Source: Candidatus Zixiibacteriota bacterium
Lineage (GTDB): Bacteria; Zixibacteria; MSB-5A5; GN15; JAAZOE01
Assembly: GCA_030668485.1 (NCBI GenBank)
Contig: DAOUTW010000014.1
Span: forward strand, 1 to 64,000
Direction of reading: 5' to 3'
Length of the DNA stretch: 64,000 nt
Shown here: positions 1 to 64,000 of the stretch, piece by piece
Layout of the letters: the number at the start of each line of letters is the position of its first letter
Numbering within the stretch: the first letter of the stretch is position 1
Notes under the pieces: generated by a model
The model's input: the letters and a program-made list of their open reading frames with translations, nothing else
What the model was told of the DNA's origin: nothing
Databases searched by the model: none
Position numbers and translations under genes: made by a program

Positions 1-114
1 ACCGGCAGCCAGGCGGCGCATCGAGCCGGCCCGCAATAAGAATGGATGTGAAATCAGTACGGCCTCGGCCGGAACTTCTCTCAGGGTCGGGATATAAGTT
101 TTGGTCCAACGCAT
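1..114 (-). CDS. proS: Prolyl-tRNA synthetase, N-terminal fragment cut by the window edge
   Basis: Reading the minus strand from the ATG at 114, 38 codons run off the window. The peptide begins [18 protein letters not shown] and continues with HPFLLRAG and MRRLAAG. This matches the start of bacterial-type ProRS, which charges tRNA-Pro with proline in the cytoplasm; the usual pattern is an opening S.Y.IPTLKE.PAEAE followed by LL.RAG.IR.LA.G. An AAGAGG ribosome-binding site lies 7-8 bases upstream. Only the first part of the catalytic domain is visible, so nothing can be said about the editing domain. Identification rests on N-terminal similarity recalled from the family. Confidence 0.85.
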
Positions 115-164
115 TTTTTTTGCCTCTTAATCTGCTTGAGTCTCATTACTCTGGCGAAGAATGC

Positions 165-192
165 AAAATAAGCATAAGCGATTATTTGTCAA
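165..192 (-). promoter_or_regulatory. Candidate sigma70 promoter for proS
   Basis: Minus strand: TTGACA (187-192), 16-base spacer, TATTTT (165-170). This would give a leader of about 45 bases before the proS ATG. The -35 is perfect and the -10 matches 4 of 6 bases, so the assignment is plausible but unproven. Confidence 0.45.
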
Positions 193-234
193 CATTTTAA
201 TTTGGCGGCAGCAGTCCCGGGTTATTCAAAAAGG

Positions 235-263
235 TTGACAACCGCCGACCGGTTATGTACAAT
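235..263 (+). promoter_or_regulatory. Sigma70 promoter of tRNA-Arg
   Basis: TTGACA (235-240), a 17-base spacer and TACAAT (258-263) make a near-consensus housekeeping promoter. It lies about 50 bases upstream of the tRNA and on the same strand. It is divergent from the candidate proS promoter. Confidence 0.75.
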
Positions 264-312
264 ATGGGCCGGTTCTTTGAGATTATCAATTGAACATGGC
301 AAAACGACTTTT

Positions 313-384
313 GCCCCCGTGGCGTAATGGATAGCGCAACAGCCTCCGGAGCTGTTGGTCCAGGTTCGATTCCTGGCGGGGGTA
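313..384 (+). tRNA. tRNA-Arg (anticodon CCG)
   Basis: The 72-base sequence folds as a full cloverleaf. The acceptor stem is 313-319 with 377-383, including one terminal G.U pair, and the discriminator is A384. The anticodon arm has ACAGC/GCTGT closing a CTCCGGA loop, which gives anticodon CCG and reads the arginine codon CGG. The T arm carries the GGTTCGATTCC signature. CCA is not encoded, so it must be added after transcription. A 74-codon minus-strand ORF over this gene is a shadow. Confidence 0.96.
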
Positions 385-426
385 CTTTTTTATGTCTCTC
401 ACTTAAATAAATATATGGCAAATATT

Positions 427-447
427 CTATAATTTTTTATATTATAG
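427..447 (+). other. AT-rich hairpin between the tRNA and the dockerin protein gene
   Basis: CTATAAT (427-433) pairs with ATTATAG (441-447) around a 7-base T-rich loop. It has no U tract after it, so it is not a standard terminator. It may be a processing or regulatory structure, or simply an AT-rich promoter region. Confidence 0.35.
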
Positions 448-513
448 AGAGAGTTACCGATAATTAATATTATCCGTTACTTTCTATGTTCTTTAAATCA
501 ATGGGAGGGCAGC

Positions 514-3500
514 ATGATTTCACGAATTACTCGAATATCCCTCCTCACCTCGCTAATCATATTCCTAACCGCCTCACTGTCGGTTAACGCCTCATCAAAG
601 CCGCATAAGCAACTCAAAGACAGAGTCAGTCTACCGGCCCGACTGGCCCCGTCTTATTCTATCCCTGACTTGCAGGGTGAGACCGTTTACAATTCATCAG
701 ATCAACCCGAAGCGCGAAAGATCGCGCTGAATTCACCCCGTAGCCGCTCCAATCCCGATATTGTCGGCTATACTACCTATGATTATCAGCATAACTGCAC
801 CATGGCCCGGCAAATCGAACATCGCGGAACCAATTTCGTCCATTTCGACTGGATGGCGCAGAATCACGATTCTCTGGGTTACAATCGCGGCATCGGCTAT
901 CAGGTCTATCAACAAGATGTATGCGATTATGTATTTATTTCCGGCGGCCTCCGAATCGAAACTGATTATGCCGGCTATGTCGGCCTCGATACCGATCCCG
1001 GCGGATGGGCCGTTGTCGGGGCGCATCAAAAAGTGGAATCTGTTTATTATCCCATGGCCTTTTGGGATTTCGCACCTGGCGGTCCCGCCTTCGGGCTATT
1101 TAACTCTGACTACTCTCTCGACAATTATGGCTGGACCGTAAATTCCGGTACCGGGCCAGGCAACGAAAATATCTGGCCCAAAATCGACTGGCATATTGGG
1201 ACGGAAACCGTTTTACACATGGTGGCCACCGAACGTGGTGGAGCCAATGGCAACCCCAAATCCATTTCCTACTATCGCCGTGTTGGTCCCTATGGGTTAG
1301 ATCAGGGCGTTTGGTCCGATCAAAGAGTTATTGATACAGTCATGAATATGAATCCCACGGTCGTCTCCTCCCCGGTCAGCGACAGGGTCGCCATCGTCTG
1401 GAACGCCCCGGTCGATTATCGGCGTGATACCCCGAATGAATTCGATAACCAGTATGAGAATGACATTTGGTATGCTGTCTCCACCGATCAGGGCACCGAT
1501 TGGGCCTACCTTGATGATGACGATACCATCTCAACCAATGAGGGTGATCCGTCAATCGGTCATTTGGTCGACATCGGTATCTATGATGGCGACAATATCA
1601 CGACATATGATCCGCTGAATGATTATAAAGCGTACTGTGATATCTCCGCTCTGATAACTACCGGCGACGAATTAAATATCGTTTGGGGCTGTCGCCGCTG
1701 GACCGATACCACCAGCCTTTTCCGGCGCCAGAGCGCCATTTTCCATTGGGCGGAAAATATGCCTTCCCGGATTCTTCCCGTTGTCAAAGCGAACTGGGAT
1801 ACCGGCGGCGCCTGTTATGCCCATGCCTGGGGAAGCGATGCCGCCAAAATGTCAATCTCCGAATGCGATGGCAAATTGTATACCCTGTATACTCAGTTCG
1901 GAAGTTCTGAGTACCCCTGCGATGATATTGATGAGATCAATAGCGTCGTCAACGGATACTTATACCTGTCGGCCTTTGATCCTGGAGTCGGCCCCGCCTG
2001 GGACAGACCGAAGAGGGTAACCTCGCTTCCGGAAACGGAGGGATGTACCCCCGGCGACATGAGCGGTCCGGGAACCTGCAACAGTGAATACTGGGCCTCA
2101 ATGGCGCGCTATGGTCGAGTCGATGAATGCGAAAACCCCGGCCTGAACGTCCTCGATATTGTATACATCAACGACTATGCCCCGGGCGGCTGCGTTCAGA
2201 CAGAATCGGGAGTATGGACGGTCAACCCGGTAATGTGGACAACGACTCTCTGTCGTGAGGTTTCTATCGCTCCAATATTGAATTATTGGCCCAAGCAAGT
2301 CGGCCTATGTTACGATGAACCAATTTTCATCATAAAGCCCGATTTCGACACTTCCTTCACGGTTACTCTGGAAAACGCGGGAATGGTCGATGTCAACTTC
2401 ACAGCCGAGGTAATGATTGATAGTTGCAACAACCCCATAGGGGGTAATAATACCACTGTTGAGATCGATCCAGAAGCCGGTGTTGTCCTCAAATATGGCG
2501 GTGAAACCGAACTGACAGTATCTGTTACAACGCTTGATGAAATGATGAATATTACGATCTATGCCCATATCAGAATCGATCATGATGCCGAAGGCTACCC
2601 GCCAATCATAATTCCGATATGTATGAATGTTGCCAATATCGACTGGCCCTGGAATAGTTATTATACTATGGAAACGACCTGCAAAAAGCTGCGAGTTTAC
2701 AACAATGGTGAGATCAGTAATAACGCCGTAAATGAATCGATGGATTATATCGACGATCCCGATGACTGCGCCAACATCTATCTCTACGACGGCTCGCCAA
2801 TCATCTGCCGCGAAAGCGATGGCGAAAAAAGATGCTTCTTTACCGTTTATGAAAATGACTACAATTCCGACCATGCCCTGCGTCAGACTTCGGATGTCTA
2901 TATCGATAATACCACCAGCACGGATTATACCAGAGCCTGGACTCATTTCGTGACTGCCGATACGGCCATTGGCATGTGCGTCGATTATTTTGCACCCACC
3001 CACCCCGATTTCTGTGAATTTATCATCCAGCGCATTTCCTTCTGGAATCTAACCGAAGAAACTCTGACCGATGTTGCCGTCGGAGAATGGCTCGACTGGG
3101 ATATACCGAGTTACGATGCGACCCATTCTGTCTCGGATAACGAGTCCGATTTTGATGCCACCAGGAATCTGATTTATCAGGTTTCCTGCTGGAACGATGA
3201 TTGCGACACTACCGTCGAAAGCAATCGCATCGGAGGAATAGCTTCTGCCGCCTATTACGGTTTCAAAAATTATATGACGATTGAGAATGATGTCTATGTC
3301 TATAGCAACGGTCCTTACGGCAGTGATGCACCTGTGCCCGACGAACCGATCTATGATCTGATGACCGGCGTCGATGGTTTTGATCGGGCATATATCGATT
3401 CTTGTGAAGACTTATCTACCCTGATTACTTTCGATGTCTACAATCTGGACCCCGGCGATACCATTAAAGTCATGGCAGTACTGGTGACTTCCCGAAACGA

Positions 3501-3837
3501 TCCCGGTGGTGCCAATCTCAGGGATGAAGCACAAATGGCCATTGCCTTCATTATGGAATATCCCGAAATTTATTGGTATCCGATAAGTTTCCCGATTCCA
3601 GCCGACGCCAACTACGATGGAATAATTAATGTCGGTGACGCGGTTTATATCATTGCCTACGTCTTTAATGGCGGCGCACCACCGGAACCGTTCCCCGTCT
3701 ATTGCGGCGATTCCAATGGAGATTGCCAATGCAATGTCGGAGACGCCGTTCACCTGATTAATTATATCTTCAAAGACGGTCAGGAACCGCCCACTCGGGG
3801 TGAGTGGATAGACCTTTGCGGATTGCCGATTCGCTGA
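514..3837 (+). CDS. Exported 1107-aa protein with C-terminal dockerin-like repeat pair
   Basis: The start is set by GGGAGG eight bases upstream and by a signal peptide (residues 1-27, ending SVNA). The large central part is unrecognised; it is rich in Asp, Tyr, Trp and Cys and probably beta-rich. The last 80 residues hold two EF-hand-like units: DANYDGIINVGDAVYIIAY and GDSNGDCQCNVGDAVHLINY. These are dockerin type I-like calcium loops, each followed by an F-x-x-G-G turn. The protein is a full-length paralogue of the 1321-aa protein at 42161-46126; they share N-terminal LPARLAP, the NCTMARQ/NCTMGRQ region, GPGNENIWPKID and CTPGDMSGPGTCNSEYW. An extracellular or cell-surface role is inferred; no catalytic motif was recognised. 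A terminator follows the stop. Confidence 0.85.
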   Translation: MISRITRISLLTSLIIFLTASLSVNASSKPHKQLKDRVSLPARLAPSYSIPDLQGETVYNSSDQPEARKIALNSPRSRSNPDIVGYTTYDYQHNCTMARQIEHRGTNFVHFDWMAQNHDSLGYNRGIGYQVYQQDVCDYVFISGGLRIETDYAGYVGLDTDPGGWAVVGAHQKVESVYYPMAFWDFAPGGPAFGLFNSDYSLDNYGWTVNSGTGPGNENIWPKIDWHIGTETVLHMVATERGGANGNPKSISYYRRVGPYGLDQGVWSDQRVIDTVMNMNPTVVSSPVSDRVAIVWNAPVDYRRDTPNEFDNQYENDIWYAVSTDQGTDWAYLDDDDTISTNEGDPSIGHLVDIGIYDGDNITTYDPLNDYKAYCDISALITTGDELNIVWGCRRWTDTTSLFRRQSAIFHWAENMPSRILPVVKANWDTGGACYAHAWGSDAAKMSISECDGKLYTLYTQFGSSEYPCDDIDEINSVVNGYLYLSAFDPGVGPAWDRPKRVTSLPETEGCTPGDMSGPGTCNSEYWASMARYGRVDECENPGLNVLDIVYINDYAPGGCVQTESGVWTVNPVMWTTTLCREVSIAPILNYWPKQVGLCYDEPIFIIKPDFDTSFTVTLENAGMVDVNFTAEVMIDSCNNPIGGNNTTVEIDPEAGVVLKYGGETELTVSVTTLDEMMNITIYAHIRIDHDAEGYPPIIIPICMNVANIDWPWNSYYTMETTCKKLRVYNNGEISNNAVNESMDYIDDPDDCANIYLYDGSPIICRESDGEKRCFFTVYENDYNSDHALRQTSDVYIDNTTSTDYTRAWTHFVTADTAIGMCVDYFAPTHPDFCEFIIQRISFWNLTEETLTDVAVGEWLDWDIPSYDATHSVSDNESDFDATRNLIYQVSCWNDDCDTTVESNRIGGIASAAYYGFKNYMTIENDVYVYSNGPYGSDAPVPDEPIYDLMTGVDGFDRAYIDSCEDLSTLITFDVYNLDPGDTIKVMAVLVTSRNDPGGANLRDEAQMAIAFIMEYPEIYWYPISFPIPADANYDGIINVGDAVYIIAYVFNGGAPPEPFPVYCGDSNGDCQCNVGDAVHLINYIFKDGQEPPTRGEWIDLCGLPIR

Positions 3838-3859
3838 TTTGAATTATCATGTGGAGAAT

Positions 3860-3894
3860 GGGAGCGGAAGATTTCTTTGCTCCCTTTCTTTATT
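3860..3894 (+). terminator. Rho-independent terminator after the 1107-aa dockerin protein
   Basis: GGGAGC (3860-3865) pairs with GCTCCC (3879-3884), with an inner AAGA/TCTT extension, followed by TTTCTTTATT. It overlaps the last codons of the convergent amidase gene. Confidence 0.7.
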
Positions 3895-5839
3895 CCCAAT
3901 CGTATGATTCGGCCTGCTGCCGGTCCCATTCGGTCAATGGCCTGCCCCGAAGGAAATTCTTGATACCTTCGACAATCGCCCGTGACAATTCCCTGCAGAA
4001 CTTATCGGTCTTCAACATCGCCTCCTGCTCCGGGATCATCATAAAGGCGCATTCGATCAATATGGCGGGATACTGCGTCGGACGGTTGACGGCAAGGTTG
4101 CCGTAATACCAATCGAAGTCGTTCAGCTTGATATTACGCGCAAATGAATTATGCACCGCCCGAGCCAGAGCCGCTGAATGAGGATGATAATAAAAAGTAG
4201 AAAAACCGTTATTCTCAAATGGATTGGTGCCGTTGGGCAACGCATTATTGTGAATTGAGAGGAAGATATCAGCTTCTTCTTTAATGGCAATCTTGGGACG
4301 GTCATAAAGCGGCAGAGTCGTATCCGATGAGCGGGTCAGGATAACCACCGCCCCTTCCCTCTCCAAATCCTTCTTCAATCGCAGAGCGATATTGAGGTTG
4401 GCTTCTTTTTCGGTCAAACCGGTCGGCCCGACCGCACCAGGATCAGGAGAATGGCCGGGATCGAGGACAATCCGTAAATCGGATATTTCTTTTTTCCATC
4501 GAGGGAATTTCTTCAAATCGAAATGAAATTCATCGCCGATGTAGTGGCCATCATATCCCCAGATTCTATCTTCGGTCAGGTATATTTTTAATCCGTAGAC
4601 ACCCGGCTCCGGCTGGAACCAGATAATATGATCGATCAGGCTGTCGCTATTGTCATAACGAATCCAGTCGGTGTCGGAATCGGCGCCATAGATAAACAGC
4701 GAAATTGATTTCTCATCCAGATTCTCGACCACCCGGAACGGATGACGTGCCGATGTCGAGACAACCACGGAAACCTTATTATCATGATTGATCGTCCGGA
4801 CCCGACTGATATAGGAGTGCGGTACCACCGCTCCGGGATTTTTGTATACGACTGCCGTATCCGGCACCCAACCATATTGATAATCGGACAATTTCAGTTT
4901 CAGCCATCGGCCCTCTTTTCCGGCCACTTCGGCCCGAATTCCCGCCGGCTGATGAATACACAAGTACCCTTTGCCGGGCCCGGTCCGGATGACCGTCAGA
5001 CTATCAGTCAATTCCGCTACGATAGGGATATTCGGTTTGAGAACCCTGATCGGTACCATTGAGGTGTCGGACTTGATCATCGGTAAAGATCCGAGATCAT
5101 GGATCACCAGCGGTTTCTGCTGGAGTTCGGCAGCGTACCTTATCATCCAGGTCATCTGCATAAACGATGGCGGGTATATGCTGTAGATCAGTCTCAGGCT
5201 GTCATCGTCAATGTCAGGAACGACCAACGATCCGCGATAAATGCCGCGAACCAACAGCGAGTCAGGTGTCGGCGGGGAATCGGGAATTCCCCTCTGAAAA
5301 ATATTCCTGCCCCAATAATAATTCTGCGGCGGTTCCTCCTTCATCGTAATCGTATCGTCGGTGTTATCAAGAATGCAAACGGCATTGCAATAGGGCGTGG
5401 CGAAAAAGGCCAAATCAATCTTGTCGCCCGGCTTTACCCACACGGGTACTGCCGGTTGGAATCTGCCCGGCAAAAAATAAAGGCTGTCATATGAATATTC
5501 CGGTAATTCCGGCAGATTGAACGTCACCGTAATGGTATCAATAATTCCGTCTTTTTCCGCGCTGATTGTAAAGTCGAAAGCTCCAGGTGAGACCGGCAGA
5601 AACGCCAGCCAGCCTCCTGCTTTATGAACATCGACAACGGTCCCGTTAATACTGAGATCCGACCCCGGCTCAACCGATCCGAAAATGAAAGTCGAATCTA
5701 CCGCCCCGATATTTTGATCCGGCTTGGGATAAACGACATTAAGCCCCAACGGTCCGGCATATATCACCGCCGTGCAAATTACCAGCATCAGCGCTATTAT
5801 AATCGTTCTATGCAAATGAAATCCCATGACCATAATCAT
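3890..5839 (-). CDS. Periplasmic N-acetylmuramoyl-L-alanine amidase (Amidase_3) with SH3b domain
   Basis: This 649-residue exported enzyme should cleave the MurNAc-L-Ala bond of peptidoglycan. An N-terminal hydrophobic signal (IIIALMLVICTAVIYA) is followed by beta-rich regions. An SH3b-like segment sits near residues 285-335 (RTGPGKGYL, ending YGWV). The C-terminal Amidase_3 domain carries LDPGHSPDPGA (zinc His), TEKEANL (zinc Glu), SIHNNA (zinc His) and ILIECAFM (catalytic Glu). These are all the expected ligands. The ATG at 5839 overlaps the epimerase stop by 32 bases; ATGs at 5833 and 5827 are alternatives. It is the last gene of a murein-peptide operon, so its products could feed the epimerase and endopeptidase encoded upstream. 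Confidence 0.88.
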   Translation of the reverse strand: MIMVMGFHLHRTIIIALMLVICTAVIYAGPLGLNVVYPKPDQNIGAVDSTFIFGSVEPGSDLSINGTVVDVHKAGGWLAFLPVSPGAFDFTISAEKDGIIDTITVTFNLPELPEYSYDSLYFLPGRFQPAVPVWVKPGDKIDLAFFATPYCNAVCILDNTDDTITMKEEPPQNYYWGRNIFQRGIPDSPPTPDSLLVRGIYRGSLVVPDIDDDSLRLIYSIYPPSFMQMTWMIRYAAELQQKPLVIHDLGSLPMIKSDTSMVPIRVLKPNIPIVAELTDSLTVIRTGPGKGYLCIHQPAGIRAEVAGKEGRWLKLKLSDYQYGWVPDTAVVYKNPGAVVPHSYISRVRTINHDNKVSVVVSTSARHPFRVVENLDEKSISLFIYGADSDTDWIRYDNSDSLIDHIIWFQPEPGVYGLKIYLTEDRIWGYDGHYIGDEFHFDLKKFPRWKKEISDLRIVLDPGHSPDPGAVGPTGLTEKEANLNIALRLKKDLEREGAVVILTRSSDTTLPLYDRPKIAIKEEADIFLSIHNNALPNGTNPFENNGFSTFYYHPHSAALARAVHNSFARNIKLNDFDWYYGNLAVNRPTQYPAILIECAFMMIPEQEAMLKTDKFCRELSRAIVEGIKNFLRGRPLTEWDRQQAESYDWE

Positions 5840-6806
5840 TCGAAAGCTTCAACTCTCCCCTGTCATAAGCCAATCCCGAAAAAGGATCGCCGTCGATCAA
5901 CAGCCGCCCGTCCAGGTCGAGATAGTCGGCCGCACCTGATAAATGGTACGCGGCGGCAATACCGAGTGAGGATTCGATCATGCATCCAATCATAATTTTC
6001 AGACCCAGAGATCGGGCCACGGTTATTGCTTCGACCGCCGATTCCAGTCGACCCGATTTTTGTATCTTTATATTGATTCCGTCGACATATTGGGCCACTC
6101 TCTTGACATCATCGGCCCCAACAATCGACTCATCCATTATCAGTGGAATCGGCGATTGTTCACCGAATAGCTTCCAATCGTCCACCGCCTCCGGCCCGAA
6201 CGGCTGTTCGATAAAATCGATTTTGTCGACTGCCAATAATGATACTATGCGTTCAGTCTCGGCCATGCCCCAACTTCCATTGGCATCGATCCTGAATTTG
6301 GTGTTTTTGCTATTATTTACAGCTTCGATTATTTGATTGTTCAGGTTTATATCGTCGTTCATTTTCAGTTTGACATAATGAATTCCAGAATCCAATTGTT
6401 CGGAGAGTGAGCTTGTATCACCGACCGATACCGTTATCGAAGTCGGCAGTTTTGCAGGAGCTTCCAATCGCAGATACTGATATAGCGGAATCCGGTTCGC
6501 CTTCGCCTTTCGGTCGAGCCATGCCGTTGAAACCGCACAGATCGCCGGAGGGCTGATAAGTCTCTCCAATTCTGCAAAGGTTTCGGTCGGAATAGAATCG
6601 TCACACCCGGCTAATCTTTCAGCCGCGATATTCAGGTCATTCTCGATTTCTTCCGTAGATACGCCATAGTGAACCGATCCGGCGGCCTCACCCAGACCGC
6701 TACCGTCGATGATGAAGACAAAATTACGCTTCAGGCTCTCGCTGCCGCCGGCAACGATAAATTCACGTTTCAGTTTGAGGTCTATTGGTATGACTTCGCA
6801 TTTCAT
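5808..6806 (-). CDS. L-Ala-D/L-Glu (dipeptide) epimerase, enolase superfamily
   Basis: This 332-residue cytoplasmic enzyme of the muconate-lactonizing subgroup converts L-Ala-D-Glu to L-Ala-L-Glu during murein peptide recycling. Visible catalytic elements are the Lys-x-Lys pair (K146, K148 in YVKLKMN), metal ligands D174 (FRIDANGSW), E200 (FIEQPF) and D225 (IMDES), and the second general base in NIKIQKSG (K247 or K250). I chose the ATG at 6806 over an in-frame GTG at 6812. The ATG overlaps the upstream NlpC/P60 stop as ATGA, which implies translational coupling. The pairing with an NlpC/P60 endopeptidase matches the ykfB-ykfC arrangement of Bacillus, which supports dipeptide specificity; other N-acyl or dipeptide substrates are possible. 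Confidence 0.88.
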   Translation of the reverse strand: MKCEVIPIDLKLKREFIVAGGSESLKRNFVFIIDGSGLGEAAGSVHYGVSTEEIENDLNIAAERLAGCDDSIPTETFAELERLISPPAICAVSTAWLDRKAKANRIPLYQYLRLEAPAKLPTSITVSVGDTSSLSEQLDSGIHYVKLKMNDDINLNNQIIEAVNNSKNTKFRIDANGSWGMAETERIVSLLAVDKIDFIEQPFGPEAVDDWKLFGEQSPIPLIMDESIVGADDVKRVAQYVDGINIKIQKSGRLESAVEAITVARSLGLKIMIGCMIESSLGIAAAYHLSGAADYLDLDGRLLIDGDPFSGLAYDRGELKLSNDYGHGISFA

Positions 6807-7597
6807 GACCACGGCCGCCGGGCGATCAGAAAATCTTTATCAATATCTTTGCGATAATTAATCGCTTTTGGATCGAGAGAATCAAAGGTCACCATTCCTC
6901 GGCTGGCGGAAGCATGAAGAATTTCATCTCCTCCGCATGAAAAAGCGACATGACCGGGGAAAAATAACAAATCACCCGCCTTCAATTCATTACGGTCGAC
7001 CTCTGCCCCTACATTTGTCTGATCCTTGCTGTCTCGCGGCAAGGTGATGCCATGAAAACCGTACACCGCCTGTACCAGGCCACTACAGTCATAACCGTAG
7101 GGAGTAATCCCTCCCCATAGATAAGGCACCCCGATGAAGCGCGTGGCGGTTGTCAGCAGTTGTTTACCGGTCACCGTCTTATTCTGTCGCTCTTTGGTCG
7201 GGAGCAGGCAGCGAGTGCCGATCGGCGTCTTTATTCCGCCGGGGATGGCAAAACAAACCTGCCCGTTATGCGGTGTTATCACCAACTCCGTGCCAAAAAA
7301 TAACCGGAACGGATGAGTCGCGGCGCCGGGACCGCTTTTGATGATTACCGATTCCGATTTTATCTTTTGCTTGGGGCGAGCGATATACTTCTCCCAATCG
7401 GACTGGGAAACCATCTTAATCTGGCCGATACGGCTCCACCCGGAATATTTATCAAGCAGTTTTACTCGCACGAATCCGTTTCGGCCCTGTCCCACCTCGA
7501 CCGGAGTTCCGAAAAGGGCCTGGCTTTTTCGTTCCGAGGTCGAATCGGGCTCCGCCCGCATATCGGTCACCGGAACATTTATAATCCCGAATTGCAT
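6803..7597 (-). CDS. NlpC/P60 gamma-D-glutamyl-L-diamino acid endopeptidase (YkfC-like)
   Basis: The protein has 264 residues and no signal peptide, so it is likely cytoplasmic. The N-terminal half is made of bacterial SH3-like segments (DMRAEP; GFVRVKLLDKYSGW). The C-terminal half is the NlpC/P60 papain-like domain, with the nucleophile in YDCSGLV (Cys171) and histidines in GHVAFSCGG and ILHASASRG. The family cuts the D-Glu-DAP bond of murein peptides to release L-Ala-D-Glu, the substrate of the next gene's epimerase. I chose the ATG at 7597; a TTG two codons earlier has no better ribosome site. First gene of the recycling operon. Confidence 0.88.
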   Translation of the reverse strand: MQFGIINVPVTDMRAEPDSTSERKSQALFGTPVEVGQGRNGFVRVKLLDKYSGWSRIGQIKMVSQSDWEKYIARPKQKIKSESVIIKSGPGAATHPFRLFFGTELVITPHNGQVCFAIPGGIKTPIGTRCLLPTKERQNKTVTGKQLLTTATRFIGVPYLWGGITPYGYDCSGLVQAVYGFHGITLPRDSKDQTNVGAEVDRNELKAGDLLFFPGHVAFSCGGDEILHASASRGMVTFDSLDPKAINYRKDIDKDFLIARRPWS

Positions 7598-7679
7598 AAT
7601 CAATTTATATCAGATTGATATTGGGGTCGCAATTAAAAACTGTGGCAGGTCTTCCAAACCGGGGTTTCTATCAAAAGAA

Positions 7680-7704
7680 AAGGGCGCCCGACAAAGGCGC
7701 CCTT
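7680..7704 (-). terminator. Rho-independent terminator of the aminotransferase/transketolase unit
   Basis: On the minus strand AAGGGCGCC pairs with GGCGCCCTT (9 bp, 7-base loop) and is followed by a T-rich run. It lies 21 bases after the aminotransferase stop and separates it from the NlpC/P60 operon. Confidence 0.88.
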
Positions 7705-7724
7705 ATGCAAAGAACAATAAATGC

Positions 7725-8909
7725 TTACTTAACCGGCTCTTTGATCAGGGCCGGCATAGCTTTCTTCATGCGGTCAATTGCCTTACCGATATTTTCGATC
7801 GAATTGGAGTAAGAAAAGCGCAGATATCCCTGACCGTAATCGCCAAAGGCGGTGCCGGACAGACCCGCAACTCCCAACTCGGTCAGCAGATATTCAGCCA
7901 GGTCGCGGGAATCCCAGCCGGTTGCAGTTATATTAGGCCAGACATAGAAGGCGCCATTAGGTTTCAGGCAATTGAAACCTTCGATCTGATTCATACCGTC
8001 GACGATAAAATCGCGCCGTTTTTTAAATTCGGCTACCATCTTAGTCGGAGCATCCTGCGGCCCCAACAGGGCCTCATTCAACGCTCTCTGGATAAACGAC
8101 GTCGCACAGGAGGTGATGTTGGTCTGCATCCGGACAACTCCCTCCGCCACTTTTTTGGGCATCAATCCCCAGCCGAGTCGCCAGCCACACATGGCATAAA
8201 CCTTCGACATCCCGTCCAGGACCATGACGCGCTCTTTCTTCTCGTCCAACTGGGCAACCGATGAATACTCGGTGTCGTATATAATCCGGGAATAAATTTC
8301 ATCGGTCATGATCAGGAAATCATGGTCGCAGGCCAGTCGGTAAATCTCTTCCATATCCTCTCTGGTCAAAATCGAACTGGTCGGATTCTGGGGAGAATTG
8401 ATAATCAGGAGTTTGGTTTTGGGGGTGATCAGCGCTTTAAGTTCCTTGACATCGAGGCGGAACTCGTTTTCTTCGCGAAGCGGAATCGGAACTTTGGTAG
8501 CCCCGCTGAATTCGATCACCGATTTGTAAATCGGATAACCGGGATCGGGATAAATAACCTCGTCACCCTCTTCAGCCAGCATCATGATCAGCGAATACAT
8601 TATTTCCTTGCTTCCGGGAGTAATCACCACTTCATCGGGATCATACCTTATTCCGCGCATACGGAAATAATACTCAGCGATCGCCTCGCGCGATTCGAGA
8701 AATCCGGCGGGAGTGGTATAATGAGTGTATCCTTCATTTATCGCTTTGATAGCAGCGTCGCTGATATTTCTTGGAGTGTCGAAATCGGGCTCACCTATCT
8801 GGAGGTGAATAACTTCCATGCCCTTCTCTCGCTCAAGTTTTTGAGCCCGAGCCAGAGTCTCAAAAGCGGACTCCGTACCCAGGCGGGACATTCTTTCGGC
8901 GAATTTCAT
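7725..8909 (-). CDS. Class I/II pyridoxal-phosphate aminotransferase (aspartate aminotransferase family)
   Basis: The 394-residue fold-type I aminotransferase transfers amino groups between an amino acid and a 2-oxo acid in the cytoplasm. Signatures are HLQIGEPDFDTP near the N terminus, the cofactor-stacking Tyr in DPGYPIY, NSPQNPTS, the PLP-phosphate Asp in MTDEIYSR, the Schiff-base Lys in DGMSKVYAMCGWRLGW, and a late Arg in YLRFSYSNS. The pattern is that of the subfamily Ib enzymes (AspC/AlaT-like). Exact substrate cannot be read from sequence. Its start is 22 bases after the transketolase stop, so the two are probably cotranscribed; a strong terminator follows. Confidence 0.85.
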   Translation of the reverse strand: MKFAERMSRLGTESAFETLARAQKLEREKGMEVIHLQIGEPDFDTPRNISDAAIKAINEGYTHYTTPAGFLESREAIAEYYFRMRGIRYDPDEVVITPGSKEIMYSLIMMLAEEGDEVIYPDPGYPIYKSVIEFSGATKVPIPLREENEFRLDVKELKALITPKTKLLIINSPQNPTSSILTREDMEEIYRLACDHDFLIMTDEIYSRIIYDTEYSSVAQLDEKKERVMVLDGMSKVYAMCGWRLGWGLMPKKVAEGVVRMQTNITSCATSFIQRALNEALLGPQDAPTKMVAEFKKRRDFIVDGMNQIEGFNCLKPNGAFYVWPNITATGWDSRDLAEYLLTELGVAGLSGTAFGDYGQGYLRFSYSNSIENIGKAIDRMKKAMPALIKEPVK

Positions 8910-8931
8910 ATCGTCTCCACCTTATACGAGG

Positions 8932-10944
8932 TTACTTATTATCCAACAATTTCCTGGCCCGCGCGGCAATATGCTCAGCCGACAGACCGAATTCCTTGAT
9001 CAACTGCCATGACTTGCCCGACTCACCAAAGCGATCGTTGACGCCGAGCATATCGAACAGAACTTTTTTATCAGCCACTTCGGGACGACTGAGGATTGTC
9101 GATGCAATCCAGTTACCGAAACCTCCAACCTGGTGCTCTTCACAGGTCAGAACCGCTCCAGTTTCTAACGCCGCCTTGATAATAGACTCACGATCCAGAG
9201 GTTTGAGAGTGTGAAGATTGACCACCCGTGTTTCAATACCATAATCATTTTTCAAAATCCATGCAGCGCGGCAGGCCTCAGCCGTTTCCGGACCGCAGGA
9301 GATCAGAGCGACATCTTCATTTTCGTTCTTATAATCGGTGGCAAGACATATCTCGAAGGCGTCCATGAAATTATCCTGCTCTCCGCGGAAACGGTGAACA
9401 TTGGCGACACCGAATTTGAACGGCGTGTTCTCATCGGTAATCACCGGCGTTGCCTCGCGAGCGAAACGGATATATTTCGGACCGTCGATTTTGAACAGTA
9501 ATTCATGCACCATTTTTTTGACTTCCACCGAATCGCAAGGTGCTGCCACATGCATATTCGGCAGGCCGCAGATCTGAAACAGAGATTCAAGCTCCTGATG
9601 AGTGGCACCGTCCGGCCCCACCGATACACCGCCGTGGGCTCCGACGATCAGGACATTGTAGTTACCATAACAGACAGTGACACGCAGTTGATCGAGATTA
9701 CGAGCCGAAGAGAAAACACCGTAGGTTCCGAAGACCGGAATTTTCCCTTCCTTGGCGAATCCCGCAGCTACGGTGGTGCCGCCCTGTTCGGCGACACCGA
9801 CCGAGAACCAGCGGTTGAGGCGTTCCGGGTGATTCTCGTAAAACTGAGAGATGGTTATGGATCCTGATATATCGGCGCCAATACAGACAATCCTTTCGTC
9901 GTCACCGTATTCGTCGAGCGCCCGTCCCAGACCTTTTCGGGTCGGGTCCATATTGACCTTCATATCTTCGGTGGTATTCCACCAGTATTCCTGTTGGAAC
10001 TTCGGCATGTTCGCCGCCAAACGTTTTTCCACCTGAGTCTGGTAATCGTCAGCTATCTTGAAGAATTTTTCAGAATCAAAAGTCTCGGTCAATCCCAATT
10101 CGATCAACGCTTTTTCAAGTTCATCTTTCTTAGGCGATTTTCCATGCCAACCGACGACGTCTTCCATAAAACTGACGCCCTTGCCTTTGATGGTATTGGC
10201 CAGGATACAGACCGGCATGTCGGAAGTATTATTATAGGCCTGTTCCAGGGCCGGAACGATCTCTTCCATCTTGTGCCCGTCAATCTCGATCACCTTCCAT
10301 CCAAAGGCCCGATATTTGTCGGCCAGCGGTTCCAGTCGCATGATATCTTCGGTTTTGCCATCGATTTGCAAACGGTTGCGATCGAGGATGAGGATCAGGT
10401 TGCTGAGATTGAAGTTGGCTCCGGCCATTGCCGCTTCCCAGATTGATCCTTCTTGCTGCTCACCATCGGAGGAAATAACAATTGTCTTATAGTCCTTTTT
10501 ATTCAACCTCGCCGCCAAAGCGACGCCAACGCCAACGGAGAAACCCTGTCCCAGCGAACCGGATGAAATCTCAACACCGGGAAGATCGCGCCGGTGCGGA
10601 TGCCCCTGATACGGCGATCCCAGAGCGCGGAGTTTGGCAAGTTCTTCCTCAGGAAAATAACCCGACACAGCCAGAGAAACATACAATGCCGGAGCCTTGT
10701 GACCCGCCGACCATATGATACGATCACGATCGTCCCAGGTGGGATTCTTTGGATCATGCTTGGCAAATTTCAGATACAGAGGCGCAAGAATATCCATCAT
10801 CGACAGCGTACCGCCGGAATGGCCCGATCCTGCACAGCAAAGCGATATGAGATTAAGACCGCGCATATAGTTGGCGCGTTCTTTGAGCTGATCGATGGAA
10901 ATATCAGCATTAATTGTGGCCGCGTTGGATTTCACCGAACTCAT
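8932..10944 (-). CDS. tkt: Transketolase
   Basis: This 670-residue, single-chain thiamine diphosphate enzyme moves two-carbon ketol units in the pentose phosphate pathway. Key elements are GSGHSGGTLS (N-terminal catalytic His region), SSDGEQQEGSIWEA with LDRNRLQIDG (the GDG-N metal/ThDP motif), GVAEQGGTTVAAGFA with the ThDP-activating Glu, and AHGGVSVGPDGATHQ. The reading frame is open to 11001, but the ATG at 10944 has GGAGGAAGC immediately upstream and starts the normal fold, so I use it. It is full length rather than split into two subunits as in some archaea and Thermotogae. Confidence 0.93.
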   Translation of the reverse strand: MSSVKSNAATINADISIDQLKERANYMRGLNLISLCCAGSGHSGGTLSMMDILAPLYLKFAKHDPKNPTWDDRDRIIWSAGHKAPALYVSLAVSGYFPEEELAKLRALGSPYQGHPHRRDLPGVEISSGSLGQGFSVGVGVALAARLNKKDYKTIVISSDGEQQEGSIWEAAMAGANFNLSNLILILDRNRLQIDGKTEDIMRLEPLADKYRAFGWKVIEIDGHKMEEIVPALEQAYNNTSDMPVCILANTIKGKGVSFMEDVVGWHGKSPKKDELEKALIELGLTETFDSEKFFKIADDYQTQVEKRLAANMPKFQQEYWWNTTEDMKVNMDPTRKGLGRALDEYGDDERIVCIGADISGSITISQFYENHPERLNRWFSVGVAEQGGTTVAAGFAKEGKIPVFGTYGVFSSARNLDQLRVTVCYGNYNVLIVGAHGGVSVGPDGATHQELESLFQICGLPNMHVAAPCDSVEVKKMVHELLFKIDGPKYIRFAREATPVITDENTPFKFGVANVHRFRGEQDNFMDAFEICLATDYKNENEDVALISCGPETAEACRAAWILKNDYGIETRVVNLHTLKPLDRESIIKAALETGAVLTCEEHQVGGFGNWIASTILSRPEVADKKVLFDMLGVNDRFGESGKSWQLIKEFGLSAEHIAARARKLLDNK

Positions 10945-11020
10945 GCTTCCTCCAGTTAGATAACACGAATTAATATGGCGAAAATTTGTAGTATTTTTCA
11001 CAAGAAGTCAACCGATTTTT

Positions 11021-11605
11021 TTATGCAGATAGCTTTAGATACAGTATTTTCGCCTTTTTTCGCAGACTTGCAACCTCTTCGTTGTTTGAAATGACCAAAT
11101 CCGAGTGCTGCCGTAAATATGACAATGTCAATTGCGACGCTGTGCGACGCCGGATTTCCGTCAGGCTCAGCCCGCCGGCCAGCAGCCTTTTGATACGATT
11201 GCGGGTGTATGAAGAAACCAAAACGGTATAATCCACTTTTTTCTGATAACCCCAATATATAAGCAGAGCGGCATCGACGACAGCATGGCAATTATCCTGC
11301 CGCGCCTTTGCCATGCGAATATCGAGTTCGGTCAGAAGAGCCGGATGAACTATAGAATTAAGTTTTTCGGTATTGGCAGGATTGGCAAAAGCCAGCCGCC
11401 CCAGTCGCTTTCGATCCAGTTTTCCTTCGGATGTGATAATCGAATCGCCAAACTCAAGCGCCAGGCGATTGAGGATATCCTGATTGCCTTCGACCACTTC
11501 CCTGCCTATCAAGTCGCAGTCAATCTTCCTGGCCCCCAATTGCTCAAAAACGTCACTCACCTCTGATTTGCCGGAGCCGATCAAACCGGTGACGCCGATG
11601 ATCAT
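11021..11605 (-). CDS. coaE: Dephospho-CoA kinase
   Basis: The 194-residue enzyme catalyses the last step of coenzyme A synthesis, phosphorylating the 3'-hydroxyl of dephospho-CoA. The N terminus is the P-loop GLIGSGKSEV. It is followed by the substrate Asp in KIDCDLIGREVV and the IVHPALL and DAALLIYWG segments of the family. Its ATG overlaps the polA stop by one base (TAATG), so translation is coupled. Last gene of the long ftsK-to-coaE transcription unit. Confidence 0.92.
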   Translation of the reverse strand: MIIGVTGLIGSGKSEVSDVFEQLGARKIDCDLIGREVVEGNQDILNRLALEFGDSIITSEGKLDRKRLGRLAFANPANTEKLNSIVHPALLTELDIRMAKARQDNCHAVVDAALLIYWGYQKKVDYTVLVSSYTRNRIKRLLAGGLSLTEIRRRTASQLTLSYLRQHSDLVISNNEEVASLRKKAKILYLKLSA

Positions 11606-14337
11606 TATTTCGCCTCCAGCCAGTTGGAGCCGCTTCCGATATCAACCACGACCGGTACTTTCAGCTTTATAGCGCCCGACATATGCTTGTTCACCAGCCG
11701 TTTCAATTGGTCCAGTTCATCGTTATGGGCATCAAAAACCAGCTCATCGTGCACCTGCAACACCATTCGAGATTTCATAGATGCCATTGCCTTATCGATG
11801 GTGATCATCGCCATCTTGATCATATCAGCCGCCGTCCCCTGGATCGGCGTATTGATGGCTGTCCGCTCCGCAAATTGACGCACCTGAAAATTATCGCTGT
11901 TGATCTCCGGCAGATACCGCCGCCGGCCCATAAGTGTGGTGACATATCCCTCGCTGCGAGCCATGCTTATGGTATCATCCATATACTTCCTGATATTGGG
12001 ATAGCGCTCGAAATAGGTATCGATAAAACTTTTTGATTCCGTCAGGTTCAACTCCGTTTGTTGCGACAGACCATAAGCCGACACGCCGTATATCACTGCG
12101 AAATTGGCCGTCTTGGCCGCTCGCCTTTGCTCCGATGTCACCTTTTCAATCGCAACGCCATATACTTCTGCGGCCGTTCGAGCATGAATATCCTCGCCAT
12201 CCTTGAAAGCTTTTATCAAATTTTTGTCGTCAGAATAATGAGCCAGAATGCGAAGCTCCACCTGGCTGTAATCGGCCACCAGAAGCGAATGATTATCGTC
12301 AGCAGGAATAAAAGCCTTGCGAATCTCCCGCCCGGTTTCGGTTCGAACCGGGATATTCTGGAGATTGGGATCGGACGATGATAGCCTTCCGGTTGCGGTA
12401 ACCGCCTGATTGAATGACGTATGCACCCGGCCGGTAGCAGGATTTACCATATTCGGTATAGCATCGACATAAGTCGATTTGAGCTTGTTGATCTGCCGGT
12501 ATTCGAGCACCGCCCGCGGCAACGGATGAATGGCTGACAATTCTTCCAGAACCCTGACATCGGTGGAATATCCGGTCTTCTTGGCCGTCTTGCGCTTGGT
12601 CGGGAGCTTCAACTCCTCAAACAAAATCTTCGACAATTGCTGGGTCGATTTGATATTGAATTCATGCCCGGCCAGATCGTATATCGCTCCGGTCGTCTTC
12701 TCCATTTCTATTTGCATATCGCGCGACAGCTTTTTAAGAAAACCGGTGTCGATCTTTATCCCGGCCGTCTCCATCCGCGATAATACCGCTATCAGCGGTA
12801 GTTCAATATCATAATAAAGCCGCGATAGCTTCTTTTCCTCAATCTTGGGCGCAAAAACTCCACGCAGACGATAAGTGTAGTCGGCATCCTCGGCAGCATA
12901 CCTGGACGCCGTTTCCGGATCAACAGTCGCAAATGATTTCTGCTTTTTACCGCTTCCGATAAGATCGGATATCGGGATCATCTTATGATCAAAATGTTCC
13001 AGAGCCAGACTGTCAAGATTATGCCCTCGGGCCGAGGGGTTGACTATATACGACGCCAGCATCGTATCGAACGATATCGGCGCAATTGTATACCCTGCTC
13101 TTTCCATCACTTGTAGGTCATACTTAAAGTTCTGCGCTATCTTCTGAATTCTGGGATTTTTCATCAACGGCGAGAGTATTTCGCGCACTTCATCGCTCGG
13201 TAGATTCATTTCCGGACTTTCCGTGTGACCGACCGGAATATAATAGGCCTGTCCCTGCGAAGCCGACAAGGCAATCCCGACCAGGTTAGCCGAAAGGGCA
13301 TCGAGGGAATCGGTTTCGGTATCGAAGGCAAATTCCTTTTTCTTCGAGAGCAGACTTACCAGATTTTTCAATTCCTTGACAGATTCGATCCGTTTGTAGT
13401 CGGCCTTGAGCATCGCTGCCGGTTTGGTTTCTCCGGCCGATTCCCCAACGAATTCCTTGAGCAGGTTGAAAAACTCCAGATCGGTGAAAACCGTCTTACA
13501 CTTTTTCTGATCCGGTTCTCTCCGGGCCAGATCGTCCAGGGTATATGTTATTGGGACATTTCTGTCGATCGTGACCAATTCGAGCGAAAGGATGGCCTTA
13601 TCCTTATTTTCGAGGACCTTACTGCGTATTCCCTTGGCCTTGATCTCTTCGGCACGTTCGAGTATCTGATCGAAGCTGCCGAATTGCTCCAGCAGCGACA
13701 GCGCTGTTTTGGGACCGACACCGGGAATCCCCGGGACATTGTCGGAGCTATCCCCGGTCAGGGCCATAAATTCAATTACCTGCTCAGGATATACCCCGAT
13801 CTTCCGTTTCACCGCTTCGCGATCCATTACGAGCGCCGGTTCCGATCCTTTTTGGGGGACATACATCCGTACCCGGTCATTGACCAATTGAAAAAGGTCC
13901 TTATCACTCGACACCAAATGGACATTCAAGCCCTCGGAGGCAGCCCTAGCGGCAATGGTGGCGATGATATCATCCGCTTCATAACCCTCCAGTGAAAATT
14001 CAGGTATATTCAGCGCCGCCACAACCTGATGAATACGTGGCAACTGGGCTACCATATCATCCGGCATTTTGGCCCGTGTCGCTTTGTATTCGTCGTACAT
14101 CTCATGACGAAAAGTCGGGGCCTTGGTATCAAAAACGACGGCGATGTAGTCCGGGTTCTCTTCCCGGATGATTTTTGCCAGCGAATTGACAAACCCAAAT
14201 GGGGCCGAAGCATTTTCCCCTTTGGAATTTATCAGCGGATTACGAATAAAGGCGAAATAAGCTCGGTAAGCGATAGCTGAACCGTCTATCAGAAATAGGC
14301 TTTTGGCTTTGCTTGAATTAGACTTTTTATCGGGCAT
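11605..14337 (-). CDS. polA: DNA polymerase I
   Basis: The 910-residue enzyme processes Okazaki fragments and fills repair gaps. All three domains are present. The 5' nuclease (about 1-290) has FLIDGSAIAYRA, GYEADDIIAT, SSDKDLFQLV and the helix-hairpin-helix GIPGVGPKTAL. The 3'-5' exonuclease (about 310-480) has intact AFDTETDSLDA and YAAEDADYTYRL motifs, so proofreading looks functional, unlike in Taq-type enzymes. The polymerase domain has DYSQVELRILAHYS, RRAAKTANFAVIYG and LQVHDELVFD. ATG 14337 follows AAGGGG; an upstream in-frame TTG at 14355 is less likely. The gene overlaps nadD by 11 bases. Confidence 0.94.
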   Translation of the reverse strand: MPDKKSNSSKAKSLFLIDGSAIAYRAYFAFIRNPLINSKGENASAPFGFVNSLAKIIREENPDYIAVVFDTKAPTFRHEMYDEYKATRAKMPDDMVAQLPRIHQVVAALNIPEFSLEGYEADDIIATIAARAASEGLNVHLVSSDKDLFQLVNDRVRMYVPQKGSEPALVMDREAVKRKIGVYPEQVIEFMALTGDSSDNVPGIPGVGPKTALSLLEQFGSFDQILERAEEIKAKGIRSKVLENKDKAILSLELVTIDRNVPITYTLDDLARREPDQKKCKTVFTDLEFFNLLKEFVGESAGETKPAAMLKADYKRIESVKELKNLVSLLSKKKEFAFDTETDSLDALSANLVGIALSASQGQAYYIPVGHTESPEMNLPSDEVREILSPLMKNPRIQKIAQNFKYDLQVMERAGYTIAPISFDTMLASYIVNPSARGHNLDSLALEHFDHKMIPISDLIGSGKKQKSFATVDPETASRYAAEDADYTYRLRGVFAPKIEEKKLSRLYYDIELPLIAVLSRMETAGIKIDTGFLKKLSRDMQIEMEKTTGAIYDLAGHEFNIKSTQQLSKILFEELKLPTKRKTAKKTGYSTDVRVLEELSAIHPLPRAVLEYRQINKLKSTYVDAIPNMVNPATGRVHTSFNQAVTATGRLSSSDPNLQNIPVRTETGREIRKAFIPADDNHSLLVADYSQVELRILAHYSDDKNLIKAFKDGEDIHARTAAEVYGVAIEKVTSEQRRAAKTANFAVIYGVSAYGLSQQTELNLTESKSFIDTYFERYPNIRKYMDDTISMARSEGYVTTLMGRRRYLPEINSDNFQVRQFAERTAINTPIQGTAADMIKMAMITIDKAMASMKSRMVLQVHDELVFDAHNDELDQLKRLVNKHMSGAIKLKVPVVVDIGSGSNWLEAK

Positions 14338-14989
14338 ACAGCCCCTTGTCGGCAATATATTTCTCGACCGCTTCCGGTACGAGATAAGTAATAGATTTTT
14401 TCAAACCGACTCTTTTTCGGATATCGCTCGATGAAATATCATATTGCGGGATCATCACCCGTTCCGCTCCGCCAAGGATATTATCATTGCGCTTTTTCAT
14501 AACAAACCCGGGCCGAGCGGCTATGACAATTTTTATCCTTTGCTCGATTTCAGCGCATTTGTACCAGGCATGGAATTCGTCGATAATATCCGAACCGATC
14601 GGTAGGAAAAATTTGACCGCCGGATATTTACTTTCCAGATAATCGATCAAGTCGATCGTATAGCCGGAATTCTCCGGAGGATTTTCGAATACAAATCTTT
14701 TATTACTCTCGATTGCCTGCCTCACCATTTCAACCCGTTCCGGATAATTGGATAGCTTGATCTTTGATTTGAACGGATGAATTCGTGCCGGAACGAATAT
14801 AATACCGTCGGCTTCCACCGAACTCATGACCGACTCGGCCATAATCAGATGTCCCAGGTGGATCGGATCGAAAGTCCCCCCCATGATCCCCCAGATACCG
14901 CCCCGGGACGGGCTATTGATCTGTTGAGACTTCCGCAAGATTCTTTTCAATCTTGGCCAGCATGCTCGTGGCCTTTTCGGTAAATTCAT
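14327..14989 (-). CDS. nadD: Nicotinate-nucleotide adenylyltransferase
   Basis: Nucleotidyltransferase of the HxGH superfamily that adenylates nicotinate mononucleotide to deamido-NAD in NAD synthesis. It shows GIMGGTFDPIHLGHLIMAE (first nucleotide-binding loop, with the T/HxGH motif), the LPIGSDIIDEFHAWYKC region and the C-terminal ISSSDIRKR motif. The coordinates give the longest open frame. The first 30 or so residues overlap the bamD 3' end and are unlikely to be used: a TTG near 14938 or the ATG at 14884 may be the true start. The ATG alone would begin inside the conserved loop, so a non-ATG start is favoured. Confidence 0.87.
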   Translation of the reverse strand: MNLPKRPRACWPRLKRILRKSQQINSPSRGGIWGIMGGTFDPIHLGHLIMAESVMSSVEADGIIFVPARIHPFKSKIKLSNYPERVEMVRQAIESNKRFVFENPPENSGYTIDLIDYLESKYPAVKFFLPIGSDIIDEFHAWYKCAEIEQRIKIVIAARPGFVMKKRNDNILGGAERVMIPQYDISSSDIRKRVGLKKSITYLVPEAVEKYIADKGLYAR

Positions 14990-15707
14990 GATCGGGGTAG
15001 ACGATCAGGAAATTATCGAACCTGGTTTTGGCTTCCTGATAATTTTTCTGTTTGTAATCGATTTCGCCCAGATAAAACAACGACTTTGCCGCCCAGTCGC
15101 TGCTGGTATGTTCATCGATTACCGCCTGGAAATAAATCTGAGCGGCGTCATAATAGCTCAGGCGAAGGTAAATCCGCCCGTTATCATAACGTTTACGGGC
15201 AAGCCGCTCGTTAGCTTCCAGAATCGCCGCCCGCGCATCGTCGGCCAGTTCCGATTCCGGGTTATCGATCACAAAATCCTGAAGGGCCTGAATCGCCCGA
15301 GTCAATTCATCCTGATCGAGACCCTGGTTCTCGGGCGATGACTTATAATAACACAGCCCTGTCATATACTGACCATTATCGACAAAGGGGGATCCGGGAT
15401 AGTTATTGACCAGCCGTTCGAACTCCGCCGCCGCCAGGAAAAAATCCTTCTGCTCGTAATATGACATAGCCAGGAAGTACTGCGCCGAATCGACCATCGA
15501 TGACCCGCTGAAATTATAAATCACTTTCTGGAATCCGTCGATCGCCTTCAGGTAATGATTCTTTTGATATTCTTTAAATGCCGCCCGGTATTGTTCCTCG
15601 GCGGTTCCGAAGTTTTTCATAGTTATCCCGCCGCAGCCGATCAGCAAAATCAGGACGACGAACGATACAATGATACTTTTCACATAATTATTTCTATCAG
15701 GTGTCAT
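14913..15707 (-). CDS. bamD: Outer-membrane assembly lipoprotein BamD (YfiO family)
   Basis: This 264-residue lipoprotein of the BAM complex helps insert beta-barrels into the outer membrane from the periplasmic face. The signal peptide ends in the lipobox LLIGCGG. The rest is a run of TPR-like repeats typical of BamD: YRAAFKEYQKNHYLKAIDGF, a YEQKDFFLAAAEFERL unit, and YKQKNYQEAKTRFDNF near the C terminus. It overlaps the upstream transglycosylase stop by 11 bases. Together with LolA and LptD elsewhere in the window it shows a complete outer-membrane biogenesis programme. A general TPR lipoprotein such as CpoB is the alternative; length and repeat pattern favour BamD. Confidence 0.82.
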   Translation of the reverse strand: MTPDRNNYVKSIIVSFVVLILLIGCGGITMKNFGTAEEQYRAAFKEYQKNHYLKAIDGFQKVIYNFSGSSMVDSAQYFLAMSYYEQKDFFLAAAEFERLVNNYPGSPFVDNGQYMTGLCYYKSSPENQGLDQDELTRAIQALQDFVIDNPESELADDARAAILEANERLARKRYDNGRIYLRLSYYDAAQIYFQAVIDEHTSSDWAAKSLFYLGEIDYKQKNYQEAKTRFDNFLIVYPDHEFTEKATSMLAKIEKNLAEVSTDQ

Positions 15708-16350
15708 ATCTCTCTTTCAACATGTTGTAGTTTTGCAAAATCCTGCGATAATACTGAGCCGGCAACGGTTTATGCTCCCTTATTTTACCGCGCAGACGGG
15801 TTTCCCCAAGATTATATGAAATTATCGCCTTTTTGACATCCTTAAATTTGATAATCTGTTCAAAAAGGTGCAGCGATCCCAGGCGAATATTGGTCACCGG
15901 GTCAAAAAGTTGTTCCATTCCATCCCAGCCCAGACCGCTCCGGTTAGCCAGATCCTGGCCGGTGGCAGGCAATAGTTGCATAACCCCTCGCGCCCCGGCA
16001 TGGGAAACCTGGCCCTTTTTGAATGAAGATTCGGTCATGATGAGCGCCATAATCATCAACGGGTCATAGTTGTAGCGATTGCTTTCAAGGAAGATGACTT
16101 TGGCCAACTCGACTTTTTCATCATCCGAAAATCCGATCTGAAAATCTTCGATGACCTGGAAAATCTTTAGTTGCTCCTCCATCTCAACCAGCCGGGCCCG
16201 CTGAAAATCGATAATCTTGTGAAGGTCGTATTTGTCCTTGATCATAAACACCAGCAAAGTCGATTGCAGGAGATAAATCAAAACCAGAACAAATGATATC
16301 GGCTTGGAAAGAAAGATGCCCGTCTTATCGAGCAGTACTCCGGGACTCAT
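15697..16350 (-). CDS. Membrane-anchored lytic transglycosylase (SLT domain)
   Basis: The 217-residue protein has an N-terminal membrane segment (ISFVLVLIYLLQSTLLVFMI), a short coiled-coil (VEMEEQLKIF), then an SLT/lysozyme-like domain. Family motifs are the catalytic Glu in MTESSF, GARGVMQLLPATG, and NIRLGSLHL, with AIISYNLG near the end. The family cuts the glycan strand of peptidoglycan and leaves 1,6-anhydroMurNAc ends. ATG overlaps the rimO stop by four bases. The position in an operon with ftsK and bamD suggests a role in envelope growth or division. Confidence 0.87.
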   Translation of the reverse strand: MSPGVLLDKTGIFLSKPISFVLVLIYLLQSTLLVFMIKDKYDLHKIIDFQRARLVEMEEQLKIFQVIEDFQIGFSDDEKVELAKVIFLESNRYNYDPLMIMALIMTESSFKKGQVSHAGARGVMQLLPATGQDLANRSGLGWDGMEQLFDPVTNIRLGSLHLFEQIIKFKDVKKAIISYNLGETRLRGKIREHKPLPAQYYRRILQNYNMLKERYDT

Positions 16351-17666
16351 ACTTCCTCCCTTTCTCCCAAAAGATCATAGCCATCGCTGCCGGTAATGAC
16401 AACCTCTATTATTTCCCCCGGCGCGGCGTCGCCTGTTTTAAGCCGGACGGTCTGATCAATTTCCGGTGCATCAAACCTGGTGCGTCCGACAGTCTCCCCG
16501 TTTACCTCATCCACAATTATATCAAATCGACGACCGACAAAGCGATCGTTGTTCTCGAACGCAATCTGCTGTTGCAGCCGCATCAGGCTGTGATATCGCT
16601 GCTCCTTAATTTCCTCATCAACCTGCCCGGGAAACGCCGCCGCCGGTGTCCCTTCCTCGGCCGAATATGAAAATACTCCCAGCCGGTCGAAACGGCTTTC
16701 CTCAACGAACCGGCATAACTCCTCAAACTGTTCCTCGGACTCACCCGGAAAGCCGACAATGAAATTGGTCCTTATCGCCGTCGGCGATTTATAAGCCCGA
16801 ATCCGGTCAAGCAGCTTTTCAATTTGCCGACGGGACACTTTACGCCCCATCGTCCGCAGCAACTCATCATTGATATGCTGCAGCGGCAAATCAAAGTAGT
16901 TACATATCTTGCGATTGTCAATCATATAGTCGATCAGTTCCGTTTCCAATCGCGCCGGATGAGTATACATCAACCGTATCCAGAATTCACCCTCAAGGCC
17001 TGATATCCGGTCCAGAAGCTCGATCAAACGCGGCCCACCGTACAAATCACGGCCATAAGCCGTTGATTCCTGAGAGACAAGGATCAATTCGCGTTTACCG
17101 TTGGCCAACAGGTATTCCGCCTCTTCGCACACCGCCTCCATCGTCCGGCTCCGAAAATGCCCTCTGATATCGGGAATGGCGCAATAACTGCAACGATTAT
17201 CGCAGCCGTCGGATATCTTAAGATAAGCGAAAGACTCCCCCGGCCTCAGCGCCCGGGGAAAATCATATGCGGGATATATATCAGGATTATCGCTCAATGC
17301 GATAATACGGTCGTCTTCATTTTGGAATAGTTTCTTTATTTCGGTAAAATCGTTCAGTCCAAAGATGCCGTCCAGTTCCGGTATATCCGCGGCCAGTTCC
17401 GACGCATAGCGCTGAGACAGGCAGCCGGTCAACACCAGTTTTTTGCTCCCGGCGGCACCTTTTTTGATTCCCGCCAATGACAGCACAGACCCAATCGATT
17501 CTTCCTTGGCCTCCTGAATAAACCCACAGGAATTGACGATCAGAAGGTCGGCATCTTCAGGTTTGAAAACTTCGGTGAGATTTTGTTTTTGGAGGAATCC
17601 GGCTATATATTCGGCGTCAACATCGTTTTTTGGGCAACCCAGTCTATGAATATAAAAGCTCTTCAT
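16347..17666 (-). CDS. rimO: Ribosomal protein S12 methylthiotransferase RimO
   Basis: This 439-residue radical-SAM enzyme adds a methylthio group to Asp of ribosomal protein S12. The MTTase N-terminal domain starts IHRLGCPKNDVDAEY, the RimO-type variant. Its second cluster ligands include NSCGFIQEA and LTGCLSQRY. The radical-SAM cluster motif CDNRCSYCAIP is near residues 152-162, and a TRAM domain forms the C terminus. ATG overlaps the lolA stop by four bases, giving tight coupling. GCPKN-D-VD rather than the MiaB pattern is why I call RimO. Confidence 0.92.
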   Translation of the reverse strand: MKSFYIHRLGCPKNDVDAEYIAGFLQKQNLTEVFKPEDADLLIVNSCGFIQEAKEESIGSVLSLAGIKKGAAGSKKLVLTGCLSQRYASELAADIPELDGIFGLNDFTEIKKLFQNEDDRIIALSDNPDIYPAYDFPRALRPGESFAYLKISDGCDNRCSYCAIPDIRGHFRSRTMEAVCEEAEYLLANGKRELILVSQESTAYGRDLYGGPRLIELLDRISGLEGEFWIRLMYTHPARLETELIDYMIDNRKICNYFDLPLQHINDELLRTMGRKVSRRQIEKLLDRIRAYKSPTAIRTNFIVGFPGESEEQFEELCRFVEESRFDRLGVFSYSAEEGTPAAAFPGQVDEEIKEQRYHSLMRLQQQIAFENNDRFVGRRFDIIVDEVNGETVGRTRFDAPEIDQTVRLKTGDAAPGEIIEVVITGSDGYDLLGEREEV

Positions 17667-18286
17667 GGCATTTCGATGACTTCCACCTCGGGGCCGGGAT
17701 GGAACTCGAAGAGAGAATCCGGCAAAACCGACGGGTGGCGGAAGTCTTTAACATACACCTCAATCCGAGAACCGTTATCATCATAATAAACCAACTGGTA
17801 GGGCACATAGTCGGTCTGGTATACTCGCATCAGAAATTGCTGCGGGAGAGTAAGCGAATCAAGCGCGACCATATCAAATTCGAGCGTTTCCTCGGCGGCC
17901 TTTTGATTAATACATCCGTAAACCTTCTCCGGATCATAGATCAGCGTCAATGGGTTCCAGTCGCCCAGCTTGGCCACCGAATCAACCAATACCTGCTCAT
18001 TCTCGACTGAATAACTCCAATACTGAATTCCATCGGAGACCAGCACTTGTCCCGGCATGGTCAACCGAAATCGTCCTTCCCTGCCGGCCTGCAGGGTACC
18101 GCCCAAGCTGTCAACGGTTTCAAAAATGTCGGAATGAGTTAATTGTAGAAACTTCAGCGTGATAAACTGCTTTTCCTTGTAGAATTCTCGCAGTTTGTCT
18201 ATTTCAGGGCATTCGCCATTGGCCGGGCGGCCAAGGGCAATGACCAGAATTATTACCAGAACGAATGTCCATCGCTGCAAAATCAT
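17663..18286 (-). CDS. lolA: LolA-like periplasmic lipoprotein carrier
   Basis: The 207-residue exported protein has a signal peptide ending at PANG. The fold is LolA/LolB-like: an early helix (IDKLREFYKEKQFITLKFLQ), then beta-strands with GREGRFRLTMPGQVLVSDGIQYWSY, which matches the LolA pattern of G.f.i..P....SDG...W.Y. The last part, including PYQLVYYDDNGSRIEVY, also fits LolA. The function is to chaperone lipoproteins across the periplasm. It starts 23 bases after the ftsK stop. Specific assignment to LolA rather than another LolA-superfamily protein is moderately sure. Confidence 0.8.
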   Translation of the reverse strand: MILQRWTFVLVIILVIALGRPANGECPEIDKLREFYKEKQFITLKFLQLTHSDIFETVDSLGGTLQAGREGRFRLTMPGQVLVSDGIQYWSYSVENEQVLVDSVAKLGDWNPLTLIYDPEKVYGCINQKAAEETLEFDMVALDSLTLPQQFLMRVYQTDYVPYQLVYYDDNGSRIEVYVKDFRHPSVLPDSLFEFHPGPEVEVIEMP

Positions 18287-18309
18287 ATAGTTTATACTGG
18301 AAAACCGCT

Positions 18310-20655
18310 TTAGAGTTTACCAATCTTTCCACTTTTTATATTATCCAAAAACGATTTATCTACAAGCACTTCCCGAGCCTTGGATTCATTGTACGGACCG
18401 ACTATCTTCATCGACTCCAGATCGTCGATAATCCGCGCGGCTCGCTGATATCCGACCCCAAGCTTGCGCTGCAACAGTGAAACCGAAGCCTGCCCCTGAC
18501 GAATGACAGTTTCAACCGCCTCCAGTAAAACCGGATCATTAAGATGACGCATTTGGGATTTTTCCTCGGCAACCGCCTCGGATTCTTCTTCCATAACTTC
18601 GCTGTAAGGTTGCTCCTTTAGAAAAGTCACCAACCCCTCAGTCTCCTGAGATGAAATAAAGGCTCCGTGAAGTCTGATAGGATCGGGATATCCGGATGGC
18701 AGATAGAGCATATCGCCCTTGCCCAGCAACCGCTCGGCGCCATTGCAGTCGAGAATGGTTCGAGAATCGGTTTTGGTGGCAACCTGGAAGGCGACCCGCG
18801 AAGGGAAATTGGCCTTGATGAGTCCGGTAATAACATCCACCGAAGGCCGTTGTGTCGCGAGAATAAGATGGATACCGACGGCGCGAGCCATCTGAGCCAA
18901 TCTGGTGACCAATAACTCAATCCTGCTGGAATTGCCCGACATCATCAAATCGGCCAATTCATCGATGATGATGACAATATAAGGAAGTTTGCTCTCGGCC
19001 GATTTCTGTTTATTATTGTAATCGACAATACTCCGCACCGATGCCCCGGCCAGGAGTTTATAACGCTGCTCCATCTCCATCACGATCTCTTGCAGAACCC
19101 GCTCGGCCGATTTCGGATTGGTTACCACCTTTTCCATCAGGTATGGAATACCCTTATAAATGGTCAGCTCAAGCATTTTGGGGTCGATAAAAACAAACTT
19201 CAATTCATCCGGATGGAGAGCATAAATCAGCGAGGTGATGACCACGTTGATACAAACCGATTTCCCCGAGCCGGTAGTGCCGGCAATCAGAAGATGTGGC
19301 ATTTCGGCCAGATCGGCCACAAAAGGTTTTCCCGCTATATCTTTGCCGAAAGCCAGCGGAAGGTGAAGACCGTTTTTCTGATATTTCTCTGATGACAGGA
19401 TATCGCGGGCATAAACCAGTTGCGGATTTTTGTTGGGAATCTCAATACCGACGGCGGCCTTGCCCGGAATCGGAGCCACAATTCGAATACTCTTGGCCCT
19501 GAGGTTCAAAGCCAGATCTTCGGATAAATTGGCGATCTGATTGACTTTGATCCCGGCCGCCGGTCTGATTTCAAAACGAGTAATCACCGGTCCGGGGTAC
19601 ATCTCGATATTTCCGTTCAGCCTGACCCCGAAGGTCTCCAAAGTCTCACGCAGGGATCGTGCCGTTTCCGGCAATTCCTTCTCATCATAGGCCGGCTCGA
19701 CGTTTTCCGGTTCTTTAAGAAGATCCAGCCCCGGTTCTATAAAAGTGCCCTGATGATCCCCCGCCGTGCCCTCCTGATTCGGCAATTGCTCCTGCCCGGA
19801 GGGAGTTTCACTTCTGCCCGGCAAGACAACTTTTCTCTTCGATTTCTGTTTGCCCGCATCGCCGGTCCGATCGACCATTACTTTATCTTCAATTTGAATC
19901 TCTTCTTCATGCGTTTCAGCAGTGTCGGATTTGTCCTTTTTCTTTCTTTTTTTCCGGGCCTGCTTCAACTCTTTCTTGAAATTGTCGGCTCCCTTTATAA
20001 CAGCCCGGTTCCTTATATCGAAAAATTCGCGCACACGCCCCAATGCCGGCATTGCTTTTTCATAGGCCTGCGTCAAAAGGCCAAGGGCAATTTCTTCAAG
20101 CTTATTGACCAGGTTCCGGAAGCGGTGCGAAATGGAGGCATAGAATACGAGAGTCGATATTATGGCCGAAATGATGACAATAAATGAACCGACGGTGCCA
20201 ACCAGTTTAATCATCAATTCGATAATACTCTGACCCATTACCCCCGAACCATCGGGTACATTGAAACCGATATAGCCGCGTCCGACTCGAGCGATGTCAA
20301 AAACCATTGTTATCAGAAACAGTAGCGCCCAAACCATGGCCGCATGTTTCAGCATTCGGCGTCCGAGATCAATCCCCGTTAATTTGACACCCAGAACACA
20401 TAAAAATATCGAAAGAAAAATAGCGCTCCAGCCCAGGAAGGAATAGGCAAAATAGGCCAGGTAGGCACCCATCATTCCGCCCGGATTGGACAACACAATC
20501 GATAAGGGGTTGCCGTAGACCGCTTCATCGGAGCTAATCAAGCTGTCATCGGCGCTCGTATGCCCCATCAGGCTGATCAGGAACATCAACCCGAAAGCGA
20601 TCGTCAAAACGCCAATAATCTGTATTTTCCGTTTTTGATCCATAATCTTCCGCAT
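18310..20655 (-). CDS. ftsK: DNA translocase FtsK/SpoIIIE
   Basis: The 781-residue septal DNA pump moves chromosomes through the closing division septum. There are four N-terminal membrane helices within about 1-185, then a charged Lys/Glu-rich linker with KKRKKKDK, then the motor: Walker A AGTTGSGKSVC (about 457-467), DPKMLEL, Walker B IVIIIDELADLMM and ATQRPSVDVITG. A C-terminal winged-helix gamma domain (SVSLLQRKLGVGYQRAARIID) would read orientation signals. The linker is short compared with E. coli FtsK. It is the first gene of the operon through coaE and follows the HU terminator. Confidence 0.94.
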   Translation of the reverse strand: MRKIMDQKRKIQIIGVLTIAFGLMFLISLMGHTSADDSLISSDEAVYGNPLSIVLSNPGGMMGAYLAYFAYSFLGWSAIFLSIFLCVLGVKLTGIDLGRRMLKHAAMVWALLFLITMVFDIARVGRGYIGFNVPDGSGVMGQSIIELMIKLVGTVGSFIVIISAIISTLVFYASISHRFRNLVNKLEEIALGLLTQAYEKAMPALGRVREFFDIRNRAVIKGADNFKKELKQARKKRKKKDKSDTAETHEEEIQIEDKVMVDRTGDAGKQKSKRKVVLPGRSETPSGQEQLPNQEGTAGDHQGTFIEPGLDLLKEPENVEPAYDEKELPETARSLRETLETFGVRLNGNIEMYPGPVITRFEIRPAAGIKVNQIANLSEDLALNLRAKSIRIVAPIPGKAAVGIEIPNKNPQLVYARDILSSEKYQKNGLHLPLAFGKDIAGKPFVADLAEMPHLLIAGTTGSGKSVCINVVITSLIYALHPDELKFVFIDPKMLELTIYKGIPYLMEKVVTNPKSAERVLQEIVMEMEQRYKLLAGASVRSIVDYNNKQKSAESKLPYIVIIIDELADLMMSGNSSRIELLVTRLAQMARAVGIHLILATQRPSVDVITGLIKANFPSRVAFQVATKTDSRTILDCNGAERLLGKGDMLYLPSGYPDPIRLHGAFISSQETEGLVTFLKEQPYSEVMEEESEAVAEEKSQMRHLNDPVLLEAVETVIRQGQASVSLLQRKLGVGYQRAARIIDDLESMKIVGPYNESKAREVLVDKSFLDNIKSGKIGKL

Positions 20656-20703
20656 TATTAACTAAGTAACATACCGGTTTGAATCCATACCGGTCAACAA
20701 AAA

Positions 20704-20730
20704 AAGGCAGGGCTTTTGAAACCCTGCCTT
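20704..20730 (-). terminator. Rho-independent terminator of the HU gene
   Basis: On the minus strand AAGGCAGGG pairs with CCCTGCCTT (9 bp, 9-base loop) and runs directly into seven T residues. It sits between the HU stop and the ftsK start, so ftsK needs its own promoter or read-through. Confidence 0.9.
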
Positions 20731-20750
20731 CGATAATTGAACGATCTAAT

Positions 20751-21026
20751 TTACTTTTTGACCGCGTCGCGTAACGATTTGCCGGCTTTGAATTTCGGCA
20801 CCCGCGCCGCAGGAATCTTGAGCGCCTCACCGGTTTGCGGATTACGACCGGTGCGAGCTTTTCTCTTGCTGGTCGAGAAAGTACCAAAGCCAACAAAGCT
20901 AACCTTCTGTCCCTTTTTGAGAGCTGTCGTCACTGATCCGAAAAAGGTCTTCAGCGCATCGCCAGCGGCTCTCTTGCTAATGCCGGCGTCCTTTGCCATT
21001 TTTGTAACCAACTGATCCTTGGTCAT
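20751..21026 (-). CDS. HU-family nucleoid DNA-binding protein
   Basis: The 91-residue, Lys/Arg-rich protein matches HU throughout: MTKDQLVTKMAKDAGISKRA, the VSFVGFGTFSTSKRKARTGRNPQTGE arm with the DNA-intercalating Pro of RNPQTG, and the VPKFKAGKSLRDAV C terminus. HU bends and compacts DNA as a dimer. It is monocistronic, with a strong promoter upstream and a strong terminator downstream, as expected of an abundant protein. TTTGGAGG lies seven bases before the ATG. Confidence 0.95.
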   Translation of the reverse strand: MTKDQLVTKMAKDAGISKRAAGDALKTFFGSVTTALKKGQKVSFVGFGTFSTSKRKARTGRNPQTGEALKIPAARVPKFKAGKSLRDAVKK

Positions 21027-21078
21027 TGCATTGCCTCCAAAGGTTAATGGTGTATTGAACTCTTTTTTTATCGATACA

Positions 21079-21108
21079 AATTTACCCGGTTATTAAAACT
21101 GTTGTCAA
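21079..21108 (-). promoter_or_regulatory. Sigma70 promoter of the HU gene
   Basis: Minus strand: TTGACA (21103-21108), an 18-base spacer, TAAATT (21079-21084). It would give a leader of about 45 bases before the HU ATG. A pair of 14-base direct repeats lies just upstream (21136-21179). Confidence 0.7.
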
Positions 21109-21135
21109 TTTAAAACATTACGGAAAGTGCAAAAA

Positions 21136-21179
21136 AACCGCTATAAATGGGCTTTTGGAGGCAATAACCGCTATAAATG
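21136..21179 (+). repeat. Two direct repeats 30 bp apart upstream of the HU promoter
   Basis: AACCGCTATAAATG occurs at 21136-21149 and again at 21166-21179. The spacing is close to three helical turns. The position is immediately upstream of the HU -35 box, where an activator or autoregulator could bind; the function is unknown. Confidence 0.5.
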
Positions 21180-21218
21180 CCCTAAATCATAGGCTCAACA
21201 AGATAGATGGCGGGTAAA

Positions 21219-24200
21219 TTACCGATTAAACAGGGCTCCGCGGAGACCCGATTCTGATTTTTCAACCTTGATATCGGGTATGGCAATGACATTGATCTTA
21301 AAATAATAACCCTGCCTTGAACCATTTGGAATCCAGTAAAAATGCGCTTCCCAACAATGCATTTTCCGGTAAAGGTCGACCATCTTATCAATCGACTCAT
21401 GCCGGACAAAATCGTATCGCTGCGAATACTTGAATTTCCAGTACCTGGTCAGCCCCATATTGAAGGTATACTGAAGCCAATGAGTTCGGCTTGTCGTTGC
21501 CCCATGAGACCTCGACTCACTATAGCTGTAAGAAACATTCACATTCCAGTCCGATCCACCGGAACCGCCGTCAGGAACCGGCGTGGATAAATCGGCATTC
21601 AATCCCGACCCCGAGGATAATCCCAGGCTGTCCTTCACATAGTCGGAACTGAGCCCCTGTCGCGTATAATCATCCGCCACCGACCCCCTGGCCTGGAACG
21701 AACCCGAAACATTAAAGGATCGCAAACTGGGTGAACGCCAGTTCAACTCATCGTTCTGATCATAAAGATCGTGGCTCAGACTTCCCCGCAAACTGACGTT
21801 TTTAAGAAGCGTCGAGGAAATTGAGGTGCTGAGATAGCTGAATTTCTTTTCCTGTGCCTCAAAATTATAACTGAGGTTGGAGCTGACCCGCATGAGATCA
21901 ATCTTCTTTTCCGACTCGCCCGATTTGACTTTGGCCTGAAAAAGATTCTGGAGGCCAAATGATAATCTCTTTGACTTGCCACCGCCGCCGCCCCGTCCTG
22001 TGAAGGACTTGACCGGGTCATTTTTGGTTATGGCCGGGCTCCATCCAAAACTCACTGACGGCGATATCACATGGCGCAGAGCCACCAGTCCCAGTTGATT
22101 TATATTGAAGGTTCCGTAAAGATCGGTATTGGAATTCATAGATGCCGAAATCGCTCCGCGCCGATACGACCGGTCAGCCGGAATTCCCGCCGTATGAGCC
22201 TGGTCCGATTTCATTATATAATACCAGGTTTCCTGCATCGATAGGCTGGGACCGAGGGTCAGATATTTGAAAAGCTTTTGCGGAGCCGACAATGAGAAGC
22301 TGTGATCGAGATAACCGAAATCCTTCCAGGTTCGGGTCCGAGTTTCCACGGACGTGGAATCGTCGATGACTTGCGTATTGGTGAGATATTTCTGGCTGGT
22401 CAGAATACCGAAGCTGTTTCGATATCCGACATAGAATGAGTTATACCAACTCTTGACCGTCTGACCATCGACCTCACGGCCGCTTCCGAAAGGATGAAAT
22501 GATGGCATGGTGAAACTACCGGTCGGAAGACTGCTATTGCGGGAGTCATCGTCAAGATTATTGACATGGCTGAAGGAGAGAGAAACTGACGACCGGCCGA
22601 ACCGCTTGTTGAAATTCGCCTTGGAAGTAATGTTGCGGTTCCGGCGTTCATCAGGATCATTGGAAAAATCGGTATTGTAATTCTTATCCGACACAAAATT
22701 CCCAGACCCCCTGAAATCTATCTCGTACGGAAACGTTTGAGAATGATTACCTGCCAGACGCCAACGGTCCCGCTTGGTTTCTGAGAAGGCCGATTCCTGG
22801 CGATCCCGTGAATATGATGCCCGGACACTTCCATTATAGGTATATCGCTTATTGTATCTGAAAGAGTTGTTGAGAGTAATCCCGACATTCTCGTAATAAT
22901 CAAACGATGTCTGTAGATCCCAGTATTCCGAGGCGGCCCAATAATAACCGAGATTACCGATAAAACGACTCCCCTGCTCGAAATTTCCCAGCTTGATCGG
23001 CAACATCCCCGAATGCCGCCCCCGCTTAAGCGGAAATATATAATATGGAATCGTCAGGGTCGGGATGGTCTCGATATAAAGCGTCACCGGTCTGGCGATG
23101 ACCCGGTCATTGTGGATCAGCTTCATCTTCTTGCAGCGGAAATGGAAATGCGGCTCCTCCAGATCGCAGGAGGACAGCTTTCCGTTTTCGACATAGAAAA
23201 TCTCGTCATCTTCCTTAAAAAGATCCTGACCGCGATAATATGCCATTTCATACTTGGTTGTGGCATTTTCGATTTTGCCCTTTTTGGTATCGACATTAAA
23301 TACCATCTGTGAGCCAAAAATCTCTTCATCGCCGTCCTTCAATGACAGCGGCCTCAGTTGCACATTGCTGTCGACCGTATCCGCTCCCGCCGTGGCCAGC
23401 ACCACCCGTCGGGGGACGTCATAATCGACCCGGTCGGCCTTCAATGACACTTCCCCCTGCAGAACCGAGGCATCCCCCGTTATACGAATAATTCGGTTGG
23501 CCGCAAAATACTCGAGAAAATTACCATTATAGAGAATCGAATCTTCCGGCGTAATGAAGGCTACCGTGGAATCGGATGCCAGTGTAGTATCGCTCGAAGC
23601 GACCTCGGAGCTGTCCAACGCCAGAGAGTCGGCCATAACCTGCCTGACCGTATCTACCGCTGCAGAATCGGGCGAATTACCATCGACCATTGCCATTGAA
23701 TCGCTCATTGCCGTATCAGGCGGTCGATCGCTTTCGGTAATATATATCCCCTCCGCGCCTCCTTTAATCTCGGCTTTGGTTATCCGCCGGTTGGCGACAT
23801 AAATAAAAATCGTATCACCCGATACAAAATTCTTGCCGGCTCCGGTCGTATCATCCGGCGAGGGATAATATTCCGACCGCGCCGCACCCATCGCCGCTAT
23901 TTTACGGATCTCGCCATCATTAAAGTAAAACTTTATATTATCCCCGGATAATTTTGTATCCCCGGAAAATTCACCGCTGGCCGAATCGTCTCCCTCAATA
24001 AAATAGGCGGTTGCATCGTCGAACACTTCGATCTCCTGAACGCCGCCGCCGGATAATAGTATTCGCATTAACTGACCTGCTATATTAGACGAATCACGAA
24101 CCGCCCGCGGCTCCTCCCTCAGAACCAGCAGGTTCTCCTGCTGTGAAAACTCGGCACAGCCGCAGGTCGCGCGAGTATCCTGATGTGTGATGACGACATT

Positions 24201-24737
24201 ATCCTCAGCCTCACCATTTCTCTCGTCGCTATAGAAAGTCAGGTAATCGGCTGTGATTTCGACCATGTTGGCCGTATCGGGATAATTGAGATACAGGCGC
24301 GGATCACCATCGAGAGAAACCATCTGTACGACCCGGTCGAATTCCGCCGTCTGCGATTCGGCCTTGATCGAATCCAGAGAATGAATCAGGACCACATTCC
24401 CCTGGGCAACCATCACCGAATCCTGGTGATAATAACTCAACTGCTCGGCCCGGATTTGCTGTGCCGAATCGTAGGCATCGACATTACCGAAAAAGTGAAT
24501 GATATTTCTATCACGAAGCCATACCAGTGAATCGGAAGAAATGTAGGTCGAATCGAGCCGCAGGCGTATATTTCCTATCCCGTACCAGACATTGCCGCTG
24601 TCGGTAACCCTGCGATTCAGTTGATCGAAGTTTTCCAGGACGAGCGATCTTTTAGCATCAGCCGCAGCAATACTTGATAACAATAAAAAGATTACAGTTA
24701 GCGCCGGTATAATCGTTATGTAAAATTTCTGTACCAT
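21219..24737 (-). CDS. lptD: LPS-assembly outer-membrane protein LptD (OstA/Imp)
   Basis: This 1172-residue exported protein should form the barrel that places lipopolysaccharide on the outer leaflet. The signal peptide ends AADA. The periplasmic OstA/LptA-like beta-jellyroll follows, with repeated patterns such as ISSDSLVWLRD, IRAEQLSYYHQDS and VMVAQGNVVLI, and later GEVSLKADRVDY. The C-terminal part holds YYIFPLKRGRHSGMLPIKLGNFEQGSRFIGNLGYYWA, which matches the LptD motif 'fP....R.SGfL.P..g.s...G', then many alternating beta-strands of the barrel. It is longer than E. coli LptD (784 aa) owing to an acidic Ser/Asp-rich insert near residues 330-400. It begins 4 bases after the AlaX gene. Confidence 0.88.
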   Translation of the reverse strand: MVQKFYITIIPALTVIFLLLSSIAAADAKRSLVLENFDQLNRRVTDSGNVWYGIGNIRLRLDSTYISSDSLVWLRDRNIIHFFGNVDAYDSAQQIRAEQLSYYHQDSVMVAQGNVVLIHSLDSIKAESQTAEFDRVVQMVSLDGDPRLYLNYPDTANMVEITADYLTFYSDERNGEAEDNVVITHQDTRATCGCAEFSQQENLLVLREEPRAVRDSSNIAGQLMRILLSGGGVQEIEVFDDATAYFIEGDDSASGEFSGDTKLSGDNIKFYFNDGEIRKIAAMGAARSEYYPSPDDTTGAGKNFVSGDTIFIYVANRRITKAEIKGGAEGIYITESDRPPDTAMSDSMAMVDGNSPDSAAVDTVRQVMADSLALDSSEVASSDTTLASDSTVAFITPEDSILYNGNFLEYFAANRIIRITGDASVLQGEVSLKADRVDYDVPRRVVLATAGADTVDSNVQLRPLSLKDGDEEIFGSQMVFNVDTKKGKIENATTKYEMAYYRGQDLFKEDDEIFYVENGKLSSCDLEEPHFHFRCKKMKLIHNDRVIARPVTLYIETIPTLTIPYYIFPLKRGRHSGMLPIKLGNFEQGSRFIGNLGYYWAASEYWDLQTSFDYYENVGITLNNSFRYNKRYTYNGSVRASYSRDRQESAFSETKRDRWRLAGNHSQTFPYEIDFRGSGNFVSDKNYNTDFSNDPDERRNRNITSKANFNKRFGRSSVSLSFSHVNNLDDDSRNSSLPTGSFTMPSFHPFGSGREVDGQTVKSWYNSFYVGYRNSFGILTSQKYLTNTQVIDDSTSVETRTRTWKDFGYLDHSFSLSAPQKLFKYLTLGPSLSMQETWYYIMKSDQAHTAGIPADRSYRRGAISASMNSNTDLYGTFNINQLGLVALRHVISPSVSFGWSPAITKNDPVKSFTGRGGGGGKSKRLSFGLQNLFQAKVKSGESEKKIDLMRVSSNLSYNFEAQEKKFSYLSTSISSTLLKNVSLRGSLSHDLYDQNDELNWRSPSLRSFNVSGSFQARGSVADDYTRQGLSSDYVKDSLGLSSGSGLNADLSTPVPDGGSGGSDWNVNVSYSYSESRSHGATTSRTHWLQYTFNMGLTRYWKFKYSQRYDFVRHESIDKMVDLYRKMHCWEAHFYWIPNGSRQGYYFKINVIAIPDIKVEKSESGLRGALFNR

Positions 24738-24740
24738 TGG

Positions 24741-25931
24741 TTATATATCGAATATCTTCTCCGGTGCGGCAATTAAAACTTTGATATCATCACTTTTGAA
24801 ACCGCCACCCTGGGCCAATTGCGGCGATCCTCCACCGCGCCCGCCGAATTGATCGGCGACTTTTTTCAACAAATCGGAAGCCGATAAAGGCAAACCCTCG
24901 GATACCGCCATAAGCAGTTTGTCATCAGCCCCGATAACGGCCACCACCTCATACCTGTTTATTATACCCAATGCCGCCTGTCTCGCCTCCTTAAAATTTT
25001 CGCCGGAGAAATCAACCGCGATAACCTTGGTACCGTTTATATCGATGGCATTCTTATACCATTGGTCAATATATGTCGGAAGCATCTGCCGTTTCAGTTC
25101 GGTATTCTTTTTTCTAAGACGCCCATTTTCGGCGACCAGGTTCTCCACTGCTTCCAGAGATTCACGACCATGTCGGGTAAATATATTCGAGATGCTTTCA
25201 ATCTGATCAAAACGCCACCGATAATCTTCCACCGCCTGCATTCCGGTAAGGAAGTGAATACGGAGATTCCCCCGGAGTTTCTCCTGGCCGGTGATTTTGA
25301 TCACCCCGACCGATCCGGTCGCCTCCGAATGAGTACCGCCGCAGGCCGACCAGTCGAAATCCTTGATGGTGATAATTCGATATTGCTCCTCTTCCCGATC
25401 CGGAATCTTGCGCAAAGGAATTTCCTTTAGTTTGTCATGGGGAACAAAATCGATAGACACCGGACGGTCCTGAAAAATTACTTCATTAGCCAAAAGCTCC
25501 GCCCGGAGGAGATCATCATCGGTAAGACTTTCACGATTCACCTCAATGGTCGAGTAATCATCACCCAGGCGGGCGCTGACCGTCTCGGCCTGACAGGTTT
25601 CAATCAGAGCTCGCGAAAGGATATGCTGGCCGGTATGTTTCTGCATATTATCGCGTCGCCGATCGGCATCGATCTTCCCGGAAACTTTGTCTCCAACATT
25701 AAAGGTCGGCGCCTCATTCATTACATGAAAAACCTCGCCACCCTCATCAATAACTTCGACCACCTTCATACCGGATAGATTTCCGGTATCAAAAAGCTGT
25801 CCCCCCGAGGTCGGATAAAAAGCCGAACGATCGAGGCGCACCCGGTAAGATTCGTCAGCCTGATCTATTCCCGTCGCACTGGCTTTAAAGGTCAAAATCG
25901 ACGAATCGCGATAATATAATCTCTCAGTCAT
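24741..25931 (-). CDS. AlaX-type trans-editing protein (alanyl-tRNA synthetase editing domain plus DHHA1)
   Basis: The 396-residue protein matches the C-terminal two-thirds of AlaRS without the aminoacylation domain. It has DRSAFYPTSGGQ, the zinc/editing motif HTGQHILS, CGGTHSEATG, a short coiled-coil (VENLVAENGRLRKKNTELKR) and the DHHA1 glycine-rich QFGGRGGGSPQLAQGGG. Long-form AlaX proteins hydrolyse Ser- or Gly-tRNA-Ala in trans to keep translation accurate. All catalytic residues are intact. It is probably translated with lptD. Confidence 0.88.
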   Translation of the reverse strand: MTERLYYRDSSILTFKASATGIDQADESYRVRLDRSAFYPTSGGQLFDTGNLSGMKVVEVIDEGGEVFHVMNEAPTFNVGDKVSGKIDADRRRDNMQKHTGQHILSRALIETCQAETVSARLGDDYSTIEVNRESLTDDDLLRAELLANEVIFQDRPVSIDFVPHDKLKEIPLRKIPDREEEQYRIITIKDFDWSACGGTHSEATGSVGVIKITGQEKLRGNLRIHFLTGMQAVEDYRWRFDQIESISNIFTRHGRESLEAVENLVAENGRLRKKNTELKRQMLPTYIDQWYKNAIDINGTKVIAVDFSGENFKEARQAALGIINRYEVVAVIGADDKLLMAVSEGLPLSASDLLKKVADQFGGRGGGSPQLAQGGGFKSDDIKVLIAAPEKIFDI

Positions 25932-25962
25932 ATATTCCTCTGGCCGATACTAAATCATCCAA

Positions 25963-26724
25963 TTATGCGACAGTGTTAATCAGCGAACCGATATGTTCTA
26001 CCCGTACCTCGATCCGGTCGCCTTTCTGCATCGGATCGATTCCCTGAGGCGTCCCGGTCGAAATCACATCACCCGGCATCAGGGTCATAATCGATGATAT
26101 GAAATTAACCAAAAACGGAACCGAGAAGATCATGTCCGAGGTCCGGCCGGACTGCTTCTGCTCACCATTTAAAAATGCCTCGACCGAAAGATCGGACACA
26201 TCAATACCCCGAACCACATGCGGCCCCACCGGACAGAAGGTGTCGAATCCCTTACCGCGGGTCCACTGTCCGTCGGCCTTCTGAACCTTGCGCGCAGTGA
26301 CATCGTTAAGACAGGTATAACCGAAGATATAATCGTCAGCCTTCTCTTCTGGAATCTTGTGCCCCCGGCGTCCGATTACGACCGCCAGTTCGGCTTCGTA
26401 ATCGACCCGGTCGATACCGTCAGGATAGATGATATCCCCCCCCGGAGCCAACAGCGAAGATGGCGGTTTCATGAACAAGACCGGATTCTCCGGGACTTTG
26501 TTGGCCGACTGCGATTGTTCGACATGCATATGATAATTGAGCCCGACGCAAATGATCTTGGTCGGCTCCACCGGGCAGAGTACCTTGACATCCGTAATAT
26601 TGGCCGTATCGCCGGTCGGCTTGCTTCGCAGCCAGAACGGTCCATCGAGAACGGTAATACTGGAGCCGTCTACTCTACCATAATGTTCCTCGCCCGACAT
26701 TTCAAAATGTATGTACTTTTCCAA
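25963..26724 (-). CDS. Fumarylacetoacetate hydrolase family protein
   Basis: This 253-residue FAH-fold enzyme is a metal-dependent hydrolase or decarboxylase acting on 2-oxo or beta-diketo acids. Signatures are KIICVGLNYHMHVEQS, the metal site in YEAELAVVIGRRG, GYTCLNDVTARKVQ, RGKGFDTFCPVGPHVV and MPGDVISTGTPQGID. The frame begins with TTG at 26724 preceded by AAAGGAAAG; starting there preserves the usual N terminus, so I keep the TTG. The reaction cannot be deduced: acylpyruvase, fumarylacetoacetase-like or oxaloacetate decarboxylase are all possible. Confidence 0.85.
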   Translation of the reverse strand: MEKYIHFEMSGEEHYGRVDGSSITVLDGPFWLRSKPTGDTANITDVKVLCPVEPTKIICVGLNYHMHVEQSQSANKVPENPVLFMKPPSSLLAPGGDIIYPDGIDRVDYEAELAVVIGRRGHKIPEEKADDYIFGYTCLNDVTARKVQKADGQWTRGKGFDTFCPVGPHVVRGIDVSDLSVEAFLNGEQKQSGRTSDMIFSVPFLVNFISSIMTLMPGDVISTGTPQGIDPMQKGDRIEVRVEHIGSLINTVA

Positions 26725-26754
26725 GGCTGCTTTCCTTTCTTCCGGCTAAGCCGT

Positions 26755-28116
26755 CTATGTCTCAATAAGACCTGTTTTCTTCCACTTCCCCCGCCAGAAC
26801 CAATAGGCTACGGCGATCGCTTTGGCTACGGTGGTCAAAGAAAGCGCCCACCAGACTCCGTTTACACCGAACCCCAAAGTATAACACAAATAGTATGCCA
26901 GAGGCAACCGAGCAATCGATCCGGGAATCGAAACCGCCATCGACGGGACGGTATTTCCAGCTCCGGCAAAAGCTCCCTCCAGAACGATCTCAACCGCCAT
27001 GAACATCTGAGACAGAGCCAGAATCCGCAAATAATACGTCGCTACCGCGATAACCGCTTCATCTCTGATAAAAATCATGGCCAGTTGACGCGGAAATATC
27101 AGAAATGCCAGGGCGATAACACCTGTTATGACAACACTTATTCCGACTGTCGTCCATGCTGCTCGGGCAGCCCGCAAGGTCTTTCCGGCCCCAAGGTTTT
27201 GCCCTACCAGGGTCGAAGCGGCCATTGAAATCCCGATACATAACAAAAATGACAGCGATTCCATCCTATGGCCGATCATCAGCGCGGCAATCGACACCGT
27301 TCCAAAATCAGCCACAATCCGATTTATAAATATATATATAACTGAAAAGACCACTCCTGAGATCGCCGGAGGAAATCCAATCCGCAGAATACTCAAACCT
27401 ATCCGGAAATTCAATTTCTCCCACAAACGGAATTTCAGAGGGTAACGCAACCGCCCGCGCATAATCATCGATATATACACCAGAGTACCGCAGGCTGCCG
27501 CTATCACGGTGGCGATTGAGGCGCCGGTCGTCCCCCATTCCGGAAACGGCCCCACGCCGAAGATTAGGAGCGGATCGAGGCCGATATTTATTATCACCGC
27601 CACTATCGATCCGATAAGATGTGCTTTGGCGTCGCCCGCGGCTCGGAAAATTCCGGAAAAGGTCTCGTTTACGACAAAGAAAATCGAGCCGATAAAAAAG
27701 ACTCGCAGGTAATCGATACCCAATATGGAGACGGCCTCTTCCGTGCCCATCAAGCGAAAAATCGGTGTACTTATTCCAAGACCGATCAGGCTGAAGGCAA
27801 TCCCGATCCATATGGCAAACAGAAGGCTCTGTCGGGCCGCTCGACTGGCATCCTCTTCCTTGCGGGCGCCGACGGCTCGTGAGATGATGGCCAGTACTCC
27901 GGTCGGTATAATCAATAGCAATGAATAGAAAGTCCAGATAGGAAACATGCTCGACGTTACCGCTGCCATTTCCACTGTCCCCAACCGTCCGACCCAGATA
28001 GCATCGGTGATCGATAAGAACGTCTCGAAAAACATCGAGGTAACCGCCGGCCATCCCAGTCGCCAGACCGATCTGAGGATCGATCCTTCCGTATATATTT
28101 GCTCGTCTTTATTCAT
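26755..28116 (-). CDS. MATE-family efflux transporter
   Basis: The 453-residue inner-membrane protein has about 12 hydrophobic helices in two related halves. Typical MATE segments are GWPAVTSMFFETFLSITDAIWVGRLG in helix 1 and IGHRMESLSFLLCIGISMAASTLVGQNLGAG at the start of the second half. The family exports cationic drugs or metabolites using Na+ or H+ gradients. I place the start at ATG 28116, not the TTG at 28134, which lies in the upstream terminator hairpin. Substrate unknown. Confidence 0.87.
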   Translation of the reverse strand: MNKDEQIYTEGSILRSVWRLGWPAVTSMFFETFLSITDAIWVGRLGTVEMAAVTSSMFPIWTFYSLLLIIPTGVLAIISRAVGARKEEDASRAARQSLLFAIWIGIAFSLIGLGISTPIFRLMGTEEAVSILGIDYLRVFFIGSIFFVVNETFSGIFRAAGDAKAHLIGSIVAVIINIGLDPLLIFGVGPFPEWGTTGASIATVIAAACGTLVYISMIMRGRLRYPLKFRLWEKLNFRIGLSILRIGFPPAISGVVFSVIYIFINRIVADFGTVSIAALMIGHRMESLSFLLCIGISMAASTLVGQNLGAGKTLRAARAAWTTVGISVVITGVIALAFLIFPRQLAMIFIRDEAVIAVATYYLRILALSQMFMAVEIVLEGAFAGAGNTVPSMAVSIPGSIARLPLAYYLCYTLGFGVNGVWWALSLTTVAKAIAVAYWFWRGKWKKTGLIET

Positions 28117-28118
28117 AA

Positions 28119-28147
28119 TAAAAAGGGAGGGCAATCATTGCCCTCCC
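28119..28147 (-). terminator. Rho-independent terminator between the M2-like lipoprotein gene and the MATE gene
   Basis: A perfect 10-bp stem (GGGAGGGCAA with TTGCCCTCCC, 3-base loop) is followed on the minus strand by TTTTTATT. It ends the aro operon extension. The U tract reaches to within three bases of the MATE start codon, so MATE translation would begin only on read-through transcripts or from a promoter overlapping the hairpin. Confidence 0.88.
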
Positions 28148-28176
28148 TGGAGAATATACTGATTTTTTATTCCAGG

Positions 28177-29778
28177 TCAATCACAAGGGAAGTCCAAATA
28201 ATATCCCGCCTGCAACTTTTCTCCGGTTCCCCGTTCCAGGAGCGTTTGCCAATCATCCTTGCTGCCAAAACGGTAATAATTCTGGACCAGAAATTCCCTG
28301 GTATGCTGATCATCCAGAACAGCGCCATATTTGTCGGACAGATAATGATAGGTCTGAGCGGCAATACAATCGCCGAGCAGATCGTTTTGAAGACTGACAG
28401 GATGCGCGATAAAATCAATCTGCGCTACCCAGGGATAATAATCACCGTCGAGGGGAAACATCATATATTTTTCAAAAAGATCGCCATAGACCTGTTTCAT
28501 ATCGGCGAATGGATCGGAGTATAACGCCCGTTCAAAAGTAGTGTTCAACAATGCCATCCGCAGATTGTATAAATGACGAAAATCGCACTGTGTCTGCAAA
28601 GCTAGAACCAGCGGCTCCGGCATCCCTGCATATTTGCGGCGCCAGTCGCTCAACTCCGTCAGGCCGGTAATTATGCGAGCCATTCCCTTTTCAAAACATG
28701 GCGCCGGAGGCATGGTCAGCAAATGATCTTGAGCGTCTATGTGAACGGCATACAACGCCCGGCCGGCCTGAGCAAAAAGACGTGCCAGCGACCGTGGACC
28801 GTCTTCAATACTGGTCGGAATTCGAATATCATCGGGGATATGCCTCGTGACTATCCCGTCGTCGGGTTTATAATCCGTTGCGACCATCGGTAAAAAATAT
28901 ATCGGGCGGGCGCGGAGTTTGAACCCCAGGCCGGCCAGAGTCGATTCCAAAAGGGTCCGTTGCTTATCGGCCGTAAAATATTGAGCCACCCGCGATTCGG
29001 TCTGCTGGAAAATATAACCTATATCCCATAATCGAAGATCATCAATCCCGGTTGATTTCATCAGAGAATCGAGAGCAGCCCGATATTTATCCGACGACAA
29101 TCGATCCAGATCATTCAGGAGCTTTTGTAAATCGGACTTATCAATCCCATCCGCCTGCAACATTAAATCATAATAAGAATTATATCCCATACGCGAGACG
29201 ATATGGTTGCGCATCCGGGCCAATGACACCGCTCCTTCGGCCAGTTTTCCGCCCGATGCTGCCTGTGATGCAAATATGGTCCGTCTTTTGAAACGGTCAC
29301 TCTCGGCCGCCAGTATTTGCCCCAATTGTTCAAATGAATAACTCGAACCTTCATATGTTGAACTTATCCCGGCCCGGTAATCGACCAGTGAGTCGATTAT
29401 CGGGGAAATATTGGGATCGGCATCGATTACCGTTCGCAAACACCGCCTGTAGATCAAGTCCAGCTTCCTGAGGGATATACCCTCCTGGACGCGCGACAAT
29501 TGACTCTTGATATCAGCCAGTTGTTGTGGATTGGACAACAGCGCCCGGGAAAGATCCTTATAATACTCAAGCGAATCGGACCGGCCACGACTTAGATACT
29601 CCCACTCATAGAGTGAAACCTGCTGGTCCAGATATTCCGCCTTTTTCTCAAATTCGTCAACAAAGGCGGACATATCCCCTCGGGGGGCAGGCTTGGTACT
29701 GCATGACAGCAGCCCGCCCGTAATCATTACCGCCACCATGGCAGACAGGATAAAGTACTTCATAACACCCTCATTCAT
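28177..29778 (-). CDS. M2/M3-peptidase-like lipoprotein without the HExxH zinc motif
   Basis: The 533-residue protein has a lipoprotein signal (TGGLLSCS) and an all-helical body resembling bacterial peptidyl-dipeptidase (ACE-like, M2) or oligopeptidase (M3) proteins. The SLARMRNHIVSRMGYNSYYDLML segment matches the family pattern 'la.lRn.iA...Gy.sy...'. Where the family has L-F-H-E-x-G-H-A-L-H, this protein reads LFAQAGRALYAVH: both zinc histidines and the catalytic Glu are replaced (H to A, E to Q, H to R). I infer a catalytically dead homologue, perhaps a binding or chaperone protein. The ATG at 29763 (MKYFIL) is an alternative start. It overlaps aroQ by 8 bases at the 29778 start. Confidence 0.65.
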   Translation of the reverse strand: MNEGVMKYFILSAMVAVMITGGLLSCSTKPAPRGDMSAFVDEFEKKAEYLDQQVSLYEWEYLSRGRSDSLEYYKDLSRALLSNPQQLADIKSQLSRVQEGISLRKLDLIYRRCLRTVIDADPNISPIIDSLVDYRAGISSTYEGSSYSFEQLGQILAAESDRFKRRTIFASQAASGGKLAEGAVSLARMRNHIVSRMGYNSYYDLMLQADGIDKSDLQKLLNDLDRLSSDKYRAALDSLMKSTGIDDLRLWDIGYIFQQTESRVAQYFTADKQRTLLESTLAGLGFKLRARPIYFLPMVATDYKPDDGIVTRHIPDDIRIPTSIEDGPRSLARLFAQAGRALYAVHIDAQDHLLTMPPAPCFEKGMARIITGLTELSDWRRKYAGMPEPLVLALQTQCDFRHLYNLRMALLNTTFERALYSDPFADMKQVYGDLFEKYMMFPLDGDYYPWVAQIDFIAHPVSLQNDLLGDCIAAQTYHYLSDKYGAVLDDQHTREFLVQNYYRFGSKDDWQTLLERGTGEKLQAGYYLDFPCD

Positions 29779-30199
29779 CCTTGAAATGCTCCAGCGCCAT
29801 CAGATAACCCTCAACGCCCATACCGCTGATCAAACCGATACAGATATCTGTCAGAACTGATATTTTGCGCCATTCTTCCCTTTTCTGAATATTCGAAAGA
29901 TGGACCTCGACCACCGGCAATCCGGTGCCGGCCAGGCAATCGCGCAGCGAGTATCCGTAATGCGTCAATGCCCCGGGATTGATAATAATTCCATTGGCCT
30001 TTTGATATTCCGCCTGGATAAAATCAATCAGACCGCCCTCATGATTGCTTTGAAACGGCTCCACCGCCAGCCCCATCTGCTCGGCCCTGGCCCGGACCAT
30101 CTTCACAATTTCCGGCAAAGTTGTGAGGCCGTATATTTCCGGCTCCCGGGTTCCCAGCATGTTGAGGTTGGGACCGTTGATTAATAGCAACTTCTTCAC
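29771..30199 (-). CDS. aroQ: 3-Dehydroquinate dehydratase, type II
   Basis: The 142-residue, dodecameric-type enzyme dehydrates 3-dehydroquinate to 3-dehydroshikimate. It has INGPNLNMLGTREPEIYG (active-site loop with Arg and Tyr), FQSNHEGGLIDFIQ, INPGALTHYGYSLRDCL and VEVHLSNIQKREEWR, all family hallmarks. ATG overlaps the aroB stop by four bases. It is the fifth aro gene in the operon. Confidence 0.95.
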   Translation of the reverse strand: MKKLLLINGPNLNMLGTREPEIYGLTTLPEIVKMVRARAEQMGLAVEPFQSNHEGGLIDFIQAEYQKANGIIINPGALTHYGYSLRDCLAGTGLPVVEVHLSNIQKREEWRKISVLTDICIGLISGMGVEGYLMALEHFKDE

Positions 30200-31302
30200 A
30201 TCTTCTCCCGGTTATTGACCAGTTCCTTCATAAATTCAATACTATCCATCACTTTGGAATCCGATCTGACAACGGCAACAGCAGGATGCCCGACCTTTTC
30301 AAGAAGGACAAATACCCGCTTTCCTCGCTTACTCTTTTTATCGACCGCAAGCGGTGATAAATAATCACTCGCATCCCTTTTTAGCTTTCGCAGCCGAACC
30401 AGAAAAGGAGTCAGGTATTCAATATACAACTTTAAGTCGGCCTCGGAAAGACGCCCTGTAATATGCGAAAGGTATAACGCTCCCCCCATCCCGGCCATCA
30501 CCGCCTCACCATGCTGGAAATTACGGTATCCCTCTACCTTTTCTATTGCATGAGCAAAGGTGTGTCCAAAATTAAGAATCGCACGCCGCCCGAGGTCACG
30601 CACATCACGACCCACGATCCCTGCCTTGAATCTAATTGCCGATCTTATTAGCGATATCACCGCATCTTTATCGTCGGGATGATATCGCGTATCCGTCGCC
30701 GTCGCCGCTTTTAACAGTTTTTTCGATGAAAGAAAGCCGGCCTTGATTATCTCCGCCAGTCCTCCGATCATCTCCCGCTCTCCCAGCGTAACCAGCCAGT
30801 CAGGATTGACGACAACCGCTCGCGGCTGATAAAAAGCTCCGATCAGATTCTTACCCAAACGGTGGTTGACACCGGTCTTGCCGCCAATCGAAGAATCAAC
30901 CATAGCCAATAACGTTGTCGGGACCTGCACTAAATTGACACCCCGCATATACGTTGCCGCCGTGAATCCGGCCACATCGCCGACAATGCCCCCGCCGAAT
31001 GCTATGATCACATCACCCCGGTCCAGGCCGATTTCAAAGAACTGATCATACAGCAAATCAACCGTTCGCTGAGTTTTATATCGTTCACCGTCGCCGATCA
31101 TGATCGGGATAACATTACTTTTCGCCGGAAGGAATTTCTTTATGAACGATGGCCCGTGCAGGGCGAACACCGTCGCATTTGACACCACCACGATTTTGGA
31201 TGCGCCTTTGACATACGGCTTCAGGCGAGCCCGATAATCGGAAAATACCACCGGGTAACGCTCATCCCCGGCCCGGACAATTATTTGACCGTTTTTATCC
31301 AT
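30196..31302 (-). CDS. aroB: 3-Dehydroquinate synthase
   Basis: The 368-residue NAD+ and metal-dependent enzyme closes DAHP to 3-dehydroquinate. Visible motifs: GDGERYKT, FGGGIVGDVAGFTAATYMRGV, PTTLLAMVDSSIGGKTGVNH, the metal Glu in GGLAEIIKAG, and the metal His pair in NFGHTFAHAIE and HGEAVMAGM. The start overlaps aroK by 8 bases. A normal-length, intact enzyme. Confidence 0.95.
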   Translation of the reverse strand: MDKNGQIIVRAGDERYPVVFSDYRARLKPYVKGASKIVVVSNATVFALHGPSFIKKFLPAKSNVIPIMIGDGERYKTQRTVDLLYDQFFEIGLDRGDVIIAFGGGIVGDVAGFTAATYMRGVNLVQVPTTLLAMVDSSIGGKTGVNHRLGKNLIGAFYQPRAVVVNPDWLVTLGEREMIGGLAEIIKAGFLSSKKLLKAATATDTRYHPDDKDAVISLIRSAIRFKAGIVGRDVRDLGRRAILNFGHTFAHAIEKVEGYRNFQHGEAVMAGMGGALYLSHITGRLSEADLKLYIEYLTPFLVRLRKLKRDASDYLSPLAVDKKSKRGKRVFVLLEKVGHPAVAVVRSDSKVMDSIEFMKELVNNREKM

Positions 31303-31843
31303 CGCTTTTAAGATTCGCCTCTATTTCCGCAGCGACCTCTTCAACCGATTTACTCTCGGTATCGACCACCATATCGGCTTTCAGGTAAAATCTTTCCCGC
31401 TCCACCAGCAAATCGTTGATCCGCTGCATAACAATTTCTTTCTGATCCTCGATATCTTTGGAAAAAGTCTGCAACATCGGACGCAGATGGCTTTTTTTCA
31501 CCCGCTCGAAAATCGTTTCCGGACTTACCTTGAGGTAAATCAAGAAACCATTATCTTTGACATAAGACAGGCTGTTGTCGTCGGCGATCGTGCCACCTCC
31601 GAGGGAAATCACCTGCGGCCGGCGTTTCATCGCCATACGCAAAACGTCAGATTCGGCAAACCGAAACTTGGCTTCGCCCAGCTTAAGGAAAATTTCAGAG
31701 ATTGACTTTTTCATCACTTCTTCGACAGTGGCATCGGTATCGGTGAATCCATATTCCAGCAGGGCTGACAACTTCTCCCCGGTTTCGGTTTTGCCCGATC
31801 CGGAAAATCCGCACAGTAGTATTACTTCAGGTAAATCTTTCAT
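31295..31843 (-). CDS. aroK: Shikimate kinase
   Basis: The 182-residue P-loop kinase phosphorylates shikimate. It shows Walker A GFSGSGKTETG, the shikimate-binding Asp in FTDTDATVEE, RFAESDVLR (usually FR..E), SLGGGT, and the LID Arg in HLRPMLQ. ATG overlaps the aroE stop by four bases. Confidence 0.93.
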   Translation of the reverse strand: MKDLPEVILLCGFSGSGKTETGEKLSALLEYGFTDTDATVEEVMKKSISEIFLKLGEAKFRFAESDVLRMAMKRRPQVISLGGGTIADDNSLSYVKDNGFLIYLKVSPETIFERVKKSHLRPMLQTFSKDIEDQKEIVMQRINDLLVERERFYLKADMVVDTESKSVEEVAAEIEANLKSDG

Positions 31844-32700
31844 ACATCGACTCCTCGATTGTCCTTCCTCAGCAGTTCCATGACCTCGTTACTGACCTTT
31901 TCGATTTCGGACTCACTTCCGGTCCAGATATTATACGACATTACCGCCTGCCTGACAAGCATCGGCAAACCTCCGATTATCCGGCAACCGGCTGCTTCAG
32001 CCCGTTGTAAAAACAAAGTCCTGGCCGGGCGATAATTCAGATCATAGCAGACCTGACATCCTTCGTAGCCAAAACTCTCAGGCAATGGTGATAAATCGGG
32101 ACAGGCCATACTTCCAACCGGCGTGCAATTAATTACCAAATCATATCGATCATTTTTCCCGATATCATCATAGCTCAATGCCTGAGCTTTTCCATTTCCG
32201 CCCGGCGCAAAACGGAAATTGTCAATAAACTCCCCAACCTTTCGCTTGTCTCGGCCGCAGACACAAATCTCAGATCTCGGATACTCGCGAATCAATGCCC
32301 ACATCACAGCCCGGGCCGCTCCGCCATTACCCAATATCAGAATCCGAGGTCGGTTGAGGCAAAACTCTCGCATCGGTAAAATGAATCCATCGGCATCGGT
32401 ATTATGCCCGAAAAACTTTCTCTCTTTAACCCTGACGGAATTTATCGCCCCGATTTCGCGGGCCGCTTCGGAAACAAAAGACATCTCGGAAATCACACTC
32501 TGCTTATGCGGAACAGTAACCGAAAAACCGTCCCATGCTCGCATCTTTTCCAGTTCGGCACCCAGACCTGCTGAGGGAACATCGATAACCGTAAAGTCTC
32601 CGCTTTTACCCGTAATCGCAAACAGCGCCTCAAAAATCGCGGGTGACAATGTATACGAGATATTATGCCCCACCAGTCCGAAATGAAGAGAACGGCTCAT
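31840..32700 (-). CDS. aroE: Shikimate dehydrogenase
   Basis: This 286-residue NADP(H)-dependent enzyme reduces 3-dehydroshikimate to shikimate. Substrate motifs are HNISYTLSPAIFEALF and FSVTVPHKQSV, with the catalytic Lys in the latter, and GAINSVRV and GHNTDADGF. The Rossmann loop is LGNGGAARAVMWAL. The C-terminal DLNYRPARTLFLQRA segment is typical. It overlaps the aroA stop as ATGA. Confidence 0.93.
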   Translation of the reverse strand: MSRSLHFGLVGHNISYTLSPAIFEALFAITGKSGDFTVIDVPSAGLGAELEKMRAWDGFSVTVPHKQSVISEMSFVSEAAREIGAINSVRVKERKFFGHNTDADGFILPMREFCLNRPRILILGNGGAARAVMWALIREYPRSEICVCGRDKRKVGEFIDNFRFAPGGNGKAQALSYDDIGKNDRYDLVINCTPVGSMACPDLSPLPESFGYEGCQVCYDLNYRPARTLFLQRAEAAGCRIIGGLPMLVRQAVMSYNIWTGSESEIEKVSNEVMELLRKDNRGVDV

Positions 32701-34055
32701 TTTAGCCGCAAACCCTCAAGCATCGTATAAAAATTCGGACACGAAACGGCGGCCGCCTCGCTGTTGCCGATCACGGTCTTTCCATGCCCGGCCAATCCGG
32801 CCACCGCAAACGCCATGGCAATCCGATGATCATTAAACGAATCGATCTCGGCTCCGTTGATTTCCCCCGTCCCCTCAATGGCAAATCCATCCGGAAATTC
32901 GCCGATTTTTATTCCCATAGCGCCCAGGTTATCGACCACCGCCCGAATGCGATCCGATTCTTTGTGCCGCAATTCTTCGGCATCACGAATAATTGTCGTA
33001 CCTTTCATCGAGGCTGCCAGCACCGCCAGAATCGGAATTTCATCGATCAGGTTGGGAATCATCGCTCCGGATATTTTGCGCGGCTTCAAGGGCCCATATG
33101 TGACTTCGATATCAGCCACCGGTTCGCCTGACAATTCCCGGCGATTTTTAATTTTTATCTCGCCACCCATCTGTCGAGCGACATTGAGAAAAGCATTTCG
33201 AGTAGGATTAACGCCTACATTATGCAAAATCAGATGACTACCCGGTACAATCATGGCCGCCGCAATAAAATACGCCGCCGTTGAAATGTCGCCCGGAACA
33301 TCGATGACACCACCATTCAGGCGCCCTTCCGGAGTAATTGACACTGTCCTTTTATACTCATCGGTCGCCAGTACTTTTTTCTTTTTGCGAGGATCATCCG
33401 GATCGGGAATAATCTGCGGCACGATATCTTCAACCGCAACCTTGCCACCAAGAAAATTAATCATCCGTTCGGTATGATCGCGCGTCAGCAGCTTTTCTCT
33501 GACAGTTACCTTTGTTCCCGATGCCAGCCCGGCCAGCAGCAGGCATGATTTAATTTGAGCCGACGCGATCGGCATGATATAGTCGATCGATATCACCGAG
33601 CCCGGTCTGATATCAAGAGGCGCCACTCCCTCCTCGGAAGCCTGTATATCGGAATTCATCTGCCGGAGAGGATCGACAATCCGCTTCATCGGACGACTCA
33701 TCAGCGATTCATCACCGACCACCCGCGCTTCGACACCGGACCCGGCTAATATTCCGGATAGAAGACGCATCGTCGTTCCGGAATTACCGCAGTCGATAGG
33801 ATCAGTGGGAGATTTAATACCGCTCTCAGGAGGCGTCAGCCGGACCGTCTGACCATCCTGCTCCACTCCGCCGCCCAGCATCTCTACCGCTCTAAGCGAA
33901 TTACCGCAATCGGCACCATCAGCGAAGTTCTTAATCTCTATTTTCTCATCACACAGCAGACTTATCAATGCCGCCCGATGAGATATCGACTTATCGCCCG
34001 GCATCGCCAGAAGTCCCTGAAGTTTACCAGCTCTCTTTACAATCACTTCCGCCAC
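32697..34055 (-). CDS. aroA: 5-Enolpyruvylshikimate-3-phosphate synthase
   Basis: The 452-residue enzyme condenses shikimate-3-phosphate with PEP. It has MPGDKSISHRAALISLL (catalytic Lys and S3P site), DCGNSGTTMRLLSGIL, SLMSRPMKRI, SAQIKSCLLLAG and the C-terminal KESDRI and FNDHRIAMAFAVAG motifs. The LSGILAGSG stretch carries Gly rather than Ala after the conserved NSGTT...L-x-G, the glyphosate-relevant region, but sensitivity class cannot be judged by eye. First gene of the aro operon; a small hairpin array lies upstream. Confidence 0.94.
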   Translation of the reverse strand: MAEVIVKRAGKLQGLLAMPGDKSISHRAALISLLCDEKIEIKNFADGADCGNSLRAVEMLGGGVEQDGQTVRLTPPESGIKSPTDPIDCGNSGTTMRLLSGILAGSGVEARVVGDESLMSRPMKRIVDPLRQMNSDIQASEEGVAPLDIRPGSVISIDYIMPIASAQIKSCLLLAGLASGTKVTVREKLLTRDHTERMINFLGGKVAVEDIVPQIIPDPDDPRKKKKVLATDEYKRTVSITPEGRLNGGVIDVPGDISTAAYFIAAAMIVPGSHLILHNVGVNPTRNAFLNVARQMGGEIKIKNRRELSGEPVADIEVTYGPLKPRKISGAMIPNLIDEIPILAVLAASMKGTTIIRDAEELRHKESDRIRAVVDNLGAMGIKIGEFPDGFAIEGTGEINGAEIDSFNDHRIAMAFAVAGLAGHGKTVIGNSEAAAVSCPNFYTMLEGLRLK

Positions 34056-34106
34056 TGTTCAATCTCCATTCTCAATCGCATCGGTATATATCCTATATGG
34101 CCTCTG

Positions 34107-34160
34107 CCACTTCGTGGTCCCTACCACCCAGTGGTCCCTACCACTTCGTGGCCACTGCCA
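34107..34160 (+). repeat. Three tandem 17-bp mini-hairpin units between argS and aroA
   Basis: CCACTTCGTGG (34107-34117), CCACCCAGTGG (34124-34134) and CCACTTCGTGG (34141-34151) recur with a 17-base period, joined by TCCCTA. Each can form a 4-bp hairpin with a 3-base loop. The third is followed by GCCACTGCCAC, which resembles the hairpin repeats of the 50-63 kb region. It lies in the 121-base argS-aroA gap. No U tract follows, so it is not a classic terminator. Confidence 0.7.
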
Positions 34161-34176
34161 CAACACAGCTTCGCTG

Positions 34177-35943
34177 CTACATCTGTTCCGGGGCCTCGAT
34201 TCCCATCAAGCGCAGGCCTTCCTTCATAACCGTCCGCACCCCGGCAACCAGGAGCATCCGCGCCCCGGTTTCCTGCTCGTTATCCGAAATAATTTTAATC
34301 AGTTTCCCATGCGTATCTTTGCGCTGATAAAAACGATTGAATACCGCCGCCAATTCCAGGAGGTATTCGGCTATAAAATTCGGTTCATATTTCTCTGCAG
34401 CAATTTCGATCACCGAATCAAATCGGTAAAGATGCATCAAAAGCGCCTTCTCTTCGAGCGATTGGAACAGCCCGAAATCAACATCCGCCGCCACATCTTT
34501 TTCATACTTACGCAGAAGAGCCGATAGGCGAGCATGAGTGTACTGCAAGTACGGTCCGGTCTCACCCTCGAAATTGAGAACTTCCTCCCAGGAGAAATTA
34601 ACATCTTTATGCTTCTTCACGCCCAGGTCGGCAAATATTATCGCCCCCAGACCGATCATCTGCGCTGTCGCCTCAATATCCGGCAGGTCGGGATTTTTCT
34701 TCATGATGATCTCGGTTGCTTTTCGGGTCGCCGTGTCGATCACATCTTCCAGAAAGATCACCGTGCCTTTGCGAGTTGACATCGCCTTATCGGCAAACTT
34801 GATCCAGCCGAACCCAACATGCACCAACCGGTCGGCATAGTCCTCGCCCAGCAACTCGATTACTTTGAACACCTGTTTGAAATGATCCTGCTGAGCCGAG
34901 CCGACGACATAAACAGCCTTGTGAAAATCATACGATTCATGCCGGTAAAATATCCCGGCCAGATCGCGCGTGGAGTAAAGCGTCGCACCGTCAGCCTTTC
35001 GCAACAGGCAGGGTGTCATACCATATTCTTCCAGGTCGACGATCAAGGCTCCCTGAGACATTTTAGTCAGACCGGCCTTATCCAGACGCTCGATAACAGC
35101 ATCCATTTTATCGTTATAAAACGACTCGCCGGTGTAATGATCAAACTTGATGCCCAGGATTTTGTAAATCCGTTCGAATTCCCGCAGTGAATAATCCTTA
35201 AAAAGATTCCAGAGCTCGACCGCCTCGGAATCGCCCTTTTCCAATTTCCTAAACCAGTTACGCGCATCATCCGATAATGACGGGTCTTCCTCCTCCTCGC
35301 GGTGGAAGCGGACATAAAGGTCGTACAGGTATTTAACCGGTTCTTTTTCCAGTTCTTTGCGGTCGCCCCATTTGATAAAAGCCAGAATCATCTTTCCGAA
35401 CTGCGTTCCCCAGTCACCGAGATGATTGACTCCGACACACTCAAATCCGAGCTTTTCGAATATCCGGTAAAGCGAATTTCCGATCGCAGTGGAACGAAGA
35501 TGACCGACACCGAATGGTTTGGCGATATTCGGCGATGAGAAATCGATTACAATTTTCTTCCCCTCACCTATGGTGCTGCCGCCAAATCCGCCGCCGCGCT
35601 CGAATATTTGCGGAAGAATAGTCTCCGCCACCCGCGAGGTTGAAACGGTGCAATTTATATACGGTCCGGCAACGCTGAAACTGTCATTATCGAGCAAACC
35701 GGCTATCTTGCCGGCGATTTCCACCGGTTTTTCTCTGACGATTTTAGCCAGAACGAAAGTCGGAAAAGCATAATCGCCGAGTTTTATATCTTTCGGAATT
35801 TCCAGTTTACTCTCAATAAAAACGTCGAATCCCGTTTCATCGGTCTTAAAAGCGCCGTAAATTTCCGGAAGCTTATCCCCGTATGCACTCCGTACTGCAC
35901 GGCCGATTGCGGTTGCGATTTCATTTTTAAAACTTATATCCAT
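34177..35943 (-). CDS. argS: Arginyl-tRNA synthetase
   Basis: The 588-residue class I synthetase attaches arginine to tRNA-Arg. The class I signature region reads SSPNIAKPFGVGHLRSTAIGNS, where the first His of HIGH is Gly in GVGH. KMSKS is replaced by MSTRKG, as usual in many ArgRS. NHLGDWGTQFGK and the C-terminal DALR anticodon domain (YTHARLSALLRKYEKD, ending LLLVAGVRTVMKEGLRLMGIEAPEQM) are present. I chose ATG 35943 over a GTG at 35952 because AGAAAGTGGA sits before the ATG. Confidence 0.93.
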   Translation of the reverse strand: MDISFKNEIATAIGRAVRSAYGDKLPEIYGAFKTDETGFDVFIESKLEIPKDIKLGDYAFPTFVLAKIVREKPVEIAGKIAGLLDNDSFSVAGPYINCTVSTSRVAETILPQIFERGGGFGGSTIGEGKKIVIDFSSPNIAKPFGVGHLRSTAIGNSLYRIFEKLGFECVGVNHLGDWGTQFGKMILAFIKWGDRKELEKEPVKYLYDLYVRFHREEEEDPSLSDDARNWFRKLEKGDSEAVELWNLFKDYSLREFERIYKILGIKFDHYTGESFYNDKMDAVIERLDKAGLTKMSQGALIVDLEEYGMTPCLLRKADGATLYSTRDLAGIFYRHESYDFHKAVYVVGSAQQDHFKQVFKVIELLGEDYADRLVHVGFGWIKFADKAMSTRKGTVIFLEDVIDTATRKATEIIMKKNPDLPDIEATAQMIGLGAIIFADLGVKKHKDVNFSWEEVLNFEGETGPYLQYTHARLSALLRKYEKDVAADVDFGLFQSLEEKALLMHLYRFDSVIEIAAEKYEPNFIAEYLLELAAVFNRFYQRKDTHGKLIKIISDNEQETGARMLLVAGVRTVMKEGLRLMGIEAPEQM

Positions 35944-36033
35944 CAAATCCACTTTCTGTTGGTTCGTCTGCCAATGTAAACAAGCCCGGATGAGAACGCA
36001 ATGATTTTTCAGAAAGGCAAGCGACGGCGTTTT

Positions 36034-37314
36034 CTACCCGGTCATACGGTACTCACTCTGGATCACGACCCCTTCGGGAGTAAACCGTTCCGCTTTCCGG
36101 AAATAAACGTAGTACACCACCGAGGAAACGACATAAAACAGTATCGCGGTCACCAGAGATACGGTATAGCCGTATGATTCGATGACCATCCCGCCGATCT
36201 GGGTCGAGATCATCCACGATGAAGTCCACGCCAGCATCAACAGCGCATTCATCAGGCCATGGTATGCCTTCGGCACCATTTCCATGGCGAAATTGGTCCC
36301 GATCGGATGCCCCATATTCATCAATGCCCCCCGCAGCAGAAAAGCGAAAAAGACCAGCGGAAAATTATAGCTGAAGGCCAGAACAAGCATAAACGGGATC
36401 GAGGCCAGTTGCGTAAAAACAATCGTTCGCACCATCCCTAATTTCCGCGCCAATACCGGACCGGCCATAATGCCGACAAACATGGTGAGATTCACCAGAC
36501 CGTAATAGAAGCCGATATTCTCCGATGACTGCCCGAACCGGTCACGGAAGAAGAGGTTGAGAAATGGGATAATAATCCCGGCGCCGGTTCCCACGATAAA
36601 ATACGGCAGCGTCAATTTTAGGAATATCCCCTTCATACTCCTGAAGACCTTCCGGTCGAGATGCAGCTTGTCTTCCTCCTGAATCTTTTTCGGCATTGCC
36701 AGCAGGGCAAATGGAATCAGGGCGAAAAGCGAGAACGACAACCCCACCGTCAATGATAACCGATGGGCCCAGAGCATATCATAGCCGAAACTTGCCACGA
36801 ATAAGTGCACCAGCTTCCCAAACAGAAAAGAACCGACGACACCGGCGGCAACGGCAATTCCGAAATTGAGTGAAAACAGATACGGCCGCTCGGTCGACGA
36901 TGAGTTGCGCATAAAAAACGGAGCCGAGGCGATTCGATAAAAAGTCATCATCGCTCCGGCAAAGAAGTATGCGACCCAGATAACCAGCTTGACATCGGTG
37001 TAAATGGTAACCAACCCGCACATCACATACATGATTGTGGAAAATACTAAAATCGGTTTTAGTTTGATTCGGGAGAGAAGCACCGCGCCCGGAATCGACA
37101 CCAGCGTCATTCCCAGCGCTCCTGCCGAAAGAACCCGCCCGATAAAACTTTCGGTATAACCGCATTCACGTAAATACAGATTGAGAAGCAGCATAAACGA
37201 TGAGAAGGTCATTCCGATAAAGAAGGAACCAAGCAGGTACTTGCGGGCATTGGGCGTCAAACACCGCAAATCGCGGACATAAGTCACTATACCATTTCTA
37301 ATTCCCGTCAGCAT
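36034..37314 (-). CDS. Major facilitator superfamily transporter
   Basis: The 426-residue inner-membrane protein has 12 predicted helices. The segment after helix 2 (GALGMTLVSIPGAVLLSRIKLKPILV) takes the place of the MFS loop 2-3 motif, and a central loop (MPKKIQEEDKLHLDRK) divides the halves. It starts 18 bases after the dapF-like stop, so the two are likely cotranscribed. Substrate unknown; an amino acid or peptide exporter would fit the neighbour but is guesswork. Confidence 0.82.
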   Translation of the reverse strand: MLTGIRNGIVTYVRDLRCLTPNARKYLLGSFFIGMTFSSFMLLLNLYLRECGYTESFIGRVLSAGALGMTLVSIPGAVLLSRIKLKPILVFSTIMYVMCGLVTIYTDVKLVIWVAYFFAGAMMTFYRIASAPFFMRNSSSTERPYLFSLNFGIAVAAGVVGSFLFGKLVHLFVASFGYDMLWAHRLSLTVGLSFSLFALIPFALLAMPKKIQEEDKLHLDRKVFRSMKGIFLKLTLPYFIVGTGAGIIIPFLNLFFRDRFGQSSENIGFYYGLVNLTMFVGIMAGPVLARKLGMVRTIVFTQLASIPFMLVLAFSYNFPLVFFAFLLRGALMNMGHPIGTNFAMEMVPKAYHGLMNALLMLAWTSSWMISTQIGGMVIESYGYTVSLVTAILFYVVSSVVYYVYFRKAERFTPEGVVIQSEYRMTG

Positions 37315-37332
37315 TCTATAGCAGTACTGTTA

Positions 37333-38178
37333 TCATTTGCCGTGGTAGGTACCGGAAGTGATCTGTTCCACCGGGCCTTTGATAATCAATTCATCCGATT
37401 TATTATCCCAGCTTACCTGCATCGCCCCCGCCAATGTAAATACTTTGACTCTCCGCTCGGTGAAACCGCGCATGATGGAAACCGCCACTGCAGCCGCCGC
37501 ACCGGTTCCGGATGAGGTCGTCGGCCCGACCCCCCGTTCCCAGTCACGCACTTCGATTTCCGATTCGTTATTGACAACCACAAAGCCGACATTTATCCGG
37601 TTGGAAAAAACAGGTTCGACTTCCAGAATCGATCCGATCTCCTCCCAGTCAAAATCGAAATTTTCGCAAAACAAGACCAGGTGAGGATTACCGACCGATA
37701 CGGCCGAGGCAACATACGATCTGCCGGCGCAGGATACTTTCTGGTTAATAAAGTATTTGCCGGAACTTTTGATCGGGATCAACGAGGTTTCAAATTCGGG
37801 ACGCCCCAGCGAAGCCGATATAACTCGCTTGTCATCGTTGCCGCTGTGAAACGTCACCGTCGACAAACCTGAGCCGGTCATGACCTCGATCGCCTTGCCT
37901 TCAACCATGCCCCGACTCAAAAGATGCATGGCTCCGATCCGCACCCCATTACCCGATTTCTCGGCCCAACTGCCGTCGGCATTGTAAATATCAAGTCGAT
38001 AACAGTCATCCGGTTTGGAAATAATCATCATCCCATCGGCGCCGACCCCCACCGCCGGATCACATATCCGGGTCGCCAGGCGTTCATACTTTTTTAATTT
38101 GCCCCGCTCCTGAACATCATCGAGGACGATAAAACTGTTCCCCAATGCCTGATATTTTGTAAATGGTAACGTCGTCAT
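37333..38178 (-). CDS. Diaminopimelate epimerase-like protein with Ser in both catalytic Cys positions
   Basis: This 281-residue protein has the DapF two-lobe fold: FTKYQALGNSFIVLDD at the N terminus, RLDIYNADGSWAEKSGNG in lobe one, GNPHLVLF in the middle, and DWERGVGPTTSSGTGAAAA in lobe two. In classical DapF the two proton-transfer residues are Cys, within CGNG and ACGTG. Here they are Ser75 (SGNG) and Ser223 (SSGTG). DapF racemises LL-DAP to meso-DAP for lysine and peptidoglycan synthesis. With both thiols lost the same chemistry would be weakened or changed, so another substrate is possible. A similar Ser variant occurs in some DapF paralogues, by memory. ATG 38178 chosen over an upstream TTG. 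Confidence 0.72.
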   Translation of the reverse strand: MTTLPFTKYQALGNSFIVLDDVQERGKLKKYERLATRICDPAVGVGADGMMIISKPDDCYRLDIYNADGSWAEKSGNGVRIGAMHLLSRGMVEGKAIEVMTGSGLSTVTFHSGNDDKRVISASLGRPEFETSLIPIKSSGKYFINQKVSCAGRSYVASAVSVGNPHLVLFCENFDFDWEEIGSILEVEPVFSNRINVGFVVVNNESEIEVRDWERGVGPTTSSGTGAAAAVAVSIMRGFTERRVKVFTLAGAMQVSWDNKSDELIIKGPVEQITSGTYHGK

Positions 38179-38218
38179 AACCTGCAAATTACACTAAAAT
38201 CTCCTCCCTGTAAATCAA

Positions 38219-38247
38219 AAAAAACCCGCCTTAAAAGGCGGGTTTTT
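38219..38247 (-). terminator. Rho-independent terminator of the second aminotransferase gene
   Basis: ACCCGCCTT pairs with AAGGCGGGT across a short A/T loop, with runs of A on one side and T on the other, so it can act in both directions. It lies between the aminotransferase stop (38309) and the dapF-like start (38178). Confidence 0.88.
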
Positions 38248-38308
38248 AAATTATCATTTGCCTGCCTTCGATAATCAGGCAGGAATATTATTATCGCAGG
38301 ATAAAGTC

Positions 38309-39532
38309 CTACATGTTCTCCTTGATAATTTTCCCCAGGCGCTTAATCCCTTCCACAATCTGCTCTTCGTTGGCATTGGAGTAATTAAGCCTTAGGGTTT
38401 CATTACCGCCGCCGTTGGGGAAGAACGGAGAACCGTAAACATAGGCGACCTTGGCCTCGATCGCCTTCGGCAAAAGCCCCTTACCCGACATGCCATTAGG
38501 CAATGTCACCCACAGGAAGAGACCGCCTTCCGGCTCCGTATACTGCACCTCGGCTGGGAAATACTCCTGGATAGCTTTTATCATCAAGTCACGGCGAGCC
38601 CCGTAAGTGGCCTTGATCTTCTCCAGATGAGCGTCGATCTTGTTCATCCGCATATACTCCAGCAGTACATACTGGCCGTAAGTGCTGGTGTGAAGATCAC
38701 CGCATTGCTTGACCTTTTCAAATACCGGCATCATTTCAGGAGTGGCGATCATCCAGGCAATCCGGAATCCCGGCGCTACTATCTTGGAAAAAGTCGAAAG
38801 GCTGATGATTGTGTCTCCCCCCAGCGAGCAGAGCGAATCGACCGGTTCACCGGAAAAGCGCAAATCGCCGTACGGATTATCGTCGACGATCGGTATATCA
38901 TACCGGTTGGCGATTTCGATCAACTGCAGACGCCGTTTGAGCGACATCGTTATTCCCGATGGGTTCTGGAAATTAGGGACAACGTAAATGAATTTCGGAT
39001 GGTACTTCTTTATCGCGTCTTCAACTTCATCGACGATCATTCCGTTTTCATCCATCGGCACGGTCGCATAACGAGCCTGGAAGAAATTGAAAGCCTGCAA
39101 AGCTCCCACATAAGTCGGGGCCTCGCAAATGACATAGTCGCCGGGATCAATGAAAGCGCGTCCGATCAGGTCGAGACCCTGCTGGGATCCCGAGGTAATC
39201 AGAACGTTTGCAGCCGTGATACCTTTCGTGCGACGACAAGCATATTTCGCTATCTCTTCACGAAATTCCAGTACTCCCATCGAAATTGAATATTGAAGCG
39301 CTTTATCTTTGTATTTGTCAATAGCCCTGTTGGCTGCTTCCTTGAGGTCCTCTACCGGAAAAAGCTCAGGAGCAGGTAGACCGCCGGCAAAAGAAATAAT
39401 TCCCGGTTGCGAGGATAACTTGAGAATCTCCCGGATAATCGAGGTCTCAAGTTCCATGACGTGGGATGTGACTCCCCATTTTTCTGGTATAGTCATATTT
39501 TCTATTTCCGTTGTATTGGATTTTGTACTCAT
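38309..39532 (-). CDS. PLP-dependent aminotransferase, 2-aminoadipate/LysN type
   Basis: The 407-residue fold-type I aminotransferase resembles LysN, kynurenine/aminoadipate transaminase and the catalytic domain of MocR regulators, without a DNA-binding domain. It shows IISFAGGLPAPELFP, LQYSISMGVLEFREEIA, TSGSQQGLDLIGRAFIDPGD, VPNFQNPSGITMS, DDNPYGDLRF, the Schiff-base Lys in SLSTFSKIVAPGFRIAW, and LRLNYSN near the end. ATG 39532 with GGAAGT before it is used; the frame is open to 39595. Substrate is likely an acidic or branched/aromatic amino acid. Confidence 0.85.
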   Translation of the reverse strand: MSTKSNTTEIENMTIPEKWGVTSHVMELETSIIREILKLSSQPGIISFAGGLPAPELFPVEDLKEAANRAIDKYKDKALQYSISMGVLEFREEIAKYACRRTKGITAANVLITSGSQQGLDLIGRAFIDPGDYVICEAPTYVGALQAFNFFQARYATVPMDENGMIVDEVEDAIKKYHPKFIYVVPNFQNPSGITMSLKRRLQLIEIANRYDIPIVDDNPYGDLRFSGEPVDSLCSLGGDTIISLSTFSKIVAPGFRIAWMIATPEMMPVFEKVKQCGDLHTSTYGQYVLLEYMRMNKIDAHLEKIKATYGARRDLMIKAIQEYFPAEVQYTEPEGGLFLWVTLPNGMSGKGLLPKAIEAKVAYVYGSPFFPNGGGNETLRLNYSNANEEQIVEGIKRLGKIIKENM

Positions 39533-39625
39533 GTTAAACTTCCATTTTATATGTTTATTCCCCCCAAAACATAACACATAATAGGCGAAAGTCAAGAGAA
39601 TTGGCCGGATCAGTGGTTAAATAAA

Positions 39626-40864
39626 TCACAAATAGTAAACGGACTTGCGCATCGTGCCTGCAAGTTTGATGCTATGCTCACCATATTTGTCACGGATAGC
39701 ATCAACGGCGCTGGTAAGTTGTGTAACGTGCGTTTCCACCGCATCGCTTAACAGTTCAAGCTGACATGATTCATCCTTATCAGGACTTCTTTCGTCTTCA
39801 TATCCGGCTCTTATTTTCTTCAGATGAGACACCCGGACCCCTAATAGTCTGACCTTGATCTTCATTCCGTACTCTTTGGGTATTAGCCTGATTGCATTTT
39901 GAAAGATAACATCGCATCGGTCCGTCGACCTGGTAAGCGTATATGATCTGGTGATCGTTTGGAAATCGGATGAACGGACCTTGATCGAAATCGTCCTCCC
40001 GATATATCCGCTTTTTCTCATCCGGCGAGACACCTTATCGGACAACCACAGAATCGTCGCCCGGATCAACGACGGGTCCTGGATATCCACCCTCAAGGTC
40101 GTTTCATGAGACATCGATTTGTCATGTGGCATATCGGGGAAACTTTTGACTTCAGAATTATCCCCTCCCCGCGACATAGATGAAAGACCGTACCCGTTTT
40201 TACCGAATATCCTTTTGAGAAATTCCGCATCCGACCCGGCCAAGTCTTCTACTGTATGAATTCCTTTTTTGGCCAGGGCATTCTTCGTGCTCTCCCCGAT
40301 TCCCCACAAGGCATCGACCGGCTGCGGATAAAAGACCACCTTGAATCGGTTCCGATCCATTACTGTGATCCCGTCCGGTTTATTCAACCCCGATGCCATC
40401 TTGGCCAGGTACTTCGATGGCGATATTCCCACCGAACAGGTCAGGTTCAACTTTTCACGGATATCATCTTTCAACCGCCGCACCAGATCGACCGGACCGC
40501 CATACAATCGTTCCGTTCCGGTGATATCAAGGAAGGCCTCATCGACACTGCTCGGCTGTACCAATGGAGAATACTTTTCGAAAATTTTCTGCAGACAGGC
40601 CGACGCATATACATATCCTCTCAACCCGGCTGATATAAAGATACCATCAGGGCATAACTTCTGCGCCTTCGCCGTCGACATCCCGGAATGAACCCCGTAA
40701 TTACGGGCCTCGTAGGAACAGGTAGATACCACTCCGCGAGCGTTAATTCCGCCGCCGACCATAACCGGCTTGCCTTTCAGGCCGGGATTGTTACGGACCT
40801 CAATCGCGGCAAAAAAAGCATCCATATCGACATGAATTATAACCGGGGAAAAATCGACCATCAT
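39626..40864 (-). CDS. dinB: DNA polymerase IV (Y-family, translesion)
   Basis: The 412-residue error-prone polymerase copies damaged DNA. It has the Y-family core: VIIHVDMDAFFAAIEVRNNP with the first metal Asp, YEARNYGVHSGMS, and the SVDEAFLDITGT catalytic acidic pair. After the thumb comes a little-finger domain. The tail (MRKSVYYL) lacks an obvious clamp-binding motif, although LELL near residue 373 could serve. The ATG at 40864 overlaps the stop of the preceding small gene as ATGA, indicating coupling. With lexA nearby it forms an SOS cassette. Confidence 0.93.
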   Translation of the reverse strand: MMVDFSPVIIHVDMDAFFAAIEVRNNPGLKGKPVMVGGGINARGVVSTCSYEARNYGVHSGMSTAKAQKLCPDGIFISAGLRGYVYASACLQKIFEKYSPLVQPSSVDEAFLDITGTERLYGGPVDLVRRLKDDIREKLNLTCSVGISPSKYLAKMASGLNKPDGITVMDRNRFKVVFYPQPVDALWGIGESTKNALAKKGIHTVEDLAGSDAEFLKRIFGKNGYGLSSMSRGGDNSEVKSFPDMPHDKSMSHETTLRVDIQDPSLIRATILWLSDKVSRRMRKSGYIGRTISIKVRSSDFQTITRSYTLTRSTDRCDVIFQNAIRLIPKEYGMKIKVRLLGVRVSHLKKIRAGYEDERSPDKDESCQLELLSDAVETHVTQLTSAVDAIRDKYGEHSIKLAGTMRKSVYYL

Positions 40865-41133
40865 TCCACCCAGATTTTGCTGATAACCCAACTGGTTTTG
40901 CGCTCGTCATAAGACAATTGAAAAAAATTGGATGAGGCGTCAACCACCGCAAAATGCCTGATACGATAAGAACCGACATCGGTTTTCCAGTCGCCGGTCA
41001 CCTCCGATATTTTGTACACCCGGTCCTTCCAGCGAAACCGCGACGGCTTCATCTTGCTGCTCTGAAATAAAACCACAACCTCAATAGGCTCATCCATTTC
41101 CTGATACATGACCGACCAATCTATATAAACCAT
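40861..41133 (-). CDS. Small DinB companion protein (DUF6504-like)
   Basis: The 90-residue protein is soluble with a Trp/Arg-rich core: IEVVVLFQSSKMKPSRFRWKDRVYKI, SEVTGDWKTDVGSYR and a C-terminal ISKIWVE. This pattern (RFRW..R.Y.V..V...W) recalls the small DUF6504-type proteins found beside Y-family or ImuB/DnaE2 mutasome genes; the family number is from memory. It is translationally coupled to dinB and lies downstream of lexA, which supports a damage-tolerance role. No catalytic residues are recognised. Confidence 0.6.
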   Translation of the reverse strand: MVYIDWSVMYQEMDEPIEVVVLFQSSKMKPSRFRWKDRVYKISEVTGDWKTDVGSYRIRHFAVVDASSNFFQLSYDERKTSWVISKIWVE

Positions 41134-41147
41134 AAGTTTAAAATATC

Positions 41148-41174
41148 ACTCTTACACACTAATAACAAAAGAGT
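41148..41174 (-). other. Inverted repeat upstream of the dinB companion gene
   Basis: ACTCTT (41148-41153) and AAGAGT (41169-41174) form a perfect 6-bp inverted repeat with 15 bases between, 15 bases before the start codon. It could be an operator or a leader hairpin. It does not match the candidate LexA box upstream of lexA. Confidence 0.3.
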
Positions 41175-41263
41175 TACAAAAATATAAAAACTACCGAATA
41201 TTTTACTCATCGTCACCCCTTAAAATAACCTTTCAACCAATGTTATCAAACGCAATCAGCCCT

Positions 41264-41884
41264 CTAACGCATCCGCCGCATCAGCCCCACCACCCGACCG
41301 GCAATATAAAAACCGGGTGTGTTCTGCTCGACTATAATCGGCCCGAATGCCTCGTTCTGCGGCTCAAGGCGCACCCGCCTTTTCTCCGGGTAAAACTTCT
41401 TGACCGTCGCCTCCTCACCGATCACCGCCACGACTATATCCCCCCGCAGCGGCGAGATATTCTTGTCGACCAGGACAAAATCACCGTCAAAAATTCCGGC
41501 ATTGATCATCGACTCGCCCTTGACCCGCAGGCAAAACACTTCCTCATTGGGCAAAAACGATCTGTCAACCGCTATTTCCCCTTCGCGGTTCTCGATCGCC
41601 GTAATCGGCAAACCGGCCGGCACCGACCCGACCAGCGGCACCCGGTTAAAATTGATCACACTCCGCCTGACAAGCTCAATACCGCGCGACACCAGCTTCT
41701 GACGTCTGATATACCCCTTGATCTCAAGGGCATCCAGTATCGACCTGACGCCGTTGGTCGAGGTGATATCGAATTTACTGCCGATCTCCCTGATCGTCGG
41801 AGGCATACCGGAATTGTTGATCATCTCCTCGATATATTTCAATATCTGTTTCTGCCGGTCGGTCAGCTTCTTTCTCACGCCCAT
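41264..41884 (-). CDS. lexA: LexA repressor
   Basis: The 206-residue SOS repressor has an N-terminal winged helix (LTDRQKQILKYIEEMINNSGMPPTIREIGSKFDITSTNGVRSIL) and a C-terminal S24 self-cleavage domain. The cleavage site is Ala90-Gly91 (SVPAGLP). The catalytic pair is Ser125 (GESMINAG) and Lys162 (EEATVKKFY). The frame is open to 41950, but ATG 41884 with GGAGGG five bases upstream gives the standard N terminus. It is predicted to repress itself and the dinB pair downstream. A candidate operator lies 42-61 bases upstream. Confidence 0.94.
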   Translation of the reverse strand: MGVRKKLTDRQKQILKYIEEMINNSGMPPTIREIGSKFDITSTNGVRSILDALEIKGYIRRQKLVSRGIELVRRSVINFNRVPLVGSVPAGLPITAIENREGEIAVDRSFLPNEEVFCLRVKGESMINAGIFDGDFVLVDKNISPLRGDIVVAVIGEEATVKKFYPEKRRVRLEPQNEAFGPIIVEQNTPGFYIAGRVVGLMRRMR

Positions 41885-41925
41885 ATTCCCTCCGTGGAAT
41901 GGCATTATTTCTTCTACTTCAACAA

Positions 41926-41945
41926 TACTGCCCACATGTGCAGTT
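41926..41945 (-). promoter_or_regulatory. Candidate LexA operator upstream of lexA
   Basis: TACTG, ten bases, CAGTT: an imperfect palindrome matching the CTG-N10-CAG core of the proteobacterial SOS box, with an internal CACATGTG palindrome. It lies 42-61 bases upstream of the lexA ATG, where autoregulatory sites are normally found. LexA box sequences vary between phyla, so the match is suggestive only. Confidence 0.45.
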
Positions 41946-42160
41946 GTCAATCATAAAATCGGAATAAAAAAACGTTTTTTGAGGATGTGATATTAAAAAG
42001 TGATACCGATTAATATCAAATTAACGCCCTTTTGTAGCAAATATCTCTTGCATAAAAAGAACCGATGCCCTATTTTATTATTGGGTGGCTTAACGCATCA
42101 CGAAAATTCAACACAAATTTATACCCCTGCTTCATATCTACATTCGAAAGGAAGGTTAGT

Positions 42161-45100
42161 ATGAAGAAGAATTTTACTGCACTATTCCCTATCTCCTCAT
42201 TTTTCTTCACAATATTATTATTCACCTTGGCAACGACAACAGTAACCTTAAGCGCTGAAAAACCGCAAAAGCCGTTCAAGTGCCGAGTATCCATCCCTGC
42301 CCGCCTTGCGCCGGTTTATAGTTTCCCCAGTCTAACCGGCTCCGAGTACACCGCCCCTCCCGGACCCCCCAAGAGAAATCTCCGAGGCGCCAAAGCTGGC
42401 GAGGGAATCATCGCAACCATCGGCTATACAACATTTGATAACCAACACAACTGCACCATGGGTCGCCAGGTCGAACACCGGAGAGATTTCTCGAACCCTT
42501 TCACCCCCTACGGTCATTATATCCACTTCGGCTGGACATCACAGACTGGCGACACTCTGGGTTCCGGCCGTGGTATCGGATATCAAGCCTATGATATCAA
42601 AGATTGCGGCATTATTTTTGACGCAGGCGGTATCCGTATTGAGGCCAACTATGCCGGTTATGTCGGCATGGATGCGCATAACATTGATGCCGCCAATTCC
42701 TGGGGCGTTCCGACCGCGCACGAGAATGACGACGGTACCTATCATGCCAAGGCCTACTGGGATTTCCCAGCCGGGGGCCCTGTTTTCGGTGTTTTCACCT
42801 CTGACTTTAGCAATCCTGACTTCTATGGCTGGTATCAGAACAACGGCACCGGCCCCGGCAATGAGAATATCTGGCCCAAGATCGATATCGATATCGACGG
42901 CGCCGAATTCATTCTGCACATGGTAACGACCGAGTCTGGTGGAGCCAACGGTGATCCGCAGACTTTCTCGTATTATCGTCGTGTTGGTCCTTATGGTACC
43001 GGCCTCGGCGTTTGGTCCTACCAGCGCCTGATCGATACCTCGATGAACATTAACGTGACGGTTGCCTCCTCTCCTATCAGCGACAAGGTTGCCATTATCT
43101 GGAATTCTCCGGTTGATTACAAGCGCGATACCCCGAGCGAATTCAACAGCCAGTATGAAAACGACATCTGGTTTGCTATTTCAAATGACAATGGCGCCAG
43201 CTGGGAAAACACCTCCGGTCCCGGCGCCGCCAATGTCGGCCCGTCGATCGGTAATACCGTTGACCTAGGTATTGGTGGTGGTTATAATGCCAACGGTGGT
43301 AACCTGACTCTTTACGATCCGATGGACGACTACAAGGCCTACTGCGATATAACAGCCTTGTGGTATATCGACGGTGTCAACGATTATCTCCAGATCGCCT
43401 GGGGTTGTCGTCGGTGGATCGACACCACCTCTATTTATCGTCGTCAAGGCATCATTTACCACTGGAATCAGAGTACTGACGCCATCCGCACCGTAGTCAA
43501 AGCTGACTGGGATACCGGTTGTACCTGCTACGGTCATGCCTGGGGTTCCGACGCAGCTAAGCCTACACTATCACAGTGCGACGGCAAACTTTATACTTGC
43601 TACACTCAGTTCGGTGACAGAGACAATCCCTGCGCCTATTTTGACGCCACAAATACCGTCGTAAGCGGTATGCTGTATATGTCGGTTTATGACCCGATAT
43701 ACGGCGCATGGGATAGAGCTCAGAAAGTAACGGCAACAACCAGCCCGACCGGGTGTATCCCTGGCGACATGAGCGGCCCCGGAACTTGCAATAGTGAGTA
43801 CTGGTCATCGATGGCCCGCTATGGTCGTACCGACACCTGCGAAACCTCTTTCCCTGGTGAAGAAGTCCTTGATCTTATTTATATCAATGACTATGCTCCG
43901 GGCGGCTGCGTTCAGACCGAATCCGGCGTCTGGACGGTCAACCCGGTCAACTGGGTGGCCTATCCGTGCCGTGAAGCCGTTCCCGAACCGGATTATTCGG
44001 ATGACGCCGGTCCGGGTTACGGCCTGTGCGTCGGCCAGCCGATATTCGTCCTCGGCACGACCGACGACACGACCTTTGTCCTGATGATGGAAAACAACGG
44101 TATTCTGCCCAACACTCCGGTCAGTATTGCCACGGCCATCACTGTCCCAGGCAACGGTAATACCAGCGTGACCTGCACTCCCAATTCCGGTATAAGCATA
44201 GCGGCTGCGGGAGGCGAGGTCGATGTGACCGTCCAGATGACAACCTCCGGCGAGACCAATAATGTCACCGTCGAAGGTAATATCACGGTCACGCACCAGG
44301 CCGGCGATACTCCGCCGACCGATCGGGTGATTCCGTTCTCTATCATAGTTTCGGATGATTATGTTCTGCCCGAATCGGCTGTCATCACCACTCCCGCCAA
44401 GAATCTGTGGATTGACAATACCGGGCGGATGAGTGGTAACCACAGCAACCAATCACTGGATTTAACTGACGATCCGGATGATTGCGCCGATATTTACCTT
44501 CATGACGGCTCGCCGATTATCTGCGTTGATCGCGACCAATGCTACTACAGCATTTATGACAACTATTACGGCAGCGATCACGCTTTCCGACCTGTCGTAC
44601 CATTAATAGTTAGCAGTACAGCCTCGTCTGAATACACCTATGCAGTTTGTGAATTTATCACAGCCGACTCTGCCATTGGAGTTACGGTCGAATATTTCGC
44701 CCCGAAGTCTGAAGTATACTCTTGTTTCATTATTAAGCGAACAACGGTTTGGAATCGGACCGAAGTGACATTAACCGGGGTAGCCGTCGGCGAAATCCTC
44801 GATTGGGATATTCCGAACTACGATTCGCTGCATGCCGCCTCGGATAACGAGTCCGGCTATGACGCGACAAGGAATCTGATTTACCAGTATACCTGCTGGA
44901 ATGATGAATGCGATACTCTGTCACTGGCCAATCGCGCCGGCGGTATCGCTTCGTACAAGAATGAGGATCCCTTCAAGAACTATATTACTATTGAAAACGA
45001 TGAATATTACATCAATACGACTACGACCGGTTCATGCGGGAATGACGCCGTAACTGTGGCTGATTCTATTCTTTATGATTTAATGACAGGAATCGACGGT

Positions 45101-46126
45101 CCCTCGACAGCGGCTCTTGACTCCTGCGAGGATCTCTCTACTATCGTAACCTATGGTTTATATGACCTGGTACCTGGAGAAACCATAGAAACAATTTCGA
45201 TTCTCGCTACATCCAAAAATGATCCCGGTTATGCAAGCCTAAAGCAGAATGTTGATTTGGCTGGTGAGTATATAGAAAATAATGACATATTCCGGAAAAA
45301 GGCCATCTGGTGGTTTCACCTCGACTGGCCTCTGGAATTTGATTATGTGGTTTTTGGTACTATAGACTGCACACCACATGGCAAACCTCTCGCAGAGGGT
45401 TTTGGAGTGGCATGCACATACTATTGCGGATTTATACCTAACTGGGCAAATGACGTTATAGTATATCTTCGGCCATCCTATAGTCAAGAGTTCGATTCCC
45501 ACAAGCATTTGGCGTCAGAGTGGGATGAGACCTCTGGGATATGGAGATTACAGAATCTCGTTCGTTGGGCAACCGAAAATGCTTTTTACCCTGACAGTCT
45601 CCCCATGGTTGGCAATCTCGATGGTGATATTGACGAACTGCACTGTATCATCAATTTGGAGGAATGGCAAACGAATCCACGGCGACATCAAGATGAATAC
45701 ATAATCGAAAATGGCACTTGTCCGCAGCTGCCCGGCTATTTGTTCGGCACTACGCCAATCATCTTCGATTCTTTGGCCGGCCCGGATGAGAACCCATTCT
45801 CTACCACACCGCTAACGGATACGCTCAATCTGATTGGCACGTCGACATTGGAAGTTGTCGAAGAAGAGTTATGCGACTGCGGTCCCGGAGATGCCAACAA
45901 TGACGGTAGCGTCAACGCTGGTGACGCTGTGTATGTCATCGGCTACGTCTTCAAGGGCGGCCCGGCGCCGGTCCCGTATGCGACCTGCAGCGGCGACGCC
46001 AACGGTGACTGCGCCTGTAACCTCGGTGATGCCGTGTACATCATCAGCTACGTCTTCAAGGGCGGGCCGCCTCCGGTCACCTGCGAAGAGTGGGTAGCTG
46101 CTTGCGGCACCCCGATATATAAGTAA
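42161..46126 (+). CDS. Exported 1321-aa dockerin-repeat protein, paralogue of the 514-3837 product
   Basis: ATG 42161 follows GAAAGGAAGG and starts a signal peptide (FFTILLFTLATTTVTLSA). The frame is open upstream to 42065 without a ribosome site. The protein follows the 1107-aa paralogue along its length (LPARLAPVYSFPSL, NCTMGRQVEHR, GPGNENIWPKIDIDID, GCIPGDMSGPGTCNSEYW). It differs by an extra segment of about 200 residues encoded near 45270-45870. The C terminus has two calcium-loop repeats, GDANNDGSVNAGDAVYVIGY and GDANGDCACNLGDAVYIISY, each followed by F-K-G-G-P-x-P. Function unknown; surface display or extracellular scaffolding is inferred. Confidence 0.85.
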   Translation: MKKNFTALFPISSFFFTILLFTLATTTVTLSAEKPQKPFKCRVSIPARLAPVYSFPSLTGSEYTAPPGPPKRNLRGAKAGEGIIATIGYTTFDNQHNCTMGRQVEHRRDFSNPFTPYGHYIHFGWTSQTGDTLGSGRGIGYQAYDIKDCGIIFDAGGIRIEANYAGYVGMDAHNIDAANSWGVPTAHENDDGTYHAKAYWDFPAGGPVFGVFTSDFSNPDFYGWYQNNGTGPGNENIWPKIDIDIDGAEFILHMVTTESGGANGDPQTFSYYRRVGPYGTGLGVWSYQRLIDTSMNINVTVASSPISDKVAIIWNSPVDYKRDTPSEFNSQYENDIWFAISNDNGASWENTSGPGAANVGPSIGNTVDLGIGGGYNANGGNLTLYDPMDDYKAYCDITALWYIDGVNDYLQIAWGCRRWIDTTSIYRRQGIIYHWNQSTDAIRTVVKADWDTGCTCYGHAWGSDAAKPTLSQCDGKLYTCYTQFGDRDNPCAYFDATNTVVSGMLYMSVYDPIYGAWDRAQKVTATTSPTGCIPGDMSGPGTCNSEYWSSMARYGRTDTCETSFPGEEVLDLIYINDYAPGGCVQTESGVWTVNPVNWVAYPCREAVPEPDYSDDAGPGYGLCVGQPIFVLGTTDDTTFVLMMENNGILPNTPVSIATAITVPGNGNTSVTCTPNSGISIAAAGGEVDVTVQMTTSGETNNVTVEGNITVTHQAGDTPPTDRVIPFSIIVSDDYVLPESAVITTPAKNLWIDNTGRMSGNHSNQSLDLTDDPDDCADIYLHDGSPIICVDRDQCYYSIYDNYYGSDHAFRPVVPLIVSSTASSEYTYAVCEFITADSAIGVTVEYFAPKSEVYSCFIIKRTTVWNRTEVTLTGVAVGEILDWDIPNYDSLHAASDNESGYDATRNLIYQYTCWNDECDTLSLANRAGGIASYKNEDPFKNYITIENDEYYINTTTTGSCGNDAVTVADSILYDLMTGIDGPSTAALDSCEDLSTIVTYGLYDLVPGETIETISILATSKNDPGYASLKQNVDLAGEYIENNDIFRKKAIWWFHLDWPLEFDYVVFGTIDCTPHGKPLAEGFGVACTYYCGFIPNWANDVIVYLRPSYSQEFDSHKHLASEWDETSGIWRLQNLVRWATENAFYPDSLPMVGNLDGDIDELHCIINLEEWQTNPRRHQDEYIIENGTCPQLPGYLFGTTPIIFDSLAGPDENPFSTTPLTDTLNLIGTSTLEVVEEELCDCGPGDANNDGSVNAGDAVYVIGYVFKGGPAPVPYATCSGDANGDCACNLGDAVYIISYVFKGGPPPVTCEEWVAACGTPIYK

Positions 46127-46379
46127 TACTGATCTTTGACAGGTCGGCCTGGCCAAGACACAAAAGAGAATATCCCCCGGATCAGGCGGATCATAAAGAG
46201 TTAGGTCAGGGCAAAATGGAATCCCAAATCGACCGAGCTCTATAGAACGGGCCGGTTAATTAAACAATGCTTTTATTGATTCGTCCTGTTATAGGCTTGC
46301 TTAAACCACCCAGGCCCCTATATTAAAAATAGGTATGCTTTGGGAGTTATCATTTTGAACTCATAATTAGGAGGGAATT

Positions 46380-47612
46380 ATGTTTTCTCGTATCAGTTCC
46401 ACAAATAATCCAGTCTCAGGTAATCTATTGGCAAAGATAATTGCAGTCTTCATTGCATTTATTCTTTGCTATTCGTCCCTGCCGGCCGCCAATATTGTCG
46501 ATGTCGGTATCACCTCCGACAACCAGCATGACACACTCTGGGTCGATTTGCCGAGCACCTTCGATATCCATATCGAAAACGATGTCAGACTGGGTGGAAT
46601 ATCTCTCGGCTTTCAGTTCTGGTCCCCCGATGGCGCGGAATGGGAATGGCATGCGGTTCCCGGTGGATGGGGCCCGGTCGGTCCGGCAACCGGGCTTGCC
46701 TGTGTCTCTGTCGTTCCCGGCAGCCGGATGGATCCCGTAGGCGATGTTTTCGATCTGACTTATCTGCTGGTCGACGAGCAAAACGTTGATCAACTTGCCC
46801 GCGACACCATTTCCATTGGCGGTATAGCTCTGTTCAACTATCTCGAAGTCGGTCCCCTCGAGCACATGATCTCCTTCAATTTTATTCCCCATTTGAATGA
46901 CGTGGCCTCATCGGGGGAGATTTGCTTCGATACTGCATTCGTACCTCCGGCAGGTAATTTTATCTTCGCCGATGTTTTCGGGCATGTTTCTCCCCCGACA
47001 ATCCCCTGGGAGTATGGCAGCAGATGCTGGCCGGTCAGAAGGCCTGGATATGTTGAAGGGGACGGCGATATCACTATCGACCCCGATCCGCTCTACGCCT
47101 ATTATGCCTTTTCTCTCGACCAGCCGACCTTTACCGCGCACCTGGGAAACTTCACCGGCGGATATATAGCTGATGATCTCATCCCCGCATCACTGACTAT
47201 CAACGGATTAATAACACCCAAAACAGCGACGTTGATAAACTCCTTCCCCGGATTCACCGGCAAGGTCTGGGAACTGGCAATCAATACCAAAGAGTTCATT
47301 GACACTTATCCCCTCTGGTGGGACACCTCAATGGAGGACATTCTAATCTTAGGTGAATTTGGCGACGCCACTCCTCTAGGAGCTTTTGGCCAGTTTACCG
47401 CCATAGGCCACCGCTCCGGCGACGCCAACGGCGATGGCAATGTTGATGTCGGTGATATCGTAGCGCTTATCAACTATGTATACAGAGCCGGCGAACCGCC
47501 CCGGCCATGGGAAGCCGGCGACGCCAACGCCAGCGGCGCGGCTGATATTGGCGATGCTGTTTATCTGATCCATTATGTGTTTAAAAACGGCCCGCCGCCG
47601 ACCCATCCGTGA
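46380..47612 (+). CDS. Exported dockerin-repeat protein, paralogue 1 of 3
   Basis: The 410-residue protein has a signal peptide ending LPAA and a start set by GGAGGGAATT. An N-terminal beta-rich domain of about 200 residues (VDVGITSDNQHDTLWV, FDIHIENDVRLGGISLGFQFW) is shared with the next two genes; a cohesin-like or Ig-like sandwich is possible but not proven. A second beta-region follows. The C terminus has the repeat pair GDANGDGNVDVGDIVALINY and GDANASGAADIGDAVYLIHY, ending FKNGPPPTHP. The gene is followed 75 bases later by its paralogue with the same leader, suggesting tandem duplication and cotranscription. Confidence 0.83.
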   Translation: MFSRISSTNNPVSGNLLAKIIAVFIAFILCYSSLPAANIVDVGITSDNQHDTLWVDLPSTFDIHIENDVRLGGISLGFQFWSPDGAEWEWHAVPGGWGPVGPATGLACVSVVPGSRMDPVGDVFDLTYLLVDEQNVDQLARDTISIGGIALFNYLEVGPLEHMISFNFIPHLNDVASSGEICFDTAFVPPAGNFIFADVFGHVSPPTIPWEYGSRCWPVRRPGYVEGDGDITIDPDPLYAYYAFSLDQPTFTAHLGNFTGGYIADDLIPASLTINGLITPKTATLINSFPGFTGKVWELAINTKEFIDTYPLWWDTSMEDILILGEFGDATPLGAFGQFTAIGHRSGDANGDGNVDVGDIVALINYVYRAGEPPRPWEAGDANASGAADIGDAVYLIHYVFKNGPPPTHP

Positions 47613-47687
47613 TATTTAATATCACTGGCCGACGAGTGAGAAAATGAAATGGCAGAAGATTGTATGAACGTATTCCGGGAGGGAATT

Positions 47688-48920
47688 ATGTTTTTCCGAA
47701 TTAATCAGTTAATCATTATCCTCACTTTAGCCGCTGCTGTTTTTATGCCTCATGGCCTCATGGCCGCGAACTCCGTCGATATCGAAATGACCTGCGACGG
47801 CCAGCATGATACGATTTGGGTGTTTGATGAAGCGGGAAACCCCGTGCCATCGACCTTTGATATCTTAATCGAAAACGATGTGGGACTGGGTGGAATCAGC
47901 CTCGGCTTCAAAATCTGGACGCCGCGTCAGGCAGCCTGGGAATACCGCGATGTCAGTGATTCATTTGCCCTCCCGATCTCGGAAATCAATTACCTGTCAG
48001 TTGTCCCCGGCAGCCGCCTTGATCCTCATAACGAAATCTTCGATATGACCGGATTGATGGTTAATGAGTATAGCATGGACGGCCTGGATCATGACACCAT
48101 CCTGATAGGTGGGGTATCCCTGTTCGGGGAACTACCGCCGGGCCCTCTCCAACACATGATGTCAATCCACTTTAAGGCTACAACTAATGAACCGATATGT
48201 CCTTCTCAGCTAATATGTATCGATTCCGCCTTCGTTCCACCGGCAGGAAATTTCGTCTTTACCGACGCTGGTGGAAACACATTCATCCCTGAAGTTTTAT
48301 GGGAAGACGGCGGCAAATGCTGGCCGGTAATTGATAATTACAATTACTACTTTAACAATGGGAAAGTCATTGTCGAACCGGATACCATTTACGCCCGCGA
48401 TGCCTATTCGGCCGAACCTGAAACAGTTACCGTCACCGTCGGATTCTCGTGCTATGAAGCCGAAGATATCATCGATTCCACCGTACGCATTAGAGATTAC
48501 GATTACAGTCTGGCACCGCTGTCGATGACCAGCGTCGACCCCATCACCGACTACAGCAATTCGGCCCTGCAAATGACTTTCGATATGACCGATCTCATTC
48601 TCGCCTATGATAACCTGTTCTGGGCACCGACCTGGAGACTGATAAACGTCACCGGCGCTTTCTATGATGGACGCTATATGGGCATGGACACCTACGACCA
48701 TGTCCTGTTCATCGGCCTTACCCCCGGAGACGCCAATGGCGACGACATCACCAATGTCGGCGATGTTGTCAAAATTGTCGCTTACCTCGAACGAGGCGGC
48801 TCCGTACCGGTGCCATGGGAATGCGCCGACGCCGACGGCAATGGATCGGTGCAAATGGCCGATGCCGTCTATTTAATCAACTACATCTTCCGCCACGGCC
48901 CGCCACCGACTCACCCATGA
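47688..48920 (+). CDS. Exported dockerin-repeat protein, paralogue 2 of 3
   Basis: The 410-residue protein starts at ATG 47688 with GGGAGGGAATT directly before it; the frame is open to 47649 but the upstream part is not signal-like. The signal peptide (LIIILTLAAAVFMPHGLMA) is followed by VDIEMTCDGQHDTIWV and the ENDVGLGGISLGFKIWTP core. The LSVVPGSRLDP segment, and FVPPAGNFVF with a later GGKCWPV, match the neighbours. The C-terminal repeats are GDANGDDITNVGDVVKIVAY and DADGNGSVQMADAVYLINY, then FRHGPPPTHP. It is closest to paralogue 3. Function unknown. Confidence 0.83.
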   Translation: MFFRINQLIIILTLAAAVFMPHGLMAANSVDIEMTCDGQHDTIWVFDEAGNPVPSTFDILIENDVGLGGISLGFKIWTPRQAAWEYRDVSDSFALPISEINYLSVVPGSRLDPHNEIFDMTGLMVNEYSMDGLDHDTILIGGVSLFGELPPGPLQHMMSIHFKATTNEPICPSQLICIDSAFVPPAGNFVFTDAGGNTFIPEVLWEDGGKCWPVIDNYNYYFNNGKVIVEPDTIYARDAYSAEPETVTVTVGFSCYEAEDIIDSTVRIRDYDYSLAPLSMTSVDPITDYSNSALQMTFDMTDLILAYDNLFWAPTWRLINVTGAFYDGRYMGMDTYDHVLFIGLTPGDANGDDITNVGDVVKIVAYLERGGSVPVPWECADADGNGSVQMADAVYLINYIFRHGPPPTHP

Positions 48921-48945
48921 TGTTCAGGTAATTTGAGAGGGAATT

Positions 48946-50151
48946 ATGTATTTGCTAATCAATCGAATAATCATTGTCCTCGCATTGACCGCCGTTGTTT
49001 TTATCCCTCATGAGCTTGAAGCCGTCAATTCAGTGGACATCGAAATGACCAGCCATCGACAGCACGATACTTTATGGATTAACGGCCTGGGTGACCCGGT
49101 CCCGGCCACCTTCGACATCTACATTGAAAACGATATCGGATTGGGGGGCATCAGCCTTGGCTTCAAGATATGGACACCGGACGAGGCAGGCTGGGAATAC
49201 CGCGATGTCAGCGATTCATTCGCACTCCCGGACTCGGAGTTTAATTACCTCTCAGTTGTCCCCGGCAGTCGCCTTGATCCGCCCAATGAGGCCTTTGATC
49301 TGACTGGTCTGCTGATCACCGAAAAAAGTATGGACGGTCAGAATCATGATACCATCCAAATTGGCGGTATTTCCATTATGGATTCGCTTCCGCCGGGGCC
49401 TCGTGAACATATGATGTCAATCCATTTTAATCCCGAAGTGCCAGGTTGGCAAAGTCATATCTGCTTCGATACCACCTTTGTACCGCCATCCGGAAATTTC
49501 GTCTTCGTAGATACCAAAGGTCATACCTTTGCACCAGATATCCTATGGGAATACGGCAGTAAATGCTGGGTGGTAGCCAATGCTCCCATTTATAACAATG
49601 GAAAAGTCACGGTCGAACCGGACACTATCAATGCCCGTGACGCCTATTCCGGTGAACCCAAAACCGTCATCATCCGCGTCGGGTTTTCGTGGTATGAAGC
49701 CGAAGATATTGCCACGGTTCATGTAAACTATAGTCTTGATTTGACACCACTGTCTACATCAATAATCGACTCCTTTCCCGGTTATTCCGGTTCGGTTCTG
49801 GAAATGATTTTTGATATGAGCGATTTTATCCTCACCTATGATGATCTCTGGTGGGGCACAACAATGCAATTTGTACGTGTCTCTGGCTATTTCTATGATG
49901 GCAACAACATGGATCTGGATACGTACCACATTATTCCCGCCATCGGCCTTACCCCCGGTGACGCCAATGGCGATGATATCGCCAATGTCGGCGATGTTGT
50001 CCGAATCATCGATTACCTTGAGCGAGGCGGCGCCGTACCGGTACCATGGGAAACAGCCGACGCCGACGGCAACGGAACGGTGCAAATGGCCGACGTCGTC
50101 TATCTAATCAACTACATCTTCCGCCACGGCCCGCCGCCCAATCATCCATAA
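48946..50151 (+). CDS. Exported dockerin-repeat protein, paralogue 3 of 3
   Basis: The 401-residue protein has GAGAGGGAATT before the ATG and a signal peptide ending at LEAV. The domain order is the same as paralogue 2, with long near-identical stretches (DVSDSFALP, NYLSVVPGSRLDPPNE, EHMMSIHFNP). The C-terminal repeats are GDANGDDIANVGDVVRIIDY and DADGNGTVQMADVVYLINY, then FRHGPPPNHP. It begins 26 bases after paralogue 2, so the three genes are probably one transcript. The DNA similarity of paralogues 2 and 3 is high enough to suggest a recent duplication. Confidence 0.83.
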   Translation: MYLLINRIIIVLALTAVVFIPHELEAVNSVDIEMTSHRQHDTLWINGLGDPVPATFDIYIENDIGLGGISLGFKIWTPDEAGWEYRDVSDSFALPDSEFNYLSVVPGSRLDPPNEAFDLTGLLITEKSMDGQNHDTIQIGGISIMDSLPPGPREHMMSIHFNPEVPGWQSHICFDTTFVPPSGNFVFVDTKGHTFAPDILWEYGSKCWVVANAPIYNNGKVTVEPDTINARDAYSGEPKTVIIRVGFSWYEAEDIATVHVNYSLDLTPLSTSIIDSFPGYSGSVLEMIFDMSDFILTYDDLWWGTTMQFVRVSGYFYDGNNMDLDTYHIIPAIGLTPGDANGDDIANVGDVVRIIDYLERGGAVPVPWETADADGNGTVQMADVVYLINYIFRHGPPPNHP

Positions 50152-50205
50152 GAGTGCTCTCCATCGGTGGTGGGTGGCGCCAATTCGCTTCATTCTGGAT
50201 TTTCG

Positions 50206-50242
50206 GTCATCCCGGCGAAGCATAAAACCGGCCCCTGCCGGC
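50206..50242 (+). repeat. Hairpin repeat copy A (CCGGC-ccct-GCCGG)
   Basis: GGTCATCCCGGCGAAGC is followed by ATAAAA and the perfect stem 50228-50232 with 50237-50241. It lies at the 3' end of the following minus-strand gene. Member of the repeat family described in the findings. Confidence 0.65.
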
Positions 50243-51507
50243 TACTCCAATTTCTCCCACGATATCTTTTTTGTCGGAACAACTAAAAAGTCGTTTACCT
50301 GAGGAATAATTTCCTTCAGGCCAAACTGATCCTTTACTACCACCGCATCCCAGCCGACATTGCCGTTGGTGATTTTATAAATTGTAAAATGATCTTCCCG
50401 GTGCCGTGGCCGGTATACTTCTCCCTCATGCCGCTTACGCACCGGTATGCAGAAAAGAACCGCCCGTCCGATCTGAACATTCTCGAGATCATCATGCCAC
50501 TGATCCGACAAATGAACTGTCGCCCCGACCGGTGCTGAATTACTCACCTTGTAGCATTTACAATGATCGACAGATATTGGAATCCTGGACTCCTCATCGG
50601 CACCCTTGGCCGCCGGGGCCATCATTAACTTCGGTTCCCCCAACTGAAACGTCGTGGATTCGAATTGGTTTTCGATATCGACCGTGTACTGATCAAATTC
50701 GTCAGGCGCGTCAATCTTATAAAAGGTATAATGAGCCGTCTGCTTATTGATCTCTCCTCCGTCTTTGGCAACCGGATTGGCGAAGGCGACTAAATCCAAA
50801 AGATGGGTCGGCAGAAAAGTTCCCTCGTCAAATTGACCGGACAAAGCTACATAGTCATCGAACCCCAAAGGATCTGCCAGTTTATAACCATGGAAATGGT
50901 CCATCGCCGCTGTTATTACCCGCATCTGATCGGTAACACCGTATAATGGAAGATGTACTTCTATTTCCCGGATATTTCTGAGAGTGATGATATCCTCGCC
51001 TCTATATGTTTTTAGACCGCGCATGCTTTCATCATATGGATATATAACCCCGGTATGCCCCAAATCGCCATCGCTGATATCGAGATTATCATCATCAATT
51101 ATTATACCCAGGATCGGCTCCTCGAATTTTACCGTTCCTCGAAATTCGATCAGGGCCTCTCCTACCTGGTCGGCATGGATGTAATAACTGTTGACCATCG
51201 TCCCGGCTGAAACTATACCGGGGGTCAGCGGAGTGGCCGCATCGTATGTATTATTGGCTGTGATATCCACTGCGATGTCGTTAGGAAGTTTAAATGCATA
51301 CTTTTCCTGAAATATGACTATCTCGTCATCACTTGCCTTTGCTTCCGGACGCAAATCTGCCGGCGGTGAAGTATAGATAACAAATTGCGGATCAGCTTTT
51401 CGTATACCTCCTGTTACCGGTGAAACGGATGCCACTATAATTAGCATCGTAAAAAGTATCAAAATGATACCTTTTCCCTCAACATGTTCGTGGCTAAATT
51501 CCGGCAT
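50242..51507 (-). CDS. Exported protein with four DHxxxYK repeats
   Basis: The 421-residue protein has an N-terminal membrane/signal segment (IILILFTMLIIVASVSPVTGG) and AGGAGG before the ATG. Residues about 30-190 look like a beta-sandwich carrying a choice-of-anchor-like segment (DIAVDITANNTYDA, EEPILGIIIDDDNLDISDGD). The rest holds four related units of 45-75 residues beginning DHFHGYKL, AHYTFYKI, DHCKCYKV and DHFTIYKI, each continuing to a DQF or NQF turn and a P-rich strand. Similar repeats occur in uncharacterised environmental proteins (DUF7450-like, number from memory). No catalytic motif; function unknown. Confidence 0.75.
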   Translation of the reverse strand: MPEFSHEHVEGKGIILILFTMLIIVASVSPVTGGIRKADPQFVIYTSPPADLRPEAKASDDEIVIFQEKYAFKLPNDIAVDITANNTYDAATPLTPGIVSAGTMVNSYYIHADQVGEALIEFRGTVKFEEPILGIIIDDDNLDISDGDLGHTGVIYPYDESMRGLKTYRGEDIITLRNIREIEVHLPLYGVTDQMRVITAAMDHFHGYKLADPLGFDDYVALSGQFDEGTFLPTHLLDLVAFANPVAKDGGEINKQTAHYTFYKIDAPDEFDQYTVDIENQFESTTFQLGEPKLMMAPAAKGADEESRIPISVDHCKCYKVSNSAPVGATVHLSDQWHDDLENVQIGRAVLFCIPVRKRHEGEVYRPRHREDHFTIYKITNGNVGWDAVVVKDQFGLKEIIPQVNDFLVVPTKKISWEKLE

Positions 51508-52252
51508 GCTCCTGCCTCCTCTATGAATGTTTAAATGTAATATTAGTCGCCGACGCCTTTAACCGACGGGAACGAATACTATGAACAAATTGTCAATAAA
51601 ATCAAAACGCACCAGATGCTGAATCAACAGATATAATTACTATATAGACCGGTTTAATCAATGTCAAGGATTATTATTCTATTTTGAAACTATTAGCTTC
51701 AATAAGGACGCCGGGCGCCACCCTCATACCTGTTTGAGGATATTTCTATTCGTGGATATTTGTGCGCGGTCAGGAATCCTTTCCTGACCGTCCCCTTCCT
51801 GAATATCCGGTCATCTTAGCGATAGCCAATAAACAGGCCCCTGCCTGCGACAGCCAAAAACCGGCCCTTGCCGCCTGGCGACAGCAGCAAACGGGCTTTT
51901 GCCCGGCGACAGCGAAAAATAGGCTTCTATCTGGTGGCGCACCTGACCATTCTTATGATCGGGTGCGGATTCATATGATCTTACCTTATAAAACAGGCCC
52001 CTGCCTGTAGGCGGCAGATCCCCTGATCTGCCGCAGCGATAATATCATTCTCGTGGCCGGTAGTTGGGGTAGCCCACACGTTTATTCTTATGACGTGTGA
52101 GTTTATATTAAGATTTCATTTTCGGGATTAAATCAAATGCTATACAAGATATCGCTATCTGAACCCACACGCCCACAAGAGCGGGCGTGTGGGGCACTAT
52201 CAGACATTCCTTCCTGACGCCATCCATAGCTCATGAGAAACTTGGATCTTTC
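51508..52252 (+). other. 745-base spacer made of palindromes and hairpin repeats
   Basis: No credible gene. It holds a tandem array of four family hairpins (51811-51934), another copy with stem ACAGGC/GCCTGT (51993-52008) that joins a 10-bp hairpin GCGGCAGATC/GATCTGCCGC (52011-52034), and an 11-bp hairpin CCCACACGCCC/GGGCGTGTGGG (52164-52193). The first 200 bases are AT-rich and probably carry the promoter of the minus-strand 421-aa gene. Confidence 0.75.
51811..51934 (+). repeat. Tandem array of four GCGACAGC hairpin repeats
   Basis: Units of about 28-32 bases each start GCGAYAGC and contain an A-rich spacer and a hairpin. The stems are CAGGC/GCCTG, CGGC/GCCG, CGGGC/GCCCG and ATAG/CTAT. The stem bases change but remain complementary in every unit, and the loop is always four bases. 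Confidence 0.75.
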
Positions 52253-53836
52253 TTATTTCCTGAGGGGCGGGCCACAAATTGAAAGCCAACTCAGGCAATC
52301 GCATGGCGGCGGACCACCATTAAAGACGTACGACATAATATATACGGCATCGCCCACGTTGCAGGTACAATCAACACAATTGGCGTCTCCGCTACAATTT
52401 GGATATGGTACCGGTTCCGGCCCGCCTTTAAAAACATATGAAATAATGTAAACCGCGTCCCCAACATTGACTGTTCCATCACCGTTTGCATCGCCAGGAA
52501 TACATACATCATCCGTAATTTCCTGTATAACACTACAATCAGACCCCGCATAGATATAAGCTTGGCCGGGGCCATTCAGAATTAATGGAGGTGGTGTTGA
52601 TTCAGCATAAATTGCGCCGACCAGGAAATCATTGATATCGTCGCCATCCCATAATCCGCCGCCGGAAACCGAATAGCCGAACTTATCCTTTTCGTTTTCA
52701 CCCGGGATTACACATTTTGTTGTCCATAGATCAGGTGTTGTCCAATTAATAAAAACCTTTGCCTTGCCTTTATTATTATCCGCGCCCGGTGCCCCGGAGA
52801 TAAAGTCAGCACTGTTATCAGAGTTAATATCTCCCAAGCCGGAAATGGAAATACCTAAGCTATCCCCCTCGGCATCCCCATATTCACGTCCAATACAATC
52901 GCACAGCTCCCCAAGACCCGGCAAATCACGAAATGCATACGCAGCCCCCCGACCGTTATCCCGCCCGGGCGATCCGGCAAGAAAATCATCTCTATCTCCT
53001 GCATTGATGCGCCCGGCATCGGAAACCGACCACCCCAAATATGCATTTTCTGTGCCGCCATATTGCCAGCATAAAACATCTCCCCCCGGCTCATAACCCG
53101 AAATCAAATATATTCTTCCATTGTTGTCATAGATTCCATCATAGAACGGTGCCCCCACGATTATATCTGCATGGCCATCGTCATTCGCGTCCCCAGCCGC
53201 AGATACGGCATATCCAAGGCTATCGCCTACATGCTCACCGTTATCCAAATAGCATATATCCCATTCGCATCCCCGATAAACGTATACCTTCCCTTTACCG
53301 TCAAGCGCGCCGGGAGCACCGATCACGAAATCAACGCAGCCGTCAAGACAGAAATCACCGGCCTCGGAAACCGAAAAGCCAAACAGATCACCATCGGCTT
53401 CTCCGGAATATTCCTGAATTAATTCGAAGGTCTCGCCGGAATAGATATATGCCTTACCTCGGTTTTCACCATGTTTGGGCGCCCCCACAATGAAATCCGT
53501 TTTACCATCAAGATTGACGTCTCCAATACATGAGACCGAAAAACCGAACTCATCGTACCAGGATTCACCCAAAATAACATAAACCAAACGGTTGTCCGCT
53601 CCTGAAAAAATATAGACGCGACCGCCGTCACATTCGAACTTGGGCGCGCCTACGAGAATATCGGCAATACCGTCACCCGTTAAATCACAGGTTCCGTCAA
53701 CCGAACGGCCGAATTTATTAATAGTCATCCCGGAACACGTTGAATCCCCCGAATCGGCATAAACGCTTGCAGAGCAAAATGCAAACGCCAACGCCATGAT
53801 TATGGCAGCTATCCTTGTCAATGATTGTTCATACAT
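52253..53836 (-). CDS. Exported FG-GAP (integrin-like) beta-propeller with dockerin-like repeats
   Basis: The 527-residue protein has a signal peptide (ALAFAFCSASVYA) and GGGAGG before the ATG. Seven FG-GAP repeats follow (about 35-440), of the form F/LG-x-S-V-S-x-x-GD-x-N-x-D-x-x-D-F-x-x-GAP with embedded calcium loops; examples are FGFSVSCIGDVNLDGKTDFI and LGYAVSAAGDANDDGHADII. Seven repeats would close a seven-bladed propeller like integrin alpha chains. The C terminus has the dockerin-like pair GDANGDGTVNVGDAVYIISY and GDANCVDCTCNVGDAVYIMSY, then F-N-G-G-P-P-P. Likely surface adhesin or binding protein. Confidence 0.87.
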   Translation of the reverse strand: MYEQSLTRIAAIIMALAFAFCSASVYADSGDSTCSGMTINKFGRSVDGTCDLTGDGIADILVGAPKFECDGGRVYIFSGADNRLVYVILGESWYDEFGFSVSCIGDVNLDGKTDFIVGAPKHGENRGKAYIYSGETFELIQEYSGEADGDLFGFSVSEAGDFCLDGCVDFVIGAPGALDGKGKVYVYRGCEWDICYLDNGEHVGDSLGYAVSAAGDANDDGHADIIVGAPFYDGIYDNNGRIYLISGYEPGGDVLCWQYGGTENAYLGWSVSDAGRINAGDRDDFLAGSPGRDNGRGAAYAFRDLPGLGELCDCIGREYGDAEGDSLGISISGLGDINSDNSADFISGAPGADNNKGKAKVFINWTTPDLWTTKCVIPGENEKDKFGYSVSGGGLWDGDDINDFLVGAIYAESTPPPLILNGPGQAYIYAGSDCSVIQEITDDVCIPGDANGDGTVNVGDAVYIISYVFKGGPEPVPYPNCSGDANCVDCTCNVGDAVYIMSYVFNGGPPPCDCLSWLSICGPPLRK

Positions 53837-54315
53837 GACCTAAAACCTCCCTCATAAAATATTAGTAGGACTTTCCTAGATGTTTTCTTGAGTGCTATCT
53901 GTAATGATAGTAGCAAACCGTAGTTCTTTTGATTTACCCTCCCCCTTTGGGGGACAAATACCCCGGCCGCGAAATAACACAGTGTATTTACACCACGCCG
54001 GGCTATTTTGATCTGACTCTATTCGTAGATTATGCCTAAGAAGTCTGTTCTCAATATATATAACGAATAAACATCGTGGATGTCAAATAATATTTTCCAA
54101 AAATAGTGCATTTTATCTTGAATTAATTCTGACGGGGGGCCGCGATCTCTGATCGCGGTTTACAAACTCAGCTTCAGGTCCATCCTCGCGACAGCCTAAA
54201 AGTGGCCCCCGCACCCTGCCGGTTATCCGTACGCCGAACAGTCTCTAGAGAATCACCCCCTGCGATTGATCATCCTGGCGACAGCCCAAAAAGCGGCCAC
54301 TGCCGCCTTTGGCGG
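53837..54315 (+). other. 479-base spacer with promoter region and two hairpin repeats
   Basis: No gene recognised. The first half is AT-rich with CCCCCTTTGGGGG (about 53950) and probably contains the promoter of the FG-GAP gene. The second half holds hairpin CGCGATC/GATCGCG (about 54144-54160) and two copies of the GCGACAGCC family: 54181-54215 (weak stem) and 54271-54306 (perfect GCGGC/GCCGC stem). Confidence 0.65.
54271..54306 (+). repeat. Hairpin repeat copy with GCGGC/GCCGC stem
   Basis: CATCCTGGCGACAGCCC and an A run precede the stem 54293-54297 with 54302-54306 (loop CACT). It lies just after the 20-haem cytochrome gene end. Confidence 0.7.
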
Positions 54316-56382
54316 CTACCAGGATTCGGGGTCATGGCATCCGATATTGGAGCATTGACCGTCCTGATAGTTCCCTTCACCGCTGGAAAAAACAACATCA
54401 TCTACACCGTCGATATGAACATCAAGACCGATAATATTCACCGATGCATTAACCGTCGACGCATGACATTGATAACATTCAATCCCCTCTTCAACATGAT
54501 CTTTATGCTTGCCGGAAAGATCATGAGGCCTGCTTCCGGCATCATGGCATGATCCACAAACTGCCTGACCGCTCCCGGCGATCCAGTCCGGACTATTACT
54601 TGCATACCCGTCCGGGAAATTGCCGTGGCAATAGGTATTGCTGCAGGTATGAGCCGTACGATCCCATGATGAAGCCGCTCCTGCCAAAGTACCGAAATCC
54701 ATATCGGCCATGCCATCGGAATCAAGATGCCCGGCATCGAGAGGATGCGTCGGCCGGACATGGCATTCAGAACAGGTGATCCCATCTGAAATCAGATTTC
54801 CATTGAGATGTGCCGTATGAGCGCCAACGACCAGGTCGGTCGCCTCATTCTCACCGTCAAGCCCCAGCGGTGGAGCGCCGCTGTTATTATCCTGTCCGCC
54901 GTGACAAACGACACAATTGGTACCGAACGAGTGACAGGCATCGCATAAGGCAAAGTTCGGTGAAAATGACTGGACCGAACCGTTGACATGCAGTGAACTG
55001 TCGATAATATTCAAGCTTTCATCCACTACCGAACCATGACATTCGCTGCATTTGATCGCCGCCGTTCCGACATGAAATTTATGCGATCCCAGAAGGCCCA
55101 GCGACGTCGAATCCCCCTCGACATCATGGCAGGACCCACACCATGTCTGATCCGCCTCTGTCCAGATCGGAATATTCATTGAATTGCCACCCAGGAAATT
55201 ACCGTGACAATAACTGCCACTGCATTCCCCGGTCGTCCGATTCCAAGCCGTCAGACCGTTATCACCCAAGCCGCTCCAGACGATCTCGGCGATCGAATCG
55301 CGGATCGGTTCTCCCAGATCAAGATGAGCCGTATCGACCGTCGCCTCGGGCACCAGATGACAGGTATTACAGTCTATAGCCGCGGCATTGGCGGATGCCG
55401 TCAGGTGAGCCGCATGAGCCCCGACTGCCAAACTGGCGGTTTCGGTTTCATTGCGCAATCCATAGGGTGGCGCACCGGTAGTATCGGCCAGCCCTCCATG
55501 ACACGCCGTGCATTCGGCGACACCGGTACCGTGACAGGCATCGCAAACGGCCTGGTCGGCGATCAGAGTATCGACAAACCCGTTCACATGAAGCGACGGA
55601 TCGGTGATATTCATATTTTCATCGATCATCCCGGCATGACATTGGTAACAACCAAGCCCGAGAATGGCGATATGAAATTCATGCTTCCAGAGAAGTTCGG
55701 CCGGATCATCACCGGCATCGTGACACGATCCGCATAAAGCCTGATCGGTCTCATTCCAGACCGGTATATTAAGGGTATCCCCCCCGGCAAAATTGCCATG
55801 ACAATAAGTATTGGCGCATTGACTATTAGCATGATCCCAAATCGCTTCGCCGCCCTCTTCGATACCGCCCCAAACGATTTCGGCAATCGAATCGAGATCC
55901 GGCGATTCAAGGTGATTGGGATCATCGGGAGTTGCCGGTACCGGATGACAGGTGACGCATGGCACCGCTGCCGATGCGAGCGTTCCTTCAACATGCACCG
56001 TATGAGCACCTACACCCGGAGTAAAAGTACTTGTCTCGCCTCGGAGACCATATGGCGGGGCTCCGGTTCCATTATCAAGACCGCCGTGACAGGTCGTGCA
56101 TCCACCCTCCGCCAGATGGCATTCAACACACGAAACGCCGACCTCGCCTCCGTTCATATCGACGCCATGACATACCCCGCAACCGACACTGCCGGTTGCC
56201 ATCACTATTTTGCCATGAAAATCGGGAGAATCGGCATCTGTCCATGACGATGGATGAGTTAGCGGAAGCGTTCCCGGTTTCTTCTCTTCACTGCACCCGG
56301 CCAATATTGATACCCACACAATACAGAGAACCGCCATCGCAATTAAACTTAACCTGATTAGTCTGTCAGTCCGGCTTCTCAT
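54316..56382 (-). CDS. Outer-surface lipoprotein cytochrome c with 20 haem-binding motifs
   Basis: The 688-residue protein has a lipoprotein signal (SILAGCSEE). I count 16 CxxCH and 4 CX4CH motifs (CANTYCH, CSGSYCH, CSNTYCH, CSNIGCH). The body is three consecutive modules of about 190 residues, each with the order CxxCH, CX4CH-GNF, CGSCHD, CxxCHA/G, CDACH, CxxCHGG. The sequence APPxGLxxE and the VGAHxxHL distal-His region recur in each. CX4CH/CxxCH mixtures occur in Geobacter-type outer-surface cytochromes. Cotranscribed after a barrel protein and a 14-haem cytochrome, it is inferred to be the outward-facing terminal part of an electron conduit. Start ATG 56382 has GGAG upstream. Confidence 0.88.
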   Translation of the reverse strand: MRSRTDRLIRLSLIAMAVLCIVWVSILAGCSEEKKPGTLPLTHPSSWTDADSPDFHGKIVMATGSVGCGVCHGVDMNGGEVGVSCVECHLAEGGCTTCHGGLDNGTGAPPYGLRGETSTFTPGVGAHTVHVEGTLASAAVPCVTCHPVPATPDDPNHLESPDLDSIAEIVWGGIEEGGEAIWDHANSQCANTYCHGNFAGGDTLNIPVWNETDQALCGSCHDAGDDPAELLWKHEFHIAILGLGCYQCHAGMIDENMNITDPSLHVNGFVDTLIADQAVCDACHGTGVAECTACHGGLADTTGAPPYGLRNETETASLAVGAHAAHLTASANAAAIDCNTCHLVPEATVDTAHLDLGEPIRDSIAEIVWSGLGDNGLTAWNRTTGECSGSYCHGNFLGGNSMNIPIWTEADQTWCGSCHDVEGDSTSLGLLGSHKFHVGTAAIKCSECHGSVVDESLNIIDSSLHVNGSVQSFSPNFALCDACHSFGTNCVVCHGGQDNNSGAPPLGLDGENEATDLVVGAHTAHLNGNLISDGITCSECHVRPTHPLDAGHLDSDGMADMDFGTLAGAASSWDRTAHTCSNTYCHGNFPDGYASNSPDWIAGSGQAVCGSCHDAGSRPHDLSGKHKDHVEEGIECYQCHASTVNASVNIIGLDVHIDGVDDVVFSSGEGNYQDGQCSNIGCHDPESW

Positions 56383-56403
56383 CTCAACAACTCCGGTTCT
56401 TCC

Positions 56404-57453
56404 CTAATGATGGCAATATCCACAAAACCCGTCGCCCGCCGGGGTTTTCAGATGACATTGATAACAGTAGTATCCATCGTCATCATGCCAGGGCCCGGCC
56501 ATATCGAATTGCGCCGCATCGGCGCTGTGAATTCGGGAATCGGTTCCCCGTACTCCGTCGAAATCATTGTGACATCCTGCGCGAGCACAGGTCGGATCAC
56601 CCGATTCATGACACGAGGCGCAATTTTCAACATCCTCGCGGGCATATCTACCATGGTCGGTACCCCATGAAAGCGTCGAATGAGCCAGCGGCATTCGCCG
56701 GCCGCTTTCATGACAGGCGACACAGAAGTCCTGATTGTCATGACATTGTCCGCAATCAGCCGCCTTACCTTTGGCGTCCAGCCCGTGAGTATAGATATAA
56801 TTCAGATCATGAATTTCACCGAGGATATTATCCCCCCGATGGCAGTCAAGACAAAATTCCTGTCCCGTATGGCATTCGCCGCACCATTGCGGCTCCGATG
56901 AGGCTCTTTCTCCATGCCGGTGAGACCATTCGAGCGGATGGATATCAAGAAGTGTAACATCACCGCTATGACATACCGCACACTCATTCGCGGCTTGAGC
57001 ACCGTCATGACATTCTGAACAAACCCTCATACCCGGCATTACCACCGAATCAAACCCCTCACTGCTTTTTATACCGGCATGACAATCACCGCACTCCGCT
57101 TTCATGCCCAAATGCTTCTCATGATTAAATACCAATTCTCTTTCGATCAGCGCATATCCGCCCGGTTCATCGGTATTTTTATGACAAATTCCGCATTGCT
57201 CATCATCCTCGACATCATGGCAGTTTCCGCAATCATCCATTGACGGCAGGTTATCATCCGATCCGAGACTGCTCGTTTCAATATTCGCGTGGCAATCTTC
57301 GCACTCGACCTCATTCTCGACCACATGAAACTTATGGGAAAATACGATATCACTCTCCGAGACGGCTGCAGGCACCGACTTTTCACCCCAGCCGCTCGCG
57401 GCTATGCCGATTACCAGTAGTAGAATAAATGGTATGATCCACGGTTTCTTCAT
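56404..57453 (-). CDS. Periplasmic cytochrome c with 14 haem-binding motifs
   Basis: The 349-residue exported protein (signal FILLLVIGIAASGWG) starts at ATG 57453 with AAGGAAGA before it. The open frame extends to 57579 but that part overlaps the barrel gene in another frame. I count 13 CxxCH and 1 CX4CH (CARAGCH). Repeated FSHKFH, FNHEKH and WSHRHG segments look like distal His ligands of the cytochrome c3/c7 class. No lipobox is visible. It is inferred to carry electrons across the periplasm to the 20-haem lipoprotein, whose start is 21 bases downstream. Confidence 0.88.
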   Translation of the reverse strand: MKKPWIIPFILLLVIGIAASGWGEKSVPAAVSESDIVFSHKFHVVENEVECEDCHANIETSSLGSDDNLPSMDDCGNCHDVEDDEQCGICHKNTDEPGGYALIERELVFNHEKHLGMKAECGDCHAGIKSSEGFDSVVMPGMRVCSECHDGAQAANECAVCHSGDVTLLDIHPLEWSHRHGERASSEPQWCGECHTGQEFCLDCHRGDNILGEIHDLNYIYTHGLDAKGKAADCGQCHDNQDFCVACHESGRRMPLAHSTLSWGTDHGRYAREDVENCASCHESGDPTCARAGCHNDFDGVRGTDSRIHSADAAQFDMAGPWHDDDGYYCYQCHLKTPAGDGFCGYCHH

Positions 57454-57469
57454 TATTCTTCCTTTTGCC

Positions 57470-58678
57470 CTACCTGAATGCAAATCCTTTTGTAACCCGG
57501 AAATGAATCCTCGAATCGTATTTCCGAACCGCATTGCGCAAATACTGCCACTCGGCGCGAACCTGGAGATCGCCCCCAAACCGTTTTATTACACCAATCC
57601 CGGATGAATACGCCTCGCTTCTTTGATCCTGATACTCCTGAATGCGGTACTTGGTAATATTCGTATGACCATACACTTGCCAGCTATTCTTAAACTGATA
57701 GTTTACATTCCCCCGCAACCCGTCGCTGTCGCCGCCATAACCCGACTGATGTACCCAGCCAATCGTAAAATAGGTCGTCCGAACGCCGATCCCGGTCGTC
57801 CAGGCATTTTCCGAGGAAAAGAAATCGGCCCTGACATTGCCATAAACAGCCAGTCCGCGCCTGATATTGCGCCGCGCCTCAAAACGAACCTCACGATACC
57901 GCTTGAAATCGATCAGGCTGAAAACGGAATTATACGAGACCGAGGGATCGCGCCATAGGAATTCGCCGGAGAAATACCACTTGGCAACCGTATGCCGCGC
58001 TCGCAGGAGGAATTCGCTCGGCTCCCAGATCTCCGGATTGACCGAAAACCGAGTATATAAATTCATGTCTGCGATCTTCTGCCCGATATTGATTCCCAGG
58101 CGATGATACGATACAGAGCCGTCGTTCTCCCGCCTCATCCAGCCTAATCCGAATCGGGTCTTCGGCCGCAACTGGTAATTCAACTGCCCGCCCAGAACGC
58201 TATTATCGGAGAATGATTCTACCTTCTCCGGATCAAGCCGGCTAACACCGCTCCCCCCGAAAATATCGAATTCGACCTTACTGAAGGGACCGATCTTCAA
58301 TCGCACGCCATCCAGGTGAGCGCTTCCGGCCGCCGAATAAGCAAACTGCCGCCCGGCATGGATTGTTACTCGTCTTGGTCTACATTTGAATTTCAGGTAG
58401 CTATCATAGACAAAGAACTGCGGATCGGAGGCGATTTTATCCTGCCAGTCGCTTTTCCATCGGGAATATGTATGAAATGACAGTGATCGCTCGGCGGTTT
58501 TCCATGCGAGAAGATTAGCCCGGAGTGAAACATATGGCTGCAGATGATCCTCATCCCCCCCGTTCCAACTGTACAGGTCGCCCGACAGGCTCCCCTTCAG
58601 TTCAGCCGCCGCAGATGGCTGAATACCGGTCACCGCCAATGCCGTCGCGGCTATGAGGATTACGAGAAATCTTTGCAC
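57470..58678 (-). CDS. Outer-membrane beta-barrel protein of the cytochrome operon
   Basis: The 402-residue exported protein (signal ending PSAAA) is composed of alternating polar/aromatic strands throughout, e.g. VTIHAGRQFAYSAAG, TRFGLGWMRRENDGSVSYHRLGINIGQKI and RTTYFTIGWVHQSGYGG, as in 16-20 strand barrels. It lacks CxxCH motifs. It is the first gene of the operon and ends 17 bases before the 14-haem cytochrome start. By analogy with porin-cytochrome complexes of Geobacter and MtrB of Shewanella it would be the sheath that holds the cytochromes in the outer membrane. No clear sequence similarity to those porins can be claimed from reading. Confidence 0.72.
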   Translation of the reverse strand: MQRFLVILIAATALAVTGIQPSAAAELKGSLSGDLYSWNGGDEDHLQPYVSLRANLLAWKTAERSLSFHTYSRWKSDWQDKIASDPQFFVYDSYLKFKCRPRRVTIHAGRQFAYSAAGSAHLDGVRLKIGPFSKVEFDIFGGSGVSRLDPEKVESFSDNSVLGGQLNYQLRPKTRFGLGWMRRENDGSVSYHRLGINIGQKIADMNLYTRFSVNPEIWEPSEFLLRARHTVAKWYFSGEFLWRDPSVSYNSVFSLIDFKRYREVRFEARRNIRRGLAVYGNVRADFFSSENAWTTGIGVRTTYFTIGWVHQSGYGGDSDGLRGNVNYQFKNSWQVYGHTNITKYRIQEYQDQRSEAYSSGIGVIKRFGGDLQVRAEWQYLRNAVRKYDSRIHFRVTKGFAFR

Positions 58679-58899
58679 TTATATAATCATCCCTGAGTAT
58701 ATTATGCGTGAAAGATCAAATCTATAATGACACTAGTCAACAGCCCAGGTCCATTACGCGACAGCCTAAAACCGCCCTTTGGCGGATGATTCTTTTATAC
58801 TCGATCACATTAGACCATCATTAATAATAAAGACAATATCTATCCCCTTAACAACAAAAAACTTTATAAATATAGCAATACAGTGAGCGCCTTGCACCG

Positions 58900-59094
58900 G
58901 CGATTACATTGGAAATTTAATTTGGTCATCCTCGCGACAGCCAAAAAGTGGCTCTGCCACCCGGGTGCCGCACCGCTTGCGGTGCGATTTGCCTTTGGGC
59001 GGCAGACGCCCTCGTCTGCCCCAGCGATTACATTGGAAATTTAATTTGGTCATCCTGGCGACAGCTAAAAAGTGGCCTCTGCCACCCGGGTGCC
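58900..59094 (+). repeat. 70-base direct repeat, two copies 124 bases apart, each ending in a GTGGC hairpin
   Basis: Both copies run GCGATTACATTGG, AAATTTAATTTGGTCATCCT, then (C or G)GCGACAGC, an A run, the GTGGC/GCCAC hairpin and CCGGGTGCC. They differ by a few bases and by one base in the loop (TCT at 58953-58955, CTCT at 59077-59080). What follows GGTGCC is different in each copy. Confidence 0.85.
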
Positions 59095-59268
59095 CCAGGT
59101 CTTTAGACCTGGGATGTAGAGCCTGCCTGTTTCGCAGGGTCCTTTCCGTAAGGATTCGCCGTAGGCGAATGACCCTGCGTATCATCTTTGGGCGGAAGAC
59201 ACCGCTGTGGGCTCCTTTGCCCCAAGTTCTCCATACCCATAATTTCCCGCGGTTGGATCATTGCGTAG

Positions 59269-59288
59269 GGGCCGCTCGCGAGCGGCCC
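59269..59288 (+). repeat. Perfect 20-base GC-rich palindrome
   Basis: GGGCCGCTCG is followed directly by its reverse complement CGAGCGGCCC. It is in the spacer downstream of the Roco GTPase gene and has no U tract. Confidence 0.85.
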
Positions 59289-59420
59289 GGATTCATGCAC
59301 ATAATCAAATATCGTCATCGCGAGAAGGCCCGTTAACCGGAACGCAGTGAACGGTGGGGCCGACGTGGCGATCTATCGCCAGGATTCATCTGGATAATTG
59401 ATACATCTGAATTACATATT

Positions 59421-59462
59421 GCGGCAGGTCTTGATCCGTTCATACGGATTGTGACCCGCCGC
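59421..59462 (+). repeat. Nested palindrome, copy 1 (GCGGCAGGTC ... GACCCGCCGC)
   Basis: Outer arms 59421-59430 and 59453-59462 pair with one mismatch; inner arms ATCCGT/ACGGAT form a second stem with loop TCAT. It lies 4 bases beyond the Roco gene stop. A second copy is at 62864-62905. Confidence 0.75.
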
Positions 59463-59465
59463 ATT

Positions 59466-61886
59466 TTAATTATCCGCCCTACTCCTCCCCAATTCCCTGA
59501 TATCTTTCTTTCGCCGCGCTTCAACCAAATGATTATGAATATCCGGCGGCGATAATGATTTCCCTTTAAAGGCCAGAAATACATAACTGGCCACCACCGC
59601 ACCACCCGCAATGAAATAGGTATATGGCTCCATCGTATCCCAGCCGTATTTTATTGTCGATATGGCCAGCCCAATAAAGACAACAGCCAGTACTGATGCA
59701 AAGAAAATAAACCACCGCCGCGCATACTCATGCGCCTTTTTATTGATTAACTTCATAACCGTTGGATCAACTACCTTAGGCATTCCGCGTTCATGGCCCC
59801 CACCTTCCTTTGAAATAGACTGGCCCGTCCTTTCCGTCTCTATTCCTTCAAGCAAATCCTTTACAGAGTATTTCTTGGCAGCCCCCTCCGGAACATATGT
59901 TTCTTCCCGTAGGTTTTCCAGATTTAGCAAATGCTCATACCCAACCGTGATGTCCGGATTATCCGGCAACGGCACCCTTTGCTCGGCCTTGATCTTGGCG
60001 ATTGTCTTATGGATTTCGGCGAATTCAGCCCTGATCATCGACAGACAACCCCGTCGTGTCTGTTCCGGCCCGATAACCTTGACATAGATTTTGTTGTCTG
60101 CAATATCCGCCTTCACCTGTGCTTTGTTACCGTCATTCTCCAATACTACCCCGGTGCGCCAATATGTGTTCTTAAAAATATGAGCATGCATCCGCACGAT
60201 AAAACGTGAAACAACACTGCCGGGGAGGACATCATAATGATACTGAAAATTCAGCGCATCCGTCCATTCGCCGGTAAACGGTTCATCCTTGGGTAGTAAA
60301 TCCGGAATCAGGAATTTTTCATTCGGATACCCGGGGAAATCGAAACACAACTCGAATTTCTGCATCATCCCCACTATAAAAAGGTGTTTGTTTTCGGGAT
60401 ATTTATTCTGATCCAGAACATTCTTGAGCTTGGTCCTTTCCAGAACTCCCTTATTCAAAAATATTTCTCTATTGTTTAGAATACGATACACGCCGTTGGT
60501 TACCCATTCCGGATTGAGAATATTCATATCCTCAAGCAACGGATTGTCTCGGAAATTCAAGAGAACACCCAGATCATTTAAAAAACCAATAAGGGTCTTC
60601 TTGCTCTGTTCGTTGGTGATTCCATTATCCCTGCATATCAGTTCATATCTCTCATAGGAGATATAATCTTCGGTGTAATCTTCGAGGATACGCTTTACCT
60701 CAAGCCAGGTATTAAGCAACTGATCATGGACATGTTCCAGAGCATCAACCTGTTGGGTGATGATCTCTTTCAATTCCTCAATCCCGACCGGTTCTTTGCA
60801 TGACGTTTCCAGAATCGTCTTGATTTGCGGATATTTGGCCTGCAGGCCGCTTTTATTTATATCCATCGCCTGCACATCGCATTTATTACCGACGATAATA
60901 ATCGGTGAATCACCGCCGAAACTCTGGATTATCTTAAGCCAATACTCAATCCGGTTTTCCTCTTCAGCAAGGCGACAATCAAGCACGAGTAGATAAAGAC
61001 TGCGTTTTGTTAGGAAAAACTGATGGGTAGCGTGCATTATTTCCTGTCCGCCGAAATCCCAGACATTGAGCTGGACATCTTCTCTATTTACGACAATCTT
61101 CCACGGCCGGATTTCTATCCCCTCGGTTTTCTTCTCATCGGGATCAAAACAGTTGTCGATTAAACGATTAACCAATGATGTTTTGCCCACACTCCCCTGT
61201 CCCACCAATACCATCTTGGCTTCATTCAACGGTCGCTTGGCTCCCGCCTCATGCTCGAAATAATAATTGATGATGGCTTGCGGATCATCCGTTTTTGCCG
61301 CTATCTCGGGCGGGATGGGAAGATTGTTATTTTCTATATAAAAGTGCTTTAATTGACGTAAATTTTGCGTTTCTGCCGGCAACGAGGTCAGTTGGTTAGA
61401 AGAAAGATAAAGCTCCGTCAGGTTGGTCAACTGCCCGATTTCGGGCGGCAACGAGGTCAGTTGGTTATTAAAAAGTGTGAAAACACTCAGGTTGGCCAAC
61501 TGCCCGATTTCGGGCGGCAACGAGGCCAGTTGGTTAGAATGAAGATAAAGCGTCGTCAGGTTGGTCAACTGCCCGATTTCGGGCGGCAACGAGGTCAGTT
61601 GGTTAGAATTAAGATGAAGCCCCGTCAGGTTGGTCAACTGCCCGATTTCGGGCGGCAACGAGGTCAGTTGGTTAATAGAAAGAGAAAGCGTCGTCAGGTT
61701 GGTCAACTGCCCGATTTCGGGCGGCAACGAGGTCAGTTGGTTAGAATGAAGATAAAGCCGAGTCAGGTTGGTCAACTGCCCGATTTCGGGCGGCAGTTTG
61801 GTTATGTTTTTCTCGGAAAGATCAAGTGTTTCGGTTTTATCCCTGACAACCTTATTAATGATTTTCAATAATTCTTTTTTTTTCAT
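59466..61886 (-). CDS. Membrane-anchored LRR-Roc-COR (Roco) GTPase
   Basis: The 806-residue protein opens with about seven leucine-rich repeats (15-200; 23-residue unit LPPEIGQLTNLTxLxLxxNQLTS). The Roc GTPase domain follows, with P-loop GQGSVGKTS (229-237), WDFGGQE (G3) and NKCD (G4). Next is the COR dimerisation region (about 400-640). Near 720-775 two hydrophobic helices (WFIFFASVLAVVFIGLAI; YFIAGGAVVASYVFLAF) suggest membrane anchoring, and a short basic tail ends the protein. Bacterial Roco proteins act as GTP-dependent conformational switches, but their partners are mostly unknown. It is a single gene with no cotranscribed partner. The repeats are nearly identical at DNA level. Confidence 0.92.
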   Translation of the reverse strand: MKKKELLKIINKVVRDKTETLDLSEKNITKLPPEIGQLTNLTRLYLHSNQLTSLPPEIGQLTNLTTLSLSINQLTSLPPEIGQLTNLTGLHLNSNQLTSLPPEIGQLTNLTTLYLHSNQLASLPPEIGQLANLSVFTLFNNQLTSLPPEIGQLTNLTELYLSSNQLTSLPAETQNLRQLKHFYIENNNLPIPPEIAAKTDDPQAIINYYFEHEAGAKRPLNEAKMVLVGQGSVGKTSLVNRLIDNCFDPDEKKTEGIEIRPWKIVVNREDVQLNVWDFGGQEIMHATHQFFLTKRSLYLLVLDCRLAEEENRIEYWLKIIQSFGGDSPIIIVGNKCDVQAMDINKSGLQAKYPQIKTILETSCKEPVGIEELKEIITQQVDALEHVHDQLLNTWLEVKRILEDYTEDYISYERYELICRDNGITNEQSKKTLIGFLNDLGVLLNFRDNPLLEDMNILNPEWVTNGVYRILNNREIFLNKGVLERTKLKNVLDQNKYPENKHLFIVGMMQKFELCFDFPGYPNEKFLIPDLLPKDEPFTGEWTDALNFQYHYDVLPGSVVSRFIVRMHAHIFKNTYWRTGVVLENDGNKAQVKADIADNKIYVKVIGPEQTRRGCLSMIRAEFAEIHKTIAKIKAEQRVPLPDNPDITVGYEHLLNLENLREETYVPEGAAKKYSVKDLLEGIETERTGQSISKEGGGHERGMPKVVDPTVMKLINKKAHEYARRWFIFFASVLAVVFIGLAISTIKYGWDTMEPYTYFIAGGAVVASYVFLAFKGKSLSPPDIHNHLVEARRKKDIRELGRSRADN
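61419..61799 (-). repeat. 69-bp tandem DNA repeats encoding the leucine-rich repeats
   Basis: Six successive units keep the DNA word for LPPEIGQL(T/A)NL almost unchanged and vary mainly in the few bases coding the solvent-exposed x positions. This indicates recent expansion or ongoing homogenisation of the array inside the Roco gene. Confidence 0.88.
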
Positions 61887-62027
61887 CGCATATCATTCCC
61901 CATAATCTCCTACCGTTCATATATATGGCCATACACCAACAAGGAACAAAAATCATTTGCATCGGGTGGCACCCTCAAACTTGTTTGGGGGTGTCTTCCT
62001 GCGCAATCACCCATCGTGGCTGGTTTT

Positions 62028-62069
62028 ACTGCAGGGTCACAATCCGCAATAGCGGATCAGGACCCTGCA
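62028..62069 (+). repeat. Nested perfect palindrome (10 bp outer, 6 bp inner)
   Basis: CTGCAGGGTC (62028-62037) pairs with GACCCTGCAG (62060-62069). Inside, ATCCGC (62041-62046) pairs with GCGGAT (62051-62056) around loop AATA. No U tract. Confidence 0.85.
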
Positions 62070-62261
62070 GAACAGTAATGAATAAACCAACTGATGATGC
62101 GATGCGCGATGTCTGTCCTGCGGGCAAAAGCCCGTTTGTGTATCAAGATTGAGTACCCCGCCCAGAGGCCATTCTTATGGTCGCCGGGTGGGATTCAAGT
62201 CCGCCCAATGTATGATTAATTATACCATAACCCAATAGACAAAGTCAAATCAATTCCTGCC

Positions 62262-62284
62262 CCCCTCTCCCTCTGGGAGAGGGG
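62262..62284 (+). repeat. 10-bp GC-rich hairpin of a widespread intergenic repeat type
   Basis: CCCCTCTCCC and GGGAGAGGGG flank loop TCT, followed by GCCGGGGGTGAGGGG. From memory, near-identical sequences are scattered in the intergenic regions of many bacterial phyla. Confidence 0.75.
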
Positions 62285-62365
62285 CCGGGGGTGAGGGGCT
62301 TCCCTAATTTTCAGCGCTGGGTGCCGCATTCGTCATAGACGAATGACCCTGCGACAAACCCCCGG

Positions 62366-62401
62366 TCATCCCCGCGACAGCCAAAAAGTGGACCCTGCCA
62401 C
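62366..62401 (+). repeat. Hairpin repeat copy with GTGG/CCAC stem
   Basis: GTCATCCCCGCGACAGCC, an A run, then GTGG (62388-62391) and CCAC (62398-62401) around ACCCTG. Same family and orientation as the other copies. Confidence 0.65.
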
Positions 62402-62863
62402 CAGGCTCCCGCCTGCCTGCAAAAACAACATAAAATCGATGTTAATCCTGACGCCATCCCGTTAAGTGAACCCTAATGAGAAAGGTATCTCTATGAAACA
62501 AATCACCCTCAGAAACAGACCGAATATGCCCCCAATGGAGGAAAAACCAGGGGAATATGTAAAAACGAGCAAACAAAGCCAAATTATCGTTGTGCGGCAA
62601 CGACATCGCTTTTTATTCAAAGCCATTCAAAGCCATTTTAAGCCATTTTTTGGGCATAATAGTGGTCTTTTGGTAGCATTTGGTGGGCATTTATGCACCT
62701 TTCCGCTTCTGCGGGCCCAATTCAACGACTCCAGCATTTGGTCATCTTGGCGACAGCAGAAATGGCCATCCGCCCTTAAATACCCGGTAACCGATCCGGC
62801 TTTGAGGCGTCTGTACTATAAACCAGGCCCCAAAATGCCAAGCCACGGGAAACTATACATGTT

Positions 62864-62905
62864 GCGGCAGGTCTTGATTCGCTCATGAGGATTGTGACCT
62901 GCCGC
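62864..62905 (+). repeat. Nested palindrome, copy 2 (GCGGCAGGTC ... GACCTGCCGC)
   Basis: Outer arms 62864-62873 and 62896-62905 are perfectly complementary. The inner part ATTCGCTCATGAGGAT differs from copy 1 at 59421-59462 but retains an internal palindrome (CTCATGAG). The A-C mismatch of copy 1 is an A-U pair here. Confidence 0.8.
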
Positions 62906-63047
62906 ATCGCGATACTCTCAGAAGGGCTTGACTTTATGGCCTAATGTATTAAATTTCAGCGGTTATTGTCAATTCGGGTTCAGAGGGGAACTTTTAAGAC
63001 CGAATTGCAATACAATGAAAAAGGCTGACCAAATAACTGGAGGAAGA

Positions 63048-63809
63048 ATGCAAAAAACCTGGCTTGCTACCGCAATATTAGCCATTCTCGTCCTGCTCTT
63101 CGTTTCTCAGGCAATGGCGGTACCCAAAATGTTTCTGCCTGAGGAAAAATTCGATTTCGGTTTTGTCCCTCAGGATAGCAAGATATCCCATGTTTTCTGG
63201 ATAAAATCGGTCGGCGACGACACTCTGAAGATTCTCAACGTAAAGCCTGGCTGAGGCTGCACCAAAGCTCCTTTGAAGAATAAGGAGATTGCTGTCGGTG
63301 ACAGCACAGAGCTTGAAATTATCTACATAACCGGTAAACGACGCGGCACAAGCAGCAAAAGCCCGTCTATTCAGACCAATGAAGGCCCGCCTCAACGTAA
63401 GGTAACGATTCGGGCAACGGCCGTTCAACAACCCGATTCCACCTATCCGATAACCTTGAAGCCGTATAAGATATATGTTTCGCGAGCTGGTAAGGTGGAA
63501 GTCGATTTCGCCAAGTTCACGGTCAGAAATGTATCCGATGCCGATCTGGGACTGTCCGTCGTCGGGCAACCTTCTGGTTATTTTGACCTGGAGGTTCCTG
63601 AAAGCGTCCCGGCCGGAGATTCGGTTCAATGTAAGTTGACCGTCAACCCGGAATTCCTCGAGACGACCTTTGAAAAATCTATTACGCTGGAACTCAGCGA
63701 TGCCGCTCATAGCCGCTTTACCATTCCGGTGGTCCGGCGCCTGATCGGCCCCCAAAAGACCGCCGCCACCAATCCGGCTCCTGATAAAAAAGCCGGCGGC
63801 AAGAAATAA
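63048..63809 (+). CDS. Exported DUF1573-type selenoprotein (Sec69 encoded by in-frame UGA at 63252-63254)
   Basis: I read one 253-residue protein through a UGA codon. The start ATG 63048 has TGGAGGAAG before it and a signal peptide (ILAILVLLFVSQAMA). The DUF1573 (ASH-like Ig fold) domain follows: FDFGFVPQDSKISHVFWIKSVGDDTLKILNVKPG, then UGA, then GCTKAPLKNKEIAVGDS. In this family that position is normally Cys, giving P-G/S-C-G-C-T, so UGA replaces the first Cys of the C-x-C pair and gives U-G-C. The frame continues without interruption for 184 codons into a second Ig-like domain and a Lys-rich tail. A SECIS-like hairpin follows the UGA at once. The protein should be periplasmic or surface-exposed; a thiol/selenol redox or metal-binding role is inferred. 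The alternative is a TGC-to-TGA mutation or sequencing error. A terminator follows the stop. Confidence 0.82.
63262..63290 (+). promoter_or_regulatory. Candidate bacterial SECIS hairpin
   Basis: CTCCTT (63268-63273) pairs with AAGGAG (63282-63287), extended by AA/UU across one G-A mismatch. The loop is UGAAGAAU, with G in position 2, and starts 19 bases after the UGA. These values meet the published bacterial SECIS rules (loop 16-37 bases after UGA; G in the first two loop bases). A second perfect hairpin, GCTGTC-GGT-GACAGC, follows at 63291-63305. Confidence 0.65.
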
Positions 63810-63832
63810 GCTGATCTTTATAGAGAAAATAA

Positions 63833-63870
63833 CGGCCTGCTCGAAAAAAAAGCGAGCGGGCCGCTTTTTT
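63833..63870 (+). terminator. Rho-independent terminator of the selenoprotein gene
   Basis: CGGCCTGCTCG (63833-63843) pairs with CGAGCGGGCCG (63853-63863) with one G.U pair, followed by C and six T residues. It lies 24 bases after the TAA stop at 63807-63809, which supports that stop, not the UGA, as the gene's end. Confidence 0.9.
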
Positions 63871-63989
63871 GGGGATCAATCGGCGATAAAAAGCGTTATA
63901 TTAGGCAGTTAAGAACCTGAAATAAATTCACTGCGGTGATAAACGGCTGCGCACGGTTTATGGGTCAAGATGACCGGGGCGCCCATCAG

Positions 63990-63995
63990 AAGGAG
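63990..63995 (+). promoter_or_regulatory. Ribosome-binding site of a gene starting just past the window
   Basis: AAGGAG five bases before the window end, on the plus strand, after a 120-base leader that includes a GGTC/GACC hairpin (about 63963-63975). The start codon is expected within the next few bases outside the window. Confidence 0.45.
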
Positions 63996-64000
63996 AATCG

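Follow-up and report, generated by a model that had tools for sequence, protein, structure and literature searches.

A DUF1573 protein gene of Zixibacteria with a probable selenocysteine in a U-x-C motif and two hairpins downstream of its UGA codon

The window, i.e., the whole stretch of DNA analyzed here (64,000 nt, positions 1 to 64,000 of contig DAOUTW010000014.1, assembly GCA_030668485.1, Candidatus Zixiibacteriota bacterium), contains near its end a DUF1573 gene with an in-frame UGA. The features of the locus are given below. In the SECIS numbering the U of UGA is 0, hairpin 1 covers 15-36 and hairpin 2 covers 39-53.

63039..63044, + strand: ribosome-binding site GGAGGA, 3 nt 5' of the ATG (sequence)
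63048..63809, + strand: DUF1573 gene, very probably of a selenoprotein, 253 aa, ending at TAA (translation, Pfam, homologue search)
63048..63119, + strand: probable signal peptide, judged by eye to be cleaved after AMA
63141..63419, + strand: N-terminal Ig/ASH-like domain, PF07610 DUF1573, with U-x-C in an inter-strand loop (Pfam, AlphaFold model)
63252..63254, + strand: predicted selenocysteine UGA codon, residue 69 (translation, homologue comparison, phylum pattern scan)
63258..63260, + strand: TGC, i.e., Cys71 of U-x-C, invariant column in alignment A1 (translation, alignment)
63267..63288, + strand: candidate SECIS hairpin 1, variable sequence with conserved structure (GCnCC...GGnGC), proposed extruded spacer (covariation, codon shuffles, folding)
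63291..63305, + strand: candidate SECIS hairpin 2, GCUGUC-GGU-GACAGC, near-invariant, loop at 63297-63299, proposed SelB-binding hairpin (codon freeze, folding, pattern scan)
63435..63737, + strand: C-terminal Ig-like domain, approximate limits (AlphaFold model, mean pLDDT 95.4)
63833..63870, no strand assigned: terminator-like stem and T run between convergent genes, approximate limits (stem z = -5.5, T6)

When UGA is read as U, translation of 63048-63809 (+) gives a protein of 253 aa with a TAA stop at 63807-63809. The UGA at 63252-63254 is the sole one in this frame. It corresponds to residue 69, sits on the first Cys of a CxC motif (context KPG-U-GCTKAPL) and is followed by 184 codons. Coordinates, frame, position of the UGA and the Cys column on which it falls are exactly as claimed in the first-pass annotation, which was made from the letters alone, and its remarks on the surroundings of the gene are borne out: the ribosome site is present upstream, the N-terminus (MQKTWLATAILAILVLLFVSQAMA) is signal-peptide-like by eye, and the strong terminator announced after the TAA corresponds to the stem with T6 at about 63833-63870. 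A consensus terminator scan with a loop limit of 8 missed this stem, probably because its loop has 9 nt. Elsewhere in the window UGA is an ordinary stop; since it ends 11 of the 34 long frames, a reassignment of the code is rejected.

The DUF1573 domain (PF07610) is recognized by Pfam with E = 2.1e-23 (82.6 bits vs. a gathering value of 26.1), and the related HYDIN-like Ig domain is matched as well. The AlphaFold model (50-row alignment) consists of two Ig-like domains, with a pLDDT of 95.4 and a pTM of 0.89; residues 69 and 71 fall within the first one, in an inter-strand loop. A sequence search of the PDB with the DUF1573 protein gave no match, and the fold search of the PDB gave generic Ig/ASH matches only, including P. 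gingivalis 2qsv. The HYDIN/CFA65/ASPM-SPD-2 (ASH) proteins and 2qsv share the two-domain Ig-like fold with the window protein, but identity is 9-18% and the superposition of the two domains is poor (TM about 0.4). To our knowledge, no U-x-C-type redox motif occurs in these proteins.

A DUF1573 homologue is present in 98 of the 99 genomes searched, i.e., the own genome of the window and 98 relatives; those with a name are metagenome-assembled genomes. Most of the best homologues have exactly one internal TGA, and dozens of such cases were listed. Among the 162 distinct motif windows retrieved, the column of residue 69 (for which the first-pass annotation had suggested this comparison) is occupied by UGA in 82 and by a Cys codon in 80. 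A chance UGA is thus excluded. The independent decay in sister genomes that the same annotation had named as a refutation did not occur. The own genome contains five DUF1573 genes, four of them with an in-frame TGA and all four reading UGCT at the motif. The further UGA-bearing genes, with UGA at the same column, are:

G000 C2:855-1130 (L064/L069), lipoprotein-like
G000 C77:52700-52987 (L061/L067), with another hairpin 2 sequence
G000 C116:58169-58456 (L062/L068), with another hairpin 2 sequence

Sec and Cys copies are often found in tandem. On a tree of 144 rows, obtained by a quick search and unsure in its details, 17 Sec/Cys label changes are needed, 10 of them forced by starred branches. 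No relative was found in the viral contigs searched.

The genome of the window (4.5 Mb, 139 contigs, 99.95% complete) contains the four genes of the selenocysteine machinery whose presence was to be checked according to the first-pass annotation, each above its curated cut-off: selA (505.9 bits), selB (327.8 bits), tRNA-Sec, i.e., selC (73.5 bits), and selD (381.2 bits). selA and selB are adjacent on contig 40, which also carries tRNA-Sec, while selD is on contig 39 and itself contains an in-frame TGA, at SCAG-U-ASK. There is thus strong support for a DUF1573 selenoprotein with U-x-C, given by selABCD, by the 82 UGA and 80 Cys codons and by an RNA structure that is under selection in Sec forms only (see below). 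Judged from these sequence comparisons, UGA 63252-63254 is almost certainly a site of Sec insertion.

It must be noticed that SelD appears as a selenoprotein in most of the Zixibacteria searched (L090, L168-L196). Several genomes (e.g., G017, G025, G029, G045 and G049) contain, in addition, a SelD that lacks UGA and is part of a longer open frame of ~740 aa, perhaps a fusion.

Concerning the role of the motif, Sec69-Gly-Cys71 would most likely be an extracytoplasmic thiol/selenol redox site, working through a selenenylsulfide/dithiol cycle. A redox role of U-x-C, rather than a metal-binding or structural one, is given about an even chance. Neither the neighbours of the gene nor its fold matches indicate a specific redox partner. 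A binding of metal or a structural role, without thiol-disulfide exchange, is possible although rather doubtful: the fold is Ig-like and not that of thioredoxin, soft metals are also bound by CxC motifs in general, and His residue 48 is near-invariant in alignment A1; however, Sec is normally retained where redox reactivity is needed, and the 17 label changes mean that Sec and Cys are frequently exchanged.

The loop of hairpin 2 starts 42 nt past the UGA, on a stem of 6 bp, and the triloop GGU is closed by C-G. The sequence GCUGUC-GG(U/C)-GACAG(C/U) is found in 80 main-group Sec genes, with one first-base exception. The codons of hairpin 2 appear frozen in these 80 forms when compared with the same-gene background: GUC for Val in 80/80 (background 0.33), GAC for Asp in 80/80 (0.47), AGY for Ser in 80/80 (0.31) and GCU for Ala in 79/80 (0.31). 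The third base of the loop is a pyrimidine in 80/80. This invariance is due in part to the fixed peptide AVGDS. Cys forms mostly have Pro where Sec forms have the Val of hairpin 2, and are without the hairpin; thus a residue of the protein seems to have been imposed by the RNA. Hairpin 2 is retained in two Cys forms, exactly (GCUGUCGGUGACAGC) in L112 of genome G041, and with the loop GGA in the Cys copy of L031 (G025, contig 50), which lies beside its Sec sister copy. In both it is probably a fossil of a recent replacement of Sec by Cys. At the place of hairpin 2, the paralogues of contigs C77 and C116 have UUCCCC-CGGGC-GGGGAA.

Folding of both hairpins differs between Sec and Cys forms in protein-preserving codon shuffles. 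The mean Z is -2.97 for hairpin 1 in Sec forms vs. -0.11 in Cys forms, and -3.17 vs. -0.39 for hairpin 2. Within hairpin 1, positions 17 and 34 (the synonymous third base of an Ala codon and the second base of a codon, respectively) pair in 88% of Sec forms vs. 48% after shuffling, the values for Cys forms being 37% and 37%. Positions 20 and 31 pair in 72% of Sec forms vs. 45% after shuffling, and Cys forms are without excess. Phylogenetically independent pairs favour 17:34 covariation in their direction (3.9 vs. 0), but just four of them lie on starred, i.e., well-supported, branches, a number too small for significance. When nt 15-56 of the Sec forms are folded, the optimum contains hairpin 2 in 80/82 and some hairpin 1 in 82/82. 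The pattern UGA-GGN-UGY-N30-GCUGUCGGYGACAGY matches 92 of the 133 genomes of the phylum Zixibacteria, and its backwards control matches 0. A search of Rfam gave no relevant match. One long hairpin, obtained from the single-sequence fold of the window by pairing of GCUGCACC with GGUGACAGC, was not retained, since its GGN and ACN codons vary freely at the third base across the family, in which hairpins 1 and 2 are maintained. Both hairpins are very probably parts of the SECIS element.

In the bSECIS model the distance between UGA and apical loop is 16-37 nt (PMC13188914; PMC10778597). Hairpin 2, at 42 nt, is outside this range and the loop of hairpin 1, at ~17-21 nt, is inside. Hairpin 2 resembles the canonical bSECIS (PMC13188914, Fig. 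2) as a coding-sequence stem-loop after UGA, with a short apical loop that starts with GG and is closed by C-G; it differs in the 42 nt that separate the conserved loop from the UGA and in the second selected hairpin placed between them. The SelD hairpins of the Zixibacteria give another reference: most have a 3-nt loop, GGU or GUU, at 20 nt from the UGA. The two elements have in common a short stem, a 3-nt loop that is mostly GGU or GUU in SelD, and a linker of 14 nt before the 6-nt arm, but in SelD there is a single hairpin. Hairpin 1 spans 22 nt, so that the distance of hairpin 2 without hairpin 1 is 42-22=20 nt; with hairpin 1 left aside, the linker amounts to 12+2 = 14 nt, equal to that of SelD. 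From these two values we infer that SelB would sit on hairpin 2, with hairpin 1 as an extruded spacer. Hairpin 2 is, with fair confidence, the candidate for the element contacted by SelB.

In the main alternative, hairpin 1 would be an ordinary SelB-binding SECIS with normal spacing, and hairpin 2 would be accessory (e.g., slowing the ribosome or stabilizing hairpin 1 by stacking). This is unlikely. In the members scanned, the loop of hairpin 1 does lie ~17-21 nt past the UGA, a G is found within two bases of the loop start in 69/82, and the folding of hairpin 1 is strongly selected. However, its loop drifts (GAAA, GAGA, GGAAAA, GCT and others), with G[G/U] near the start in just 28/82, whereas the GGY loop of hairpin 2 resembles the GGU/GUU of SelD in the same bacteria and is near-invariant throughout the phylum.

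A reading of the UGA by a near-cognate tRNA (Trp, Arg or Cys) in place of Sec is very improbable. Such readthrough is, as generally known, a possible source of some full-length product when selenium is scarce, but the column is Cys in the retrieved homologues without UGA, a SECIS-like structure follows the codon, selABCD is present and SelD has a UGA in most genomes. That UGA is a premature stop, in a pseudogene, through a sequencing error or as programmed truncation to 68 aa, has a practically negligible probability, for although UGA terminates other frames of the window in the normal way, the same codon is found in independent genomes by the dozen with the protein conserved on both sides, the RNA hairpins are selected in UGA forms only and the full Sec machinery is present; pseudogene and sequencing error are rejected by the conserved UGA homologues and the 92/133-genome pattern.

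The proposed mechanism, with selenocysteine insertion at the UGA, can then be described as follows. The ribosome would decode UGA 63252-63254 as Sec by means of SelA, SelB, tRNA-Sec and SelD of the same genome, and a bipartite SECIS located just 3' of the UGA would direct the insertion. SelB would bind hairpin 2 while hairpin 1 loops out 22 nt, thereby bringing hairpin 2 to an effective distance of 20 nt, which matches the one-hairpin SelD SECIS of Zixibacteria. The explanation as a whole (a Sec gene, a bipartite SECIS with a proposed role for each hairpin, and an exported two-domain protein with a likely redox site) is proposed with good confidence on the basis of sequence comparisons.

DUF1573 selenoproteins as such are already described, contrary to the suggestion of the first-pass annotation that the protein could belong to a new selenoprotein family. 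A table of the GOS survey (PMC2398784) contains 'OS_HP2, pfam07610, UxC', represented by two Sec sequences, and 'DUF1573 domain-containing protein, UGC' is named in two reviews (PMC9312934, PMC13188914). The family also has a model in NCBIfam, NF041425 'OS_HP2 family (seleno)protein', on which the window protein scores 71.0 bits, i.e., below the cut-off of 100, and paralogues of the own genome score 49.1 and 89.9 bits vs. the same cut-off. The window protein is a relative of NF041425 that is not filed under that model. The reviews credit an earlier paper for the DUF1573 selenoproteins, which, judging by the references of the GOS survey, is taken to be the 2007 Olavius symbiont study. With the OS_HP2/DUF1573 family the window protein shares the pfam07610 domain, Sec as first residue of U-x-C and the tripeptide UGC; it differs in belonging to a Zixibacteria-wide set and, as far as the genes of Zixibacteria compared here show, in its bipartite SECIS. 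A scan of genome contigs gave just two loci, of this same lineage.

On selenoproteins of Zixibacteria, a limited search of the literature gave nothing but a list of genomes in work on other bacteria, and a bacterial SECIS made of two hairpins was not found described in it, which is no proof of absence. Within this search, the spread of Sec in DUF1573 (pattern match in 92/133 genomes, four Sec copies in the own genome) and the form of the SECIS were found undescribed. Some bacterial SECIS elements are known to deviate from the bSECIS model (PMC13188914), thus an atypical element is not in itself unexpected. With slightly better than even probability, the element represents an undescribed class of SECIS, in which the SelB hairpin lies past the distance limit, the spacing is restored by extrusion of a sequence-free hairpin, and the arrangement is kept throughout the DUF1573 selenoprotein genes of Zixibacteria.

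An exported Ig-like selenoprotein so far obtained from scattered metagenomic sequences thus appears common, and sometimes multi-copy, in Zixibacteria. If hairpin 2 is the SelB site, the gene is a clear case where the standard distance rule for SECIS picks the wrong hairpin or misses the element. A testable question is raised, i.e., whether SelB-dependent decoding measures RNA length or spatial distance. The Sec/Cys sister pairs with probable fossil hairpins would be a good system to follow the change from Sec to Cys.

Next to the DUF1573 gene, in convergent orientation, lies an efflux-type operon that is strongly conserved and keeps this place throughout the order:

L041:4446-13901, corresponding to G000 contig 26, about 64445-73900: convergent operon

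This operon encodes Yip1, TolC, HlyD, an ABC ATPase, two MacB/FtsX permeases, a GWxTD-domain protein and a protein of 480 aa for which Pfam gives no match. Being convergent, it does not form one operon with the DUF1573 gene, and no function is inferred from it. Elsewhere in the window, 59466-61886 (-) encodes leucine-rich repeats followed by an apparent Roc/Ras-like GTPase domain, of the LRR-Roc type by eye, and 54316-57579 (-) encodes two adjoining proteins that resemble multihaem c-type cytochromes and contain many CxxCH motifs.
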